Of a stretch of DNA of 64,000 nt, positions 1-64,000 are shown piece by piece (position 1 is the stretch's first letter; the number at the start of each line of letters is the position of its first letter). The stretch lies in the NCBI GenBank assembly GCA_029204225.1, contig CM055113.1, positions 29,350,303 to 29,414,302 on the forward strand. Direction: 5' to 3'. This stretch comes from Diphasiastrum complanatum. Taxonomy: Eukaryota > Streptophyta > Lycopodiopsida > Lycopodiales > Lycopodiaceae. The translations under genes were made by a program, and so were the position numbers. The notes under the pieces are model-generated. The model had not been told where the DNA came from. It saw nothing but the letters and a program-made list of their open reading frames with translations, and did not search any database.

Positions 1-1352
1 GTCCAATTTGCTACTTTCACTCAAAATGGACTCTCCCATGTTTGCCATCGCAAAACTGCTTGAAACTTCTACCGTAGGCTAAAAACAGTATGGCCGAGGC
101 CAACAGTGATGTCAAAAAGTTGAAAATAATGACTTGCACTTTTTCCCTTACAGGCCACTCGCCGCTTTTCACCAATTTGAAAGCCAAATTGGCATCGCCT
201 CCGAAATGCACTCAGTCATCAACTCCCAACAACGTGCCCAGTGGAATGGTGAAATCACTTCTGGCGCACTCCGAACACTTCTCCGCTGCAATCACTCTGT
301 TTTGCTATACCGTACTTGCAGGTACAGTCCGGGTGTCCTTCGTTTGGAGGTTATAGCCTTTCGTTTGGGTCAAAACGGGCAAAGGACCCAAAAATAGGGA
401 TTTTCTTTGTTTTTGAAGTGTTTCTTCGCCTTGAAGAAACTTCGATCTTCACTTGTGAAGGGACCCAACTCAACTTTCACTTTGAAAATTTTTAATGAAG
501 TTGAAGGCCAGAATGCACTTCAATTCTTTAGGGCCCTCTTCAATGCTCTTTTAAAAACAATCCACTGGTTCTCTTGGATCCGATGGTCCAAATTCAATGC
601 TAGAGGTTCGATCTCTATCGTTAATCATGATGGACACTGATCCGACGATTCAGCACTGTCTTCACTACTTGCAGCCATTGGACCACCTTAGAACGCTAAG
701 AGGAGACTCCTCTTCCGCGCTGCGAACAGTCCCGCGACCTCCTTGTCTACGGCCGTGCCTCCCCAAGCTACATGTTGCTTGATCAAACTCGCCTACGGAT
801 CAATTTGAGCACAATCTGAGGTCTGGAACAGAGTTGCCCTACTAATACCAAATCTGTAGAGTGTTTGATCATGAAATTCCGCGGAGAAACGGTGATTTAA
901 ACTCAACTTGACAAAGGGCTTTTTTTTTTCCACCTTTTACACAAATCTACTAGGTTAACTATCTGGAGACAAATCTCTGACACAAACCTCAAAATATCTC
1001 CATGGCTGGTTGACAATGTAGTTAGCTTCCTTCCTATCCTTACGGCATCCAAAATGGTGCACAAACAGCGAAGAAATCACCAGTTATGTGTAGAAAAACC
1101 GTAACCCCAAACCCAGTTTCAATTTGCAACTGGCTTCAAAATTGTCAATTTTTCACTAGGTTTTTACCCTGTCTGATGCTATGCACAAGCTATTAATCCC
1201 TCTACTGAGCTTGGCAAGCCTCTATAATCTAGAAACCGTGCACCAGTGCTTCTCTTTCCGTCTTCAACCCGTCGTAAACCCCAAACACTCAGAAGACAAT
1301 TCTCTCGAAGCTCTCTTCAACGACGATGTTGTACTGTGTACACTCCCTGTAC
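1..1352 (-). other. Internal region of a minus-strand LTR retroelement, unclassified
   Basis: This stretch lies inside the element whose primer binding site and LTR follow at 1353-1668 on the minus strand. Read on the minus strand the first several hundred bases behave like an untranslated leader. Beyond that the frames are broken and I recognise no gag, protease or reverse transcriptase motif. A 64-residue minus-strand frame at 17-211 has no family signature. It is either a diverged gag region or a non-autonomous element. Confidence 0.4.
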
Positions 1353-1365
1353 GGCTCTGATACCA
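1353..1365 (-). other. Primer binding site (initiator Met tRNA type), minus strand
   Basis: The reverse complement reads TGGTATCAGAGCC, the sequence complementary to the 3' end of plant initiator tRNA-Met used by most plant Copia elements. It fixes the element orientation: LTR to the right, internal region to the left. Confidence 0.75.
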
Positions 1366-1668
1366 ACTTAGAATTTGCTTTGCACAGAAACACAAATCAT
1401 GCTACACAGTAACACAGACAGAAAACAATCTCCACAACAAGCTCACATAGCAACTGTATTTCTCAAAATGAAATTACACTGTACATATAGTTGTTCACTC
1501 AGGCAACCCATGCATGACCCAAGTTGTCGTTGGCGGGACACGTGTCCCGTCGACTTGCCTCGTGGTGAGGCCAACTAATTCTTATCCAATAATAGGACCC
1601 ACAGTACAGTAACATAGTGATTCTACTTTAATTCTAAATCAATCAACGTGAGATCTTCAACTCCTACA
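1366..1668 (-). repeat. LTR of the minus-strand element (about 300 bp)
   Basis: On the minus strand the LTR starts TGTAGGAGTTGAAG, a Copia-like start, at 1668 and runs to the primer binding site. The end next to the PBS is uncertain by up to about 10 bp because no clean CA sits directly beside it. No partner LTR is in the window, so the insertion cannot be dated. Confidence 0.5.
1534..1549. promoter_or_regulatory. 16-bp perfect palindrome with G-box core in LTR
   Basis: CGGGACACGTGTCCCG is a perfect palindrome around CACGTG, the G-box core bound by plant bZIP and bHLH factors. It sits in the LTR, where promoter elements are expected. Factor binding is inferred. Confidence 0.5.
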
Positions 1669-2630
1669 CACCTTACAACACAAAGAAATTTGTTCATCTT
1701 GGTGACAATAGTACTCACACTATTGAAGGTGAAGGTACTGTAAGATTGTGATTCCAACATGATCAATTCAAATTACTATCAAAGATCTTAAATGTTCTCA
1801 CACTCTCTACAAATCTGTTATCAGTAAGTAGAATTACAAATTTAGGTCATAAGATAGAATTCGAATCTGGTCAATGCAAAATTGTTGATAGGAGTAATAA
1901 GATCCTTGCACCCGGCAAGAGGCATGGTTACTTATATAGATTGGCACGTTGCTATTTGGAGTCTAGTCAAGCCTTGAAAACTTCTATTTTAGTCAATAAA
2001 GCATTACTATGGCATCATCGCTTAGGAAACTTGAATTATGGATCTGTTTTGAACATGTCCAGACAATCCATGGTTCTTGATCTCGACTATCCTTCTGGTA
2101 AGGTTGATCTCCCTGTCTGTCATAGCTGCATCTTTGAAAAGTAGACTAGGATTCCTTTTAGATCAAATCATAGGCATGCAGCAAAAGATTTGTTAGATGT
2201 TGTTCATACAGATATATGTGGACCTATGCAAACTCCTTCTTTGCTAGATGCAAAGTATTTCATTACCTTTATTGACAAATTCTCCAAAAGAACAGTTGTT
2301 TATTTCATTAAATAGAAATCAGAGGCTTTCATCAAATTCAGATAATTCAAAGAGCATGCTGAGAATCAAACTAACAAACAAATAAAAGCACCGAGGTCAG
2401 ATAACGGGAGAGAATAGATCTCCAATGAATTCAAGGAGTATTGCCTTAACAACGACATTGAGCAACAATACATTACCTCCTATTTGCCTCGGTCAAATGG
2501 TCTTGTTGACAGAAAGAACAAAACCTTAGTTGAATTGGCAAAGTGCATGTTATCACATGATACACTTATGAATTGCTTCTAGGTTGAAGCTGTTTCAATA
2601 AGAACCTATATTCAAACCTCTCAGACAAAA
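1669..2630 (+). pseudogene. Decayed Copia pol: protease end, GAG-pre-integrase and integrase core
   Basis: In pieces of different frames one can read a protease/pre-integrase segment, then the zinc-binding region (LWHHRLGNLNYGSV, about 2008-2050, and a later C-x2-C at CHSC). Integrase core fragments follow: HTDICGPM, ITFIDKFSK and RSDNGRE, with the late glutamate region as DRKNKTLVELAK. Several stops interrupt it, for example after CIFEK and within YFIK. No reverse transcriptase follows because an LTR is inserted at 2631. It is an old Copia fragment distinct from families A, B and C. Confidence 0.8.
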
Positions 2631-3272
2631 TGTGAAAGATTCAACTAGTTTCATCACATTTTGCTATATTTCCATATTTGGCATATTGAGGCCAAAACTT
2701 GTTTTAGACTTAGAGGTTGACTTTTCAAAGTTCATTAGTCTAAATTTCATCTGAATAAACACTTTTTGAAAGTGTGGAAAAGTTAGAATGCGAGTTTGAG
2801 TAGATTCAAATTTGAATAGTTGGGTACATTGAATCTAGACCCAAAATTAGTAGGGTTAGCATTTTGGTGGGAAAGCCAAGTGGCCAAATAGGGTTTGGAC
2901 CTGCTATAAAAAGATGTAACTCATGGAGAGAGCAATCTTCTCTCTTCTCTATCTCGTTATACATGGTTCTCTTGGGTTCTACTATCCATTGGTGCACTAT
3001 CTTGGTGATTGCTTGCAATTCTATGTGTAGAATGATCTACATTTGCTATTTTTGGATCCACACGTGTGAAATATAGTAGCTTTCTGGTTTTGTATGGACA
3101 ACAACTATACTTTTTTATTTCATTCAAGTTTTATCAAGTTCTATTGGTGTTTGCATCTCATTTTATCTATAGTTGCTGATTTTTCTACATTGGTGAGATT
3201 AGTAGTGTATTTCTCTTTCTAACCAAAGATCATTCAAGTAGATTGGATCTTAAGGATCTGAAATCTTTCACA
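2631..3272 (+). repeat. LTR (642 bp) with 11-bp terminal inverted repeats
   Basis: The LTR starts TGTGAAAGATT and ends AATCTTTCACA, a perfect 11-bp inverted terminal repeat, and is followed at once by a primer binding site. It cuts into the Copia integrase remnant on its left. It contains CACACGTGTG at 3059-3068. No second LTR of this type was found, so it is the 5' end of a truncated element. Confidence 0.85.
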
Positions 3273-3284
3273 TGGTATCAGAGC
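3273..3284 (+). other. Primer binding site, initiator Met tRNA type
   Basis: TGGTATCAGAGC directly abuts the LTR terminal CA with no spacer, as is usual for plant Copia elements. Confidence 0.85.
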
Positions 3285-4699
3285 TGGTTTTTCAGGTTAT
3301 GAAGGAGGATCATATCTATCAATGATTTGGTGAAGATATCAAGTCTAGAGCATGCTAGAGAGGATTCTACACCAAAATCGAGTTTTTTGCTTTTGTAGAT
3401 TGGATCTTTTGTAGATCAAATCACTATATAGGTCAATATACTTGATCAATTCTGATTTGTAATTCACATACTAGATTTGGCCGATTTTTGGACCATTGGT
3501 TCAGCCTAAGTGGTGGCTTATAGATTGCATATCAAATTTTTAGCATTTGCATGTAGATTTGGAATAGTCAATTTTTTTGTGATTTTGTCAAAGCCCTAAT
3601 TTTGATTGGATCTCTAGATAGTGAGGTTGCCGGACTTCATTTGAGTGTGTTTCAAGCTTAGGAAGTGGCAAAAGTCATTAGATTGAGGATAGATCATAGG
3701 TTGATCAAGATTCCATGATTCTATGTGTTGATTTGCTTGGATAAGTGCTAGAAGAGAATTTGTGAGATAGTTTCAAATCTTGGTGATTTCTTTTGAAAGC
3801 ATTTGTTGTTGTTAAAAGGAGTGCTTTGTGCATTGAAACAGGTTGAAAGAAAAGGCTACTACCCGGTCAACGAGCTAAAACAAATCCCAGTGCCTCACCA
3901 TTGTATTTTACGACAACGGAAATGAAAACATGACCAAGTCGGCGAAAAGACTTAGATCTATTTGTAATATAACGTCAGACACCTGTGGAAGGTGCATTGT
4001 ACTCGTAAGCCTATGGCACAAGAAGTAGAAATATATCTATGTTCTAATGGACCTAAAATTAAAAAGGACCCAAGTAATCAAAATTGCAATTTGGCTTACA
4101 ACTTTTTAGAAAGTCAAGTTCTTATGGCACATGGTTTTGGGTGCACCAAAAATCCTAACCCTAGGTTTATCTATATAAGGGCATGTGACAGCATTTTGCA
4201 ATCACTTTTCATTGTCAAGAATAGAGATTGAGAGAGAGAGAGAGAGAAGCCTCCTCCTACCATTCTTACTTTGTGAAGCCCTCTTTTTTACTTGTGTATG
4301 CTTACTTGTGGATGAATGAATGTTTGACTATTGTTGTTTAATCATGCTATCACATTCTTGAAAGATCGTTAGTCATTCATCCACAAAATCACACTCAAAA
4401 CAAAATAGGTGCTAGAAAATTCCCTTGAAAGAGATCAATAGGACCTATTAGATAGGCTCTATTTTCAAAATCCTATTGGCTAATATTCACATTGATCCTA
4501 TTCATTCATCTTGGACCCAACTTGATCTAAGGGTCCACAAAAAGTACAATAGAAATCACAAGATTCATGTGAGTCCAAAATTGGACCCAACTCTAGAAAA
4601 GTGAACTCTAAGATTAAAATTGACTTTGGGCCTCAAGTTTTATTTTAATTACAAAGGGGCCCAAGTCTATTATTCTATTTACAGTTCAACTTGCATGCT
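3285..4699. other. Retroelement leader remnant and unclassified DNA
   Basis: The first 500 bp or so reads like the AT-rich untranslated leader of the element whose LTR ends at 3272, but no gag follows. From about 3840 the sequence changes character. A (GA)n run lies at 4230-4247, just after a TATA-like CTATATAAGG near 4170. No coding region is supported. Confidence 0.4.
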
Positions 4700-5508
4700 C
4701 ATTGCACCATGGGCTTATACGCGTAGGATGCCATGCCCTTGCAACACATTTTACTGACCGATATTATTTATTTACAATTTCTCGGGAATACCCCCAACAC
4801 CTTCATAGCAGAACGTGTTGCTTGTGCATCTGCTACGACCTCGTCTCGTTCGGCAGTAAGTTGTGTGATAACAGTCTGATGGTGGGAGATATTCATTTGG
4901 ATTTGGTTCTAGAGGTGGCTGAGCATTTGTTGTTGTTGTTGATTATAAGCAGTGAGGTTCCGGATCTGTTGCTGCTGTTGCTTGCTTTCCTCCTCCAACC
5001 TTACTTTTTCTTTCTAAAGATCTGCCATAATGCCATCGTCAAACTGCCTCATGGTATATTGGCCCCTAAGTTTCGAATAAGTTATATTAGGAGCTCATTT
5101 ACCAACCAAACCGCTTTTTGGGCTGTGAGGGATAGTTGCTCCCAAGGGCCAATATTAAGAACTATGCGGGTATAGTTGGGATATGGCATGGGATTAAATG
5201 GGAGAAAATCTGGAATTGGCAGAGAGCTTGGATTTTGAGAAAAGATAGGAAGTGGTGATTGAGGGATGAGAGGGGATGTTGGTGGGGGTGATTGTTGTAT
5301 GAGAGGTGGTGAATGTGGTGGTGACAGAATGCGTGTGGGGGATGTGTGGATCGGAGGAGTTGTGATGGTGGGGATGTAGTCTATGTTAATAATTGCAAAG
5401 CAAAATCATCTACATTGACTGCAGAGTCAAGTAGGGTGGAAGATTGTATAGGTGAGGACTTTGGTCGAATTGTGGAATCAAAGCCCATGTTGAGTGTGAA
5501 TGACGGGG
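4700..5508 (-). pseudogene. 3' part of a minus-strand Gypsy element (possible extra ORF)
   Basis: This is the left-hand remainder of the Gypsy element interrupted by Copia-A. On the minus strand a glutamine-rich, coiled-coil-like stretch (ESKQQQQQIRNL, about 4920-4990) is visible, and further right a segment reading PMPYPNYTRIVLNIGPWEQ. Frames are broken. Its place downstream of the integrase C-terminus suggests an additional 3' ORF, but I recognise no family. Continuity with 11595-12095 is supported by the exact target-site duplication at the Copia-A boundaries. Confidence 0.45.
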
Positions 5509-5513
5509 TGGAT
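5509..5513. repeat. Target-site duplication TGGAT, left copy of Copia-A
   Basis: TGGAT immediately precedes the 5' LTR and is repeated at 11590-11594 after the 3' LTR. A 5-bp duplication is the normal mark of Copia integration. Confidence 0.9.
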
Positions 5514-6194
5514 TGTTAAAAATTCACAATTCTAGCTTGACTAGTTTTGGTCATATGACTTGTAAATAGTTAGATGGTCATGATGTGGCTTGTCACACGT
5601 GCCAAATAGCATAGGATTCCATTCATAAGGATGTTCTCAAGTAGACCTAAGTGTTATAACCTTTGGAATGAGTCCAAATTATGCTTAGATACAAGGGAGA
5701 AAAAATAGGAGCTATTTTTGGTAATTTTTGCATTGTTGAGGGATCTCCAAGATTCCAACCCTAACTTGGTAGGGATGAAAGATCCACCAAAATTAGCATT
5801 AGGGATAGGTTTAGGGCTACTCATACCTGCCCAAAACCGTGATGGATCATGTATATATAGGTGATGATATCTCACCAAAATCAATCAAGCAATTTCATGT
5901 TTTTTCTCTCATAATGGTGCAATTGCTCTCTATGTTCATAATTGTTTGAGTACTTGTGATTACTAATGATTATAGGATTGAATGTAGGTCTAGTGTACAG
6001 TACTCAGACTTTGGGAGGCCGTACTTTCACACGTGTGAAGCCTTCTTCAAGGATTTGGGCCATTTAGTGAGGTTCAAGCATAGATTTTTGATGGATTTTG
6101 ATGGTTCACTTGTGCTAATCTTATGAAATCATAATATATTGTTTCCCTCATCATTTCAAGTGTTTTAGGATCCTTATTTGCTGTAATTTTTACA
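5514..6194 (+). repeat. Copia-A 5' LTR
   Basis: It begins TGTTAAAAATT and ends AATTTTTACA. A TATA-like TATATATAG lies near 5852, probably the Pol II start region. The palindrome TTCACACGTGTGAA is at 6026-6039 and a related CACACGTG at 5594-5601. Confidence 0.93.
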
Positions 6195-6207
6195 TCGTAT
6201 CAGAGCC
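6195..6207 (+). other. Primer binding site with one mismatch
   Basis: TCGTATCAGAGCC differs from the canonical TGGTATCAGAGCC at the second base. It abuts the LTR end. A mismatch near the primer 3' end could weaken priming, or may have arisen after insertion. Confidence 0.8.
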
Positions 6208-7005
6208 TAAAGGCTGAAATGAGCTAAATCCTTGGTTTTCATTCAATTCGATCACAATTTTTGATCTAAATCTTGTGTAGATTGGATCTTAGCATCTAGT
6301 ATTGATTCTAGAACTCAAAGTGAGTCAAATACATTGGAGATTGGTGTTGTGTGACTTCATTTTCAGGTGTTTAGGTGTCTAAAACCAGAGGCAAAGTTGA
6401 ATTCAATTCACATTACCAAGATAGCAAGTTTTGCTTGCTCCAAGCATTGATTTCTAAGCGAGTGTTGGAGGTAATTTCATAGAGGAGGCTTTCTAGCATT
6501 CAAGGAGAGGGAAGATCAGAGTTTTGGGGACTCTTCAAGGCTGTTCTAAGGTGTAGTAGGCACCTCCTAAAGTGATTTAGGTTCAGTCCAACCATTGCTT
6601 GACTTATGCACCAAATTAGATCAATTTTTCATCAATTTTGATCATTTTTTGCTTGTGATTGGATAGTAGATTGTGTTGCATCCTCATTAAGTTCCATTTA
6701 GATCTTTTACAAGTGATTTTGGAAGTATATTAGGTTGCTAAAATTCACTCTTGATCAAATCATTTGGAAGCTTTAATGTTCTTTATAGAAAGAGGGGCAA
6801 TTCTACTAGTATTGTCTACTTCAATCAAGCAAGTGCATTGTTTCTAGTATTCTATGATTTGATTTTGTTAGAGATCATTCTTAGATCTTTATAGGAAGTC
6901 TATTACTGATATTTTCAGGTCCCTAAGAAGTGGGATAAGGTAGACCTTCAATCAAATCAATAGAAGTAACCTTCATTTGTGTCAAGTCCTTGATTAGGAG
7001 ACTAG

Positions 7006-7962
7006 ATGGCATCTATAAATGCATATCTTTTGGATACTAATGAAAGGCTCAACAAAACTAACTATTCCATATGGAAAGTTAGAATGGAATCCATCATGAT
7101 CATGCAAGATCTGATGGAAATTGTAAATGGTAAGGAGGGTGAACCTATTCATCCTCAAGAAAAAGCCAAATACATCAAGAGGTGCAATGTTGCACTACAT
7201 TGCATAAAAATGAATGTTGCAAATGAACTCTTAAGAGAGGTAGGAGATTGCACTTCAGCTCAAGATGCTTGGGAGACTTTGCAAAAGTTCTATGAATCCA
7301 AGAACCAAACTAGAATGTTAGCTTTGAAGAATCAAATCTATAGAAGCTATCAAAAGAAAGGAGAGAGTGCACATACGTTTTTCCTAACAGTAAAGGAATT
7401 GAACAAAGAGCTAGCCTTTATAGGTGACCCTATCAAGGATGAAGAGCTTGTTCAACTCATATTGAATGGACTAAGCTTTGAGTTTGACAATTTGGTTCAG
7501 GGATATGCAATTATGGGTAAGCTACCCATACTTGAAGAACTTCAAGGCACACTCATGGCCGAGGAATCAAGAAGGAGCCAAATGCAAGAGAGGATGGATA
7601 GGCTTTCCATCAAAGGTGGAGATGACCAAGCTCTCTTCACCAAAGGCAAAGGCAAGTCCAAAGGCAAAGGATCAACATTCAAGAAGTCTACAAAGCTTGA
7701 GGATCAAGAAGGACCCTCAAAGGCATCTCCATCAACCACCAAAGTCAATAAGGACAAATCAAAGGTGAAGTGCTACTATTGTAGCAAGATGGGGCATTAT
7801 GCCTCGGAATGCTTCAAGAGGAAGCAAGATCAAAGCCAAGCCAACATGAGCAAAGAGGAGGAGGAGGAGGAGAGTTCACATGAGGACTCTCTCATGATGT
7901 CCATTTCTTCAACAAGCTTCAAAGGAGAAGATCCTTGGTGGATTGACTCGGGTGCTAGTTGA
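7006..7962 (+). CDS. Copia-A Gag with start of protease, cut by a deletion
   Basis: The 318-residue ORF encodes a Copia Gag: a capsid-like domain over about residues 10-200 (motifs NYSIWKVRMESI near residue 20 and LNGLSFEFDNLVQGY near 150), then a basic lysine-rich stretch and one zinc knuckle CYYCSKMGHYASEC (C-x2-C-x4-H-x4-C). It runs into the protease active site WIDSGAS and then stops. The ATG at 7006 is about 0.8 kb after the PBS. In Copia the same ORF normally continues into pol. Here about 25-30 residues after DSGAS are missing compared with the sibling copy on the minus strand at 52479-54188, and the reading frame changes at that point. Confidence 0.9.
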   Translation: MASINAYLLDTNERLNKTNYSIWKVRMESIMIMQDLMEIVNGKEGEPIHPQEKAKYIKRCNVALHCIKMNVANELLREVGDCTSAQDAWETLQKFYESKNQTRMLALKNQIYRSYQKKGESAHTFFLTVKELNKELAFIGDPIKDEELVQLILNGLSFEFDNLVQGYAIMGKLPILEELQGTLMAEESRRSQMQERMDRLSIKGGDDQALFTKGKGKSKGKGSTFKKSTKLEDQEGPSKASPSTTKVNKDKSKVKCYYCSKMGHYASECFKRKQDQSQANMSKEEEEEESSHEDSLMMSISSTSFKGEDPWWIDSGAS

Positions 7963-10894
7963 TGAAGCTTGTAAGATTGAAGGAGTTGGTAGAATTCCCC
8001 TTTGCTTAGGATCTTCCAAAAAGATCAACATAGAAGGTGTTTTGTACATTCCTACAATAACAAAGAATCTACTAAGTGTTGGCCAAATGGTAGACAATGG
8101 TTTCAATGTTGACTTTGCTTCAAATGAATGTTTCATCAAGAAGAAGGGTAAGATAGTGGCTAAGGGCACTAGACTTGGCAAACTTTATAAGTTGAATGCA
8201 TTTGTGGATACTAATGTTGTCATGTTGGCCGAGAAAAGCAAGATATCTACCTTTACTTTATGGCACAAAAGACTTGGACATGTCAACTCGGGTTCCATGG
8301 AGGCTATGATCAAGAAGGAGTATGCTTTAGGCCTACCAAGGTCTATTGGGAAGGAAGACAAGGTTTGTGAAGCTTGTGCCTTATCCAAGGCACATAAGAA
8401 GGTGTTTCCTAACTCCATCACAAAGTCATCTCATCCTCTTGAACTCATACACTCAGATGTGCACATTGCTAGCACCAAATCTAATGGAGGTTCATCCATG
8501 TTTTTAACCTTCATTGATGACTACTCAAGATATTGTTGGGTGTTCTTACTTTCCTTCAAGTCTCAAGTATTTGATACTTTTGTGAAGTTCAAGTTGTTTG
8601 TGGAAAAGCATCATAATCATAGCATCAAGATTCTTAGAAGTGACAATGGTGGAGAATTCATCTCCAATGAGTTCAAGGCCTTTTGTGAGGAGGAAGGGAT
8701 CAAGAAAGAGACTTCTTGTCCTTACAACCCTCAACAAAATGGAGTTGCTGAAAGAAGGAATAGAACATTATGTGATTGTTCTAAGGCTTTAAGATTAGAT
8801 GCTTGTTTGTCCAGATCCTTTTGGGGTGAGTCTCTTGTATGTGCAAACTACTTGATGAATAGGGTGTCTTGCAAAGCAATTGAAGGCAAAACTCCTTATG
8901 AGATGTTGTATGGAAAGAAACCCAATCTTAATCACTTGAAAGTTTTTGGGTGTATATGTTATGTGCATGTGCCATTGGAAACAAGAACCAAGGAGGATCC
9001 ATCTTCCACAAGAGGGATCATGCTTGGATATGCAAGCTCAAGCAAGGGCTACAAAGTCTATCTCCCATCCTTGAACAAATTTGTTGTTTCAAGGGATGTC
9101 ATCTTTGATGAACATCATATGCATATGCTTGAAGAAGGCTCAAGTGCTCCAACAATCAAGAAGAAGATGGCCGAGGAGCAAGATCTTGGTTTTGAGGAGG
9201 AGCTCATGGAGGAGCAAGCACCAAACCCACCTATCACACCAAGGAGATCTTCAAGGGCAAAAGTGGAGCCATCAAGGCTCACATATCAAGGCAAAGGACA
9301 GCAAGTTGAGGGTATCTCATCCACTTCTTATGCTTTATCTAGTTTTGAAGAACCGTCTAATGTTGAAGATGCATTCAACTCCAAAGAATGGTATAAAGCT
9401 ATGTTGGATGAGTATGATGCCTTGATTGAGAATGAAACTTGGTTGCTTGTTGAGAGACCTCAAAGGAATGTAATAGGATGCAAGTGGGTCTTCAAGCTTA
9501 AGTTGAATGCAAATGGGAGTGTTAACAAACATAAAGCAAGATTAGTTGCAAAAGGTTATGCTCAAGAGAGAGGGATAGACTATGAGGAAACTTTTGCACC
9601 CGTGGCCAAGATGGTCACAATAAGGCTAATCATTGCACTTGCATCACATTTTGGATGGATTCTATGTCAAATGGATGTCTCTAATGCTTTCTTGAATGGT
9701 TTTTTGGAAGAGGATATCTATATGGAGCAGCCACAAGGGTTCATCAAGCATGGAATGGAGAACAAAGTATGTCATCTCCAAAGAAGCATCTATGGCTTGA
9801 AGCAAGCCTCGAGATCTTGGAATTCAAGACTACATTGCTATCTTATTTCACTTTCTTTTGTTCAAAGTGAATATGATCCTACTCTTTACATTAAGTTTGA
9901 TGATGTTGGTATTGTACTTTTACTCATTTATGTAGATGACATCATCATTAGTGGAAATAGTGTTGATGGTATTGAAAAAATCAAGATAGATCTATCCTTA
10001 GAGTTCAAGATGGTAGATCTAGGGTGTCTTCACTTCATCTTAGGCATCGAAGTACTTAGAGGGTCTGATTTTATCTTTATAAGTCAAGTAAACTATGCTC
10101 AAAGTCTTTTGAAGAAGTTTAAGATGGAAGTATGCAAAAGTGTTGACACACCAATGGAGCAAGATGTAAAAGTGCCAAATGAAGATGATGAAAGATCCTT
10201 CATGGACATCACTTTGTTTAGGCAACTTATAGGTTCCTTAATGTGGATCACTATAACTAGACCAGATCTTAGCTTTAGTGTATGTAGGTTGAGCCAATCC
10301 ATGCAAAAGCCATTGAATATCCATTGGAAAAAGGCTAAGAGGATTCTAAGATACATCTCGGGTACATTGGATTTTGGGATTCTATATAGAGGAGATGTGA
10401 TTAACCTTCATGCATTTAGTGATTCAGATTTTGCAAGGGACAAGAGGGATAGGAAATCAACAAGTGCCTATTCAACTTTCATAGGAGAAGGTGTGGTTTC
10501 ATGGCTTTCAAAAAAGCAAGAAACTACATCTCTATCTTCAACCGAGGCCGAGTACAAAGCTTTGACAACCACTACAAAGGAGGTACTTTGGATCAAGAGA
10601 TTATTGGTGGAACTAAAGATCATGGATTCAGAGGAGGCACCAATCATCTACAATGACAATATATCAGCCCAACACCTTGCATCTAACCCAATCTTCCATG
10701 CAAGATCTAAGCACATTGAGATATGCCATCACTTTGTGAGAGAAATGGTGCAAGCCAAGGAGATTGCTTTGGAGCATGTTCCAAGCAATGAATGTGTAGC
10801 TGATATACTTACTAAACCACTTCAAAAGACACCTTTTATGAAGTTCAGATCATCACTTGGAGTGATTAGTAAAGCAATGATTGAACCAAGCTAG
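7943..10894 (+). CDS. Copia-A Pol: protease remainder, integrase, reverse transcriptase, RNase H
   Basis: A 983-residue uninterrupted frame. It starts in the protease C-terminal part (KIEGVGRIPL), so the ATG at 7943 is not the native start; the native product is a Gag-Pol polyprotein. GAG-pre-integrase follows (LWHKRLGHVNSGSM; CEAC), then the integrase core with DDE residues in HSDVH, RSDNGGEF and QNGVAERRNR. Reverse transcriptase has KARLVAKGYAQE and the active site YVDD. RNase H has SDSDFARD, SSTEAEYKAL and the end SKHIEICHHFVREMV. The stop at 10892-10894 precedes the polypurine tract. All catalytic residues outside the protease look intact, which is notable beside the frame break upstream. 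Confidence 0.93.
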   Translation: MTRVLVDEACKIEGVGRIPLCLGSSKKINIEGVLYIPTITKNLLSVGQMVDNGFNVDFASNECFIKKKGKIVAKGTRLGKLYKLNAFVDTNVVMLAEKSKISTFTLWHKRLGHVNSGSMEAMIKKEYALGLPRSIGKEDKVCEACALSKAHKKVFPNSITKSSHPLELIHSDVHIASTKSNGGSSMFLTFIDDYSRYCWVFLLSFKSQVFDTFVKFKLFVEKHHNHSIKILRSDNGGEFISNEFKAFCEEEGIKKETSCPYNPQQNGVAERRNRTLCDCSKALRLDACLSRSFWGESLVCANYLMNRVSCKAIEGKTPYEMLYGKKPNLNHLKVFGCICYVHVPLETRTKEDPSSTRGIMLGYASSSKGYKVYLPSLNKFVVSRDVIFDEHHMHMLEEGSSAPTIKKKMAEEQDLGFEEELMEEQAPNPPITPRRSSRAKVEPSRLTYQGKGQQVEGISSTSYALSSFEEPSNVEDAFNSKEWYKAMLDEYDALIENETWLLVERPQRNVIGCKWVFKLKLNANGSVNKHKARLVAKGYAQERGIDYEETFAPVAKMVTIRLIIALASHFGWILCQMDVSNAFLNGFLEEDIYMEQPQGFIKHGMENKVCHLQRSIYGLKQASRSWNSRLHCYLISLSFVQSEYDPTLYIKFDDVGIVLLLIYVDDIIISGNSVDGIEKIKIDLSLEFKMVDLGCLHFILGIEVLRGSDFIFISQVNYAQSLLKKFKMEVCKSVDTPMEQDVKVPNEDDERSFMDITLFRQLIGSLMWITITRPDLSFSVCRLSQSMQKPLNIHWKKAKRILRYISGTLDFGILYRGDVINLHAFSDSDFARDKRDRKSTSAYSTFIGEGVVSWLSKKQETTSLSSTEAEYKALTTTTKEVLWIKRLLVELKIMDSEEAPIIYNDNISAQHLASNPIFHARSKHIEICHHFVREMVQAKEIALEHVPSNECVADILTKPLQKTPFMKFRSSLGVISKAMIEPS

Positions 10895-10897
10895 ATA

Positions 10898-10908
10898 GTG
10901 AGGAGGAG
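10898..10908 (+). other. Polypurine tract of Copia-A
   Basis: The purine-rich AGTGAGGAGGAG immediately precedes the 3' LTR, the usual position for plus-strand DNA priming. Confidence 0.8.
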
Positions 10909-11589
10909 TGTTAAAAATTCACAATTCTAGCTTGACTAGTTTTGGTCATATGACTTGTAAATAGTTAGATGGTCATGATGTGGCTTGTCACACATGCCAA
11001 ATAGCATAGGATTCCATTCATAAGGATGTTCTCAAGTAGACCTAAGTGTTAGAACCTTTGGAATGAGTCCAAATTATGCTTAGATACAAGGGAGAAAAAA
11101 TAGGAGCTATTTTTGGTAATTTTGCATTGTTGAGGGATCTCCAAGATTCCAACCCTAACTTGGTAGGGATGAAAGATCCACCAAAATTAGAATTAGGGAT
11201 AGGTTTAGGGCTACTCATACCTGCCCAAAACCGTGATGGATCATGTATATATAGGTGATGATGTCTCACCAAAATCAATCAAGCAATTTCATGTTTTTTC
11301 TCTCATAATGGTGCAATTGCTCTCTATGTTCATAATTGTTTGAGTACTTGTGATTACTAATGATTATAGGATTGAATGTAGGTCTGGTGTACAGTACTCA
11401 GACTGTGGGAGGCCGTACTTTCACACGTGTGAAGCCTTCTTCAAGGATTTGGGCCATTTAGTGAGGTTCAAGCATAGATTTTTGATGGATTTTGATGGTT
11501 CAACTTGTGCTAATCTTATGAGATCATAATCTATTGTTTCCCTCATCATTTCAAGTGTTTTAGGATCCTTATTTGCTGTAATTTTTACA
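10909..11589 (+). repeat. Copia-A 3' LTR
   Basis: It has the same 681-bp length as the 5' LTR. Differences seen include CACACATGCC versus CACACGTGCC, GTTAG versus GTTAT, and two single-base indels. CACACGTGTG lies at 11422-11431. The right target-site duplication TGGAT follows at 11590-11594. Confidence 0.93.
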
Positions 11590-11594
11590 TGGAT

Positions 11595-12095
11595 GTGGTA
11601 GTAAATGGTGGTGGTAGTGGTGGAAGAGAAGTTGTGGTAGTAGGTAAGGAAACTGGAACTGTGGAAGTTGGCTGAGTGGACAAAATCACGTTTATTGAAC
11701 CCGAACTTGAAGCTCCGACATCCAATGAACTGTCTGCTCCGGCTACGGCTTGTCTACGTTGTTGGGCCTGTTGGAGTAAGGCCTCCTGCTACGCTAGAAC
11801 CTCCTTTGGGACTTGAGGTTTGGAGTTGGACATATCCGGAGGCAAATATCTTTTGAATGACATAAGGTCCTTGGCCAGAAAATTTCAGTTTTCCTTTGAA
11901 TGCTTTGGCTTGGTATAACATGACTTTATCTCCCACCTGGAACCCTCTAAGTTTTAAGGATCGATCATACCATGCCTTTTGTCGACGTTTGTGGACTTGT
12001 TGAGCATGGATGCTGATGTGATGTGTTTCACACAGTTGTTCCAGATGAAATAATCTATTTGCTAGGATCTGTCGATTATCCAGCTCAAGATTATA
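11595..12095 (-). pseudogene. Gypsy integrase C-terminal region
   Basis: On the minus strand one reads LANRLFHLEQL, then AQQVHKRRQKAWYDRSLK and GDKVMLYQAKAFKGKLKF followed by SGQGPYVIQKIFASGYVQL. This matches the Ty3/Gypsy integrase C-terminus, where a helix ending in a W/YDR motif precedes the GDKVLLY and G-K-L-x-S-x-W-x-GPF block. It then continues into a low-complexity T/S-rich stretch towards the Copia-A insertion. It is the continuation of the pol segment at 13550-15960, separated by the Copia-B insertion. Confidence 0.85.
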
Positions 12096-13015
12096 GGCTA
12101 CTCAAAGAGATGGAACATGAGAAGCCTGTATGACATCTACAAGAAAGACAGTCACAGGTCTGAAGATATCCATACTCGATATTGAGTTCTGCAAAGCCTG
12201 TCAAAAAGGCAAACAACATCGGAATCCATTCACACATGAGGGAAGAAGAGCCAAATAAGTTCTTGAGCTCGTCCACTCAGATGTCTATGGACCAATGAAA
12301 GTGGATTCGCTCTCAAGATCGAGGTATTTCCTGACGCTCATTGATGATTACAACCGGATGACAACGATCTACTACTTTAAGAAAAAATCTGAAGTGTTTG
12401 ACTCTTTCAAGAAGTTTGTGGCATTTGAAGAGAGACACACCTCAAAGAAGATTCAGATAATTAGATTTGATAATGGAGGTGAATACAAGAGCACAATTTT
12501 TTTTAAATTCTGCCAAGAACAGGGGATAGAGCATCAATTCACTCCTGCATACACCCCCGAATATAATGGTGTCGCAGAACGAAGAAACAGGATGCTAGTC
12601 GAAGGAGCCAGATGCATGATGGCACAGGCTCGATTGACAAGTCAATTTTGGGCTGAGGCAATAGTTGCAGTAGTACGCCTGTAGAACAGATCAACAACTA
12701 CAGCCTTGGAAAACAAGACACTGTACGAAATGTGGACAAGTAATCTGTCATACGTGCATGTATTTGGATGTGCAGCATACAAGCACATTCCAAAAGGAAA
12801 AAAAACAAACTCGATAAAAAATCAGAACAAACAATCATGGTCGGATACTCGAACGGATCACAAGTGTACAGGCTCTACAATCCAACCATGAAGAAGGTCG
12901 TTTTGAGTAGAGATGTGAAGTTCGATGAGTCCACATTCCCTGGACTGAAGGATGAAAAAGGCCATGAGATCTTCACACTGATGCCAATTCAAGAGGGAGA
13001 TCGAGAAAGTCTAGC
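12096..13015 (+). pseudogene. Copia-B pre-integrase and integrase fragment
   Basis: Broken frames at 12100-12290 read as the zinc-binding pre-integrase region, then clean frames at 12295-12684 and 12768-13022. Integrase core motifs are TLIDDYNRMTTIYYF, IRFDNGGEYKS (aspartate intact) and TPEYNGVAERRNRML. An in-frame stop follows VVRL at 12682-12684, and a frameshift lies near 12800. The frame ends IFTLMPIQEGD, where this family would normally run into RT; here an LTR follows immediately, so the whole RT-RNase H is missing. Confidence 0.85.
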
Positions 13016-13432
13016 TGATTAGCGTTAACTACTCTTGTAATTCTCTGTTTAGCTATCTTGTAAACTCCACACAGTGGAGATATAAACACAATTTTGGATC
13101 AACACAAAAATTAGAGCTAAAAAGAAGAAAAAGAGTAGAATAGAAACACACAAAGAGACGAAAATAGTTGTGCATAAAAGTCCGCCAACGAGTAGAACAC
13201 AACGATAGAGCTGAGTGTCAGGCCGCCAACGAACGAGACATTGACCATCTCGCTCCAGACTCAAAAATCGATAATACAGTTGCTCTCTCTTTCCCATCTC
13301 TTTGATTTTTGTTGTCTTGATTGCTAGAATGATTTATGTTCTGTGATCTATGGTCACATGCCTAGGATCTTGAAAGCTTCCGCAAAAGAAAACTAATAAA
13401 AAAAAAATATGTTTGTGAAACCATTTGCAACA
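13016..13432 (+). repeat. Copia-B LTR (417 bp)
   Basis: It starts TGATTAGCGTTAACTACTC and ends GCAACA, followed by a PBS. The same sequence, diverged, recurs at 16035-16488. It sits between an integrase fragment and a gag start, not at an element end, so this is an internal LTR of a rearranged copy. Confidence 0.8.
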
Positions 13433-13556
13433 TGGTATCAAAGCACTGAGGTTATCACTGCATGATATCTGAACAATGATTCTCTAGGCAACACAATATG
13501 GCTACAACAATCCACACGAGAATAGAAATCAGTCTTGATGGCGGAAACTACGATAT
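13433..13556 (+). other. Copia-B PBS and first codons of gag
   Basis: TGGTATCAAAGC (one mismatch to the tRNA-Met PBS) is followed by about 50 bp of leader and an ATG at 13498 opening MATTIHTRIEISLDGGNYD, the family N-terminus also seen at 16552. The sequence then passes into minus-strand Gypsy integrase near 13550. Confidence 0.75.
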
Positions 13557-15960
13557 AGCGAGATTGAGTGTGTGTAGCAGCGGGACTAATGGGTCCAACA
13601 TAATCAATTTCCCATTTCTGAGTGACAAGATGTAAAGGCATATCCTTGAAGAGAGTTGTCCACCAAAATTTGGCCAAGAGGATTTTTAAAGTAGTGATTT
13701 CGGAAGAAAAATGACCTGCTCCAACACCTTCATGAGTGAGGGAGATGATAGAGGGTATTTCACCTTCAGTAAGACAACATCGGATAATTCCATCTAACCC
13801 TTGTTTGTAAAGTTGGCCTACAATTAACGTATAAGATTTGGTTTTGAGGATCAACACATGTTGTTTGGGTTTAGATAAGGATGGATTCCTTTTTCCTAAA
13901 GTTAAATATTCTATGATTTCCTTGGCCCAAATGGGTGTAGAGTCAACCTAAAATAAGATGGCATCGGGTAAATCATCGTTGACGCCTTGATCTGGGGTAG
14001 GTAGGTTAGGAATTCGAGATAGATGGTCTGCTAAAAAATGTTGAACTCCCTTTTGAACCACGATCCTAAACTCAAATTCTCACAGTAAGAGGATCCATCG
14101 AGTGATACGACCAGTGGTGCAAGTCTTGTTGATGAGATATAGGAGTGCTTGATGATTAGTGAAGAAGGCAAAAAATTTTCCTAGAAGATAATGGCGAAAC
14201 TTCTAAACCGCATATACCATTTCCAAAGCTTCCCGTTCGGCAGTGGTATAATTGACTTCAGCAGGTATCAATTGTCTACTGAAAAATCGGATTGGATAAT
14301 CCTTTTTGAATTCTCCCGGTTGGATGAGCACTACTCCAATGGCATACTTGGATGCATCGGTATGCACATGGAACTCTTTGGAGTAATCAGGAGCCCGGAG
14401 GATAGGTGCATTGGTAAGGGCTTCTTTGAGTTGATTGAATGCGATGCATTGTTCATCAGTCCAATTGGGGACAACAACTACTTTGTAGATTAATCATGCT
14501 TTATTAGCGAAGTTAAAAATAAAGCACCGATAGTAGTTGGCGTGGCCAAGGAAAGAATACACTTGGCGGATGGTACGTGGTTCCGGTAGATTTTGAATGA
14601 TGAGGATCTTTTCTGGGTCAATTGTGATGCCATCTTTTGAAATGATATGGCCTAACACAATACCATGTGTTACCCAGATCTGGCATTTTTCAAGGTTCAT
14701 GGAGATGTCGAATCGTTGACATTGGATAAAAAAGATAGATGTCGTGATTCTTCTGAATGTGCACCTAAATCATCCAAGTAAACTTCTAGGGTGTCGCCCA
14801 TCTGTTGAGAAAAGACAGTTTGCATAGCACGTTGGAAGGTGCAAGAGGCATTACAGAGACCAAAGGGCATGACTTTCCAACAGAATGTTCTCCATTCTAT
14901 GGCAAAAGCAATTTTATGTTGATTTTCATCAGCAATTTGGATCATATTATATCCGCTAAAGCCATCTAAGAAGGAGTAGGCCTCATCTCCTGCTCGATTA
15001 TCTAGGATGGATTCTCCGAAAGGTAATGGAAAATGATCACGTTTTCTAATGGCATTAAGTTTTTGAAATCGACACAGATCCGGAGTTTTCCATTTTTCTT
15101 AGGAACGATGACAATTGGGGAGACCCACTCAATATGTTCGATTTCAAAGATGAATCTTTCATCTAACAAGAGTTGGAGTTCTTCTTTGATTTTGGCCTTG
15201 TATATTGGATTGCATAAGTAGGGACAACTAGCAGTTGGCCTCGCACCTAGTTAAGGGTAATATAATGCACAGCTACTTGGGGGGAGACTCATTTCATGTC
15301 TTTATAGGACCAAGCAAAGACATGTCTATATCTACACAGGAGCTTTTCAAGTCATTTGCGTTGTTCGCGATTGAGATGAGCCCCGATGTGGACAATGTAT
15401 TCGTTACTTTCATTTGGCTCACTCAAGGAAAGAATGATGGTTTGGGCAGGGCCTTCATAGGGCGAATTACCATTTGGCTCACGTTGAGCTTGGGGTAATT
15501 GGATTGTGACATCCTCGATCGTATAGTCGTTAAACTATTCAAGCACATTATGTGTTGGAGATTTGAGGGGGGCCTTGTCTTTCAACTGTCTGCATGGTGA
15601 TTTTGGAGGTTCGGAGTTTGGTGTAGGAACATATGCAATCTCAGAAACTTCCCTAGCAGTGGTAAGGTCATCAGGCGGCTGAATCTAAAGAGGTTTCTTC
15701 ATCTTTTCCTTCATGGTATTGTCAGAAATGGTGAACTCCTGCAACTTTGCCGCAAAGCAAAAGTCAACGAGCCTTGACTCGAAGGTCAAACGATTCGCGA
15801 AAGTCAGCGTTCTTCCGGGACAAACGAAGAACGAACGATTTGTGAATCATTCGTGAATTGTAAACATACCTCTAGGACCGCAAGAACCGCAAAGGGACGC
15901 AAAATGAAAAGACATGAAAGAAACGAAAGGAAACGAAAGAAATGAAGGGGAATCCTTCGT
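13550..15960 (-). pseudogene. Minus-strand Ty3/Gypsy pol: RT, RNase H, start of integrase
   Basis: Reading leftwards from about 15500: YIVHIGAHLNREQRK and a degraded DVFAWSYxDMK block (pre-RT), then RT with MPFGLCNASCTFQRAM and the active-site box VYLDDLGAHS at about 14780. Next are LGHIISKDGITIDPEKI and VYSFLGHANYYRCFI (RT connection). RNase H is degraded between about 14490 and 13870. The integrase zinc region (SLTHEGVGAGHFSSEITTLKI) and core start (KWEIDYVGPI) lie at 13560-13750. There are many stops. The element is cut by Copia-B and Copia-A; its C-terminus resumes at 11595-12095. The right 250 bp (15700-15960) is less clear and carries a purine-rich GAAACGAAAGG-type repeat. Confidence 0.88.
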
Positions 15961-16034
15961 GCTGCAGCTGACAGCTCAACAGGCTTGGAGTCCTAGACTT
16001 CACGCCCAGCTGAAATGGGTAGCAACTGATTAGT

Positions 16035-16488
16035 TGATTAGTGTTAACTACTCTTGTAATTCTCTATTTAGCTATCTTGTAAACTCCACACAGTGGAGAT
16101 AAAAACTATATGTATGGATCATAACGAAGACTGTAACATAGAGAATGTGCGTGAGTAGAGCAGAAAAGAAAAACATCAGAAACGAAAGAGCTGTGCATAA
16201 AAGTCTGCCAAGGAGTAGAACACAGCGAAAGAGCAGAGCGTCAGGCCGCCAACAAGCGTGACACTGATGATCTCGCTCTTAAAATCAAACTGATAATTGA
16301 TTGTTCTATTTTTGTGCATCTCCTTGTCTTCCGCTATCTTGATTGCTAGAATGAAATCTATTCTGTTGTTAGAATGGAATCCGTTCTATGATGTGTAGTC
16401 GCATGTCTAGGTTCCTGTGAAGCTTCCGCACAAAAGAAAATTTCAAAGAAACAAAATTGTTCGCGACAACGAAATGAAACCAGTTTCG
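16035..16488 (+). repeat. Copia-B LTR (about 454 bp)
   Basis: It starts TGATTAGTGTTAACTACTC and matches the LTR at 13016-13432 with insertions and substitutions, for example the shared stretch around CCACACAGTGGAGATA. The right edge is blurred: the PBS is reduced to TATCAGAGC at 16491-16499, preceded by GTTTCGCG. Confidence 0.75.
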
Positions 16489-16551
16489 CGTATCAGAGCA
16501 CACAGGTTGTCAAAACTGATATCTAAGCAGTGATTCTCTAGACAACACAAT

Positions 16552-16870
16552 ATGGCTACAACAATCCAAACAAGATTAGCAATCAGTCTGGATGGTGCAA
16601 ATTACAGTGATTCAAGATCAAAACACTTCTGAAGGGCAAAGGCATCTGGTCGGTGACCGAACTCTCAGAGGTGCAGCCTCTAGAAGGAGACCCGAGGAGA
16701 GCTAAATGGATCAGAAAAGATGAGCGTGCAATGGCGATCATCGTTTCATCCATCAATGAAGATCTACTCATGCAGATTGAAGACTGTGAAAGCAGCCATG
16801 CAGCGTGGGAAAGATTAAAACAAAAGTATGTTGAGCGGCTTCATGAGCAGATCTGCAATCATGTCTTCTG
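16552..16870 (+). pseudogene. Copia-B gag, N-terminal part
   Basis: It opens MATTIQTRLAISLDGANYS, breaks frame near 16610, then reads in another frame through ELSEVQPLEGDPRRAKWI, ERAMAIIVSSINEDLLMQI and SSHAAWERLKQKYVE, which is typical of the Copia Gag capsid-like domain. It stops matching at about 16870, where minus-strand Copia RNase H begins. Confidence 0.8.
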
Positions 16871-18067
16871 ATTTTATGTATTGGACCTGGAGCTCTCCTT
16901 TCAAGATTAAATCTCAAATGCGATGGTACTTTAGAGGTATGTGTTTTGTCTTTGAATGGAAGACAAGAACCTGGGACAGATAAATGGCACTCAGAGAGTC
17001 CATCATCATCGTGCATGGCCCTTCTTGTGGTATCCCGATTGCTTCCAACATCATCTACAGCCACACTACCTCGTTCGCCACCTTTAAAGCTGCGACGTAT
17101 TCAGATTTGCAAGAGGATTGAGCTACCAAGGTTTGCTTTTTGCATATCCAGCTGATTGCAACTCTGCACACTATGGTACATCCTCCAGTTATGGACTTGT
17201 TGTTATCTTTGCAGCTCGCCCAGCTAGCATCACTGTAGTGATGCAACTCAAATCCCTTTCTTTCGTTCTTAGCTCTGTAGGCTAATCCCATATTTTGGGT
17301 ACCCTTCAGATACTATAGGATTCGTTTTGCCATTTGCCAATGTGCCATGCTAGGATTGGAAGAGAATTGGCTTAAAGCATAAACAGAGAAAGCTAGATCG
17401 GTTCTAGTACAAATTGTAAGGTACATCATACTACCGATCAAGTTTTGGTAGGGTATACCTGCCATCTTTTGTTCTTCCTCTTCTATTTTTGGTCAATCCT
17501 GCTTCGTCAGCTTGGCTCCAACTATCATTGGTGTGGCATTTTCTTTGGAGTCCAACATGTGATACTGCTTAAGCTCTTTTCTGGCATATTCAAAATGACT
17601 CAAGTGCATTTCGCCCTTTGTTCGATCTCCTTTGATCTCCAGCTAGAGGTATTTTATTGCTTCTCCAAAATTTGTGATTTAATAACTTTCAAAAATGTGA
17701 CTCTTCATGTCTTTGATCAGCATCAAGGAATTTCCTATCATTAGGGAATCATCCATGAAGATAGTCAGTATTACAAAATCTTTTCCTACTCTTTTTATGT
17801 AGACATTACAGTCTGGTTCTGTAGGATTGAAGTCTAGAGACTTCAGAAGACTATCGAGCTTCTTATACCAATCTCGTGATGCTTGTTTAAGACCATAGAT
17901 GCATCTCTGCAACCGACAGACATATTGTCAATTGTCGAGGTCTTCAAATCTTTCAGGCTGCTTCATGAAGATTTTCTCCTCTAGATCTCCATGGAGAAAG
18001 GTTGTTTTCACATCAATCTGGTGCATTTTCAGATTGTGCTGTGTGACTTATGCAAGGAGTAGTGTTT
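16871..18067 (-). pseudogene. Copia-B RT and RNase H, inverted relative to the adjacent gag
   Basis: On the minus strand from about 18060: LKMHQIDVKTTFLHGDLEEKIFM, CIYGLKQASRDWYKKL, VILTIFMDDSLMIG (active site reads MDD where the family norm is YVDD), then GLAYRAKNERKGFELHHYSDASWASC, QTLVAQSSCKSEYVAALKVANEVVWL. This is RT to RNase H of the same family as 63770-64000. Stops occur in the linker. It faces the gag of 16552-16870 with no LTR between. Confidence 0.85.
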
Positions 18068-18748
18068 TGTAAGTCCATGGGTAGAAGCTTAAAATAATAA
18101 AATAACTTAAACTTAGGATTAGAACTTAGACTTAAGAAACTTAAGTTTAGAAATATTTGTCTTAAGTTATCTTAAGTTTCAAAGTTAGAAACTTTTAAAG
18201 TTCTAAATCCTAAGTTAGGAGTTCTAGAAGGGCTAGTTTTAAATTAATCCCATAAGTTAGTGAATACTTATGGAAGACCCTCCTTGCTATAAAAGTTTGC
18301 CATGTACACAACACTTTTGAGATTAAGCTATCTTGCTCTCTATTTTGAGACTATCTCTCTATTTCATTTGTGTTCCCTTTGGAAAGGTGCATAGGTTGAG
18401 GGAAGGTGCTCGAGCCTCCTCTTGTCTCCTTCTCATTGGTTTATTTGTGGCATGCTTTATTTGTTGATTATTGGTTAGCCGCAATTTATTTCCATTCCCC
18501 CTTTTGGGTGTTAATTTAGGATCTAGTTTAGTAACCTTGCTAGTTGGGTAAGCCTTAGTAAGGATTTATTGTTTGTTGTTTTAGTTAGTTTCATTGCAGT
18601 TCTAGTGGGTAAGCCTTAGTGCTTCCATCCTTGTTATCTATTTTCGTTTGAAGCTTTTGGTAGAATCTTAAAGGGTGGACGATCCTCTCTATACGCACCA
18701 CATCATGAGTAGATCTAGCCATCGCGTAAACAAAATTTACTTCCAACA
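18068..18748 (+). repeat. Gypsy-type LTR
   Basis: It runs from TGTAAGTCC to TTCCAACA and is followed by a PBS. The left edge is set where Copia-B RT homology stops; the right edge is set by the PBS. The first 150 bp are rich in (A)CTTAAG/CTTAAGTT motifs that could fold. Confidence 0.6.
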
Positions 18749-18749
18749 T

Positions 18750-18764
18750 TGGTGCCGTTGCCGC
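18750..18764 (+). other. Primer binding site, Asp-tRNA type
   Basis: TGGTGCCGTTGCCGC resembles TGGCGCCGTTGCCGG, the tRNA-Asp complement used by Athila-like Gypsy elements. It differs from the Met-type PBS of the Copia elements here and supports the Gypsy assignment. Confidence 0.7.
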
Positions 18765-20305
18765 TTTTTAAGATTTTTCTACCTAGCTTCCTTTTCCTTT
18801 TGTTTTTGCTTTTGTGTTTGTGTGTATGTTTGCTTGTTTTTTACCTTCACACCACAACATGAGACTTCTCTCCAGGTCCTCAACGAGCTGCAGAGCAACC
18901 TATCAAGCCGGGATGAAGCAACAAAAGTGTCAACTTGGGCATTTTCTCTAAAAGAAGTGACCCAAGTGATATTTTTTTCGACCAAACAGGTATATCAGAA
19001 TTCGCCAGTCTATCTGCAGTCATAACAGACACTGATCTTCCATTCTATCACCTCTATGAATTTTGACCATGTTCAGATTCTCTAAAATCAACTTGATATA
19101 TTGTCAAAATCCATTGTTTTCAACCCAAATCTTGGTCTTAGAATTTGCCAGATTCACTGAGGCTAGATCTATCAAAGGTGAGTCCTCCAACAGCTCCGCG
19201 AATTCTATCTCTAAGATTTTGCTTGCTTTCTGTCAGAAAATCACCTTTTCACTATTTCCTTTGTTTGTCAGAAGAACCTCAATATCAGAAATCGCTAGTC
19301 ATACCACAAAATCGCCCTCAATGAGCACGATTTCTCTATACCCTCTGCGAATTCTATCCCTAAAAAAATATAAAAAATCAGTATTTGATAGAAATCACCC
19401 CCTATTAGAATTCACGAGTATTGCAGTTAGATTTATCTGACTGTCCATGATATCTAGGCCTATTTGTGATTTCTATTTTTGCACAAACGTACAATTTTTA
19501 CTCAAACTGCTCCATTCTGCAAGAAAACTACCTCTTTTTGATTTTTTGGTCAAGTACAGTACTGCCCTGATCATCTGTACTTTTACCCTACTCGCATACT
19601 ACATCATGTCTCGAGATTGTGCTGAATCGTCCAATCTGGCTCCTCCACGACTAGAATGCAAAATCCCACATATAGATGCGCCAAAGTACGATGGAGAATC
19701 TGACCCAGTCCGATTTCTCCAAGACTTTGATAATGCATGCCATTTCTATGGAGATACCTTTCAAATTGAAAAGATCCACCTATTCCCCATGGTACTCTAT
19801 GGAATAGCCAAACAGTGGTATCTCAACCTTGAAGCTCCTGATCTTGCTTCTTGGACTACTCTCAAGGACGCTCTCATCAAGCGTTTCAAACCATCCAAAC
19901 TCAGAGCCCATTCACCCATATCAATATGCATCGTAAAGGGTCAGTTCAAAACTACGTTGAGTGTTTTAACCATCTCAAACTAGAATGTGTTGATGAAAAT
20001 ATCACTGAACGTATGGCCATCAAATTATTCTTGGTTGGACTAGCTAAAAACATCCACCATGAACTAAAACCAGTTGACCTTTATGGTCAACTTAAAGGCG
20101 TAATGATTGATGCTATCTGTGAAGAAGACAAAGGTACTGATGACAACTTTGACCATCGTGAAAAGAAATTTAAGAATCTTGAACGTATGACCCACCATCT
20201 ATCGAGCATACTGCCCCTACCCTCCACAACAACTTATACCACACCCAAGGGTATACCAACCATGACCACCTACACCAAATCAGTACCAACCACCACAACT
20301 GTAGC
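18765..20305 (+). pseudogene. Gypsy leader and gag, frameshifted
   Basis: After a 0.7-kb leader an open frame (19447-19983) carries a retrotransposon Gag domain: PKYDGESDPVRFLQDFDNAC, FPMVLYGIAKQWYLNLEA and SWTTLKDALIKRFKP. The homology passes to the next frame at about 19900 (GSVQNYVECFNHLKLEC, AIKLFLVGLAKNIHHEL), so there is a 1-nt frameshift. The gag is cut near 20300 by Copia-B sequence in the same orientation. Neither an ATG nor a protease can be tied to it. Confidence 0.8.
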
Positions 20306-20434
20306 TTCAGTCATGCACCTTCCCAATCAGCTGCAATCCATACGATGGGATGGCAACCAGTTGGACCAGCATGTTGAGAAGATCAGAACAATCTTCGCTC
20401 AACTCGCTGCATCAGGATAGGAGCACTAGGTCCC
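20306..20434 (+). pseudogene. Copia-B gag, left part
   Basis: It reads SVMHLPNQLQSIRWDGNQLD, VEKIRTIFAQLAASG and then a stop. It matches the minus-strand copy near 62680-62790, which has a small deletion here. The same gag resumes at 23670 after the Copia-C insertion. Confidence 0.75.
20430..20434. repeat. Target-site duplication GTCCC, left copy
   Basis: GTCCC directly precedes the Copia-C derivative and is repeated at 23665-23669. Removing the insert and one copy rejoins the Copia-B gag. Confidence 0.9.
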
Positions 20435-21047
20435 TGCTGAATTCACATGTGTGAGACGCCCTACACATGTATTTTTGATCTCCTAAGTACAATAACACCA
20501 TAAAGATTAGACTAGCATTGGTTGTCAATAGGAAAGCTGATCATACAAGCAATATTATTGTGTTACAAGCAAGATCTGTCAACAAAACATAAGACAAAGC
20601 ATCATAAATGCCTATACTCGGCTAGAGAGAGAAAATAGCAAGTACAAAACTCGTGGAGAGAGAGAGGGCACAAAGAGCTTATCTCCAAATTTGCATTACA
20701 CACAAACTTCATCATTTTCTCAATGAGAGTACATCACATATATATAGATCCATGGACTCTTCTCCTACTTTGAGTTGAATTGGAGTTGTGGATCCACCTC
20801 TCAAGCTATCTAGACTTATCCAAGCCACCTCACTATGTCTAATTGTGCCACATAGTCTTTTCATGCATTAAATGTGGCATGTAAAGTACAAATGGCAATT
20901 CCTATGGTAGTTCGAGTTTCTATTTCTACCTACCTTGAATATTTTATTCTAAGATGTGTCTATACTAAGCCAAAAGAGCTCAATTCATCTTTGGCATTTT
21001 TAGGACCCATACTCACAACATTAGATAGATTTTTCAATATTTTGACA
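20435..21047 (-). repeat. Copia-C 3' LTR (element orientation)
   Basis: In element orientation it begins TGTCAAAATATTG and ends GAATTCAGCA. The left edge carries the G-box variant CACATGTGTG at 20444-20453. Confidence 0.9.
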
Positions 21048-21236
21048 CTCCTAAAAATGTATCTAATGTGAATCAAGCATTGATCTTGAGATAAGACCAA
21101 GATTAGACCTATGCTTTGAGAAGGCACTTTTTCAAAGTGGCTTTGTGAGAAGATCAACAATACACGAAGATGTGTCGACATGTTCTAAGTTGATTTCACT
21201 TCCAATGAGCTTTTCCCTTACAAAATGGTGTGCCAC

Positions 21237-22239
21237 TTATATATGCTTGCTTCTTGCATGAAAAATAGGATTGTTTGCAAGAGCTTGTGCCGATATGTTG
21301 TCACATTTGATCAAGGGAAGATCATCCTCTTTGATGCACTTTAGCTCCATGACTAACCTCTTGATCCAAAGCACCTCTTTAGTTGTTGTAGTGAGTGCTT
21401 TATACTCGGCCTCACAAGATGATAGAGATATGGTATCTTGCTCTTTTGAAAGCCAAGACACAAGATTGCCTCCAAGAAAGATAGTATATGCATTAATGGA
21501 CTTCTGATCCACTTTATCACTTGCAAAATCGGAATCTGAATAGCCAACAATGGTTAGATCTTCATTCTTGTATAATAAACCATAATCTTGAGTACAAGAT
21601 ACATATCTTAGACCTCTCTTGGCCATCTTCCAATGTTGGATCTTGGGATCTTGCATAAATTGACTCAATTTGTGCACACAATAGCTCAAGCCAAATTAAA
21701 GAGCCTATAAGACTCCTATAAAGTGTGATGTCCTCAAAGGATCTTTCATCACCTTTAATAGGATCTTTTACATGTTGCTCCATGGGAGTATCTATGCCTT
21801 TACAACTTTGCATATTGAATTTTCTCAACATAGAAAAGACATATCTAGATTGACAAATAAAAGCATACTCTTCATGAAAATCAATCTCAAGGCCCAAAAT
21901 GTAATGGATCTCTCCTATATCTTGCATTTTAAATTCTTTTCCTAATGCATCTTTGGTTTCTTGAACTAGCATCAAACAACTTCCACTAAGAATAATGTCA
22001 TCTACATAGATTAGGAGAATGACAATATTACTACCATCAAATTTTAAGTACATAGAAGGATCATAGTCACTAAGCACAAATCCTAATGAAAGTAGAAAGT
22101 TGTTGAGTCTTGAATACCATGATCTAGGTGCTTGCTTTAAGCCATAAAGACTTCTAAATAGCAAACACACCTTAGATTTATCCTTGATAAATCCTTGAGG
22201 CTGTTCCACGTATATCTCTTCCTCAAGATAGCCATTCAA
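21237..22239 (-). pseudogene. Copia-C RT and RNase H fragment
   Basis: From the right: MNGYLEEEIYVEQPQGFIKD, SLYGLKQAPRSWYSRL, ILLIYVDDIILSG (active site intact), DIGEIHYILGLEI, then a frameshift near 21690 into RNase H (VGYSDSDFASDKVDQKS, SLSSCEAEYKALTTTTKE, NPIFHARSKHI). The RT N-terminal third is missing; the frame simply begins after DVSNAFL. It is closely related to the Copia-A pol. Confidence 0.9.
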
Positions 22240-23038
22240 AAAAGCGTTGGAGACATCAAGTTGAAACAGCTTCCACTTAAAAAATAAGGCAAGAGAGATT
22301 AGAATTAAATAAAAAAAGATGGATGAAAGAATTGCTTATCTTCTCACTATAGGAACCAATCAAGGGTACAGAACCAAATCCTATGTAAGACTTAGCAAAA
22401 AAAACTATGAGATAGATCTCACTAACTTGACAATCTCTCTAAACCAAGATTTAAATCATCAAAAAAGATGAAGTATGGCAAAAGTTATAGTTCTCTGAAT
22501 TTCACACGTGTGAAATATTCCAAGAATGTCAAATTGACTCAAATACAATCTATTTGTATGAAACAATTTGCCTAGAACCTATAAGTTTTGTCTAAATCAC
22601 ATATAGATGAGATTATATAGCTTCTGGATGATTTTTGTGATCATTCAAGCAATAAATGACATGTACACATGATTTGCCACAGGTCTAGGCACCCTACCTA
22701 CGACTCTTCAAAAGCTTATAACTTTTGATTGGCTTATCCAACTGTCATGATTCAAATTGCATCAAATTCTACAATTTATAGCTTTCTAGTAGGCTAATTT
22801 GCTTGAAATTTGGATCTGAGGAGAGAGAGAACCATCAATCTGAAAATGGGCGGATTTCACACATGCCAACACTTGAAATTCCGTACAGTATCTGATCTGG
22901 CCCATTCAATGTGGTTTATAGCTCAGAATCACAAGAAAACTGCAAACTAGCTAGAAGGTAGAATCTAGACAATTCCTAGCTTGAAATCTGATCAGATCTG
23001 CACACTTTTTGATTAGATTTGCTTGTAAAACTTAGGTA

Positions 23039-23051
23039 GGCTCTGATACCA
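23039..23051 (-). other. Primer binding site of the Copia-C derivative
   Basis: The reverse complement is a perfect TGGTATCAGAGCC, directly adjacent to the 23052-23664 LTR. Confidence 0.9.
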
Positions 23052-23664
23052 TGCTGAATTCACACGTGTGGGATGCCCTACACATGTATTTTTGATCTCC
23101 TAAGTACAATAACACCATAAAGATTAGACTAGCATTGGTTGTCAATAGGAAAGCTGATCATACAAGCAATATTATTGTGTTACAAGCAAGATCTGTCAAC
23201 AAAACATAAGACAAAGCATCATAAATGCCTATACTCGGCTAGAGAGAGAAAATAGCAAGTACAAAACTCGTGGAGAGAGAGAGGGCACAAAGAGCTTATC
23301 TCCAAATTTGCATTACACACAAACTTCATCATTTTCTCAATGAGAGTACATCACATATATATAGATCCATGGACTCTTCTCCTACTTTGAGTTGAATTGG
23401 AGTTGTGGATCCACCTCTCAAGCTATCTAGACTTATCCAAGCCACCTCACTATGTCTAATTGTGCCACATAGTCTTTTCATGCATTAAATGTGGCATGTA
23501 AAGTACAAATGGCAATTCCTATGGTAGCTCGAGTTTCTACTTCTACGTACCTTGAATATTTTATTCTAAGATGGGTTTATACTAAGCCAAAAGAGCTCAA
23601 TTCATCTTTGGCATTTTTAGGACCCATACTCACAACATTACATAGATTTTTCAATATTTTTACA
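23052..23664 (-). repeat. Copia-C 5' LTR (element orientation)
   Basis: It is 613 bp, equal to its partner. It has CACACGTGTG at 23061-23070 next to the PBS end, a TATATATA box near 23355 on the minus strand, and a GA-rich stretch near 23275. Confidence 0.9.
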
Positions 23665-23669
23665 GTCCC

Positions 23670-24400
23670 AGCACCAAAGCAGCTGATGTACTTTATGAAG
23701 TCTCTACCGACGTCCTATCAGCCGCTGAGAATGCTCATATTGAGTCTACCAGATATGACATTCGACAAAGCAGTCAGTCTTGTCACTGATGAGAGACTGA
23801 TGAGAGACGAAGGAGAGGGAAGTAGTGATCAAGAGAAGGCCCTCTTCACGAAAGGAAAGAAGAAGAACAAGAACAAGCCAAGATTTGAGAAGACGAAGTC
23901 CTCGAATCAACAATCTTCTTTCTGTGATCATTGTCACAAACCAGGCCATACGACCAAGAAATGCTGGTTCAATCTAGCAATACCTTGCATGCACTGCAAG
24001 AAGAAGGGGCACTCTGCATACGATTGCAGATTCAACCCAAAAAAAAAAAAAAAAAGCTGAAAAGGCTAATGTTGCAGAGTCATCCAAGGATGCTGATAGA
24101 GGTGATGAAGCCTTCACGATACTTGATGAAGCTTCAACGAGCTACACTGAACACGACTACGATGTAGTCATTGATTCAAGAGCAACATCACCTGCAACAA
24201 AAAGATCTTGATCGACTTCAGAGAGCTCAAAAATAACAGAGCAGTGATTCTAGGTGATGGGAGCAGACATGATGTCAAAGACATCGACACTCTAGAGCTG
24301 CGAACACTGTCAGGGCAAGCAGAGCTACCAGGAGTACTTTACATGCCTACATTGAGAAAAGATCTGCTATCAGTCATTTCGACACATATTCGTTGATGGT
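23670..24400 (+). pseudogene. Copia-B gag C-terminus with two zinc knuckles, and protease
   Basis: It continues the gag at 20306-20434: APKQLMYFMKSLPTSYQPLR, DMTFDKAVSLVTDERLM, a lysine-rich stretch, then two knuckles, CDHCHKPGHTTKKC and CMHCKKKGHSAYDC. A run of about 16 A (24040-24055) causes a frameshift, after which the protease reads YDVVIDSRATS (the family D-S-G active site as DSR), NNRAVILGDGSRHDVK and GVLYMPTLRKDLLSV. Homology stops near 24400. The active-site glycine appears replaced by arginine, and the GASSH block is disrupted. Confidence 0.85.
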
Positions 24401-27400
24401 CAAGATGACAAGCAGCTCTTCAAGACTGGGGACATAATCGCATCGTCTTACAAAATCGTGATTCTGTAGTTAAGATCGATCCTGATACCTGGAACACAAA
24501 ATTGACTGACCAAAGAGCCATGGTTGCTAGCTCTGCTACTACTATCCATTCTGACGAGGAGTCAGTGGACGTCGTTGGAGGAGAATTGTCATACATGACA
24601 ATTCACAAACCAACGTAGTAAACTGGACCAAAGCCTTAACTATGGTGGATTGTCTTCAGTTTGATGTCTCATCTGCTGAGCAATCGCCGAAGCGAAGGTC
24701 TGCCGTAGACACATACTCCGATGAAGACGATATCCCGATCAAGCGGTTAGCAGAACCAACGAAGAAATCTTGTGAAGACCATCAAGACTCACTTTCACTT
24801 TTTATGATGAGCCTAGAGGCTATAACCCAAGAGCCACTTCAAGGAGTCTGCAGTGAAAAGCAAATAGAAGTTCTTCAGGTGTTCACTCTAGAAGAAGGTC
24901 GAGAATACGAGGACGAGGATTTCCCCCGATAGGTAGATCCCCATCGTTTCAATCCTGTGCCAAAATCCTAAGGTACTAGATCCACGAAAGCTGCTAGTGA
25001 ACGATGACCATGATCAATCTCTTGTGAGCATGCATAGATTGGGACCTAGTTGAGGATGAAGCTCTTTACAAGCTAGAAGTCTCGTTGTGGGACAATAGCA
25101 TTAAGATGGTGAAAGACTCGAAAGTTGACAAACGATCAGAGTCATGAACACATGCCAAGGGAAAGGAGCCAATCACTTTGGATCCCCATCGGGAGGCTCT
25201 CGAAAGGAAAAGTTCCCATCACCTTTGCAGATCTAGGTATGAAGCCATCTAAGAGCGTCAGGAAACTTGACCGAGCTTTGAAAAAGATGAGAATCGACAA
25301 TCAGTCAACCACCAGCACCCTCCGTGAACACAAGCCCATGTATAAGGCTAAAACCATTGAGTGAAAGGCTAAGAGTGATAAACGAGGGATCAAGATCGAG
25401 TTGATGACTAACTAGGAATTACGCGAAAAAATTCGCCAAGATGTCATAGAAGAACCGAAGCCTACGCATGACGTGCCTTTGTAGTGGGCATTTCCTATCA
25501 TACCCTCAACCCTAGATCCAAGCACACAAGCATCAAGGAGATGAAGCTAGTTGTCATTGTCATTCCCATGAGAGCGATAATATTTCATAATCCAGCATGT
25601 GCAAATGATTCACATCTAACACTAAGATCCATTAACACTAAGCATTAATACTACATCCATTAATCCTAATCCAAAATGATGGAAACTCACTCTTCTCTAT
25701 CTCCCTTTCTCTCTCACAAAAAGTATAAGAATGATTAATCGCAATAAGCATAAAATCCAACAAGTTGCAAATCCAAAGAAAGCATGAGAGTTGGAGGAAG
25801 AAAGATGGAGAGCAAGGACATTTCTTATCCATTCCATAAGAGGGCCAATCTGCTTGTATCGAAATGAAAAGAACATGTACAAATGATTCAAAATTACCAC
25901 TATATATAGTGGATTGGCCTCAAATTTTGTTAAATTTTTTTTCCTCCCTAGCTATTTAAATTTGAATTTTGGAGACAACTAACTTGAAAATTGGTGAGAA
26001 TCCTTTTTATTGACTAACTTGACTTTTAGGCCCTACGATATTAAAAGTCCCGCAAAAAGGCCTAAAGTCCTTCTATTGACTTCTAACTAATCAAATAACT
26101 ATGTGATCATCGAGTTGGACTTACACACGCAGGGTTTCAAATCCTTCTCACTTATTAACTAGGGTTAGAATTGCCTTGGGATCTGCAAACCCTCCAATAG
26201 GCCAAAAATTGTGGCTCCCACAACACCTCGCAAGATTTATTATTTGGGGCTCTGGTTGGCCTCACTTCGCACCTTTATTAGGTGCTATTGAATCTTTTCC
26301 ATGAATTCCAAGCAATCCATATGAAAATCAAACTTGTGCGGAAGAAAGCACTTATTTGCGTCGACAATCCAATTGGAAGTCATCCATGTTGTAAATCTAG
26401 ACTCCCAAAATCTACCCAGAATTGTGGCTCGACAATACAATCTGGCTTGTCTTGGACCTTGTCGGACACCATGGGAACATTCGGATTGAAAGCCAAAGTA
26501 GGTAAGCAATCATCCCATCTGGTGAAAACTGACTCCAACTTGGTCAAGTCGCTTGTAAAAATAGCTGACTACCTAACTGTCGGATCTGGTGATGTCTTGT
26601 AAATTGTTCCATTTATCCCTATGCAATATCGGAACGTAGTATGGATCCACACTGAGCTGGTGAGGGCTCGTTACATAACTCCTTATTGAGTCAAGAGTTT
26701 CCTCAAAAATTGTTCGACACCAAGGTGGTTGCCCATCCAAAAGCTTATCCAATTCCTTGCCAACTTCGATCTTTGAAGTTTTGAATTTGATCACCTAGCC
26801 ACCCCTCGAGGACTCATGTGGGTGTTGATGTAAGAACGTCTAGATCTAATCCTCAACAGTGATTGGTTTCTAGAATAAGGACCTTGTCGTTGATGTAGAT
26901 GGGCCCGCTTCTGTATTTTGCATTGGTGTGACATCTTTGACTTCTGCCCCTTGATCCATTCTAGTATTCATTTGACCTTGATCCTAGTGTGATGGCAAAA
27001 ATTGAGGCATCAATGGTACTTGAATCTGAGAGGTTGTCTCTAAGACCTGAGCGGAGACTTTTTTGTATTCTTTTATGATGGACTTTGTCTTTGCCAACTC
27101 AGCCAATGTCGTTTGTCCCACTCAGAAGCTTCAATGAAAGTGGGCCGAGTATTACAAAGATCAATCAGCCACGGCACTATAGATACAAGGATCAACAGAA
27201 ACTTCATGCGATCGCACTCACCACGAAGGATACAAAGCTGGCAACCCTGCACGCCACGTTCCAAGAAGACGAGCAGGCCCTCAGAGCTACTGATAGTGAG
27301 CTGAAGACCCTGAAGAAGCAATTCACCGATGTTCTAATTGCAAAAATATCCAAAAATATCTCACAAGGTCATAAAAGTCGAGATTTGATTCATTGATGGC
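24401..27400. other. Unclassified repeat-like DNA
   Basis: Several short frames exist: 24642-24932 plus (acidic, 96 residues), 25125-25364 plus (basic), 26573-26794 minus, and 27085-27396 plus (possible coiled coil). None has a motif I recognise. Around 25483-25540 a block of about 55 bp (TTTGTAGTGGGCATTTCC...) is shared with 57440-57500. The compositional contrast with the flanks suggests old retroelement DNA, possibly Gypsy, but this is not demonstrated. Confidence 0.35.
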
Positions 27401-27734
27401 AAATTCAAATATGATCTGAACACTTGTATTTAATTAAGTCTCAATGTCATATATCTAATATTGTTTGAACAAAGTACAATAAGTCAAAGTTACTTGGTAC
27501 ATCAAACTGCTACCTTTAGTATCAAGTACTTATCTTGGCAACAATTATAATGTCCATGTATTTGACGAACAAATGATGCTCTTTATTTATACATGTATAG
27601 ATCAGAGTGAGAGCAGAAGGATGATGCATAAAATACATGCAATCAGATTCATCAATGCTGAAAGTAAAATATTAAAGACCATAAGAGCCTACACAAGAGT
27701 GATGGATTACTTGATGCACCTATCTATTGCAAAA
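27401..27734 (-). repeat. Possible LTR next to a Copia RNase H tail
   Basis: It follows the stop of the RNase H tail at 27735 on the minus strand, where a Copia 3' LTR would lie. I cannot fix TG/CA ends. Confidence 0.25.
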
Positions 27735-27910
27735 CTAGTCAATTACTCCAAGTAATAATCTTAGCTTAATGAAAGAATCCTTAGGCAAGGATTTAGTAAA
27801 CAAATCAGCCAAGCAATTCGATGAAGACACATGTTGGAGCTTGATTTCTTTGGCTTGCACCTTCTCCCTCACAAAGTGATGAGCAATCTCGATATGCTTG
27901 CTCCTTGCAC
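27735..27910 (-). pseudogene. Copia RNase H C-terminal tail
   Basis: The minus strand reads ARSKHIEIAHHFVREKVQAK, LQHVSSSNCLADLFTKSLPK and LRLLLGVID then a stop, the conserved end of Copia pol, like the A/C lineage. Everything upstream (to the right) is unrelated, so only the last 60 codons survive. Confidence 0.85.
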
Positions 27911-30825
27911 CAAGTTTTTTAAACTTTTCACACACACTCACTCACTAACTCACTCACACTCACAAAATCTGAAAATTGAAACTTTGAAAGTTTAAAAGTT
28001 GGAGTTAAATTGTGGCATTTAAGACAATAGAAACAGTCTCAATTCGAAGTTGGCAACTTGGCCCATTGTTCAAACTTGAAACTTTGTGCCAAGCTCTCCA
28101 ATAATCCATGCTAAAACAAAGAGACTCTAAAGTTTGAAGTTTGTGAATATTAATTGTCAATATCATTGCATTGAATATTAAATTATAAATCTTAAAACCT
28201 GTAGAGAGTCAAGTTTCAAGTTTGAAGATTGTACCATGTACTTATTAGAACCTAAACAAAGTACCTTAACTCGTGACATTTAAGATAAATTGTGGCAGTC
28301 AATTTGATGGTTTTGTACAAATTTTGCACTTCAATGTTACGGCCAAAAATTGCAAGAGCCCATCAAATACATCCAAATTGACCTTTGAAGGGCATGACAA
28401 GTGTCAAATTTCAACACTTGACATAAATGTTGCATCTGGCCCACAATCCCACATCATCCAAATTCCAAGCTCAAAGTATCTATCTGCTAAAGTTTGAACA
28501 CTCAACTTTCAAGCTGCAAGCCTATAATCTATTCTAAAAGTTCAAAAAGAAGCGATCTCCTTTGATGTACGTAGCTTGTAGGGCCTAGGCACCTTGGCCC
28601 CCTTCAAAAATAGGTGTCGTTTCTATTGTCTCTTTAGCTTTGCCACGAATCGCTAGGCTTTCGAGAGTTGGGACAATGATTAAAAGATGAAGTCTCTCAT
28701 GAAAAGGATTGTTTTTCTTATAACAGAATTAATCTGCAATTTCTATTTACTATTTCATATTCATTTTTCAATGATTGAATGTTGCTTCTTATTTAAAATT
28801 TTCTAATGATTGAAGGTGCTTGCAAAAAACTTATTTTTAGTTTTTTTGTCAACTTTCAAAACCTAAGAAAACATAATTTATCAACGTTTTAGCAACTCAT
28901 GGGCCCGAAGCTCAATTTTTTATACAAAGCCTTATAAGGCACAAGGAAAATGTCAAGATTTTTTTTCTACAACATAGAAAGAACTTGATAATTTTTCGTT
29001 TGAACATTCAATTCAATCAAAATCTTTCTACCCTACCTTAAACCTCCTCCCTTAGCACAAAAGAGTTCCCATTGTTTAACAGGGTCAATTTTTGCCCTTT
29101 CCAACTTTCAGCTTGTGTTAATTTCCAGTTAAGACTTGATTGTGAGAAAATAAATCCTTCTAATTAATCAATTGCATGATGGGATTTTTCGGTTCATCTT
29201 GAGCATTGGTACCAAAAGACCCCATCTTGCATTTCCCTGAACCCTTGGAGGAATTATACCTATGCTCATCGTTTTCAGGACCACGTCATTTTTTTCACCA
29301 TCAAAGGATTGGAATGGTGTTTTTACCAAAGATTGGCATTTCTTAGGAATTTATCACATGCAACAAAATTCGATGGATTTCACGGATTTTTGGGGCTGTA
29401 ATAGAAATGTGAACAACATTATGGCTTTTGAAAGTGGCATGTAGGCAAACTATATTTTTTGAATTCCATACTTTTTTTGAAAAGCATGTGATGGCCCATA
29501 ACAAGTTCGTAAAGAAGTTGAAGAGGAGATTATAGCTTTTAAAAAGACAAAACTTATGGGCCGTAAAAAAATCGACCATGAAGTAAAATTCTTTGCTAAT
29601 GGTTCATGTTTGGGAATACAAATTTTGTCATAATAGCTAAATTTCCTCTTGCCAAATACAAGCTATTTGTGGGAAAGGGCCCAAGCTCAAAGGCCTTTTC
29701 TTGTGTGAGGGCTTTTGGCCGAGGATAAAGTCCTTACCATGATGAAAAGCTCGAGGCCTTGGGTGGGTTCTTATTTTTGCAACATTCTAATGAGGGCATG
29801 ACCACTCCTGAAGGGTAAGGTAAACACGAAACATAATCGGCTCTAGAGGGCAAGCTAGACCTCCAAAGGATGCCCTTCAAAGTTCATCCAAGCACCACAA
29901 CCTCAAAGGGAAACCTTCAAGGTTTGGCCAATATGTCACTGGAGTTTTACTTGATAGGATAAATAGGATCTTGTTAACTTAGTCAGACTACATATATGAG
30001 AGGCTACCACATAAGGATCTTGTCCTCATTGTATGTAAGGCCCAAAAACTATGTAGTTTGGGACCTCCTCTATAATTTCTTAATTCTAAGAGCTGAGGTA
30101 GCTGTTTCTACCTCTTTTCTCTTCTCTTGATAGAGATGGCATAGGTTTTTTTCAGAAATGTCACTCCTAATTCAAATTTTTGAGTGTTCCCAATTATTGG
30201 GAGGGAATATTTCAACATTTTGAAAATTTATATTTTAACTGTGGTTAAACACCAGTGAAGTTTGATGTGACTAAACTAAGGTGCATTCATTTACATGGAA
30301 AGTAGTGCGGGCAGATGCGTAAAGAATTTAGAAAATGATATTATAATTACTTTATAGTTATTTTTCTCTCTCCTACATGGCATTTCTTATAGGGCCCTCT
30401 TTGGGCCCATATTTTCTCTAATGAATACCATTAAACCTTTTTGAGTTTAGGCATTTCCTCTTTTCCCACACCTCCCTTCTCCTTCATTCTTTCCTTATCT
30501 TCACCAACCATCTTGACTTTGTCCCACTCTCTTTTTACCACAACCATGTGATGGTTGAGCTAGTTTTAATTTCTTATGTTCTATGATGCTATGATTTCTT
30601 ATGAATCTTGATGTTTTTTTCTTTGTTTTGAATCTTATTGTGTTTTGGTAGCTATTAACTATAATTTTGGTGAAACAAACTTCCTTTAGTATCATAGCCT
30701 TGTGCATAAGCTTTCATTATTTATTCTATTTTTTGGGGTTAATGTGATGTGAGCTTGTCATTAGCTCCTCTTTGGATCAAACCCAATCACCTATGCCACA
30801 CAATACATAATGGCACATTCAGTCT
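27911..30825. other. AT-rich intergenic DNA without recognised genes
   Basis: A CACTCACTCAC-type simple repeat lies at 27929-27964. I see no ORF with family signature, no tRNA and no LTR pair in this 2.9 kb. Confidence 0.5.
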
Positions 30826-31742
30826 AATCGGGGTTTGGCATTTTGGGAGTAAATCATCTGCGAGTTTTGCAAGTTTAGTGTTTTTAAATTACGACAAATT
30901 GATAACACAGGGCATGCTACACTGTTTTTAGGTTTTAAAATTTATTCTGCTTCGTTTTTTGGTGAAATCCATTTGTATACTTAATCACTTTAATTCTATA
31001 TTTATCAAGCTAAAATAGTTTTGTCTACTACCAAGGATTGATGTATGACCATACATTAAAAGACATGATGGTATGTGGTCAAGCCTATGATAGGTATCAT
31101 AAAATGAACGTTGGTAAAAAAAAAAAATATTGTATGTTCTAGAGATGGAGGCTATAACTTAACTATTAAGCTTATGTTGAGATGATGAAATAGTAAAGTA
31201 TTTTCATTTTCATTTTTTTTTTTTTATCAAATTTGATTAAAGCAATGTATTCTACATGAAAAATGGAGCATTTTTGCTTTTTGGATCATCTCAATCTGAG
31301 CAATATTAAGAAAGTTATCGCCCTTCAAAGTTTATTTGGCTAATTTTTTTTTTCTTGGAGCTTGAAAGGGGTAGCACGCCGACATGCTACCAATTTAAGC
31401 TTCTAGTCTTTAACTCAAATTGATAGCACACCGGCGTGCTACCCCTTTTAGGTTCCAAGGAAAAAATGTTTTCTAGTCTAAAAAATGTTGAACTGCCATA
31501 AGTTTCTTACTATTGCTCGGATTGAGAAGGTCCAAAAAGCAAAAGTGCTCCATTTTTTATGTAGAATCCATTGGTATAATCAAAGTGAGGTTTTTTTTTT
31601 TTTCTTTTTCTTAATATTAAATAATTATATATAAAGCTTATATATCTAATAGCATACCATGTGCCAAAAAAATTCAGAAATCATTTGTAAATAAAACTTG
31701 CAAAACTCGCAAAGAATTTACTCACAGATTGTCAAAACCCAG
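30826..31742. repeat. Large imperfect palindrome (foldback-type element)
   Basis: Outer arms at 30826-30876 and 31694-31742 match in inverted orientation (shared TGCGAGTTTTGCAAGTTT and GAGTAAAT). Inner arms at 31232-31396 and 31416-31584 are inverted copies about 165 bp long, with about 20 bp between them. Near the centre each arm holds GGGGTAGCACGCCG...TGCTAC, which is itself self-complementary. No coding capacity. It is consistent with a MITE or foldback DNA element or a long hairpin locus. Confidence 0.75.
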
Positions 31743-32209
31743 TCTAATCATTGGCCTTGCTAACTCTCCATAGTTTGTGAAGAATCTTCCAAGAGACTCA
31801 ATATTGCCCATGATGGTGCAAGAAGATTTACAAAAAGGCAATACATAGCTAATTTACCTCTACTGGAAAAACTTAGTGGGAAAATTTCTCAGTGTTCAAC
31901 AACTTGCAGTGCATATTTTTTATGTTAAGATTATTCAATGGAAATTTGCAATATGTGATTGCATAGTGAAAAGTTTGTCTTCTAGTGCCTTAGACTTTTT
32001 ATTACCTCAAATGATTTTAGTGCCTCCACATAGCAAGATTTGAGAGCCTCTTATGCACTATCTTGACTATGTGTACTTTTCACAAGTGTGAGGACTTCTC
32101 AAACAATGTAAAGGATTTTCTAAGATGTGTGTGATTGCACATTAATATCTAGATTGAGATACAAGCGTACTAGCTCAAAAAACTAAGGCAAGAGCACTCT
32201 ACACATGAA

Positions 32210-32287
32210 AATGCACTTGAGCTCCATAATTAATCTTTTGATCCACCAAGCCTCTTTGGTAGTGGTTGTAAGGACCTTGTACTCAAT
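32210..32287 (-). pseudogene. Short Copia RNase H fragment
   Basis: The minus strand reads EYKVLTTTTKEAWWIKRLIM, the conserved block after SSTEAEY in the A/C lineage RNase H. It is only about 25 codons long and abuts an opposite-strand Copia. Confidence 0.75.
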
Positions 32288-34103
32288 ATGGAACAAAAGT
32301 TCAAGTCATTGAGGATGGAAAGAGGTAGCTCAAGACAAAGTTGTATAAGTTGCATGCTACAATCAAAGGGCAACATGGACTTATCTCATCCATTCCATCG
32401 TAAAATAGATCTATGGCACAAAAGGCTCGATCACTTGAACCTGGGTAGCCTTAGCTTGATGAAAAAACTAGAGATGGTAAAGGGATTGCCCATGATGGAA
32501 GATAATTTGAAGACAATCTACGAATCATGTGTGTATGAGAAGTAGCATAATGAGAAATTCAAGCATGGTGGAGTTACAAGGGCAAAGAACATCTTGAAAT
32601 TAATCCACATTGGTCCATGCGAACCAATGAGAATGATTTCTATATGGAGAGCGTACTACTTCATCACCTTTATAGATGATATGTCTCGTAAGACGTAGAT
32701 TTACTTCTTAAAATTGAAATTTGATGCTTTTGCCACTTTTAAGAGCTTCAAGGCAATGGTCAAAAACCAAACATGTAGGAAGATCAAGATCTTAAGATCT
32801 GATAGTGGAGGTGAGTATAGGTCCAATGAGTTTCAAGACTTTTGTGACCATTGTGGAATCAAGAGATAGTTCACGCAAGCTCACACTCTAGAACTCAAAT
32901 GGTGTAGCTGAGTGCAAGAATCGCACGATCATGGAAATTGCCAAATATATGCTTGCTGAGATAAAACTACCAAAGTAATTTTGGTTAGAAGCATGAAACA
33001 CCATAGTGTATCTCCAAAATGGAGTCCTACCATTGCAATACCAAAGATAACACCTAAAGAGGCATTTCCAAAAAAGAAGCCAAAAGTGAGCCATTTGCGA
33101 ATCTTTGGATGTAAGGCCTTTGTACATGTTTTTAAAGAAGATAGGGCTTGATGTAAAAGCATTGAAGTGTATCTTCTTAGGCTATGATAATCATGTGAAA
33201 GGCTATAGATGCTTCGATCCTTTGGAGAGAAAAATGCATATTAGTCTTGATGTTATCTTTGATGAATCTAAGATGTACAAGGATGAGGATGATGCGAAGT
33301 TTGACACATCAAGCAGTAAGGATGACATACTAAGAAATCCTCTTATCCACAACCACATGAGATAGGATGGAGGAGAGTTTTTCTTCTTGCCTTTCAAGGA
33401 AAAGTTAGCTTTTTCATCACCATCGTTCAAAGATAAGGAACTCATCCTGTTGCAGGTGACAACAAACACAAGGAGAAGGATGTACCTTGGGACACATTCT
33501 AGGAAGCAAATCACCTGACAAGAAGCTCCCCAATGGTTTCATGAGAGATTGATGGAGAGTCATGACCTGGATGAATCATCTCCATCCAGGGAGAGCTACA
33601 AAGATCGACTAGAGAGAAGACACAACCTGATAGGGGTATGAAAACATCATTCAAAGCAAGAGTCTTTGACTCATAATAAAGTGAAGGATGATCATATTTG
33701 GGCTAAATCCATGAGAGAAGAAATTGACTCAATCGTCAAGCACAATACATGGGACTTAATGGAGCCACCAACTGGTAAGAAACCCATTGGCTATAAATGA
33801 ATATACAAATTTAAAAGTAAGTATCATGCAGATGTGAGCATAGCAAAACACAAGGCAAGATTGGTAATCAAAGGCTAAGCACAAAGTAAAAGCATCGACT
33901 ACAAGAAAATCTTTGCACCAATGTGTAAGTGGAATACTGGCTTGTTGCTTTAGCTTCACATTTTAGCTGGCCCTTACATCAAATCGATGAAAAATTTGCT
34001 TCTCTAAATGATGATTTAGAAGAAGAAGTATTCATGGATCAACCTAAAGGCTTTGTTGAGAAAGGACGGGAGCATAAAGTATGTTGCTTGAAGAAAGCAC
34101 TAT
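32288..34103 (+). pseudogene. Decayed Copia pol: pre-integrase, integrase, start of RT
   Basis: It reads IDLWHKRLDHLNLGSLSLMK (zinc region), YYFITFIDDMSRK, KIKILRSDSGGEYRSNEFQ (integrase core), then HLRIFGCKAFVHV, CIFLGYDNHVKGYRC and ISLDVIFDES. RT begins with HNTWDLMEPPTGKKPIGYK and HKARLVIKG, and LEEEVFMDQPKGFVEKGREH at about 34015-34075. Many stops and frameshifts. The RT stops after CCLKKAL at about 34100 and continues as Gypsy RT. Confidence 0.85.
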
Positions 34104-34600
34104 GTAATGCACCAACTAGTTTTCAACGAATGATGATTGTAATATTCCACAACTATCTAGGAATATTTTTTGTTATCTTTATCGCTGATTTTTGTGTCTA
34201 CAATACGAGAAGCAGTCATCTATCGAAGCTCTGAAAAACACTTCAACATAGAGAAAATTCTTTATGTCTCCATCCAAAGAAATTTTATTTCAGAATGTTG
34301 GAAGGAATTCTACTAGGCTTATTCAAGGCATAGAAGGCGACAAAGACAAGATCGAAGTGATCAACAATTTGAAAGAACCAACCAATTTATGTGAGGTCGT
34401 GGTTTTCTAGGCCATGTTGCCTATTATCGAAGGTTCATCTACGATCATGCAAGTCTGGTTTTGCCTTTAACTCACTTGCTGAAGAAAGAAGTCGAATATA
34501 TCTTGTCGACAGACCAACAAAAAGATTTTGACAATCTTAAGCATAAGCTATTGCAAGCTCCAATTCTACGCAAATACTTTTGGATGACGATATCTTTTTG
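34104..34600 (+). pseudogene. Gypsy RT and RNase H fragment fused to Copia
   Basis: CNAPTSFQRMMIVIFHNYL followed by VIFIADFCVYNTRSSH is the Gypsy RT block that contains the active site (normally F-x-DD; here IADF). After a frameshift come CEVxGFLGHVAYYRRFIYDH, LTHLLKKEVEY and DQQKDFDNLKHKLLQAPI, the Gypsy connection and RNase H start. It is on the same strand and in the same frame as the Copia part across the junction. From 34601 to 34912 nothing is recognised. Confidence 0.85.
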
Positions 34601-34912
34601 TGGTCAAAATGTTTGCTTGCTAAATACAGGAACAATTTAGGATTCAAGAATTAATTTTTTGTGCTACCTCCTACTACCATCTCAAGGGAAGCTTGTAAAT
34701 GGTTCTCTATGGTTTAGTGAAGTAAAAGCTCAAGCAAATGGCTATAGGTAAGAGTGTGAAACTCTAGTAAACAGCTTATAAATTCTTATGGGGAAAATTT
34801 ATGCATGCTAGTTATTTGTCTATTCAGATTAGAATATTGAAGTTTTTCATTCCTATGTAAATAAGGATCATGAAATTCAAAGGGTAATCGATTTTCCATA
34901 ATTCAAGGTTGT

Positions 34913-34917
34913 GGTAG
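34913..34917. repeat. Target-site duplication GGTAG, left copy of the older LARD
   Basis: GGTAG immediately precedes the element and recurs at 42493-42497 after its other end. With 5 bp the chance match is not negligible, but it falls exactly on both TG and CA ends. Confidence 0.8.
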
Positions 34918-35911
34918 TGTTGTGCAAGCATCCCAAAGAGAGCCGGCAACCACGACTTAGCTTCTCAGCTTTCAACTCTTGGCGTCCGAACCCACTTGAC
35001 ATACAAGCAGCCAACTTGCCAACAACGATCAGACTTAACCAACTTAAAGTTCAGAAACCAACATTGAGATCCAACTTGGCGCCATGCCAGATCGAGAGTC
35101 CCGATGTGGGTGACTTCCCTCCAAGCAAGCCGCCTGACATACATCAAACTTAACTGGCTCGAAGCTTCGCTACAAACGAGTAACTTCCATTCCAAGCAAG
35201 TCGTCTACATTACATCAGACTTAACCAACTCAAAAGCTTCGTCACGAGAGCTTGGGACCATGCCAGACTGGAGAGCCATAAATAGGTAACTTCCACCCAA
35301 GCAAGCCATCCAACTCAGCCGACAGGTTAGAGCCCGTTCTCCAAGAGCTTAGGACCCATTCACGTTCATGCAAGGAACACTTAGAACCGCAAGCCGCGAC
35401 AGATATGAAGACAACCAATTCTTGGACCGAATGGTCCCGACAGCATACCGCTGGCATCTCGGACCGGATGGTCCTGACGACATACCGTGCATTTTAGGAT
35501 ACGACCCTCAGCTAAGTGCTAGATCAAAAAGATTTGAAGCAGCCTTACAACTGGCGCTTTTATCGAACACTGAAATGCAGAAGGTAATCAGAGTCAATTT
35601 GAGAATAATCCCACTTTATTAATAAATCTAAGAAGGTTACATTTCAAGTGTGTGATCGACCCTCGTCTCCAGGGCACTGGCATGCCAAGGTGGACGCCAT
35701 GACAATATTCTTGGTTGGAGCTCGCCCTGAGTCACAACCCCTATTCCCCTATAGTTTTGGTGGGATTCGCCACCTCTCCTCATAACAAGTGCTCTGGATA
35801 AGCTGGTAAAGCACATTTTCTCTCTCTAGAATTTTCTCTTTCTAGAATTTATTGATCCCCAGGCTTCCTTTAATCATGCCTAGATCGTGTGAGGTGATTG
35901 CACATTAGCTA
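34918..35911 (-). repeat. 3' LTR of the older LARD-like element, truncated
   Basis: In plus orientation it starts TGTTGTGCAAGCATCCC and is the reverse complement of most of the 36024-37268 LTR. It stops at GATTGCACATTAGC, so the GGCGCC-rich first part of the LTR is lost, and internal sequence follows directly. Confidence 0.85.
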
Positions 35912-36018
35912 AACGATTGGCAGCTATCATCGAATATGTCACACCGCACCCCACAAGGCACAGACCGTGCTTTCACCTACCTAGGCAGCACTTTGCCTCA
36001 TCTGTCCTTACGTGCAAA

Positions 36019-36023
36019 CAGCC
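36019..36023. repeat. Target-site duplication CAGCC, left copy of the young LARD
   Basis: CAGCC precedes the young element and follows it at 41106-41110. The host sequence on both sides is the older copy's internal region. Confidence 0.9.
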
Positions 36024-37268
36024 TGTTGTAAAGCTACCTTTACAAGCTTTACTTCGGGTGCCATTGGCGCCAGCTATGTCCCCGGCGCCAGCAGCGCCAC
36101 TGCTGCTCCCGGCGCCAACGGCGCCGGCGCCGCTCCCGGCGCCACTGTGACCAGAATCCAGCCGGCGCCAAGTTCCTATGGCTGAAAATCTTTGATCGGT
36201 TCTAGCGGAGTCCAGAGAGCTCAGATCGATGTGCAATCACCTCACACGATCTAGGCATGATTAAAGGAAGCCTGGGGATCAATAAAATCTAGAGAGAGAA
36301 AATGACTTTCTAGAAAGAGAAAATCCTAGAGAGAGAAAAACGTGCTTTACCAGCTTAGGTAGAGTGCTTGTTATGAGGGGAGGTGCCGAATCACACCAAT
36401 ACTATAGGGGAGTGCGGGTTGCGACTCAGGGCGAGCTCCAACCAAGTCTCAGCCTCCCTTGCTGGAATGTTGTCATGGCTCTCGCCTTGGCATGCTAGCG
36501 CCCCGGAGACTAGGGTCGGTCACACACTTGAAATGTAACCTTCTCAGATTTATCAATAAAGTGGGATTCTCCTTAAACTGACTCTGATTACCTTCTGGGT
36601 TTCAGTGTTCGGTAAAAGCGCCAGTTGTAAGGCCGCTTTCCAAATTTTTAATTTGGCACATAGCTGAGGGTCGTATCCCGGGACGCCAGCGGTATGCCGT
36701 CGGGACCATTCGGTCCGTGGCGCCAGCGGTATGCTGTCGGGACCATTTGGTCCAGGAACTGGTTGTTTCCATATCTGTCGCGGCTTGTGGTTCTGAGTGT
36801 TCCTTGCATGAACGTGAATGGGTTAAGCTCTTGGGGAACGGGCTCTAACCTGTCGGCTGAGTTGGATGGCTTGCTTGGGTGGATGTTACCTGTTTATGGC
36901 TGTCCAGTCTGGCGTGGCGCCAGGTTGGCTTCCAGCGCTCGTGACGAAGCTTTCAGTTGGTTAAGTCTGATGTAAGTCAGACCGCTTGCTTGGAATGGAT
37001 GTTACTCGTTTGTAACGAAGCTTCGAGTTGGTTAAGTTTGATGTATGTCGGGCGGCTTGCTTGGAGGGAAGTCACCCACATCGGGACCCCCAATCTGGCA
37101 TGGCGCCAGGTTGGATCTCAATGTTGGTTTTCGGAACTTCATGTTGGTTAAGTCTGATCGTTGTTGGCGAGTTGGCTGCTTGTATGTCAAGTGGGTTTGG
37201 ATGGCAAGAGTTGAAGGCTGGGAAGCTAAGTCGTGGTTCCCGGCTCCCTTTGGGATGCCTGCGCTACA
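36024..37268 (+). repeat. Young LARD 5' LTR (1245 bp)
   Basis: It begins TGTTGTAAAGC and ends GCGCTACA. The first 150 bp holds seven GGCGCC palindromes. A purine run of AGAGAGAAAA copies lies near 36290-36340, and an AATAAA signal near 36555. Short frames inside (for example 36694-36975) also occur in the right LTR only because the LTRs are identical; they are not supported as genes. Confidence 0.93.
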
Positions 37269-37270
37269 TG

Positions 37271-37283
37271 TGGTATCAGAGCC
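37271..37283 (+). other. Primer binding site of the young LARD
   Basis: TGGTATCAGAGCC, a perfect Met-tRNA type PBS, lies two bases after the LTR. The older copy keeps the same 2-base spacer. Confidence 0.9.
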
Positions 37284-37358
37284 GACTGGCCGGTCAGCTA
37301 TGCGGATCTCACGGAAATGGCCACGGTTTGGGGTTCATCAAGACAACTGTTGTGCAAG

Positions 37359-37744
37359 GTGCTGCCCACAGTGTAAGCACGGGTGCGTCCACGGTCGGGG
37401 TGGTCGGCAGAACGGGGGACTTGATGAGTCAAAGTGCTGCCCTTGAGGTGTAAGCACGGTCAGTTCTCGCGGTTCGGGCCTGGCGCTGTCTGCACGTAGG
37501 ACGGATGAGGCAAAGTGCTGCCTAGGGAGGTGAAAGCACGGTCTGTACCTTGTGGGGTGCGGGGCGACATATTCGAACTGTACGGGTTAACCATTGATAC
37601 AGAGATGCTGCTCGAATTCGGGTGTAAAGCACGGGTGGTTAGCTGCCGGTGCGGGATAGCTGCCGATCGTTTAGCTATAAGGGCTATCGACCAAAAAGTG
37701 GTGGGGCGTGACTGAGGCAATGTGCTGCTTAATGGTGAAAGCAC
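37359..37744 (+). repeat. Array of five stem-loop motifs in the LARD leader
   Basis: The motif GTGCTGCC...GTGTAAGCACGG occurs with stems GTGCT/AGCAC at 37359-37380, 37434-37457, 37515-37539, 37615-37632 (ATGCT on the left arm) and 37722-37744. Starts are 75-107 bp apart and the intervening DNA is unrelated. The conserved flank is AAAGTGCTGC and AAGCACGG. Position just after the PBS would suit RNA packaging or dimerisation, but this is inference. Confidence 0.7.
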
Positions 37745-38020
37745 GGATAGTTGGAGGGGTGTCCTATGTGGGCTGATTCCGTGATCGATTTGTATGGGCG
37801 CGGCCAGGCAAAGGTCCGTTGGCAGGACCATCTCAAAGGGGGACCTTGTCTTTGTTACTTGTTAGTAAACCTGCCTGAGTGTCTTACTTGTACGTATTCG
37901 TGGTGAGTCTTAGTACTCGTGCTTTGCCTGGTTTGCATGATTGCTTGTGATACAAGGAGCTGATGGCTCGAGAAGGAACCTTTTCTTTTGAAGGCTGATA
38001 CCATCAAACAAAGAGGACTA

Positions 38021-38522
38021 CAGAATCTGTGGGGCGGATTTGCAGTTCAAGTACTCACACGTGAACGACAACGAAACGACTCAATGTTTGCAAAGGATGG
38101 ATGGCTAGCCTGTTTCTTAGGTTAGTTTCATTTGCGACAACGCCCACCAGACGCAAGCAGGAAGTCAAAAGTTGGAAAGGGCCATTTCAGAGGAGATCTT
38201 CTATGGAGCAGTTGGTCTTCATTTTGGGACGGCCACCTTCGGAACTGAAACTCACTGAGCATGAGCGATATCCAGAATCTGTGCGGCGGATTTGCAGTTC
38301 AAGTACTCGCACGTGAACGACAACGAAATGACTCAACGTTTGCAAAGGATGGATGGCTAGCCTGTTTCTTGGGTTAGTTTCATTTGCGACAACGCCCACC
38401 AGACGCAAGCAGGAAGTCAAAAGTTGGAAAGGGCAATTTCAGGGGAGATCTTCTATAGCAGTTGGTCTTCATTTTGGGACGGCCACCTTCGGAACTGAAA
38501 CTCACTGAGCATGGGTGATATC
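38021..38522 (+). repeat. Tandem duplication of about 252 bp in the LARD interior
   Basis: Copy 1 is 38021-38272 and copy 2 is 38273-38522, each starting CAGAATCTGTG(G/C)GGCGG. They differ at a handful of bases, including a 2-base gap. A third partial start follows at 38523 (CAGTATCAGT). Confidence 0.85.
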
Positions 38523-38927
38523 CAGTATCAGTTGGGTTTTTCCTCAAAGGGGAAAAGACTAGGATCCTCTTCAGAGATTGGCAACAAGTTGGATCGAGCC
38601 ATAATCCTAGCATATGGGAAGCAAAGTGTTGGAAAGGCTTTTTGTCCGAAGAACTCTACTCTAAGTCCGATCAGCTGATTTATTAAGTGGAGGGGAACTA
38701 TCACACACACCTCTCTCTTGGGGCAAATTTTGAATGAAAGTTGATCAAAATGGGGGCAAATTCAAGGTGACCTAGCCATACTCACACGAGGAGACTGGCG
38801 AACTTTGGACCTAATAAGTTGACAAGTTTTTGTTGTGGAAAGGAAAGTTTGTTATAGGCTTTCTCTGGACCAGCAATGATGAGGAAACATATGAGTACGC
38901 TGGCTTGTGTTATGTGTAAGGCAGCTG

Positions 38928-39300
38928 ATCAATGAACGAACTGTGAAAGTTGAGTCTTGCATGAGAGACTTGGTATTTCGAACGGACGCTAAGGGATAGT
39001 TCGCGTTGAGATCGGACTAGTGCAAACTCTGGGTGCATGTGTCTGAATCAAAGAGAGCTACTTGAAGCCAAGCTCGATGTACACTTCTTGTTTTTGAATG
39101 TGAGGCAACTGTCCAGTGATGGAATTGTGAAAGTCAAGTTTTGCGCGACGGACATGGTGCTTCAAACAAACGCGAAGAGATAGTTCGGATGCGGATCAAA
39201 CTGGTGCGACCCTTTGGCTTTCCACGAGGTCAATGGTTACATTTGGGCTGATTCAAAGAGCTACTTCAAGCTAAGTGAGAGGTGCATTGCGGAGTACTCA
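38928..39300 (+). repeat. Diverged tandem repeat of about 190 bp in the LARD interior
   Basis: Two units share GAA(C/T)TGTGAAAGT, then GGTATTTCGAACGGACGC versus GGTGCTTCAAACAAACGC, GATAGTTCG, and the AAAGAG(A)GCTACTT(G/C)AAGC block. They are much more diverged than the 252-bp duplication, so they are older. Confidence 0.6.
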
Positions 39301-39750
39301 ATCTTTGCCTACCTTAAAGAGCCAAGATGGAAAAGTATCAAGATCAGGCTGGGACAAGGAGAGAAATCAAGGTGCAGAAGCAACAAGGCACGGAGTGGAC
39401 CAATAAGTGGGCAATCAAACGATAAATCCTTCGGCTCAGGGAGCCTTGATACCTGTGCGGAACCCGAACAAATCTGGAGCTCAGGGAGCTCAACACAAAG
39501 TGCATCAAGGACAAATCAGGAGCTCAAGGGAGTTCCAAAGTCGAAAGTCAGAAGCGACAGGGGCAAACATTTCAAAGAAAGGCCTCTGTCACCAGTTAAT
39601 AAGGCTCTCGGGTTTTACGAAAGCGATATCAAATCTACGCTTTTCCCAGACAAAGATATTTGTTTCAAGTTATGTAATTTTTCAGTACAAAGAGCTGAGC
39701 CTCCGACTTGTGGTGTGCCAGCTTCAATGTTAATAAAAAGTGGCCAGTAA
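39214..39750 (+). CDS. Hypothetical 178-residue frame in the LARD interior
   Basis: This is the longest frame in the interior. It is basic and S/K/R-rich in the middle, with no zinc knuckle, catalytic motif or membrane segment. Its first third overlaps the 190-bp repeat. I do not recognise it. It may be chance, a relic, or a product specific to the element; only comparison of several copies could tell. Confidence 0.2.
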   Translation: MAFHEVNGYIWADSKSYFKLSERCIAEYSIFAYLKEPRWKSIKIRLGQGEKSRCRSNKARSGPISGQSNDKSFGSGSLDTCAEPEQIWSSGSSTQSASRTNQELKGVPKSKVRSDRGKHFKERPLSPVNKALGFYESDIKSTLFPDKDICFKLCNFSVQRAEPPTCGVPASMLIKSGQ

Positions 39751-39845
39751 ATTGAGTACTGTGCCAAGTAGCATAAATGTATAGTCATTTTAATTGGGAG
39801 ACACCTTTACTTTAATCTGACATCTGATGAGGACATCAGATTTTA

Positions 39846-39860
39846 TAAAGGTGGGGTGGA
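39846..39860 (+). other. Polypurine tract of the young LARD
   Basis: TAAAGGTGGGGTGGA directly precedes the right LTR. Confidence 0.75.
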
Positions 39861-41105
39861 TGTTGTAAAGCTACCTTTACAAGCTTTACTTCGGGTGCCA
39901 TTGGCGCCAGCTATGTCCCCGGCGCCAGCAGCGCCACTGCTGCTCCCGGCGCCAACGGCGCCGGCGCCGCTCCCGGCGCCACTGTGACCAGAATCCAGCC
40001 GGCGCCAAGTTCCTATGGCTGAAAATCTTTGATCGGTTCTAGCGGAGTCCAGAGAGCTCAGATCGATGTGCAATCACCTCACACGATCTAGGCATGATTA
40101 AAGGAAGCCTGGGGATCAATAAAATCTAGAGAGAGAAAATGACTTTCTAGAAAGAGAAAATCCTAGAGAGAGAAAAACGTGCTTTACCAGCTTAGGTAGA
40201 GTGCTTGTTATGAGGGGAGGTGCCGAATCACACCAATACTATAGGGGAGTGCGGGTTGCGACTCAGGGCGAGCTCCAACCAAGTCTCAGCCTCCCTTGCT
40301 GGAATGTTGTCATGGCTCTCGCCTTGGCATGCTAGCGCCCCGGAGACTAGGGTCGGTCACACACTTGAAATGTAACCTTCTCAGATTTATCAATAAAGTG
40401 GGATTCTCCTTAAACTGACTCTGATTACCTTCTGGGTTTCAGTGTTCGGTAAAAGCGCCAGTTGTAAGGCCGCTTTCCAAATTTTTAATTTGGCACATAG
40501 CTGAGGGTCGTATCCCGGGACGCCAGCGGTATGCCGTCGGGACCATTCGGTCCGTGGCGCCAGCGGTATGCTGTCGGGACCATTTGGTCCAGGAACTGGT
40601 TGTTTCCATATCTGTCGCGGCTTGTGGTTCTGAGTGTTCCTTGCATGAACGTGAATGGGTTAAGCTCTTGGGGAACGGGCTCTAACCTGTCGGCTGAGTT
40701 GGATGGCTTGCTTGGGTGGATGTTACCTGTTTATGGCTGTCCAGTCTGGCGTGGCGCCAGGTTGGCTTCCAGCGCTCGTGACGAAGCTTTCAGTTGGTTA
40801 AGTCTGATGTAAGTCAGACCGCTTGCTTGGAATGGATGTTACTCGTTTGTAACGAAGCTTCGAGTTGGTTAAGTTTGATGTATGTCGGGCGGCTTGCTTG
40901 GAGGGAAGTCACCCACATCGGGACCCCCAATCTGGCATGGCGCCAGGTTGGATCTCAATGTTGGTTTTCGGAACTTCATGTTGGTTAAGTCTGATCGTTG
41001 TTGGCGAGTTGGCTGCTTGTATGTCAAGTGGGTTTGGATGGCAAGAGTTGAAGGCTGGGAAGCTAAGTCGTGGTTCCCGGCTCCCTTTGGGATGCCTGCG
41101 CTACA
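39861..41105 (+). repeat. Young LARD 3' LTR (1245 bp)
   Basis: Same length and, line by line, the same sequence as 36024-37268. The CAGCC duplication follows. Confidence 0.93.
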
Positions 41106-41325
41106 CAGCCCCAGGCCTGAACCGCGAGATTTGACAGTGCTTACACCACAAGGGCAGCACCTTGACTCATCAAGTCCTACGTTCTGCCGACCACCCCGAC
41201 CGTGGACGCACCCATGCTTACATTGTGGACAGCACATTGCACAACAGTTGTCGTGATGAACCCCAAACAATGGCCATTTCTGTGAGATCTGCATTGTTGA
41301 CCGGCCAGTCGGCTCTGATACCACA

Positions 41326-42492
41326 TGCTGCGTAGGCATCTCAAAGGGAGCCGGGAACCACTACTTAGCTTCTCGACTTTCAACTCTTGTTGTCCGAACC
41401 CACTTGACATACAAGCAGCCAACTCGCCAACAACGATAAGACTTAGCCAACTTAAAGTTCGGAAACCAAAACTGAGATCCAACGTGGCACCATGCCAGAT
41501 CGGGGTCCCGATGTGGGTGACTTCTCTCCAAGCAAGCCGCCCGACATACATCAAACTTAACTAACTCAAAGCTTTGTTACAAACGAGTAAAAAAAGCAAG
41601 TCATCTGACTTAACCAACTCAAAAACTTCGTCACGAGCGTTGGAAGCCAACCCGGCACCGCGTCAGACTGGAGAGCCATAAACATGTAACTTCCACCCAA
41701 GCAAGTCATCCAACTCAGCCGACAAGTTAGAGCCCGTTCCCCAAGACCTTAACCCATTCACGTTCATGCAAAGAACACTCAGAACCACAAGCCGCGACAA
41801 ATATGAAGACAACCAGTTCCTGGACCGAATGGTCCCGACAACATACCACTGGCGTCCTAGACTGAATGGTCCTGACAACATACTGTTGGCGTTTCGGGAT
41901 ACGACCCTCAGCTAAGTGCCAGATCAAAAAGATTTGAAGCAGCCTTACAACTAGCGCTTTTATCGAACACTGAAACGTAGAAGGTAATCAGAATCAATTT
42001 GAGAATAATCCCACTTTATTAATAAATCTGAGAAGGTTACATTTCAAGTGTGTGACCGACCTTAGTCTCTTGGGCACTGGCATGCGAAGGTGGGCGCCAG
42101 GACAATATTCCAGCAAGGGAAACTGAGACTTGGTTGGAGCTCGCCCTGAGTCACAACCCGCATTCCGCTATAGTTTTGGTGGGATTCATCAACTCCCCTC
42201 ATACCAAGTGCTCTGCATAAGTTGGTAAAGCATGTTTTCTCTCTCTAGAAAGTCATTTCTCTCTCTAGAATTTATTGATCCCCAGGCTTCCTTTATTCAT
42301 GCCTAGATCGTGTGAGGTGATTGCACATCGATCCGAGCTCTCTTGTCTTTGCTAAAACCGATCAAAAGTTTTTAGCCATAGGAACTTGGTGCGACTGGAT
42401 TCTGGTCACGGTGGCGCCGGGAGCAGCAGTGGCGCTGCTGGCGCCAGTGGCGCCGGAAGTAAAGATTGCATTGTAAAGCTAGCTTTACAACA
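41326..42492 (-). repeat. 5' LTR of the older LARD-like element
   Basis: It is a reverse-complement copy of the family LTR, about 1167 bp, diverged and with small deletions (one near 41590). It ends CTTTACAACA, the inverted start of the LTR. The GGCGCC cluster is reduced to a few sites near 42413-42455. Confidence 0.88.
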
Positions 42493-42497
42493 GGTAG

Positions 42498-44136
42498 TTC
42501 ATATTGAAGTAGCAATTCATGCGAGTTCATCTTGACATGTGGGACAATATACCATATTGTATAAATTGAGGGCAAAACATTTTTGCATTCATGATAATTA
42601 CAGATGTGAGAAGGTTAACTAGATAGTCGTCATCATTGATTATCTTTCATGAACAACTCATTATTTTAGTGATATGCACCTATGTGTAGCTGGAGAACGC
42701 AAACATTACTACGTGGGACAGAAGTCTCATTCTGTAGTTTCATGTTAGTTATAGCAGGATATTGGAAGTAAACTTACATGAGGGTTTATGAACAGAAAGA
42801 AAAGTTTATGACCATAGAAGTCATGTAAAATTATGATTGGAGGTTATTAGAATTTACTCTTTGAGTCTAGATTTTTTTCTTTTGATAATGGGGAATGGGT
42901 TTTTCATTAAAAGAAATTTGAGTAAAGGTTTGCTGTGGGTTGTGGAGATGGATAACTTGTCCAAAATATGTGTAAAGGTGGTTGGATCTGAAACTCCAAG
43001 CCGACCCTACTGGTTATCAATGATAGCTATTTCAACCGATTTAACACATCAAACTGTGCCCAACTTCCAGATCTATGAAGATTACTAATTGATTGATTGA
43101 TTGAGTGAGTAATCTATGAAGATTACTAATTGATTGATTGAGTGAGTGAGTGAGTATCCATGAGATGTGTGAAGATGACTTGGAGACTAGTTTGCTAAAT
43201 GGTCTCCTGATCATCAGATAAGGCTCGTATATGACACCTGTTATAGATCACGAGTCACGCTGGTTTTACTCTATTTATTTAGACAATGGACACAAATTGT
43301 AGACACTCTCTTGTTTACGATCCATATTATGGTTTTGTTGAACAGGAGTTCGCTGGCCTGTTTTACAGAAGGCTTTTGCTTCTCCTAGCATTTTTGGCTG
43401 AGATAGATTTTTATTGTTTAACTTTTGAGTTTTGGCCCATCCAAAGTCATCATCCAGCTTGCTACTGCATCTTGAAGCTTAGCTTCATCATGTAAGGTTT
43501 TATGTTGATCATTGATCAACAGAGAAGAGTGTGAAGCGCATGCTGTGGGGTGTTGTTTAAGGTACATGTTGAAAATCTATTGAAAATAGAGCCAAAGAGA
43601 GGCACGGTGATAGCAGTGAAAAATGAGAAAATAACAGTACCTCCTGCATCAGGGGGAGTTAGGGAGACAACGTTTCTTGGCAGGCATCGTAACCAGAAAA
43701 AAAATTGATCAAACTACTATCAAATATGAAAAATACCTTTTGAAAATAGAGCATCATTTGTTTTTCATTTTTAGTACAGGCTAGTCGTATTATGGGCGTC
43801 AATAAGTTTAGTAGGTGAACATTTCTCAGAGTTAATTAGCAAAGCTCTCATACAGCTTTGCAGAATCCTGAAAACTTGAAGCATAGTTCAGTTGAGGAAA
43901 AAACTATCGCTGGCCATTAGTTATACAAGGAGTCGATCAATTTTCTAGATATAGAAGTATGCTGATCTTGAATCTCTTCTTTACAACGTTTTAGCCTGCA
44001 TTGGTCATCTTCCAGCATAAGTCGAGGTACGAGTTTGCGGCTACTGAAAAGCTTGTTATCTTATAGCTCCAGTTGAACTAGGATTTCCCATTACCTTGTT
44101 TTCTAGCAGTAAGTCTATTTTCCTATCGCCATCAAA
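42498..44136. other. Low-repeat DNA upstream of the invertase
   Basis: No transposon motif was recognised. A two-unit tandem repeat lies at 43071-43155 (units of 41 and 44 bp, ATCTATGAAGATTACTAATT then GATT and GAGT runs). The promoter and 5' UTR of the invertase must lie here, but I cannot point to a convincing TATA box. Confidence 0.5.
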
Positions 44137-47100
44137 ATGGCACCCGTGATCATCAGTTTTGTAAGCGACATGGAAAGACAGAATTGCAGAGTGGCTGAAA
44201 ATGAGGCAGGAAAGGTTCTTGAGGATGAAGGATATTATGTACAAATACCTGACAAGAAAGCTGATTACGCAGAGTTTGAAAATCCGGAGTTTAGAAGCCT
44301 AGGCAATTGCATCAGATTTCGCTCCATATTCCTCACAGCAATCTGCATTGCGTTGATAATGTGCCTCTCACTTTTAATATGTTTATCCCAACCTGGTTTA
44401 GCACCTTCGAAAAGTGTCAAAGATACGGCGTGGAGCAAGCAATCGGCTAGCAAATTCCTTATGCCTTCTATAATTAAAGGAGAAAGCCTTCCAAGCTTTG
44501 CAGATGAGCGAACATCATTTCATTTCCAACCTGAGAGGAATTGGATGAACGGTACGCCTTCTCAAGTGACTTCACGTAGCTGTACGCTCTAATGAACTCT
44601 TTCTCAACTACTTCTCGTCTCCAGTATAAACATTCATTTATCTGAGGACAATGTTTAGCGTGCTATTGTTATTAGCAATAGCGTTTATGTAGATCGTTTG
44701 AACTACGAAATCCAAGCCTGTGCAGATCGATTCCATAGGCTCTAGCGTGATACTTTATGAAGAACTTTTCTTGCTAGTAAATGTCATCTGTAAATTTGAT
44801 TAAAACTCCAGCTTTTCAACATTGGCATGGCAGGCATCCGAATTCAAGCAAAACTACCTACCAGGTCGGCCTAAATTTGCTTACGTTTTAAAACATGTGT
44901 GAGCTCTAAATTTATCTCTGGTATCATACGCCTATTTTGTGGTCAAGACCATAATCAGTGACCAACGTTCTTTGAGTAAAAACTAAAAAATCAATTTTGC
45001 AGAGTTATGTCTGCTTGAGACTAGATTTCCACCTATGACAACATCTACATGCCGATTTAGCTGTGATATATACACAAACATTGACAGGTTTTTCAATGAC
45101 TGCGCCTTAATTAGGGAAAAGCCAATCTGTTGTCCGGTTGCGTAGCCTGACAACATTCATGCCATAGCCATAACGAAAGGGAAACTTTAAATTCAAGTCT
45201 GTTCAAATTGATCTCATAAATTCCTGCTTGGTACTTTTATGCAGACTTTTTGATGTAGGCTTCATCTGTAACGACAGATTCCAAAAGACATGTATACTGA
45301 ATATACTTTTCAAAAACTATGGCAATTCTCTCGTTCTTCTGCACTATTGTTGTTCTAAAAATCAGCTAATCCTACAACAATGAACTCAATTTGCTGTAAA
45401 AACTGCTTTTTCTCCCAGCAAATTGTAAAAATGAGATAAAAAAAAACGTTTCTTTTTCGTTCCGCCAGATTTTTTTGTCAAAATTGACGTTCGTTCCGGA
45501 ATTCCATTCGCGTTCCAGAACCGTGATGTTTCTATGATTTGGAATGAGTATGCAGTCTTTTGAAGTTCAGTAGAAATTGAAAACGCTTCTGACAGATTTT
45601 GTCTTTCTTCCTAATGATTGCGCTGGTGGATGGTGCGGATGCTGAGCGGTTCCAGATCCAAATGGTTTGTTGCACTTCTAATCTAATATTCCTTTCATGC
45701 TTTTCAGTTTAGCATGAGACTCTGGGAGTGATCTAAATTGGAGCAGAATATTTCTCAAAATTAAGTGCTACTTATGAATGGGTATTATGCTTTTTCTCTA
45801 ATCTTAATAATTGAGTCTTGACACCTATCCTGTCGTGCACAGTCTTTGTGTTTCCAGAAGTAGTAACATTTGATTAATGGCACTGTCAGGACCTATGTTC
45901 TACAAGGGGTACTATCATTTTTTCTACCAGTACAATCCAGATGCTGCAGTCTGGGGTAATATCACTTGGGGCCATTCTGTGTCCACAGATTTGATCCACT
46001 GGCACCATTTAGAGTTAGCGCTGGTTCCAGATCAATGGTATGATGTAGAAGGTGTGTGGTCAGGTTCTGCCACCATATTGCCTGATGGCAAGCCGGTTAT
46101 TCTTTATACAGGTTCATCAAATGAGTCACTACAATCACAAAACAAGGCTGTTCCTGAGGATTTATCTGACCCTCTGCTTCGGAAATGGGTGAAGGTCTCA
46201 CAGAATCCAATGTTGGTCCCTCCTCCAGGTATTGGGCACACGGACTTCAGAGATCCAACAACTGCATGGTTGGAATCAGATGGGTTATGGCGAATCGCAA
46301 TTGGCGCTAAGGAGGGCACTACAGGCCTTGCTTTAGTTTACAAAACTTCTGACTTCCTTAACTGGACTTTACAGAGGAGCTTTCTACATCAGATAGCTGG
46401 CACAGGAATGTGGGAATGTGTAGATTTTTATCCTGTTTCTCTTACTGGTACAAATGGCTTGGATACATCTAAAGTCCAAGGCAACCAGTTAGTGAAGCAC
46501 GTTTTGAAGGCAAGCTTGGGTAGTAATAAGCACGACTATTACACCATAGGGACTTACTCAACAGATTTGAAAACCTTTGTAGCGGACGATCCAACTAGAG
46601 ATGTTGGGCTTGGTCTGCGTTACGATTATGGAAAGTTCTATGCGTCCAAGACATTTTATGATCCTGCTCAGGAACGACGCATCTTATGGGGCTGGGCTAA
46701 TGAATCTGATAGTCAGCTGGACGACATCAAAAAAGGCTGGGCATCTGTGCAGGTATACAAATCTTACCCTTTGGATTCAACAGCTCATTGTTAAAGAAGT
46801 AATTTTGGTCTAGATTGTCTTGTATTCAGCTAGCTACATGTGAATCTACCTCTGGTAACTACATGCATTGTTACTATTTTCTGATGGTTGAATGTTTACT
46901 GGTCTAGACAATTCCTAGAACTTTGGTCCTTGACCACCACACTGGTTCGAACCTATTGCAATGGCCAATTTCTGAATTGGACTCATTACGAGGTGACAAG
47001 GTAGTAAAACAGGACATATTGCTTGATGGAGGAGCTATGTTAAAAGTAGATGGAGCTTCAGGGGCTCAGGTACACTTAACTTTTCTAAACAGTAGAATGC

Positions 47101-48538
47101 AGTCCTGTGCTTGATTTTCGAGCTTTCAAAGTACTGTGCATTGGAGCAGAAACCCAAATTGATCGTTTCAAGAAATTTGAGATTGCACGAGGCTATGAGA
47201 TCATTCTAGAAAATTTAACGGAAACTGATCATGCAGCTCTGCCCTTAAGGTTGGATTTGTGTAAAATTCACACTCTTGTTATGCAAGATAAATTTTACAC
47301 TCTTATAGTCCAGGAGCCAGTCAAAACCTTCAGTAAGAGGTTTCCGTTACTTCTTGCAGCTTGACATTGAAGTTACCTTCAAGTATCCGGATGTGCAAAC
47401 ACTGGATGTTCCTCTTGAGCAGAAAGAGTGTGTATGCAGCCAAGGAGGTGCAGCACAGAGGGGAGTATTTGGGCCTTTTGGGTTGCTTGTTCTGGCAGCA
47501 GATGATTTGGTGGAGCAGACTGCAGTTTACTTCTATCTCACTCTCAGACCAAATGGGAAGTGGATGACTACAGTGTGCAGTGATCAGAGCAGGTTATAGT
47601 TGATTCTAGTTTTTTATACTACAGGCCAATTTATTTGCTCTTAACAACTCAACTGCAACGTAACTTAACACAAAAAGGTTGGTTTCTATTTTTCCAGTCA
47701 AGAATTTAACTTTAATTGCCCAAGAAACAGCAAGCAGCCGCCATGTTGTTTAGGAAGAGGAGTGCCTAAGTGAATATTGCTGAACATGCAAATGGGCTTA
47801 GATTCAGTGATACTTGTTTGCCCAAAAATTTATAGGGTACAATTAGCCCATATCACAGCGGCAGAACTGATATTGATCTATAGGATTCAGTTTGAAAGGG
47901 GAAATTTATAAGACATGCGAATGGCGCTAGGTTTCCTTAGAAATTTCTTTTCTGTCTTTCTCATTTCACATTTAACTTTGCACAATAAATTATCTCCTTC
48001 GCACTTCACAACGCTTTCGCCTTTACTATAAAACTAGTGCAAGATGTTCAACGCTAACATAACTGGTAACTTCTATTGTTAAGCAAACTAATCTACATAG
48101 TTCTGTAAACTTGCCATTTCTTGGATATTTACTATAGTCTAACTTGGGCTGAGCAATATCAGGTCCTCTTTGGCTAAAGGAATTGACAGGACAGTGTATG
48201 GAACAAGTATCAACATAGCGCCAACAGAAAATTTTCTTTCACTCAGATTGATTGTAAGTCTCTGCATCTCAAAGCTAGAGCCATATCAGATCTTGACTGT
48301 CGCATGCTCTTTCTTTTGGAAGGACACAAAACTTTGTGCGTCTGACCGCGAGAACATCTTTGTGCAGGTCGATCATTCTATAGTGGAAACGTTTGTACAG
48401 CAAGGTATAGCTTGCATCACCTCGCGGGTGTATCCTACATTAGCTGTTGAAAGAGATGCTCATGTCCTCCTCTTCAACAATGGAAGTGAATCGATTGCTA
48501 TGCATACCCTTGAAATTTGGCAAATGTCAAATGCCTAG
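44137..48538 (+). CDS. Vacuolar-type acid invertase (beta-fructofuranosidase, GH32), seven exons
   Basis: It hydrolyses sucrose to glucose and fructose, probably in the vacuole. Exons: 44137-44551, 45656-45664, 45890-46752, 46908-47069, 47360-47592, 48163-48253, 48368-48538; all introns are GT-AG and the phases join to 1944 nt, 647 residues. The N-terminus has an about 60-residue cytosolic-type tail and a hydrophobic segment at residues 64-84, the anchored propeptide typical of vacuolar invertases. GH32 motifs: [15 protein letters not shown] with nucleophile D139, WSGSATI, FRDP (D263) and WECVDFYPV (E317, acid/base). Valine in WECVD favours the vacuolar type over the proline of cell-wall enzymes. 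N-glycosylation sequons occur at N165, N219 and N299. No stop, frameshift or missing catalytic residue was seen, so it looks functional. Exon limits were set by hand from homology and splice sites. Confidence 0.93.
45656..45664 (+). other. 9-nt mini-exon of the invertase, encoding DPN
   Basis: ATCCAAATG sits between AG and GT. Joined to the last G of exon 1 and GA of exon 3 it gives GAT-CCA-AAT-GGA, the DPNG of the active site. Plant invertase genes are known for this mini-exon. Without it the catalytic aspartate is lost. Confidence 0.92.
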
Positions 48539-50984
48539 CCAATCAATTTTCCGAGAAGAATATACTGTAACATACATTTGTAACGTAATGTAACATACGA
48601 TTATGCCACTCTGAAAAATATCAGCACAATGGGAAGTACTTACAAGCTTGCAAGCACACGATTGATTGGAAGTGAGATCTCTTTCTGATGATTGTTTTGG
48701 TGCAACACTTGCTCCGAGGAACATATGACACAAAATGTATAATCAACCCATCTGACCTTAACTGATGTGGAGCGTCAAGTCAGGCCATGCCATTGTACAT
48801 TGTAGAATTAATCTCATTTGTAACGGATATTCCCATTGGTAGAAACCTTATGGTGTACATTATTTTAAAATGACTTCATGCTTTTCAAGCTTCTCTTGAC
48901 ACACGATGAGATTGGAAACTCAAAATGAGCTTGTGTTCCTTATGAATTGGTCTACTTTGACTAGAGTTGTGATTGCATTTTGCATCCACCAAAGTGCAGC
49001 GTATAATCAAGACTGAAGCACCAATGATCTTTCAAACCTCAAGCTCATTTCTAGCTTGGACTAATGAATCTCTTGTACATAAATGAAGCTAGTGCAAAGT
49101 AGCAAGTGGTGCAACAACAAAATAACAGTTACTTTTGGTGCAACTACAAAAGATAAGTCTGGAGTCTTTCTTCTTTTAGGAATATATAAAATTATGCTAA
49201 CGTTTCCAATATATCCAATATATTGATACGTTTGTGAAATTGTCCCCAGCCCCTCATATCCTTAATGCTCTAATATGGTTTCCTTTCTAATAATTTGTCG
49301 TCCTTAAAATGACGAATTATGGGAATATTCTAGCCCATCTCATAAGTGGAATCCATTATTAATATCACTCAAATGTTAGTAACCTGAAATAAATACTGGT
49401 CAAGTTTACATTCTATCAATTTAAGTCCATACTATAGGCCTCAACACCATAAATAGCATGGTGTAGAGAAAATTCTAGGCTATGAACCTAGCAAGTTTTA
49501 TAGCTTAGCCTTAACAAGTAGTGTAGAGCATTCCATGAGCACAGAAGACTAAAATGCTCAAATAAAAGCATTTTCTCAACTACTAAATGGATGCTCTGAT
49601 GGTGCACATCTCAATATTAAAGTAAACAAAATGAAATCTTGAGTGGTTCTGCGAAAAATTGTCAATGTACTACTTGGATATTTTGGGCATTTTAGATGCC
49701 AAATTTTTAAATTAACTTGACATGGTTTTTTCACAGGTGTGAAGCCATATTAAAATATTATTTTTAGATGGTTCCAAGTACCTTTAGTTATTTGGATACA
49801 CAAATAGATAATTTTTTATGTACATTGACAATTTTGGCCAATCTAGCTAGTTTAGGTTACATGGTGACTATTTCAGAGTCTATGACTCTAGAGAGAGGAA
49901 AGAGAGTCATCACTCTGATTTATAAACATCGAAAGTAATGTTTGGAATGTTCGCAAAAGTATCTCGGCCTTGTCATTGATGGCATGGAACAGAAAAAGAC
50001 GATGTTATCTCATTTCGTTAGAGTTCCAAAAAATCTGAATGAGGCTGATTTTATTCAAATTCATCTCATTGGAGCACTTGTGTTTAATGGCACATTGGCG
50101 TCAAAATTATTTTTAACAATCCCAGTGTTCGAAATGATCCAATTTGACAATCACCATTGTATAGATTTGCGAATTTGGTGATAATCTTCCAGAAATACTC
50201 TATTTACAACTTGACAACACTGCTAGGGAAAATAAGAATCATACTATCCTTGCTTAATTGTCCATGCTGCTAGAGAAAAAAAATTTCAAAAAAATAAAAG
50301 TGGAATTTTTGTTGGTGCACCCATGGTCAAATTGATCAGATGTTTAGTTGTTTTTCCAAAAGACTGAGACACAAGAAGGCATTTTCTTTACCAGTGCTTC
50401 AAAACATTGTCGATGAATCACATGTGCCAAAGCCAAATGTGTCGTTAATCAAATACACATGATTTTCATAATTATGTTAAGGCGTCCAATGAAATAGAGT
50501 GTCGTGTTGCCGCTATTAATGACATTAACTTTCAACATCAATTTAAAATCAAATGCAATGTCCAGTTCGTTTGCAATACCTGCAAAATAGTTTTGATATT
50601 GATGGAGTTGAATTAGAATTTGCGCCTTATTCTGAATTCAAATTTGTTCTTCGATGTCTTCTTCTTAGCAAATTTCTTCAAATAAAGAGCTTCCGATTAT
50701 GGTGTCGAATGAGAAAATGAAGATCCATTTCTTCGGATCTCTTTTTGTAATAGCATAGATGAAACTCGTGCTAATGTAAGACCTTGCTAAATAGAAATGA
50801 TGATTACCCAATTTTCACAGGTGTCATGATGGCATTTGCATCGTTGATTTATGTGCCACTTGTAGACATTGCTCAAGAAGATTTTTGCCAAGTTGTTCAA
50901 GTGATTCAAAATGAAATCTATATCAACCATTTTGAATGAGATCAAAGTTGCAGAGTAGTTCCACATTACAAAAAGATTGAAAAA
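48539..50984. other. Intergenic DNA 3' of the invertase
   Basis: No gene was recognised in 2.4 kb. Near 49731 TTTTTCACAGGTGTGAAGCC resembles the palindrome region of the Copia-A LTR (one base off in the core), and near 50817 a weaker match occurs; these may be LTR relics. Confidence 0.4.
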
Positions 50985-51470
50985 ATGAAATTCAATAGAA
51001 CCTCATCGGAAAACCAATTGTTGCATATCATTTGGATGAATTCTAATTTAATGATATCCAGTTCTAAATCTATTTCTGTGAAGTATTTAGCTCCACCTAA
51101 TCGATCTACCAAATCATCCATTCTGGGCAATAAATATTTATTTTCTATAGTTACTTTATTCAATCGTTTGTAAGCCTCACACATCCGGAAGCCTCCATCT
51201 TTCTTTGCATTCAGAAAAATAAGAGCACCCCAAGGTGATTTATTGGGCTATATGTGATCCATCTTAAGATGATTTTCAATTCGATTAGTAATCTCTATCT
51301 TTTCTTTCTAATAAAAAAGAGTGGTCTAAAGGCAAGGTGACTACTTGGAATTAACTTAATCATGTGATCTATTGACCTACAAAGTGGTAAACCATGAGCT
51401 AATTCAATTGGAAAAACATCTTTTAATTCATCCATTAGAGAAAATTTTAGCACAAAAGGGGCCTTTCAAA
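50985..51470 (-). pseudogene. Gypsy RT N-terminal fragment
   Basis: From the right: DVFPIELAHGLPLCRSIDHM, then after stops [26 protein letters not shown]-type [19 protein letters not shown] and [18 protein letters not shown]. This is the start of a Ty3/Gypsy RT (fingers and first catalytic aspartate region). The rest is missing. Confidence 0.85.
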
Positions 51471-51864
51471 AAGATACTTTTTATTTTTTATTTTTCTCAA
51501 AAGTTTCTTCCACATGGTCCAATCTAAATACTCAAATTTGAAATCTACGTAGCGTAGCTCCTTCAAATTGATTTTTTTTTTTTAAAAGTTGTAATTTTGC
51601 GTCGCGGGCAGCCCGTAAATAAGCCATTTTATCTGTAGTATAGTATGCAACTCAGCAAAAAAAAGAGTGTAACTTTTGAACGTCAACTTGGATTGAGACG
51701 ATTATGGTGCCATGAAAGCCATCGACGAGAGCTTTTCAACGACACCCAACGTGATCCAGTTCCGAGCTACGGTGAAGAAGTTATAGCCAGTCAAAGTTTT
51801 GGTCGGTCAACTCTTGGTCAACCCGATATCTCAATGAGTGTCCGGAACCAAACACAGTTGCTGA

Positions 51865-52237
51865 GTGATGTCTACTCCTGATGCTGACCAGTGGAAAGCA
51901 GCAATGGACACCGAATTTGATTCTTTGATGGAGAATCAAACATGGACACTCGTTGAGCTGTCAAAGGATCGAAAACCAATTCCATGCAAATGGATATTCA
52001 AGGCAAAGTACAACTCTGAAGGAAGGCTAAATCGTTACAAGGCTAGGCTAGTTGCGAAAGGCTTTTCCCAGATTTCAGATCTGGATTATTCAGAGACCTT
52101 CAGCCAGTCATCAAACATGTGTCAATCTGCCTACTCCTCTCCTTTACAGCCATGACAGACCTTGAAGTCCATCAGATGGATGTCTAGACTTCTTTCCTCA
52201 ATGGAACCATCGAAGAGGAAGTCTACACAAGCTCCCA
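51865..52237 (+). pseudogene. Copia-B RT N-terminal fragment
   Basis: It reads MENQTWTLVELSKDRKPIPC, KWIFKAKYNSEGRLNRYKAR and LVAKGFSQISDLDYSETFS, then breaks frame and continues LTAMTDLEVHQMDV, a stop, TSFLNGTIEEEVYTSS. It ends at 52237 against an inverted Copia-C RT start. Confidence 0.85.
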
Positions 52238-52478
52238 AGTATTGTTGGTGATCAATGTATCATACTCTTGCTTCATGGCATCATACCACTCCTTGGTATT
52301 GAGTGCCTCTTGTACATTCTTTGGCTCTTCATGAGAGACATAAAAAACATAATTAGTGGAATCAAGATCCACTTGTTTGCCTTTGTCAACATATGAGAGC
52401 CTCTTAGGCTCGGATCTATTCTCATGGATCTTCTTGGTGAGAAAATCCGAGGAGAGTCTTATTTAAATCTCGACCCCA

Positions 52479-54188
52479 TCACATCATAATTGTCTTCAAA
52501 ATCAATAATAGGTGATGCATCCATAGACTTCTTGATCTCGGCCTCTTCAAAATGTGAGTGTTGATCTTCATGAAAGACAACATCTCTACTTTCAATAGCT
52601 TGAGAAGTAGAGAGTACAAAGACTCTATAGGCCTTCTTGGTGGATAAGTATCAACCATGATCCCTTTGCATGCACTAGGATCTTCCTTCTTCCTTGTTTC
52701 CAAGGGAATATGGGCAAAGCATATGCATCCAAAAACTCTAAGGTGATCAACCTTAGGCTTCTTCAAATATAAGATTTCATATGGTGACTTTCCTCCAAGA
52801 GCTATATGTGGGAGCCTATTGCAAAGATAATTTGCACAATTAATGGCTTCTCCCCAAAAATCTTTGGGCAAAGATGCCTCAATTCTCATAGATTTTGCAC
52901 ATTCACATAGAGATCTATTCTTTCTCTCAGCCACTCCATTTTGAGATGGAGAGTAGGCACAAGAGAACTCTCTTTTGATGCCTTCAAGCTCACAAAAATC
53001 ATGAAATTTATTGGAGATATATTCACCACCTCCATCACATCTAAGAGCTTTAATCTTGAATGAGAATTGCTTCTCTACATAAGCTTTGAAAATAAGGAAA
53101 TGATCAAACACCATAGATTTAGAAGCAAGAAGATATATCCAAGTGAATCTCGTGAAATCATCAATGAAAGTAACAAAACAAGTGGCTTCTCCCTTGCTTA
53201 TAGTTGATGAGAAATGCACATCCGAGTGGATTAACTCCAAAGGATGCTTGCTTTTGAAAGAAGATCTTGTAAATGGTTTTTTGTGAGATTTAGCAATATC
53301 ACAAGCCTCACAAGGCTTGATCTTCTTGGAGAATGACTTTGGCATGCCAATAGCTTTGGCCTCTTTGATCATAGAGAGCATGGATTTGTAGTTGGGATGT
53401 CCCAACCTCCTATGCCATAATTCCTCCATAGAGAGCCTGTTCACAAGAGCAACATTACAAGCATTCACATACTCATTTGGATCTAGTATATAGATGCCTC
53501 CAAATCTAGATCCTAATGCAAGTATCTCATCATTCTTCTTGATAGTGCAAGTCTCAACAATGAATTTTACATCAAGGCCATTATCAAGCAATTGGCCAAC
53601 ACTAATAAGATTCTTAGTAATCTTAGGTACATAAAGAACTTTAGAGAGATAAAGAACTTTAGAGGATGCAAGCTTCAAGGGAGTGTTTCCTATGCCTTCA
53701 ATAGGACATTCAAAATCATTTGCAGTGTATATTGATTTCTTGACTCCATCATAAGGTGCAATAGAAGAGAAAGAGTCCTTGGAGCTACACGTATGTGAAA
53801 AGGCTCCACTATCAATATACCATAGGCCGTCCTTCTTGAAAGGAGCAGATGAGAAACTAGAGACCATAAGAGATCCCTCTCCATCACTTGCAATAGTGTC
53901 TTCCTTCTCATTGGTAATGTTGGCTTGCTTGAGTTGATTCTTCTTCTTGAAGCAATTGGTGGCATAATGGCCTTTCTTGCCACAATAGAAGCACTTGATC
54001 TTCTTCTTCTTGAGCTTGGATGATGAAGCATTAGAGGAATCATCTTCCTCCTCATCTTTGTCTTTGGTTTTGACTTTGTCCTTGCTTGAGGATTGTTGAT
54101 GTTGGTTCTTGCTCCTCCCTTTGTGCTTATCCTTGGCAAAGAGAGCTTTGCCATCATTATGACTGAGAGAAAGCTTGTCCATCCTCAA
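52479..54188 (-). pseudogene. Copia-C Gag C-terminus, protease and integrase
   Basis: The 569-codon frame holds a zinc knuckle CFYCGKKGHYATNC, protease WYIDSGAFSHTCSS (serine of GASSH replaced by phenylalanine), the pre-integrase zinc region (LWHRRLGHPNYKSM; CEAC), and the integrase core HSDVH, RCDGGGEY (aspartate intact) and QNGVAERKNR. After CKGIM (near 52655) homology moves to another frame (ESRDVVFHEDQHSHF), so the last 60 codons of the open frame are spurious. Relative to this copy, Copia-A lacks the segment after DSGAS. Confidence 0.9.
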
Positions 54189-54193
54189 GAGCT

Positions 54194-54780
54194 TTACTCT
54201 TGTCTTGATTCTTCTGAAATTAGCACACTTTGGAGAGCCTCCAAACTTGGTAGCTCCTCCTTAATGGCATAGGATTGGACAAGGTTATCAAATGCACTTC
54301 TCAAGCCATTGAGAATGACTTGGACTAGCTCGTTTTGATTGATGGAATCACCAATACAAGCAAGTTCTCTATGAATATCTTTTACTCTCAAAACATAACT
54401 AGATGCACTCTCATCACTCTTTTGGCTACTTTCAGATATTTGATTCCTAAGAGTGAGAAGCCTAGAGGTAATCTTAGCCTCATAGATAGTCTTGAGACAA
54501 TCCCAAACTTCTTTGGCTGTTGTACAAGTACCTATCTCCCTCAATATCTCATTAGAGACATTCATCTTAATGTAGTGGAGAGCCATCCTAGCTCTCTTTT
54601 TGTATTTTTGAACCTCTTGAAGAACTTGTGGTTCTTCTTCAAGGCCAAGAACTATGTCCATCATGTCTTGAAAGATCAAGATGGACTCCATCCTCATTTT
54701 TCAAATTGAATAGTTTGAAGTGGACAATCTTTCACTTGGTTCCAACAAGGATGAACTCATTGAAGACATTTGAAGTGAAA
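54194..54780 (-). pseudogene. Copia-C Gag, N-terminal part
   Basis: The open part 54194-54697 reads MRMESILIFQDMMDIVLGLE, RARMALHYIKMNVSNEILRE, LVQVILNGLRSAFDNLVQSY and LISEESRQE. Homology extends upstream through ERLSTSNYSI to an ATG near 54770, but a TGG-to-TGA change gives a stop before KMRMES. A frameshift near 54190 separates it from the next frame. Confidence 0.88.
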
Positions 54781-55512
54781 AAAACTCAAATGATGAACAA
54801 TAAATGTTGCTATACACTCTCAATAGGATCCAATAATGGAGTACTATCTCCTCCTATGAAAGATCTTGCAACTGTTTGTGAATTGATTCTCACTAGCTAC
54901 TCAAATCTCTCTAAAACAAGATCTATTTCACATCAAATGATGGAGTATGGGCAAAGTCAGGATCAAACACTCTTAGCACGTGTGAAATACACTAAGAAAC
55001 CAAATTTGACTCAAATACAATGATATTTCATGAAACAAAATGACTAAGATCTCAAAACAGTGCCTAGATTACATATAGATGAGATTGGTGAGCATTCAAC
55101 TGTGATTTCGGATCAACCAAGCAATCTCTTGACCAAAACAAATGTGTCCACCCAGGTATAGGTGCCCTACCTAACCCTCTTCAAAAGCTTATAACTTTTG
55201 ATTGGCTCAACCAAATGGAATGAAACTGATTGCATCAAAAACTAGACAAAAATAGCTTCAAAACAAGCTATCAAGCAAGATAAATGGATCAAGCATGAGA
55301 GAGAACTTCTAAAATGAAATTGGATGTTCCTCACACGTGTTTGAGCACCTGATTCCGTACAGTACCAGGTCAGACCCAATCAATGTCCTTTTGATCTCTT
55401 TTGATCCAAAATTGGACAAGATAGCTAGGAAAATGGATCTTGACAATTTCTAGCTCAAGATTGATGAATAGTTTTCACTTAAATGGATCAAAATGCATGG
55501 TAACTTTAGGTA

Positions 55513-55525
55513 GGCTCTGATACCA
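55513..55525 (-). other. Primer binding site of Copia-C (minus copy)
   Basis: The reverse complement is a perfect TGGTATCAGAGCC that abuts the LTR. Confidence 0.88.
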
Positions 55526-56183
55526 TGTTGATTTCACATGTGTGGACTGTCCACAACATGTACTTGTGATCTCCTAAGATGTTTAGATGCACCAAGATCA
55601 AAACTAGATTGAGATTCAAGATCTATTTTTGATTCTATGGCAAAAACAAACTACTACATGCTTTCAATCACTTCCAACTCTCACTCACACATGTGGGAAG
55701 TATTAAAAAATTATTCTAAGTAAAAACAAGCTGCTCTCCTCTGGTAGAGAGAGAAAATCATCATGAGCTTTGGGGTAGAGAGAGAAAGCTAGAAATCCAA
55801 TAACACTCAAAATCCACTCAATCTCCAAAATCAATTAGATCCAAATGAGGATTACAATGATACTAGTAGATCCATGAGCTACCACAATGCTTAATTATGA
55901 TTGGACCACACTTTGCCACCTCTTAATCCTATTGGACCATTGATCCATGCACCTCTTAATTCTATTGGACTATTTTCAAGCAAACCTCAAATTCCTATTG
56001 GACCTCACATGGTTCCACCTCTAAATCCTATTGAACCTCTTAGAATTCATAAGAAAAAAGCATTACACTTGTCTACACTCTAATTGGCACGAGTTTAGCC
56101 TCTTACTCTATTTTGGCTCAATAGTGGCATTACAAGTGGAAATACATAATTTGCCATCTATGCCAAATTTGTTCCTATCAACA
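55526..56183 (-). repeat. Copia-C-like 5' LTR (658 bp)
   Basis: In plus orientation it starts TGTTGATTTCACATGTGTGG and ends CCTATCAACA, giving a 7-bp inverted terminus. It is related to, but clearly diverged from, the 613-bp LTRs at 20435 and 23052, so it is a subfamily. Confidence 0.75.
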
Positions 56184-56289
56184 TCCTACACCTAGATGCT
56201 TGATATAAAAAACATAAGACCCCTATATCTAACATAGATAATCTTTTTCAATTCTTCACAACTTTGCAGACCTCAATCTTGCACGACCA

Positions 56290-56550
56290 CTTCCTACAAC
56301 AATCTATTGTGACAATCATAGCACAATAGCGCTATCTCTCAATCCGAGATTTCACTCTCAAAGCAAACATATAGAAATCAGGTATCACTACGTTAGAGAG
56401 AAAGTGCACAGTAAGGAAGTAGTATTGATTTTATGCAGAACAAATTACATGGCAGCAGATTACTTCACAAAGGCTTTATCAAAGGAGCAACATTTCAGAT
56501 TTAACGATATGTTAAATCTGAAGATCAAAGTTTTTCAAGATCCACATTAA
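56290..56550 (+). pseudogene. Copia RNase H C-terminus
   Basis: It reads TIYCDNHSTIALSLNPRFHS, SKHIEIRYHYVREKVHSKEV, NYMAADYFTKALSKEQHFRF and FQDPH then a stop, followed by the purine tract GGAGGAG (56551-56557) and an LTR. Its left end begins close to the Copia-C LTR edge. It belongs to another Copia lineage. Confidence 0.85.
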
Positions 56551-56557
56551 GGAGGAG

Positions 56558-57316
56558 TGTTAGATTTCTTATGCTCAGTCTTAAACAAATCGTTCAAGAA
56601 ATGAGCATCCTGAAAAACCGAAGGCCAACAACATATTTCTAGGCCTTCACATTTTTTCCCTTTGAGAATTTCTATGCCTTTGAAATCATTTTCAGGCATC
56701 TTCATCATTTTCGCTCCTTAGCGAAAAATGCGACACACTGGCCAAGTGGCCAGAATACTTTAGAAGTCATTTTTAAGGCACCTTCATCTTTTTCGTCTTT
56801 TTCGCTCCTTAGCGAAAATGCGACACATTGGCCAAGTGGCCAGAATACCTTAGAAATCATTTTTAAGGCACCTTCACCTTTTCGGCCCTTTTTCGTTTTT
56901 TTCGCATTTTTGGCTAACCGACTTCGCCAATTTAGAGTAACCCTAAAACAGCTGGACAAACAAATATCCCAAAGGCGGTTGGCAGTTACCAACTTTGTAC
57001 ATATTCAAAGACTGGCATAAATAGCATTAAAGGCTTGTAAGATATTTTTTTTTTGACACTTGTAAATCTCTATATTAGCTAAATCAAGCTATGTAAGTGT
57101 TAATTTTTGGAATTTCTCTTTCAATCAGAGTTATCTGTAGCTAGCATTATCATGCTCAGCAAGCTGAACTTATTACTTCAAGCCATTGTACTCATTGTTG
57201 ATATTTTTATCATAGTGCAATTTTTGTCTCACTACTGCGTCATTCATTTGCACAAACTGCATGAATTCTTCAACTTAAATATTTCTACTGCTAATTGTTG
57301 CGTTTCCGTTCCTACA
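56558..57316 (+). repeat. 3' LTR of that Copia element, with internal tandem repeat
   Basis: It starts TGTTAGATTTC just after the purine tract. The right edge at CCTACA is provisional. It contains two tandem units of about 91 bp (56712-56802 and 56803-56895), each with CGCTCCTTAGCG and GGCCAAGTGGCC, both small perfect inverted repeats. Confidence 0.65.
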
Positions 57317-57504
57317 TGACTACGCTCTGAGCAACCGAGCCTCCGTTGCTCACGACCACTGTTTTACGACAATAAACACACATATTACACCATTTTGGCT
57401 CAAACATATGCAAGGCTAGTTTGAATTGATACCTACTTTGTTGTAGTGGGTTTTCCTATCCGCCTTCAACCCTAGACCTAAGCACCTGCAAAGCATCAAT
57501 AGTT

Positions 57505-57737
57505 GAGCCCTCTCTCTCTACTCGAGTTTGTACTTTTATATTCTCTCTCTAGCCAAGTTGAGGCATTTATTGTACTTAGTTTCATGTTTTGTTGACAGAT
57601 CTTGTTTGTAACACAATAATATTTCTTGTATGATCAGCTTTCCTATTGTCAATCAATGCTAGTTTGATCTTTATGGTATTATTGGGCTTAGGAGATCAAA
57701 AGTACATGTAGGGCATCCCACACGTGTGAATTCAACA
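57505..57737 (+). repeat. Copia-C 5' LTR, truncated
   Basis: It matches the reverse complement of the 23052-23664 LTR from the CTCTCTCTC stretch to the end GTGTGAATTCAACA. The first part of the LTR is replaced by DNA shared with 25483-25540. CACACGTGTG lies at 57719-57728. A perfect PBS TGGTATCAGAGCC follows at 57738-57750. Confidence 0.85.
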
Positions 57738-58450
57738 TGGTATCAGAGCCTACCTAAGATTTACAAGCAAATCTAATCAAAAAGTTTGCAAATTTGATCA
57801 AATTTCAAGCTAGAAATTGTCTAGATTCTACTTTCTAGCTAGTTTGCAGTTTTCTGGTGATTTAGAGCTTCAAACCACTTTGAATGGTCCAGATCAGGTA
57901 CTGTACGTGGTTCTCTCTCATCTCAAATCCAAATTTCATGCAATTTGGCCCACTAGAAAGCTAGAAATGTGTAGAATTTGATGCAATTTGAATCATGACA
58001 GTTGGATAAGCCAATCAAAAGTTATAAGCTTTTGAATAGTCGTAGGTAGGGCGCCTAGACCTGTGGCAAATCGTGAGTACATGTCATTTATTGCTTGAAT
58101 GATCACAAAAATCATCCAGTAGTTGACCAATCTCATATATATGTGATTTAGACAAAATTTATAGGTTCTAGGCAAATTGTTTCATACAAATAGATTGTAT
58201 TTGAGTCAATTTGACATTTTTGGAGTATTTCACACGTGTGAAATTCAGAGAACCATAAATTTTGCCATACTTCATCTTTTTTGATGATTCAAATCTTGTT
58301 TTAGAGAGATTGTCAAACTAGTGAGATCTATCTCACAGTTTTTTGCTTAGTCTTACATAGGATTTGGTTTTTTTACCCTTGATTGGTTCCTATAGTGAGA
58401 AGATAAGCAATTTTTTCATCCATCTTTTTTTATTTCCATCATTCTTTATG

Positions 58451-59558
58451 ACTTCAATGGGTGTCTTTCTATTAGAAGCAGTGAAAGATTGTCAACCTCC
58501 AATTACTCAATTTGGAAGGTTAGGATGGAATATGTCTTAATTCTACAAGATGTGATGGATATTGTACTTGGTATTGAAGAACCACAAATTCCTCAAGAAA
58601 TTCCAAAGTACAAAAAGAGAGCTAGGATGGTGCTACATTATATTAACATGAATGTCTCAAATGACATCTTAAGAGAAATTGGTGCTTGTACTAATGCCAA
58701 AGATGCTTGGGATACTCTCAAGTCTATCTATGAGGCAAAGAATACTTCTAGACTTCTAACACTAAGAAACCAAATTTTTCAAAGTGTAAAGAGAAGTGAT
58801 GAATGTGCTTCAGCTTATGTAATGAGAGTTAAAGACCTCCATAGAGAATTGTCATGCATAGGAGACTCCATCAACCAAAATGAACTTGTTCAAGTCATAC
58901 TTAATGGGTTAAAGGAGGAATATGACAACCTTGTTCAGAGTTATGCCATTAAGGAGGAGCTACCAAGTTTGGAAGCACTCCAGAGTGTGCTCATTTCTGA
59001 AGAATCAAGACAAGAGTATAAACTCTTGAAAATGGAAAGACTGTCTCTCAACATTGATGGTAAAGCCCTCTTTACCAAAGACAAGCACAAGTCAAGAAGT
59101 AAGAATCAACACCAACCCTTTTCCAGCAAGAACAATCTTATTTCCAAGGAGAAAGGAGAAGAGGATGAGTTCTCTCAAGCTTTCACATCCAAGAAGAAGA
59201 AGAAAAACATAAAGTGTTTCTTTTGTGGCAAGAAGGGGCATTATGCCACCAATTGCTTCAAGAAGAAGAGTCAATTCAAGCAAGCCAACATTTCCAATGA
59301 AGAGAAGGAAGATGCTCATGCAAGTGATGGAGAGGGATCTCTTATGGTCTCGAGTTTTTCTTCATCACCTTTCAAGAAGGATGGTTCGTGGTACATCGAC
59401 AATGGAGCTTCTTCACATTTGTGTAGCTCCAAGCATACTTTTTCATCCATGACACCTTATGAAGGAGCCAAGAAGTCCATCTACACAGCAAATGATCATG
59501 AGTGTGCTATTGAAGGCATAGGGACCATTCCCTTAAAGCTTTCATCATCAAAAGTTTT
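58451..59558 (+). pseudogene. Copia-C Gag and protease, truncated
   Basis: The family start is the ATG near 58450-58457, followed by a 1-nt deletion before ERLSTSNYSIWKVRM, so the open frame seen from 58489 (a TTG) has no native start. It has the capsid-like domain, knuckle CFFCGKKGHYATNC and protease WYIDNGASSHLCSS (glycine retained, serine of DSG replaced by asparagine), ending in the protease IEGIGTIPLKLSSSKV. At 59558 it breaks into low-complexity DNA, so integrase and RT are missing. Confidence 0.88.
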
Positions 59559-59744
59559 TTCTGCCCGAGAAAAAAATCAAAAAAAAAAAAATTTGCCCAA
59601 AAAAATTCGTAAAAAAATATTTTGATTTTTTTCTCGGGCACTGCCCAAGAAAAAAATCGAAAAAAAAAAAAGAAAATTTGCCCAAAATAAATTTTAAAAA
59701 AAAAAAAATTTCGAAATTTTTTTCCAAAGCAAATTTTTGACAAA
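59559..59744. repeat. A-rich low-complexity block with an inverted and a direct repeat
   Basis: TGCCCGAG plus an A-rich tail at 59562-59582 is perfectly inverted at 59620-59640. A direct, slightly changed copy (TGCCCAAGAAAAAAATCG) follows at 59642. It truncates Copia-C. Confidence 0.7.
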
Positions 59745-59895
59745 TTGACTCATAAGTGGCCTTTAATGAGTCTCGTGACTCCTTGGCCAAAGTACAAGAG
59801 GCTACCTCTCTTAGAAGCTCATTGCTTACATTCATATTAATGCAACGTAGAGTAAGATTTATCTTCTTCTTGTACCTTTGCAACTCTTGTCAACC
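59745..59895 (-). pseudogene. Short Copia gag fragment
   Basis: The minus strand reads YKKKINLTLRCINMNVSNEL, LREVASCTLAKESRDSLKAT, the same Gag region as IKMNVSNEILREIG in Copia-C. Only about 50 codons. Confidence 0.75.
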
Positions 59896-61129
59896 TTGAG
59901 TATAATAAAGCCTAAAAAGTTGTTTCCACACATGTGGAAGCTATTTTCCCCGTTGAAGAATAGGCCTAGGTAATGGTCTCAAGCAATGTGATAATGGTCT
60001 CAAGCCCCTGAGCATACACAAAATCCTGAACGATAGATTATGTGCTTGCCAATTTGTCAACATTCAAATGAAGATCTATAACATCCAAACATAGTAGAAT
60101 TGCTACCTTTGTAGTCTTGATTATGTCATCAAAGCATAAAATGATACCTGAATAGATATAAAGTGAAAAGACTGGGATGAAGGGCGAGCAAATGACTGGG
60201 ATGAAGGGCGAGCGGGTGCTCAAGATGCTCACTTTTGTCATGGAACTGCTCGCTGAGAAATGCTCGCCAAAAATCATCCGTCTGAATATAATAGACAAAT
60301 CCTCCCAAGTTCCATTAACAAGAAAACAAAGGAGGAAACTACCATAATAGCTATTATACAAGATTAGTTTTGAAAATATTGAAGCAAAGATATTTGAGAT
60401 TATTGATTTTGAAACTACTGGTTTTTTATAGTAGACCATGATCAAAATAGTAAACTAGAAATCATAACCAACAAACCAAATTAATAAAAGATGCAAATGA
60501 GAATTTTGATCTACTTATGAAAAAAAATATAGAATTACCAAAACCATTTGTTATTTTGATGGTAGATCCTAATGATGTTGGAAAAAACCATCAAACAATC
60601 ATATATGTTAAAAAATTTGAAATTTTTGGTTGGGCTAATGATTTAATAGATTCATAAAATTACCATTTTTCTTGAGAAATTTGATAGGTGAGGTCAAAGA
60701 AGATAATATGGCATAAAAAAGTATAAACCAAGATTTCAAGACATTGAGGTCATCAACAAAGAGCCTTTTGAATCATATTTCACCTATGCTACTAATAAGA
60801 GAAGCTTAACACCATCTCACTAGATGTAAACAATGAAAATGAGCCTATGAAAATCACTCTTTTGGTTTATTAAAATAATTTTCAGAGACCATAGAGATTG
60901 AAATCTATATGTAGATCCATATGAAGTGTAAGAAACCATAAACAAATGAAGCAATGAATAACACTTAGCCCCTTCACAATTCACAATAACATTCCAGATC
61001 TTGATCACTGATAATGAGATGTATGAACTGCTGATTTATACTAAGTAATCAGGTCTTCAAATTCGACTGCCAGTTGGTCAGAGTCTGTTGGCATTCATCC
61101 AGTTCCTTCTCAGAAATTGATTGTTGATA
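59896..61129. other. AT-rich DNA without recognised features
   Basis: No frame has a family motif. A short direct repeat (GACTGGGATGAAGGGCGAGC) occurs twice near 60170-60215. Possible remnants of the leader of neighbouring elements cannot be excluded. Confidence 0.4.
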
Positions 61130-63040
61130 AGCGATAAAAATTGGTCGTAAACAGTCTGTCTGCACATCCAAACACACGTACGTATGATAGATTAGGCTTT
61201 CTACCTATCCACATTTCGTACGGTGTCTTATTTTCTAGCGCTATCATTGTTGATGTGTTCTGTAGGTGTACAACTACAGCTATTGCCTCAGTCCATAATT
61301 GACTTGGCAATTGAACCTATGCCATCATGCATTTGGCTCCTTTGACTGCGTCATGTTTTTTCATTCTACGACACCATTATATTCTGGTGTGTACGCAGGA
61401 GTGAACTGATGCTGAATCCCTTGTTCTTGGCAGAATTTTAAAAATTCTTTGCTCTTATACTCACCTCCATTGTCAGATCTGATGATCTGAATCTTCTTTG
61501 AGGTGTGTCGCTCTGCAAATGCCACGACCTTCTTGAAGGAATAAAACACTTCAGATTTCTTCTTTAGGTAGTAGATCGTAGTCATGGGGCTGTAATCATC
61601 TATGACTTCTAGGAAATACCTCGATCTTGAGAGCGAATCCATTTTCATTTGTCCACAGACATTTGAGTGGACGAGCTCAAGAACTTCTTTGGCTCTTCTT
61701 CCCTCATGTGTGAATGGATTTCGATGTTGTTTGCCTTTTTGACAGGCTTCACAGAACTCAGTATCAGGTCTTGATATCTTTAGACCTGTGACTATGTCTT
61801 TCTTACACATGTCATACAAGTTCCTCATGTTCAGATGATACATTCTCCTATGCTATCAGATTATCTTGGCTCGATAGAGGTTTCTCTCTCTGCATCCAAC
61901 CGTCAACAATTTGTTTGTAGTTTTTTCGATCATGCGACATGTATTGCCATCAAACAAAACTCAAATTACAAGATCTGCCATCTTGGAGACTGATAGCAGA
62001 TCTTTTCTCAATGAAGGCACGTAGAGTGCTCCTAGAAGCTTTGCTTGACCTGACAGTGTTTGCAGCTGTAGAGTCCTGATGCCTTTGACATCGTGTCTGC
62101 TCCCATCACCTAGAATCACCGCTCTGTTATTTTTGAGTTCTCTGAAGTCTATCAAGATTTTCTTGTTGCAGGTGATATGTGATGTTGCTCCTGAATCAAT
62201 GACTACATCGTAGTCTTGTTCAGTGTAGCTCATTGAAGCTTCATCAAGTATTGTGAAGGCTTCATCACCTCTATCTGCCTCTTTGGATGACTTTGCAATA
62301 TTTGTTTTCTCATCCTTGTTCTTTCTTTTTGGGTTGAATTTGCAATGCATACTGTCTCTTCTTCTTGTAGTGCATGCAAGGTATTGCTGGATTGAACCAA
62401 CATTTGTTGGCTGTATGGCCTGGTTTGTGACAGTGATCATAGGAAGAAGATTGTTGATTCGAGAACTTCGTCTTGTCAAATCTGGGTTTGTTCTTGTTTT
62501 TCTTCCTTCCTTAGTTGTTGAGAGCTCTGTCTTGGTCACTGCTTCCTTCTCCTTCATCCCTCATTAGTCTCTCATCATCGACAAGACTAATTGCTTTGTC
62601 GAATGTCATATCTGGTAGACTCAGTATGGGCATTCTCAACGGCTGATAGGACGTAGGTAGAGACTTCATGAAGAACATCAGCTGTTGTGGTGCTGAGACC
62701 TAGTGCTCCTGTTCTGATGCAGCGAATTGCTGGTTGTCATCCCATCGTATGTACTGTAGCTGATTGTGAAGATGCATCACTGAAGCTGTAGTCCTCACTT
62801 CGTACTTCTGTTTTAATCTTTCTCATGTTGCATGGCTGTTTTCGCAGTCTTCAATCTGCATGAGTATATTGATGGATGAAATGATGACCGCCATTGCACG
62901 CTCATCCTTTTTTATCCATTCAGCTCTCCTCAGCTCTCCCTCTGAAGGCTGCACCTCTGAGAGTTCGGTCACCGACCAGATGCCTTCGTCCTTCAGAAGT
63001 GTTTTGATTTTGAATTTCTATATCTTGTAGTTTGTGCCAT
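61130..63040 (-). pseudogene. Copia-B gag, protease and integrase, minus strand
   Basis: From the right: gag start region (LDGTNYKI-type, near 63030), ELSEVQPSEGELRRAEWIKK, then the SLPTSYQPLRMPILSLPD block, frameshifts, knuckles partly lost, and protease (61961-62557: YDVVIDSGATSHITCNKKIL, intact D-S-G; GALYVPSLRKDLLSV). Pre-integrase and integrase follow (61361-61843: CEACQKGKQHRNPF, FLEVIDDYSPMTTIYYLKKK, IRSDNGGEYKSKEF, TPEYNGVVE) and end YVRVFGCAD. RT is absent. Confidence 0.88.
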
Positions 63041-63045
63041 CAAAT

Positions 63046-64000
63046 GGATGTGCGACATTATATTACCACGATCTACTACCTAAAGAAGAAATCTGAAGTG
63101 TTTGATTCTTTCAAGAAGTTCTTGACATTTGCAGAGCGACACACCTCAAAGAAGATTCAGATCATCAGATCTGACAATGGAGGTGAATACAAAAGGAAGG
63201 AATTTTCAAGATTCTGCCAAGAATAGGGAATGGAATGCCAATTCATCCCTGCATACACACCAGAATATAACGGTGTCGCAGAAAGAAAAAACAGAATGCT
63301 AGTTGAAGGAGCCAGATGCATGATGGCACAAGTTCGATTGCCAAGTCAATTCTGGGCTGAGGCAATAGCTATAGCAGTATACCTACAGAACAGATCCACA
63401 ATGATAAAACACCATACAAAATGTGGATAGGTAGAAAGCCTGATCTATCAAACGTACGTGTTTTTGGATGTGCAACATGCAGGCACATTCCAAAAGAAAA
63501 AAGAAATAAGCTCAATGACAAATCAGAGCAAACAATCATGGTTGGGTACTCAAACGGATCACAAGTTTACAGACTCTACGATTCAACCACAAAAAAAGTT
63601 GTTTTGAGCAGAGATGTGAAGTTTGATGAGTCCGCATACCCTGGACTGAAAGACGAAAGAGACCATGAGATCTTCACATTGCTGCCAATTCAAGAGGAAG
63701 ATAAAAAACGGAAGAGGAAGAATAGAGGATGGCAGGTATACCCTACCAAAACCTCATCGGTAGTCTGATGTACCTTATAGTTTGTACCAAACCCAATCTA
63801 GCTTTCTCTGTTTATGCCTTAAGCAAATTCTCTTCCAATCTTGGCATGGCACATTGGCAAATGGCAAATCGAATCCTACAGTATCTAAAGGGTACCCAGA
63901 ATATGGGATTAACCTACAGAACGGAAAATGAAAGAAAAAGATTCGAGCTTCACCACTACAGTGATGCAACCTGGGCGAGAGAACAAGTCCATAACTGGAG
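63046..64000 (+). pseudogene. Copia-B integrase joined to RT end and RNase H
   Basis: Integrase from TTIYYLKKKSEVFDSF through IRSDNGGEYKRKEF, an in-frame stop, TPEYNGVAERKNRMLVEG, VFGCATCRHIPKEKR and IFTLLPIQEEDKKR (to about 63715). Then, without the first two thirds of RT, sequence continues YQNLIGSLMYLIVCTNPNLA, WQMANRILQYLKGTQNMGLT and FELHHYSDATWA, reaching the window edge. About 600 RT bases are deleted. Confidence 0.88.

What the first reader, a model, noticed from the sequence alone, without database searches (positions are those of the whole stretch)
36024..41105. Undescribed-looking young LARD-like element with no coding capacity
Two 1245-bp LTRs without a visible difference, perfect PBS, purine tract and CAGCC duplication show recent mobility, yet the 2.6-kb interior encodes no retroelement protein. 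A young, trans-mobilised family with unusually structured LTRs and leader is the best candidate here for a new system.
Basis: partly seen in the sequence, partly recalled or inferred. Interest (0 to 1): 0.72.

Follow-up and report, generated by a model that had tools for sequence, protein, structure and literature searches.

The report
Non-coding retrotransposon that targets itself
A very young, protein-less plant retrotransposon shares its control signals with two partner elements, one carrying only the coat-protein part and one only the enzyme part, and new copies of the family land unusually often inside its terminal repeats.

Summary
In detail: identical 1,245-bp LTRs, CAGCC duplication, PBS, purine tract, no detectable coding capacity, inserted inside an older opposite-strand relative. 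In its 1.745-Gb genome the family (N) is young and large: 17 LTR pairs differ at 4 of 21,165 bases; one LTR motif has 7,453 matches. Partners sharing LTR tips, core promoter, PBS, hairpin-rich leader and pre-PPT hairpin exist: G elements (gag-protease, no pol; 11 of 11 copies) and P elements (protease-RT-RNaseH-integrase-chromodomain, no gag; L018 and 6 of 8 further copies). The 40 best gag and 40 best pol matches never lie together. N and G leaders are 99.2% identical in a central block, 83% beside it, suggesting recombination. N copies sit in N LTRs in 18 of 44 cases, about 77 times the LTR's share; 8 of 30 events use one 5-bp site. A Copia control, of lower copy number, showed none. Each part type is known (LARD, TR-GAG, BARE-2-like, autoinsertion); the split trio with an LTR landing site looks new. 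An autonomous gag-pol relative is not excluded.

The parts
36024..37268 (+). 5' LTR of the non-coding (N) element, 1245 bp
   Evidence: identical to 39861-41105
39861..41105 (+). 3' LTR of the N element, 1245 bp
   Evidence: 0 differences to 5' LTR
36019..36023 (.). target-site duplication CAGCC, left copy
41106..41110 (.). target-site duplication CAGCC, right copy
37271..37283 (+). primer-binding site TGGTATCAGAGCC (initiator Met tRNA type, recalled)
   Evidence: read; identical in G_L149, P_L018, the other N copies and the outer element, with one change each in P_L116 and P_L120
37269..37817 (+). leader shared with G and P elements, about 87-92% identical overall, central block 99.2% identical to G
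37359..37746 (+). five copies of a GUGCU...AGCAC-type hairpin motif (TGCTGC starts at 37360, 37435, 37516, 37606, 37723); candidate packaging signal (inferred)
   Evidence: five copies also in the partner leader of L018
38021..38532 (+). imperfect 252-bp tandem duplication in the interior
   Evidence: 95% identity
39824..39839 (+). pre-PPT hairpin CTGATGAGGACATCAG, also just before the PPT in G; P aligns there at 84%
39847..39860 (+). polypurine tract
36375..36417 (+). 44-bp block containing ACTATAGGGG, conserved with G/P LTRs; putative core promoter (inferred)
   Evidence: 81-84% identity
36519..36523 (.). insertion hotspot GTCAC (LTR 496-500), empty in this LTR
   Evidence: 8 of 30 insertion events read; 69 same-strand junction matches genome-wide
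40356..40360 (.). same hotspot in the 3' LTR, empty
41326..42492 (-). 5' LTR of the older host element
   Evidence: 85-86% identical to N LTR; TSD GGTAG at 42493-42497 and 34913-34917
41106..41325 (-). host element leader, first part, interrupted by N
   Evidence: 91% to N leader
35930..36018 (-). host element leader, second part
   Evidence: 92% to N leader
34918..35905 (-). truncated 3' LTR of the host element, lacking the first 205 bp

Best explanation
The window holds a recently inserted copy of a non-coding LTR retrotransposon (N). N is the third member of a split Ty3/Gypsy chromovirus-type system. Its RNA carries the shared leader and hairpins, PBS, pre-PPT hairpin and LTR tips. It is packaged by the Gag of G elements (gag-protease only), then copied and integrated by the enzymes of P elements (protease-RT-RNaseH-integrase-chromodomain, no gag). 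Integration by this family is drawn to the N LTR itself, mainly from the putative core promoter downstream, with one preferred 5-bp site, so the N LTR works as a landing site for N and G copies. Shown: structure, youth, shared cis signals, gag-less P and pol-less G in the copies read, and the excess of own-LTR insertions. Inferred: supply of proteins in trans, role of the hairpins in packaging, and the tether behind the targeting.
For: Youth and mobility: 20 of 21 set-1 loci carry a perfect 5-bp duplication; 17 LTR pairs (17 of those 21 loci) differ by 4 substitutions in 21,165 bases. No coding. Partners: the L018/L029 host element has the shared leader, then protease, RVT_1, RNase H, H2C2 and rve; the C11 copy ends in integrase C-terminus, a Chromo domain (E 2.3e-10), PPT and a 918-bp LTR. 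Of 8 further pol copies read upstream, 6 have the leader running to protease with no gag between (L118 with a 193-bp gap), L119 has an LTR too close for a gag (inferred; 700 bp not read), L121 gave no match. Gag copies followed downstream: 11 of 11 reach the LTR with no pol. G carries the leader in 2 of 3 copies read (L149, L151, not L150). 40 gag and 40 pol hits are never closer than 213,865 bp on one contig. N-G leader mosaic: 3/393 differences against 14/82 and 12/72 beside it. Targeting: 18/44 N copies and 4/12 G copies abut N LTRs; N-LTR share 0.53%, P about 1e-29 and 4e-7; no random window of 60 hit N beyond short blocks shared with a G/P LTR; Copia control 0/40 LTRs.
Against: No expression, particle or transposition data. 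Only the best 40 of 1,181 gag and 40 of 1,271 pol candidates were listed, so an autonomous gag-pol relative could be missed. Gag is assigned from weak matches below the curated cut-offs (Retrotrans_gag E 0.023, Ty3_capsid 0.035, zf-CCHC 0.14; Arc capsid chains E 0.033-0.048) and gave none at E<=0.01. Apart from one copy, P matches are 95-97% to the query, so P is less uniform than G and may be older. 26 of 44 N, 8 of 12 G and 5 of 6 P copies are not in N LTRs. Set 2 and the G copies were read on one side only, so their duplications are unverified. The Copia control has fewer candidates (414 against 2,205), so its chance expectation is lower too. Opposite-strand and control-site hotspot counts did not complete.
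Confidence: 0.68

Rival explanations
1. N is an ordinary LARD of a still autonomous Ty3/Gypsy chromovirus; G and P are just two further deletion derivatives of that unseen autonomous element.
For: LARD, TR-GAG and BARE-2 types are each described as non-autonomous (PMC10025401 passages). Search lists are capped at 40. G and P proteases are only 42-43% identical, so each may derive from a different complete ancestor.
Against: None of 11 gag copies leads to pol, including copies at 93-95% identity, and none of the 7 pol copies with a readable leader (L018 and 6 of 8) has gag. No listed gag and pol hits co-locate.
Confidence: 0.27
2. The own-LTR insertions reflect a shared chromatin compartment or a burst in a repeat-dense niche, not targeting of the N LTR.
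For: P carries a chromodomain, which in chromoviruses is linked to chromatin marks (PMC3605345 passages). Some copies cluster, for example C22:26.46-26.60 Mb, so the events are not fully independent.
Against: Copies are spread over many contigs. Events pile up at one 5-bp site in both orientations, with 1 of 30 in the first 379 bp of the LTR. Of 44 N copies one is in a G/P LTR (L018) and one in a G/P leader (L099), although gag and pol elements also have over 1,100 candidates each. The Copia control shows none.
Confidence: 0.25
3. Hotspot junctions are one nested insertion multiplied by duplication or gene conversion.
For: The junction sequence is identical in 45 of 69 genome matches. Some matches look like copies of one another: two pairs on C3 have nearly the same spacing (about 202 bases), and single mismatches are shared at two C19 places, C479/C1472 and C18/C3116.
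Against: Six host LTR segments (four at 496-500, two at the adjacent site) differ pairwise by 0.9-8.6%, both orientations occur, and a G element hits it as well as N. Junction matches are on many contigs.
Confidence: 0.1
4. Identical LTRs are an assembly or gene-conversion artefact and the element is not young.
For: One assembly only; reads not available.
Against: 17 elements show 0-1 substitution per LTR pair and mostly different target duplications, while the host element's LTRs in the same window differ at 94/966.
Confidence: 0.03

Closest known systems
LARD (large retrotransposon derivative; Kalendar 2004 as cited in PMC10025401)
   Same: LTRs, PBS and PPT around a conserved non-coding interior, presumed mobilised in trans
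   Different: 1.2-kb LTRs and 2.6-kb interior, smaller than the original LARDs (recalled sizes); coding partners found here are split; strong insertion into own LTR
TR-GAG (Chaparro 2015 as cited in PMC10025401)
   Same: G elements: terminal repeats, gag-protease, no pol
   Different: here found beside a gag-less pol element sharing the same leader
BARE-2 ('Life without gag', Tanskanen 2007 as cited in PMC10025401)
   Same: P elements keep pol without Gag
   Different: BARE-2 is Copia and depends on BARE-1 (recalled); P is Ty3/Gypsy with a chromodomain, gag is absent, and the only Gag source found is pol-less
Autoinsertion of plant LTR retrotransposons (Jedlicka 2019, PMC6911290; abstract and passages)
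   Different: that study reports 3'UTR preference and LTRs not commonly targeted; here the LTR is the target, with one 5-bp hotspot
Athila families of Arabidopsis (Marco and Marin 2008, PMC2410132; abstract and section list)
   Same: many non-autonomous elements and recombination between families
   Different: no split of gag and pol or landing-site LTR is mentioned in the abstract that I read

Membership tests
LARD | LTR pair, PBS, PPT, target duplication | tested here: met
LARD | internal region without coding capacity | tested here: met
LARD | non-coding interior conserved between copies | tested here: met
   38 of the 40 listed hits cover 37800-39860 in full, at 98-100%
LARD | LTRs of several kb and total size well above TRIM | tested here: inconclusive
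   LTR 1,245 bp, total 5,082 bp; size rule recalled only
LARD | moved by proteins of another element | not testable with these tools
   inferred from shared cis signals
TRIM | very short LTRs and interior (a few hundred bp; recalled) | tested here: not met
TR-GAG (partner G) | gag present, pol absent, LTRs present | tested here: met
   11 of 11 copies without pol; gag itself rests on weak matches
BARE-2-like (partner P) | pol present, no Gag made | tested here: met
   L018 and 6 of 8 further copies
BARE-2-like (partner P) | Copia order and descent from BARE | tested here: not met
   Ty3/Gypsy order RT-RH-IN with chromodomain
Ty3/Gypsy chromovirus (partner P) | RT-RNaseH-integrase order with C-terminal chromodomain | tested here: met
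   RVT_1, RT_RNaseH_2, H2C2, rve in L029; SH3_Tf2-1 and Chromo in L155; seen across two copies

The most novel reading that the evidence does not exclude
An obligately split retrotransposon: no element of the family carries both gag and pol. Coat (G), enzymes (P) and a non-coding satellite (N) are separate RNAs united by one hairpin leader. The N LTR is a dedicated landing pad recognised by the family's integration complex, for example through Gag held on nascent leader RNA or a factor bound near the start of transcription.
Probability: 0.33. Interest if true: 0.87.

Novelty: new variant of a known kind. Interest (0 to 1): 0.66.

Why it matters
It offers a natural multi-component retrotransposon in which coat, enzymes and cis signals can be studied apart, and a case where integration site choice is readable at base level. 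If the split is obligate, it bears on how parasites of parasites can persist. If the N LTR is a landing site, it shows a way for an element family to place new copies away from genes.

Tried and rejected
Coding interior: rejected. Known RNA family: none at E<=1. Copia partner: no stretch of the window outside the nest matches N over 80 bp at E<=1e-10. Assembly artefact: unlikely. Integrase sequence preference as the cause of the hotspot: the weak consensus (G/C at the duplication ends) puts site 496 at the 98.5th percentile, but other sites score higher. Structure prediction, viral and bacterial collections were not used. Sets and dropped rows: set 1 is 21 loci (window and L009-L028) from the 40 best LTR matches; L015 is a solo LTR and L009 was fetched with only about 0.5 kb of flank. 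Set 2 is 25 flank stretches for 25 of the 40 interior matches (10 were already in set 1; 5 were not fetched, being tandem, partial or next to held loci; one of these, C7:34666628, lies in an N LTR and is not in the 18 of 44). 24 stretches are 3' flanks and L114 a 5' flank. 23 of 25 could be scored (L097 lies inside a tandem, L113 held no LTR end). L107 is counted as nested although its LTR tip is lost; L021 although its 5' end is rearranged; G copy L134 although its last LTR base is altered. L112 was closest to the outer-type LTR but matches the N LTR at 99.5% and is counted as N. L144 (P) abuts an N LTR with its tip lost and is not in the 30 events. L092 and L106 were entered as site 493; reading the flank again the duplication would be 492-496. 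The 30 events include older nested copies, 4 G and 1 G/P event (L119). Protein 6 was a rough hand-typed peptide, not a true translation; ignore it. The host species was not identified; one guess was put to the literature and not settled.
Full report
WHAT IS IN THE WINDOW. The element at 36024-41105 has 1,245-bp LTRs with no difference, TG...CA ends, CAGCC duplications, a PBS after a two-base spacer and a purine tract. The 2,592-bp interior has no Pfam match in any frame at E<=1 and no match to its partners' protein pieces; the region has no Rfam match. It contains a 252-bp imperfect tandem duplication and five copies of a short hairpin motif in the leader. It is inserted in the leader of an older minus-strand relative with its own GGTAG duplication, a lost interior and a truncated 3' LTR. 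I take the genome for a plant's from the invertase-type GH32 exon in the window and plant-like Copia elements; the species was not identified.

THE FAMILY IS YOUNG AND LARGE. The assembly holding the window has 1,744,706,496 bases. An LTR search scored the 40 best of 2,205 candidates, all full length at 99-100%. An interior search listed the 40 best of 2,533, all at 98-100%. I fetched 20 further loci. With the window, 20 of 21 show a perfect 5-bp duplication; the exception, L021, has a rearranged 5' end, and L015 is a solo LTR. In 17 LTR pairs (17 of the 21 loci) there are 4 substitutions in 21,165 bases (L022 also has 18 gap columns). These copies were picked for similarity to the window LTR, so the set is biased to young ones. 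Two loci (L009, L011) are LTR-interior-LTR-interior-LTR tandems with outer duplications. One 26-base LTR motif has 7,453 matches with up to two mismatches and none for the reversed control. At 1,245 bp each, these LTRs are about 0.53% of the genome; older or interrupted copies would raise that.

THE PARTNERS. Two young N copies, L018 and L027, proved to be inserted in protein-coding relatives. The L018/L029 host (type P) has an LTR with similar tips and core-promoter block, a leader about 90% identical to that of N, and then directly a protease (RVP_2), RVT_1, RNase H, H2C2 and rve. A second P copy on contig C11 supplies the 3' end: integrase C-terminus, a Chromo domain at E 2.3e-10, the PPT and a complete 918-bp LTR. 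Of eight more pol copies looked at upstream, six show the leader running into protease without gag (L118 with a 193-bp gap), L119 has an LTR where gag would have to be (the last 700 bp were not read), and L121 matched nothing. The L027 host (type G) has gag and protease, then about 380 bp, the PPT and the LTR, without pol. Gag is called from weak matches below the curated cut-offs, a CCHC motif and its place before protease. All 11 gag copies followed downstream, including three at 93-95% identity to the query, reach an LTR without pol; in the C6 copy this is through a deletion, and in seven copies only the stretch from 900 bases after gag was read, where the LTR starts at the expected distance. 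G carries the shared leader in two of three copies read there (L149, L151; L150 lacks it). Among the 40 best gag and 40 best pol matches the nearest pair on a contig is 213,865 bp apart. 25 of the 40 gag matches have the same score of 2315 at 99%, so G was recently active; apart from the query's own place and one copy at 100%, listed P matches are 95-97% to the query.

COMMON RNA SIGNALS AND RECOMBINATION. N, G and P share LTR tips, a 44-bp promoter-like block, PBS and the leader with its hairpins; the hairpin CTGATGAGGACATCAG before the PPT is read in N and G, and P aligns there at 84%. In the leader alignment N and G differ at 3 of 393 columns in the central block, but at 14 of 82 before it and 12 of 72 after it; G and P are alike throughout (95.9-98.8%) (one G and four P copies). 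The simplest reading is a recent exchange between N and a G-like RNA, as expected if both are packaged together. Strong selection on the block is an alternative, but P differs from N there by 3.6-4.8%.

INSERTION INTO THE FAMILY'S OWN LTR. In set 1, 8 of 21 loci lie in N LTRs (L010, L011, L016, L017, L020, L021, L024, L028), three more (window, L018, L027) lie in relatives, and ten do not. Set 2 was chosen by interior similarity, so LTR neighbours could not favour it. There 10 of 23 scorable copies lie in N LTRs, L099 lies in a G/P leader, and 12 do not. Together 18 of 44, against 0.23 expected from the N-LTR share (P about 1e-29; with a fourfold larger share about 5e-19); copies of one nest are not fully independent. 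Of 60 random 600-base windows (600 bases N), none hit N apart from short shared blocks in one G/P LTR, L087. Of 12 G copies, 4 abut N LTRs and none a G/P LTR; of 6 P copies one (L144) abuts an N LTR with its tip lost. The same LTR search with a young Copia LTR from the window gave 40 LTRs and no self-flanking match; that family has only 414 candidates, so it is not matched in abundance.

WHERE IN THE LTR. Of 30 insertion events read, 8 share the duplication at LTR 496-500 and 2 more lie within four bases of it; 1 of 30 falls in the first 379 bases (P 0.00025); in 200,000 uniform simulations no site was hit more than 4 times. The site is used in both orientations, by N and by one G copy, in host LTR segments that differ from each other by 0.9-8.6%. 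The same-strand junction matches 69 places in the genome with up to two mismatches and 0 for the reversed control; some of these look like duplicates of one another, so 69 is an upper number of events. The matching counts for the opposite strand and for a control site were not obtained. Integrase sequence preference alone does not single the site out.

HOW IT WORKS, AND HOW SURE. That N is moved in trans is close to certain from structure and youth, though not shown directly. That G supplies Gag and P supplies the enzymes is the most likely reading (about 0.68), because these are the only leader-sharing coding elements found and each lacks what the other has. That no autonomous gag-pol element exists is not shown. 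For targeting, the excess is strong; the cause is open. A chromodomain alone would predict a chromatin compartment, not one 5-bp site in one LTR type, so I favour a factor bound near the start of transcription or a Gag-nascent-RNA tether; both are inference.

PRIOR WORK. LARD, TR-GAG and BARE-2 are listed as non-autonomous kinds in PMC10025401 (passages). PMC11963269 (passages) reports recently active Retand elements lacking domains. PMC3605345 (passages) links chromodomains to target choice. PMC2410132 (abstract and section list) reports non-autonomous Athila elements and recombination between families. PMC6911290 (abstract and passages) reports autoinsertion in some families, with 3'UTR preference and LTRs not commonly targeted. 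Searches for separate gag and pol elements and for self-targeting (one search returned nothing) listed no paper whose title or shown abstract start describes this combination; the library holds open-licence papers only, so absence from print is not shown.

Noticed in passing
L009 1-10000 and L011 1-9981: LTR-interior-LTR-interior-LTR tandems bounded by one 5-bp duplication, with near-identical units.
   Followed up: partly
L021 1212-5697: An inserted unit whose two ends both look like U5 ends: an inverted LTR piece replaces the 5' LTR, inserted near LTR 380-384; perhaps an aberrant or self-integrated cDNA.
   Followed up: partly
L010, L020, L021 leaders: N copies or their host copies with extra leader hairpin repeats (interior 353-478 repeated), a leader type different from the window's.
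   Followed up: partly
window 39688-39721: A 34-bp motif 91% identical to a stretch in the U3 of G/P LTRs lies in the interior of N, as if an LTR border had shifted.
   Followed up: no
window 45874-46791: Exon with a GH32 N-terminal domain (E 1e-87), an invertase-type gene, about 3.4 kb beyond the nest.
   Followed up: partly
window 5507-11590: Copia element with 98% identical 690-bp LTRs; its LTR family is young (40 listed LTRs at 99-100%).
   Followed up: partly
L151 1-3500: A G copy followed by LTR, leader and gag again: a G tandem.
   Followed up: no
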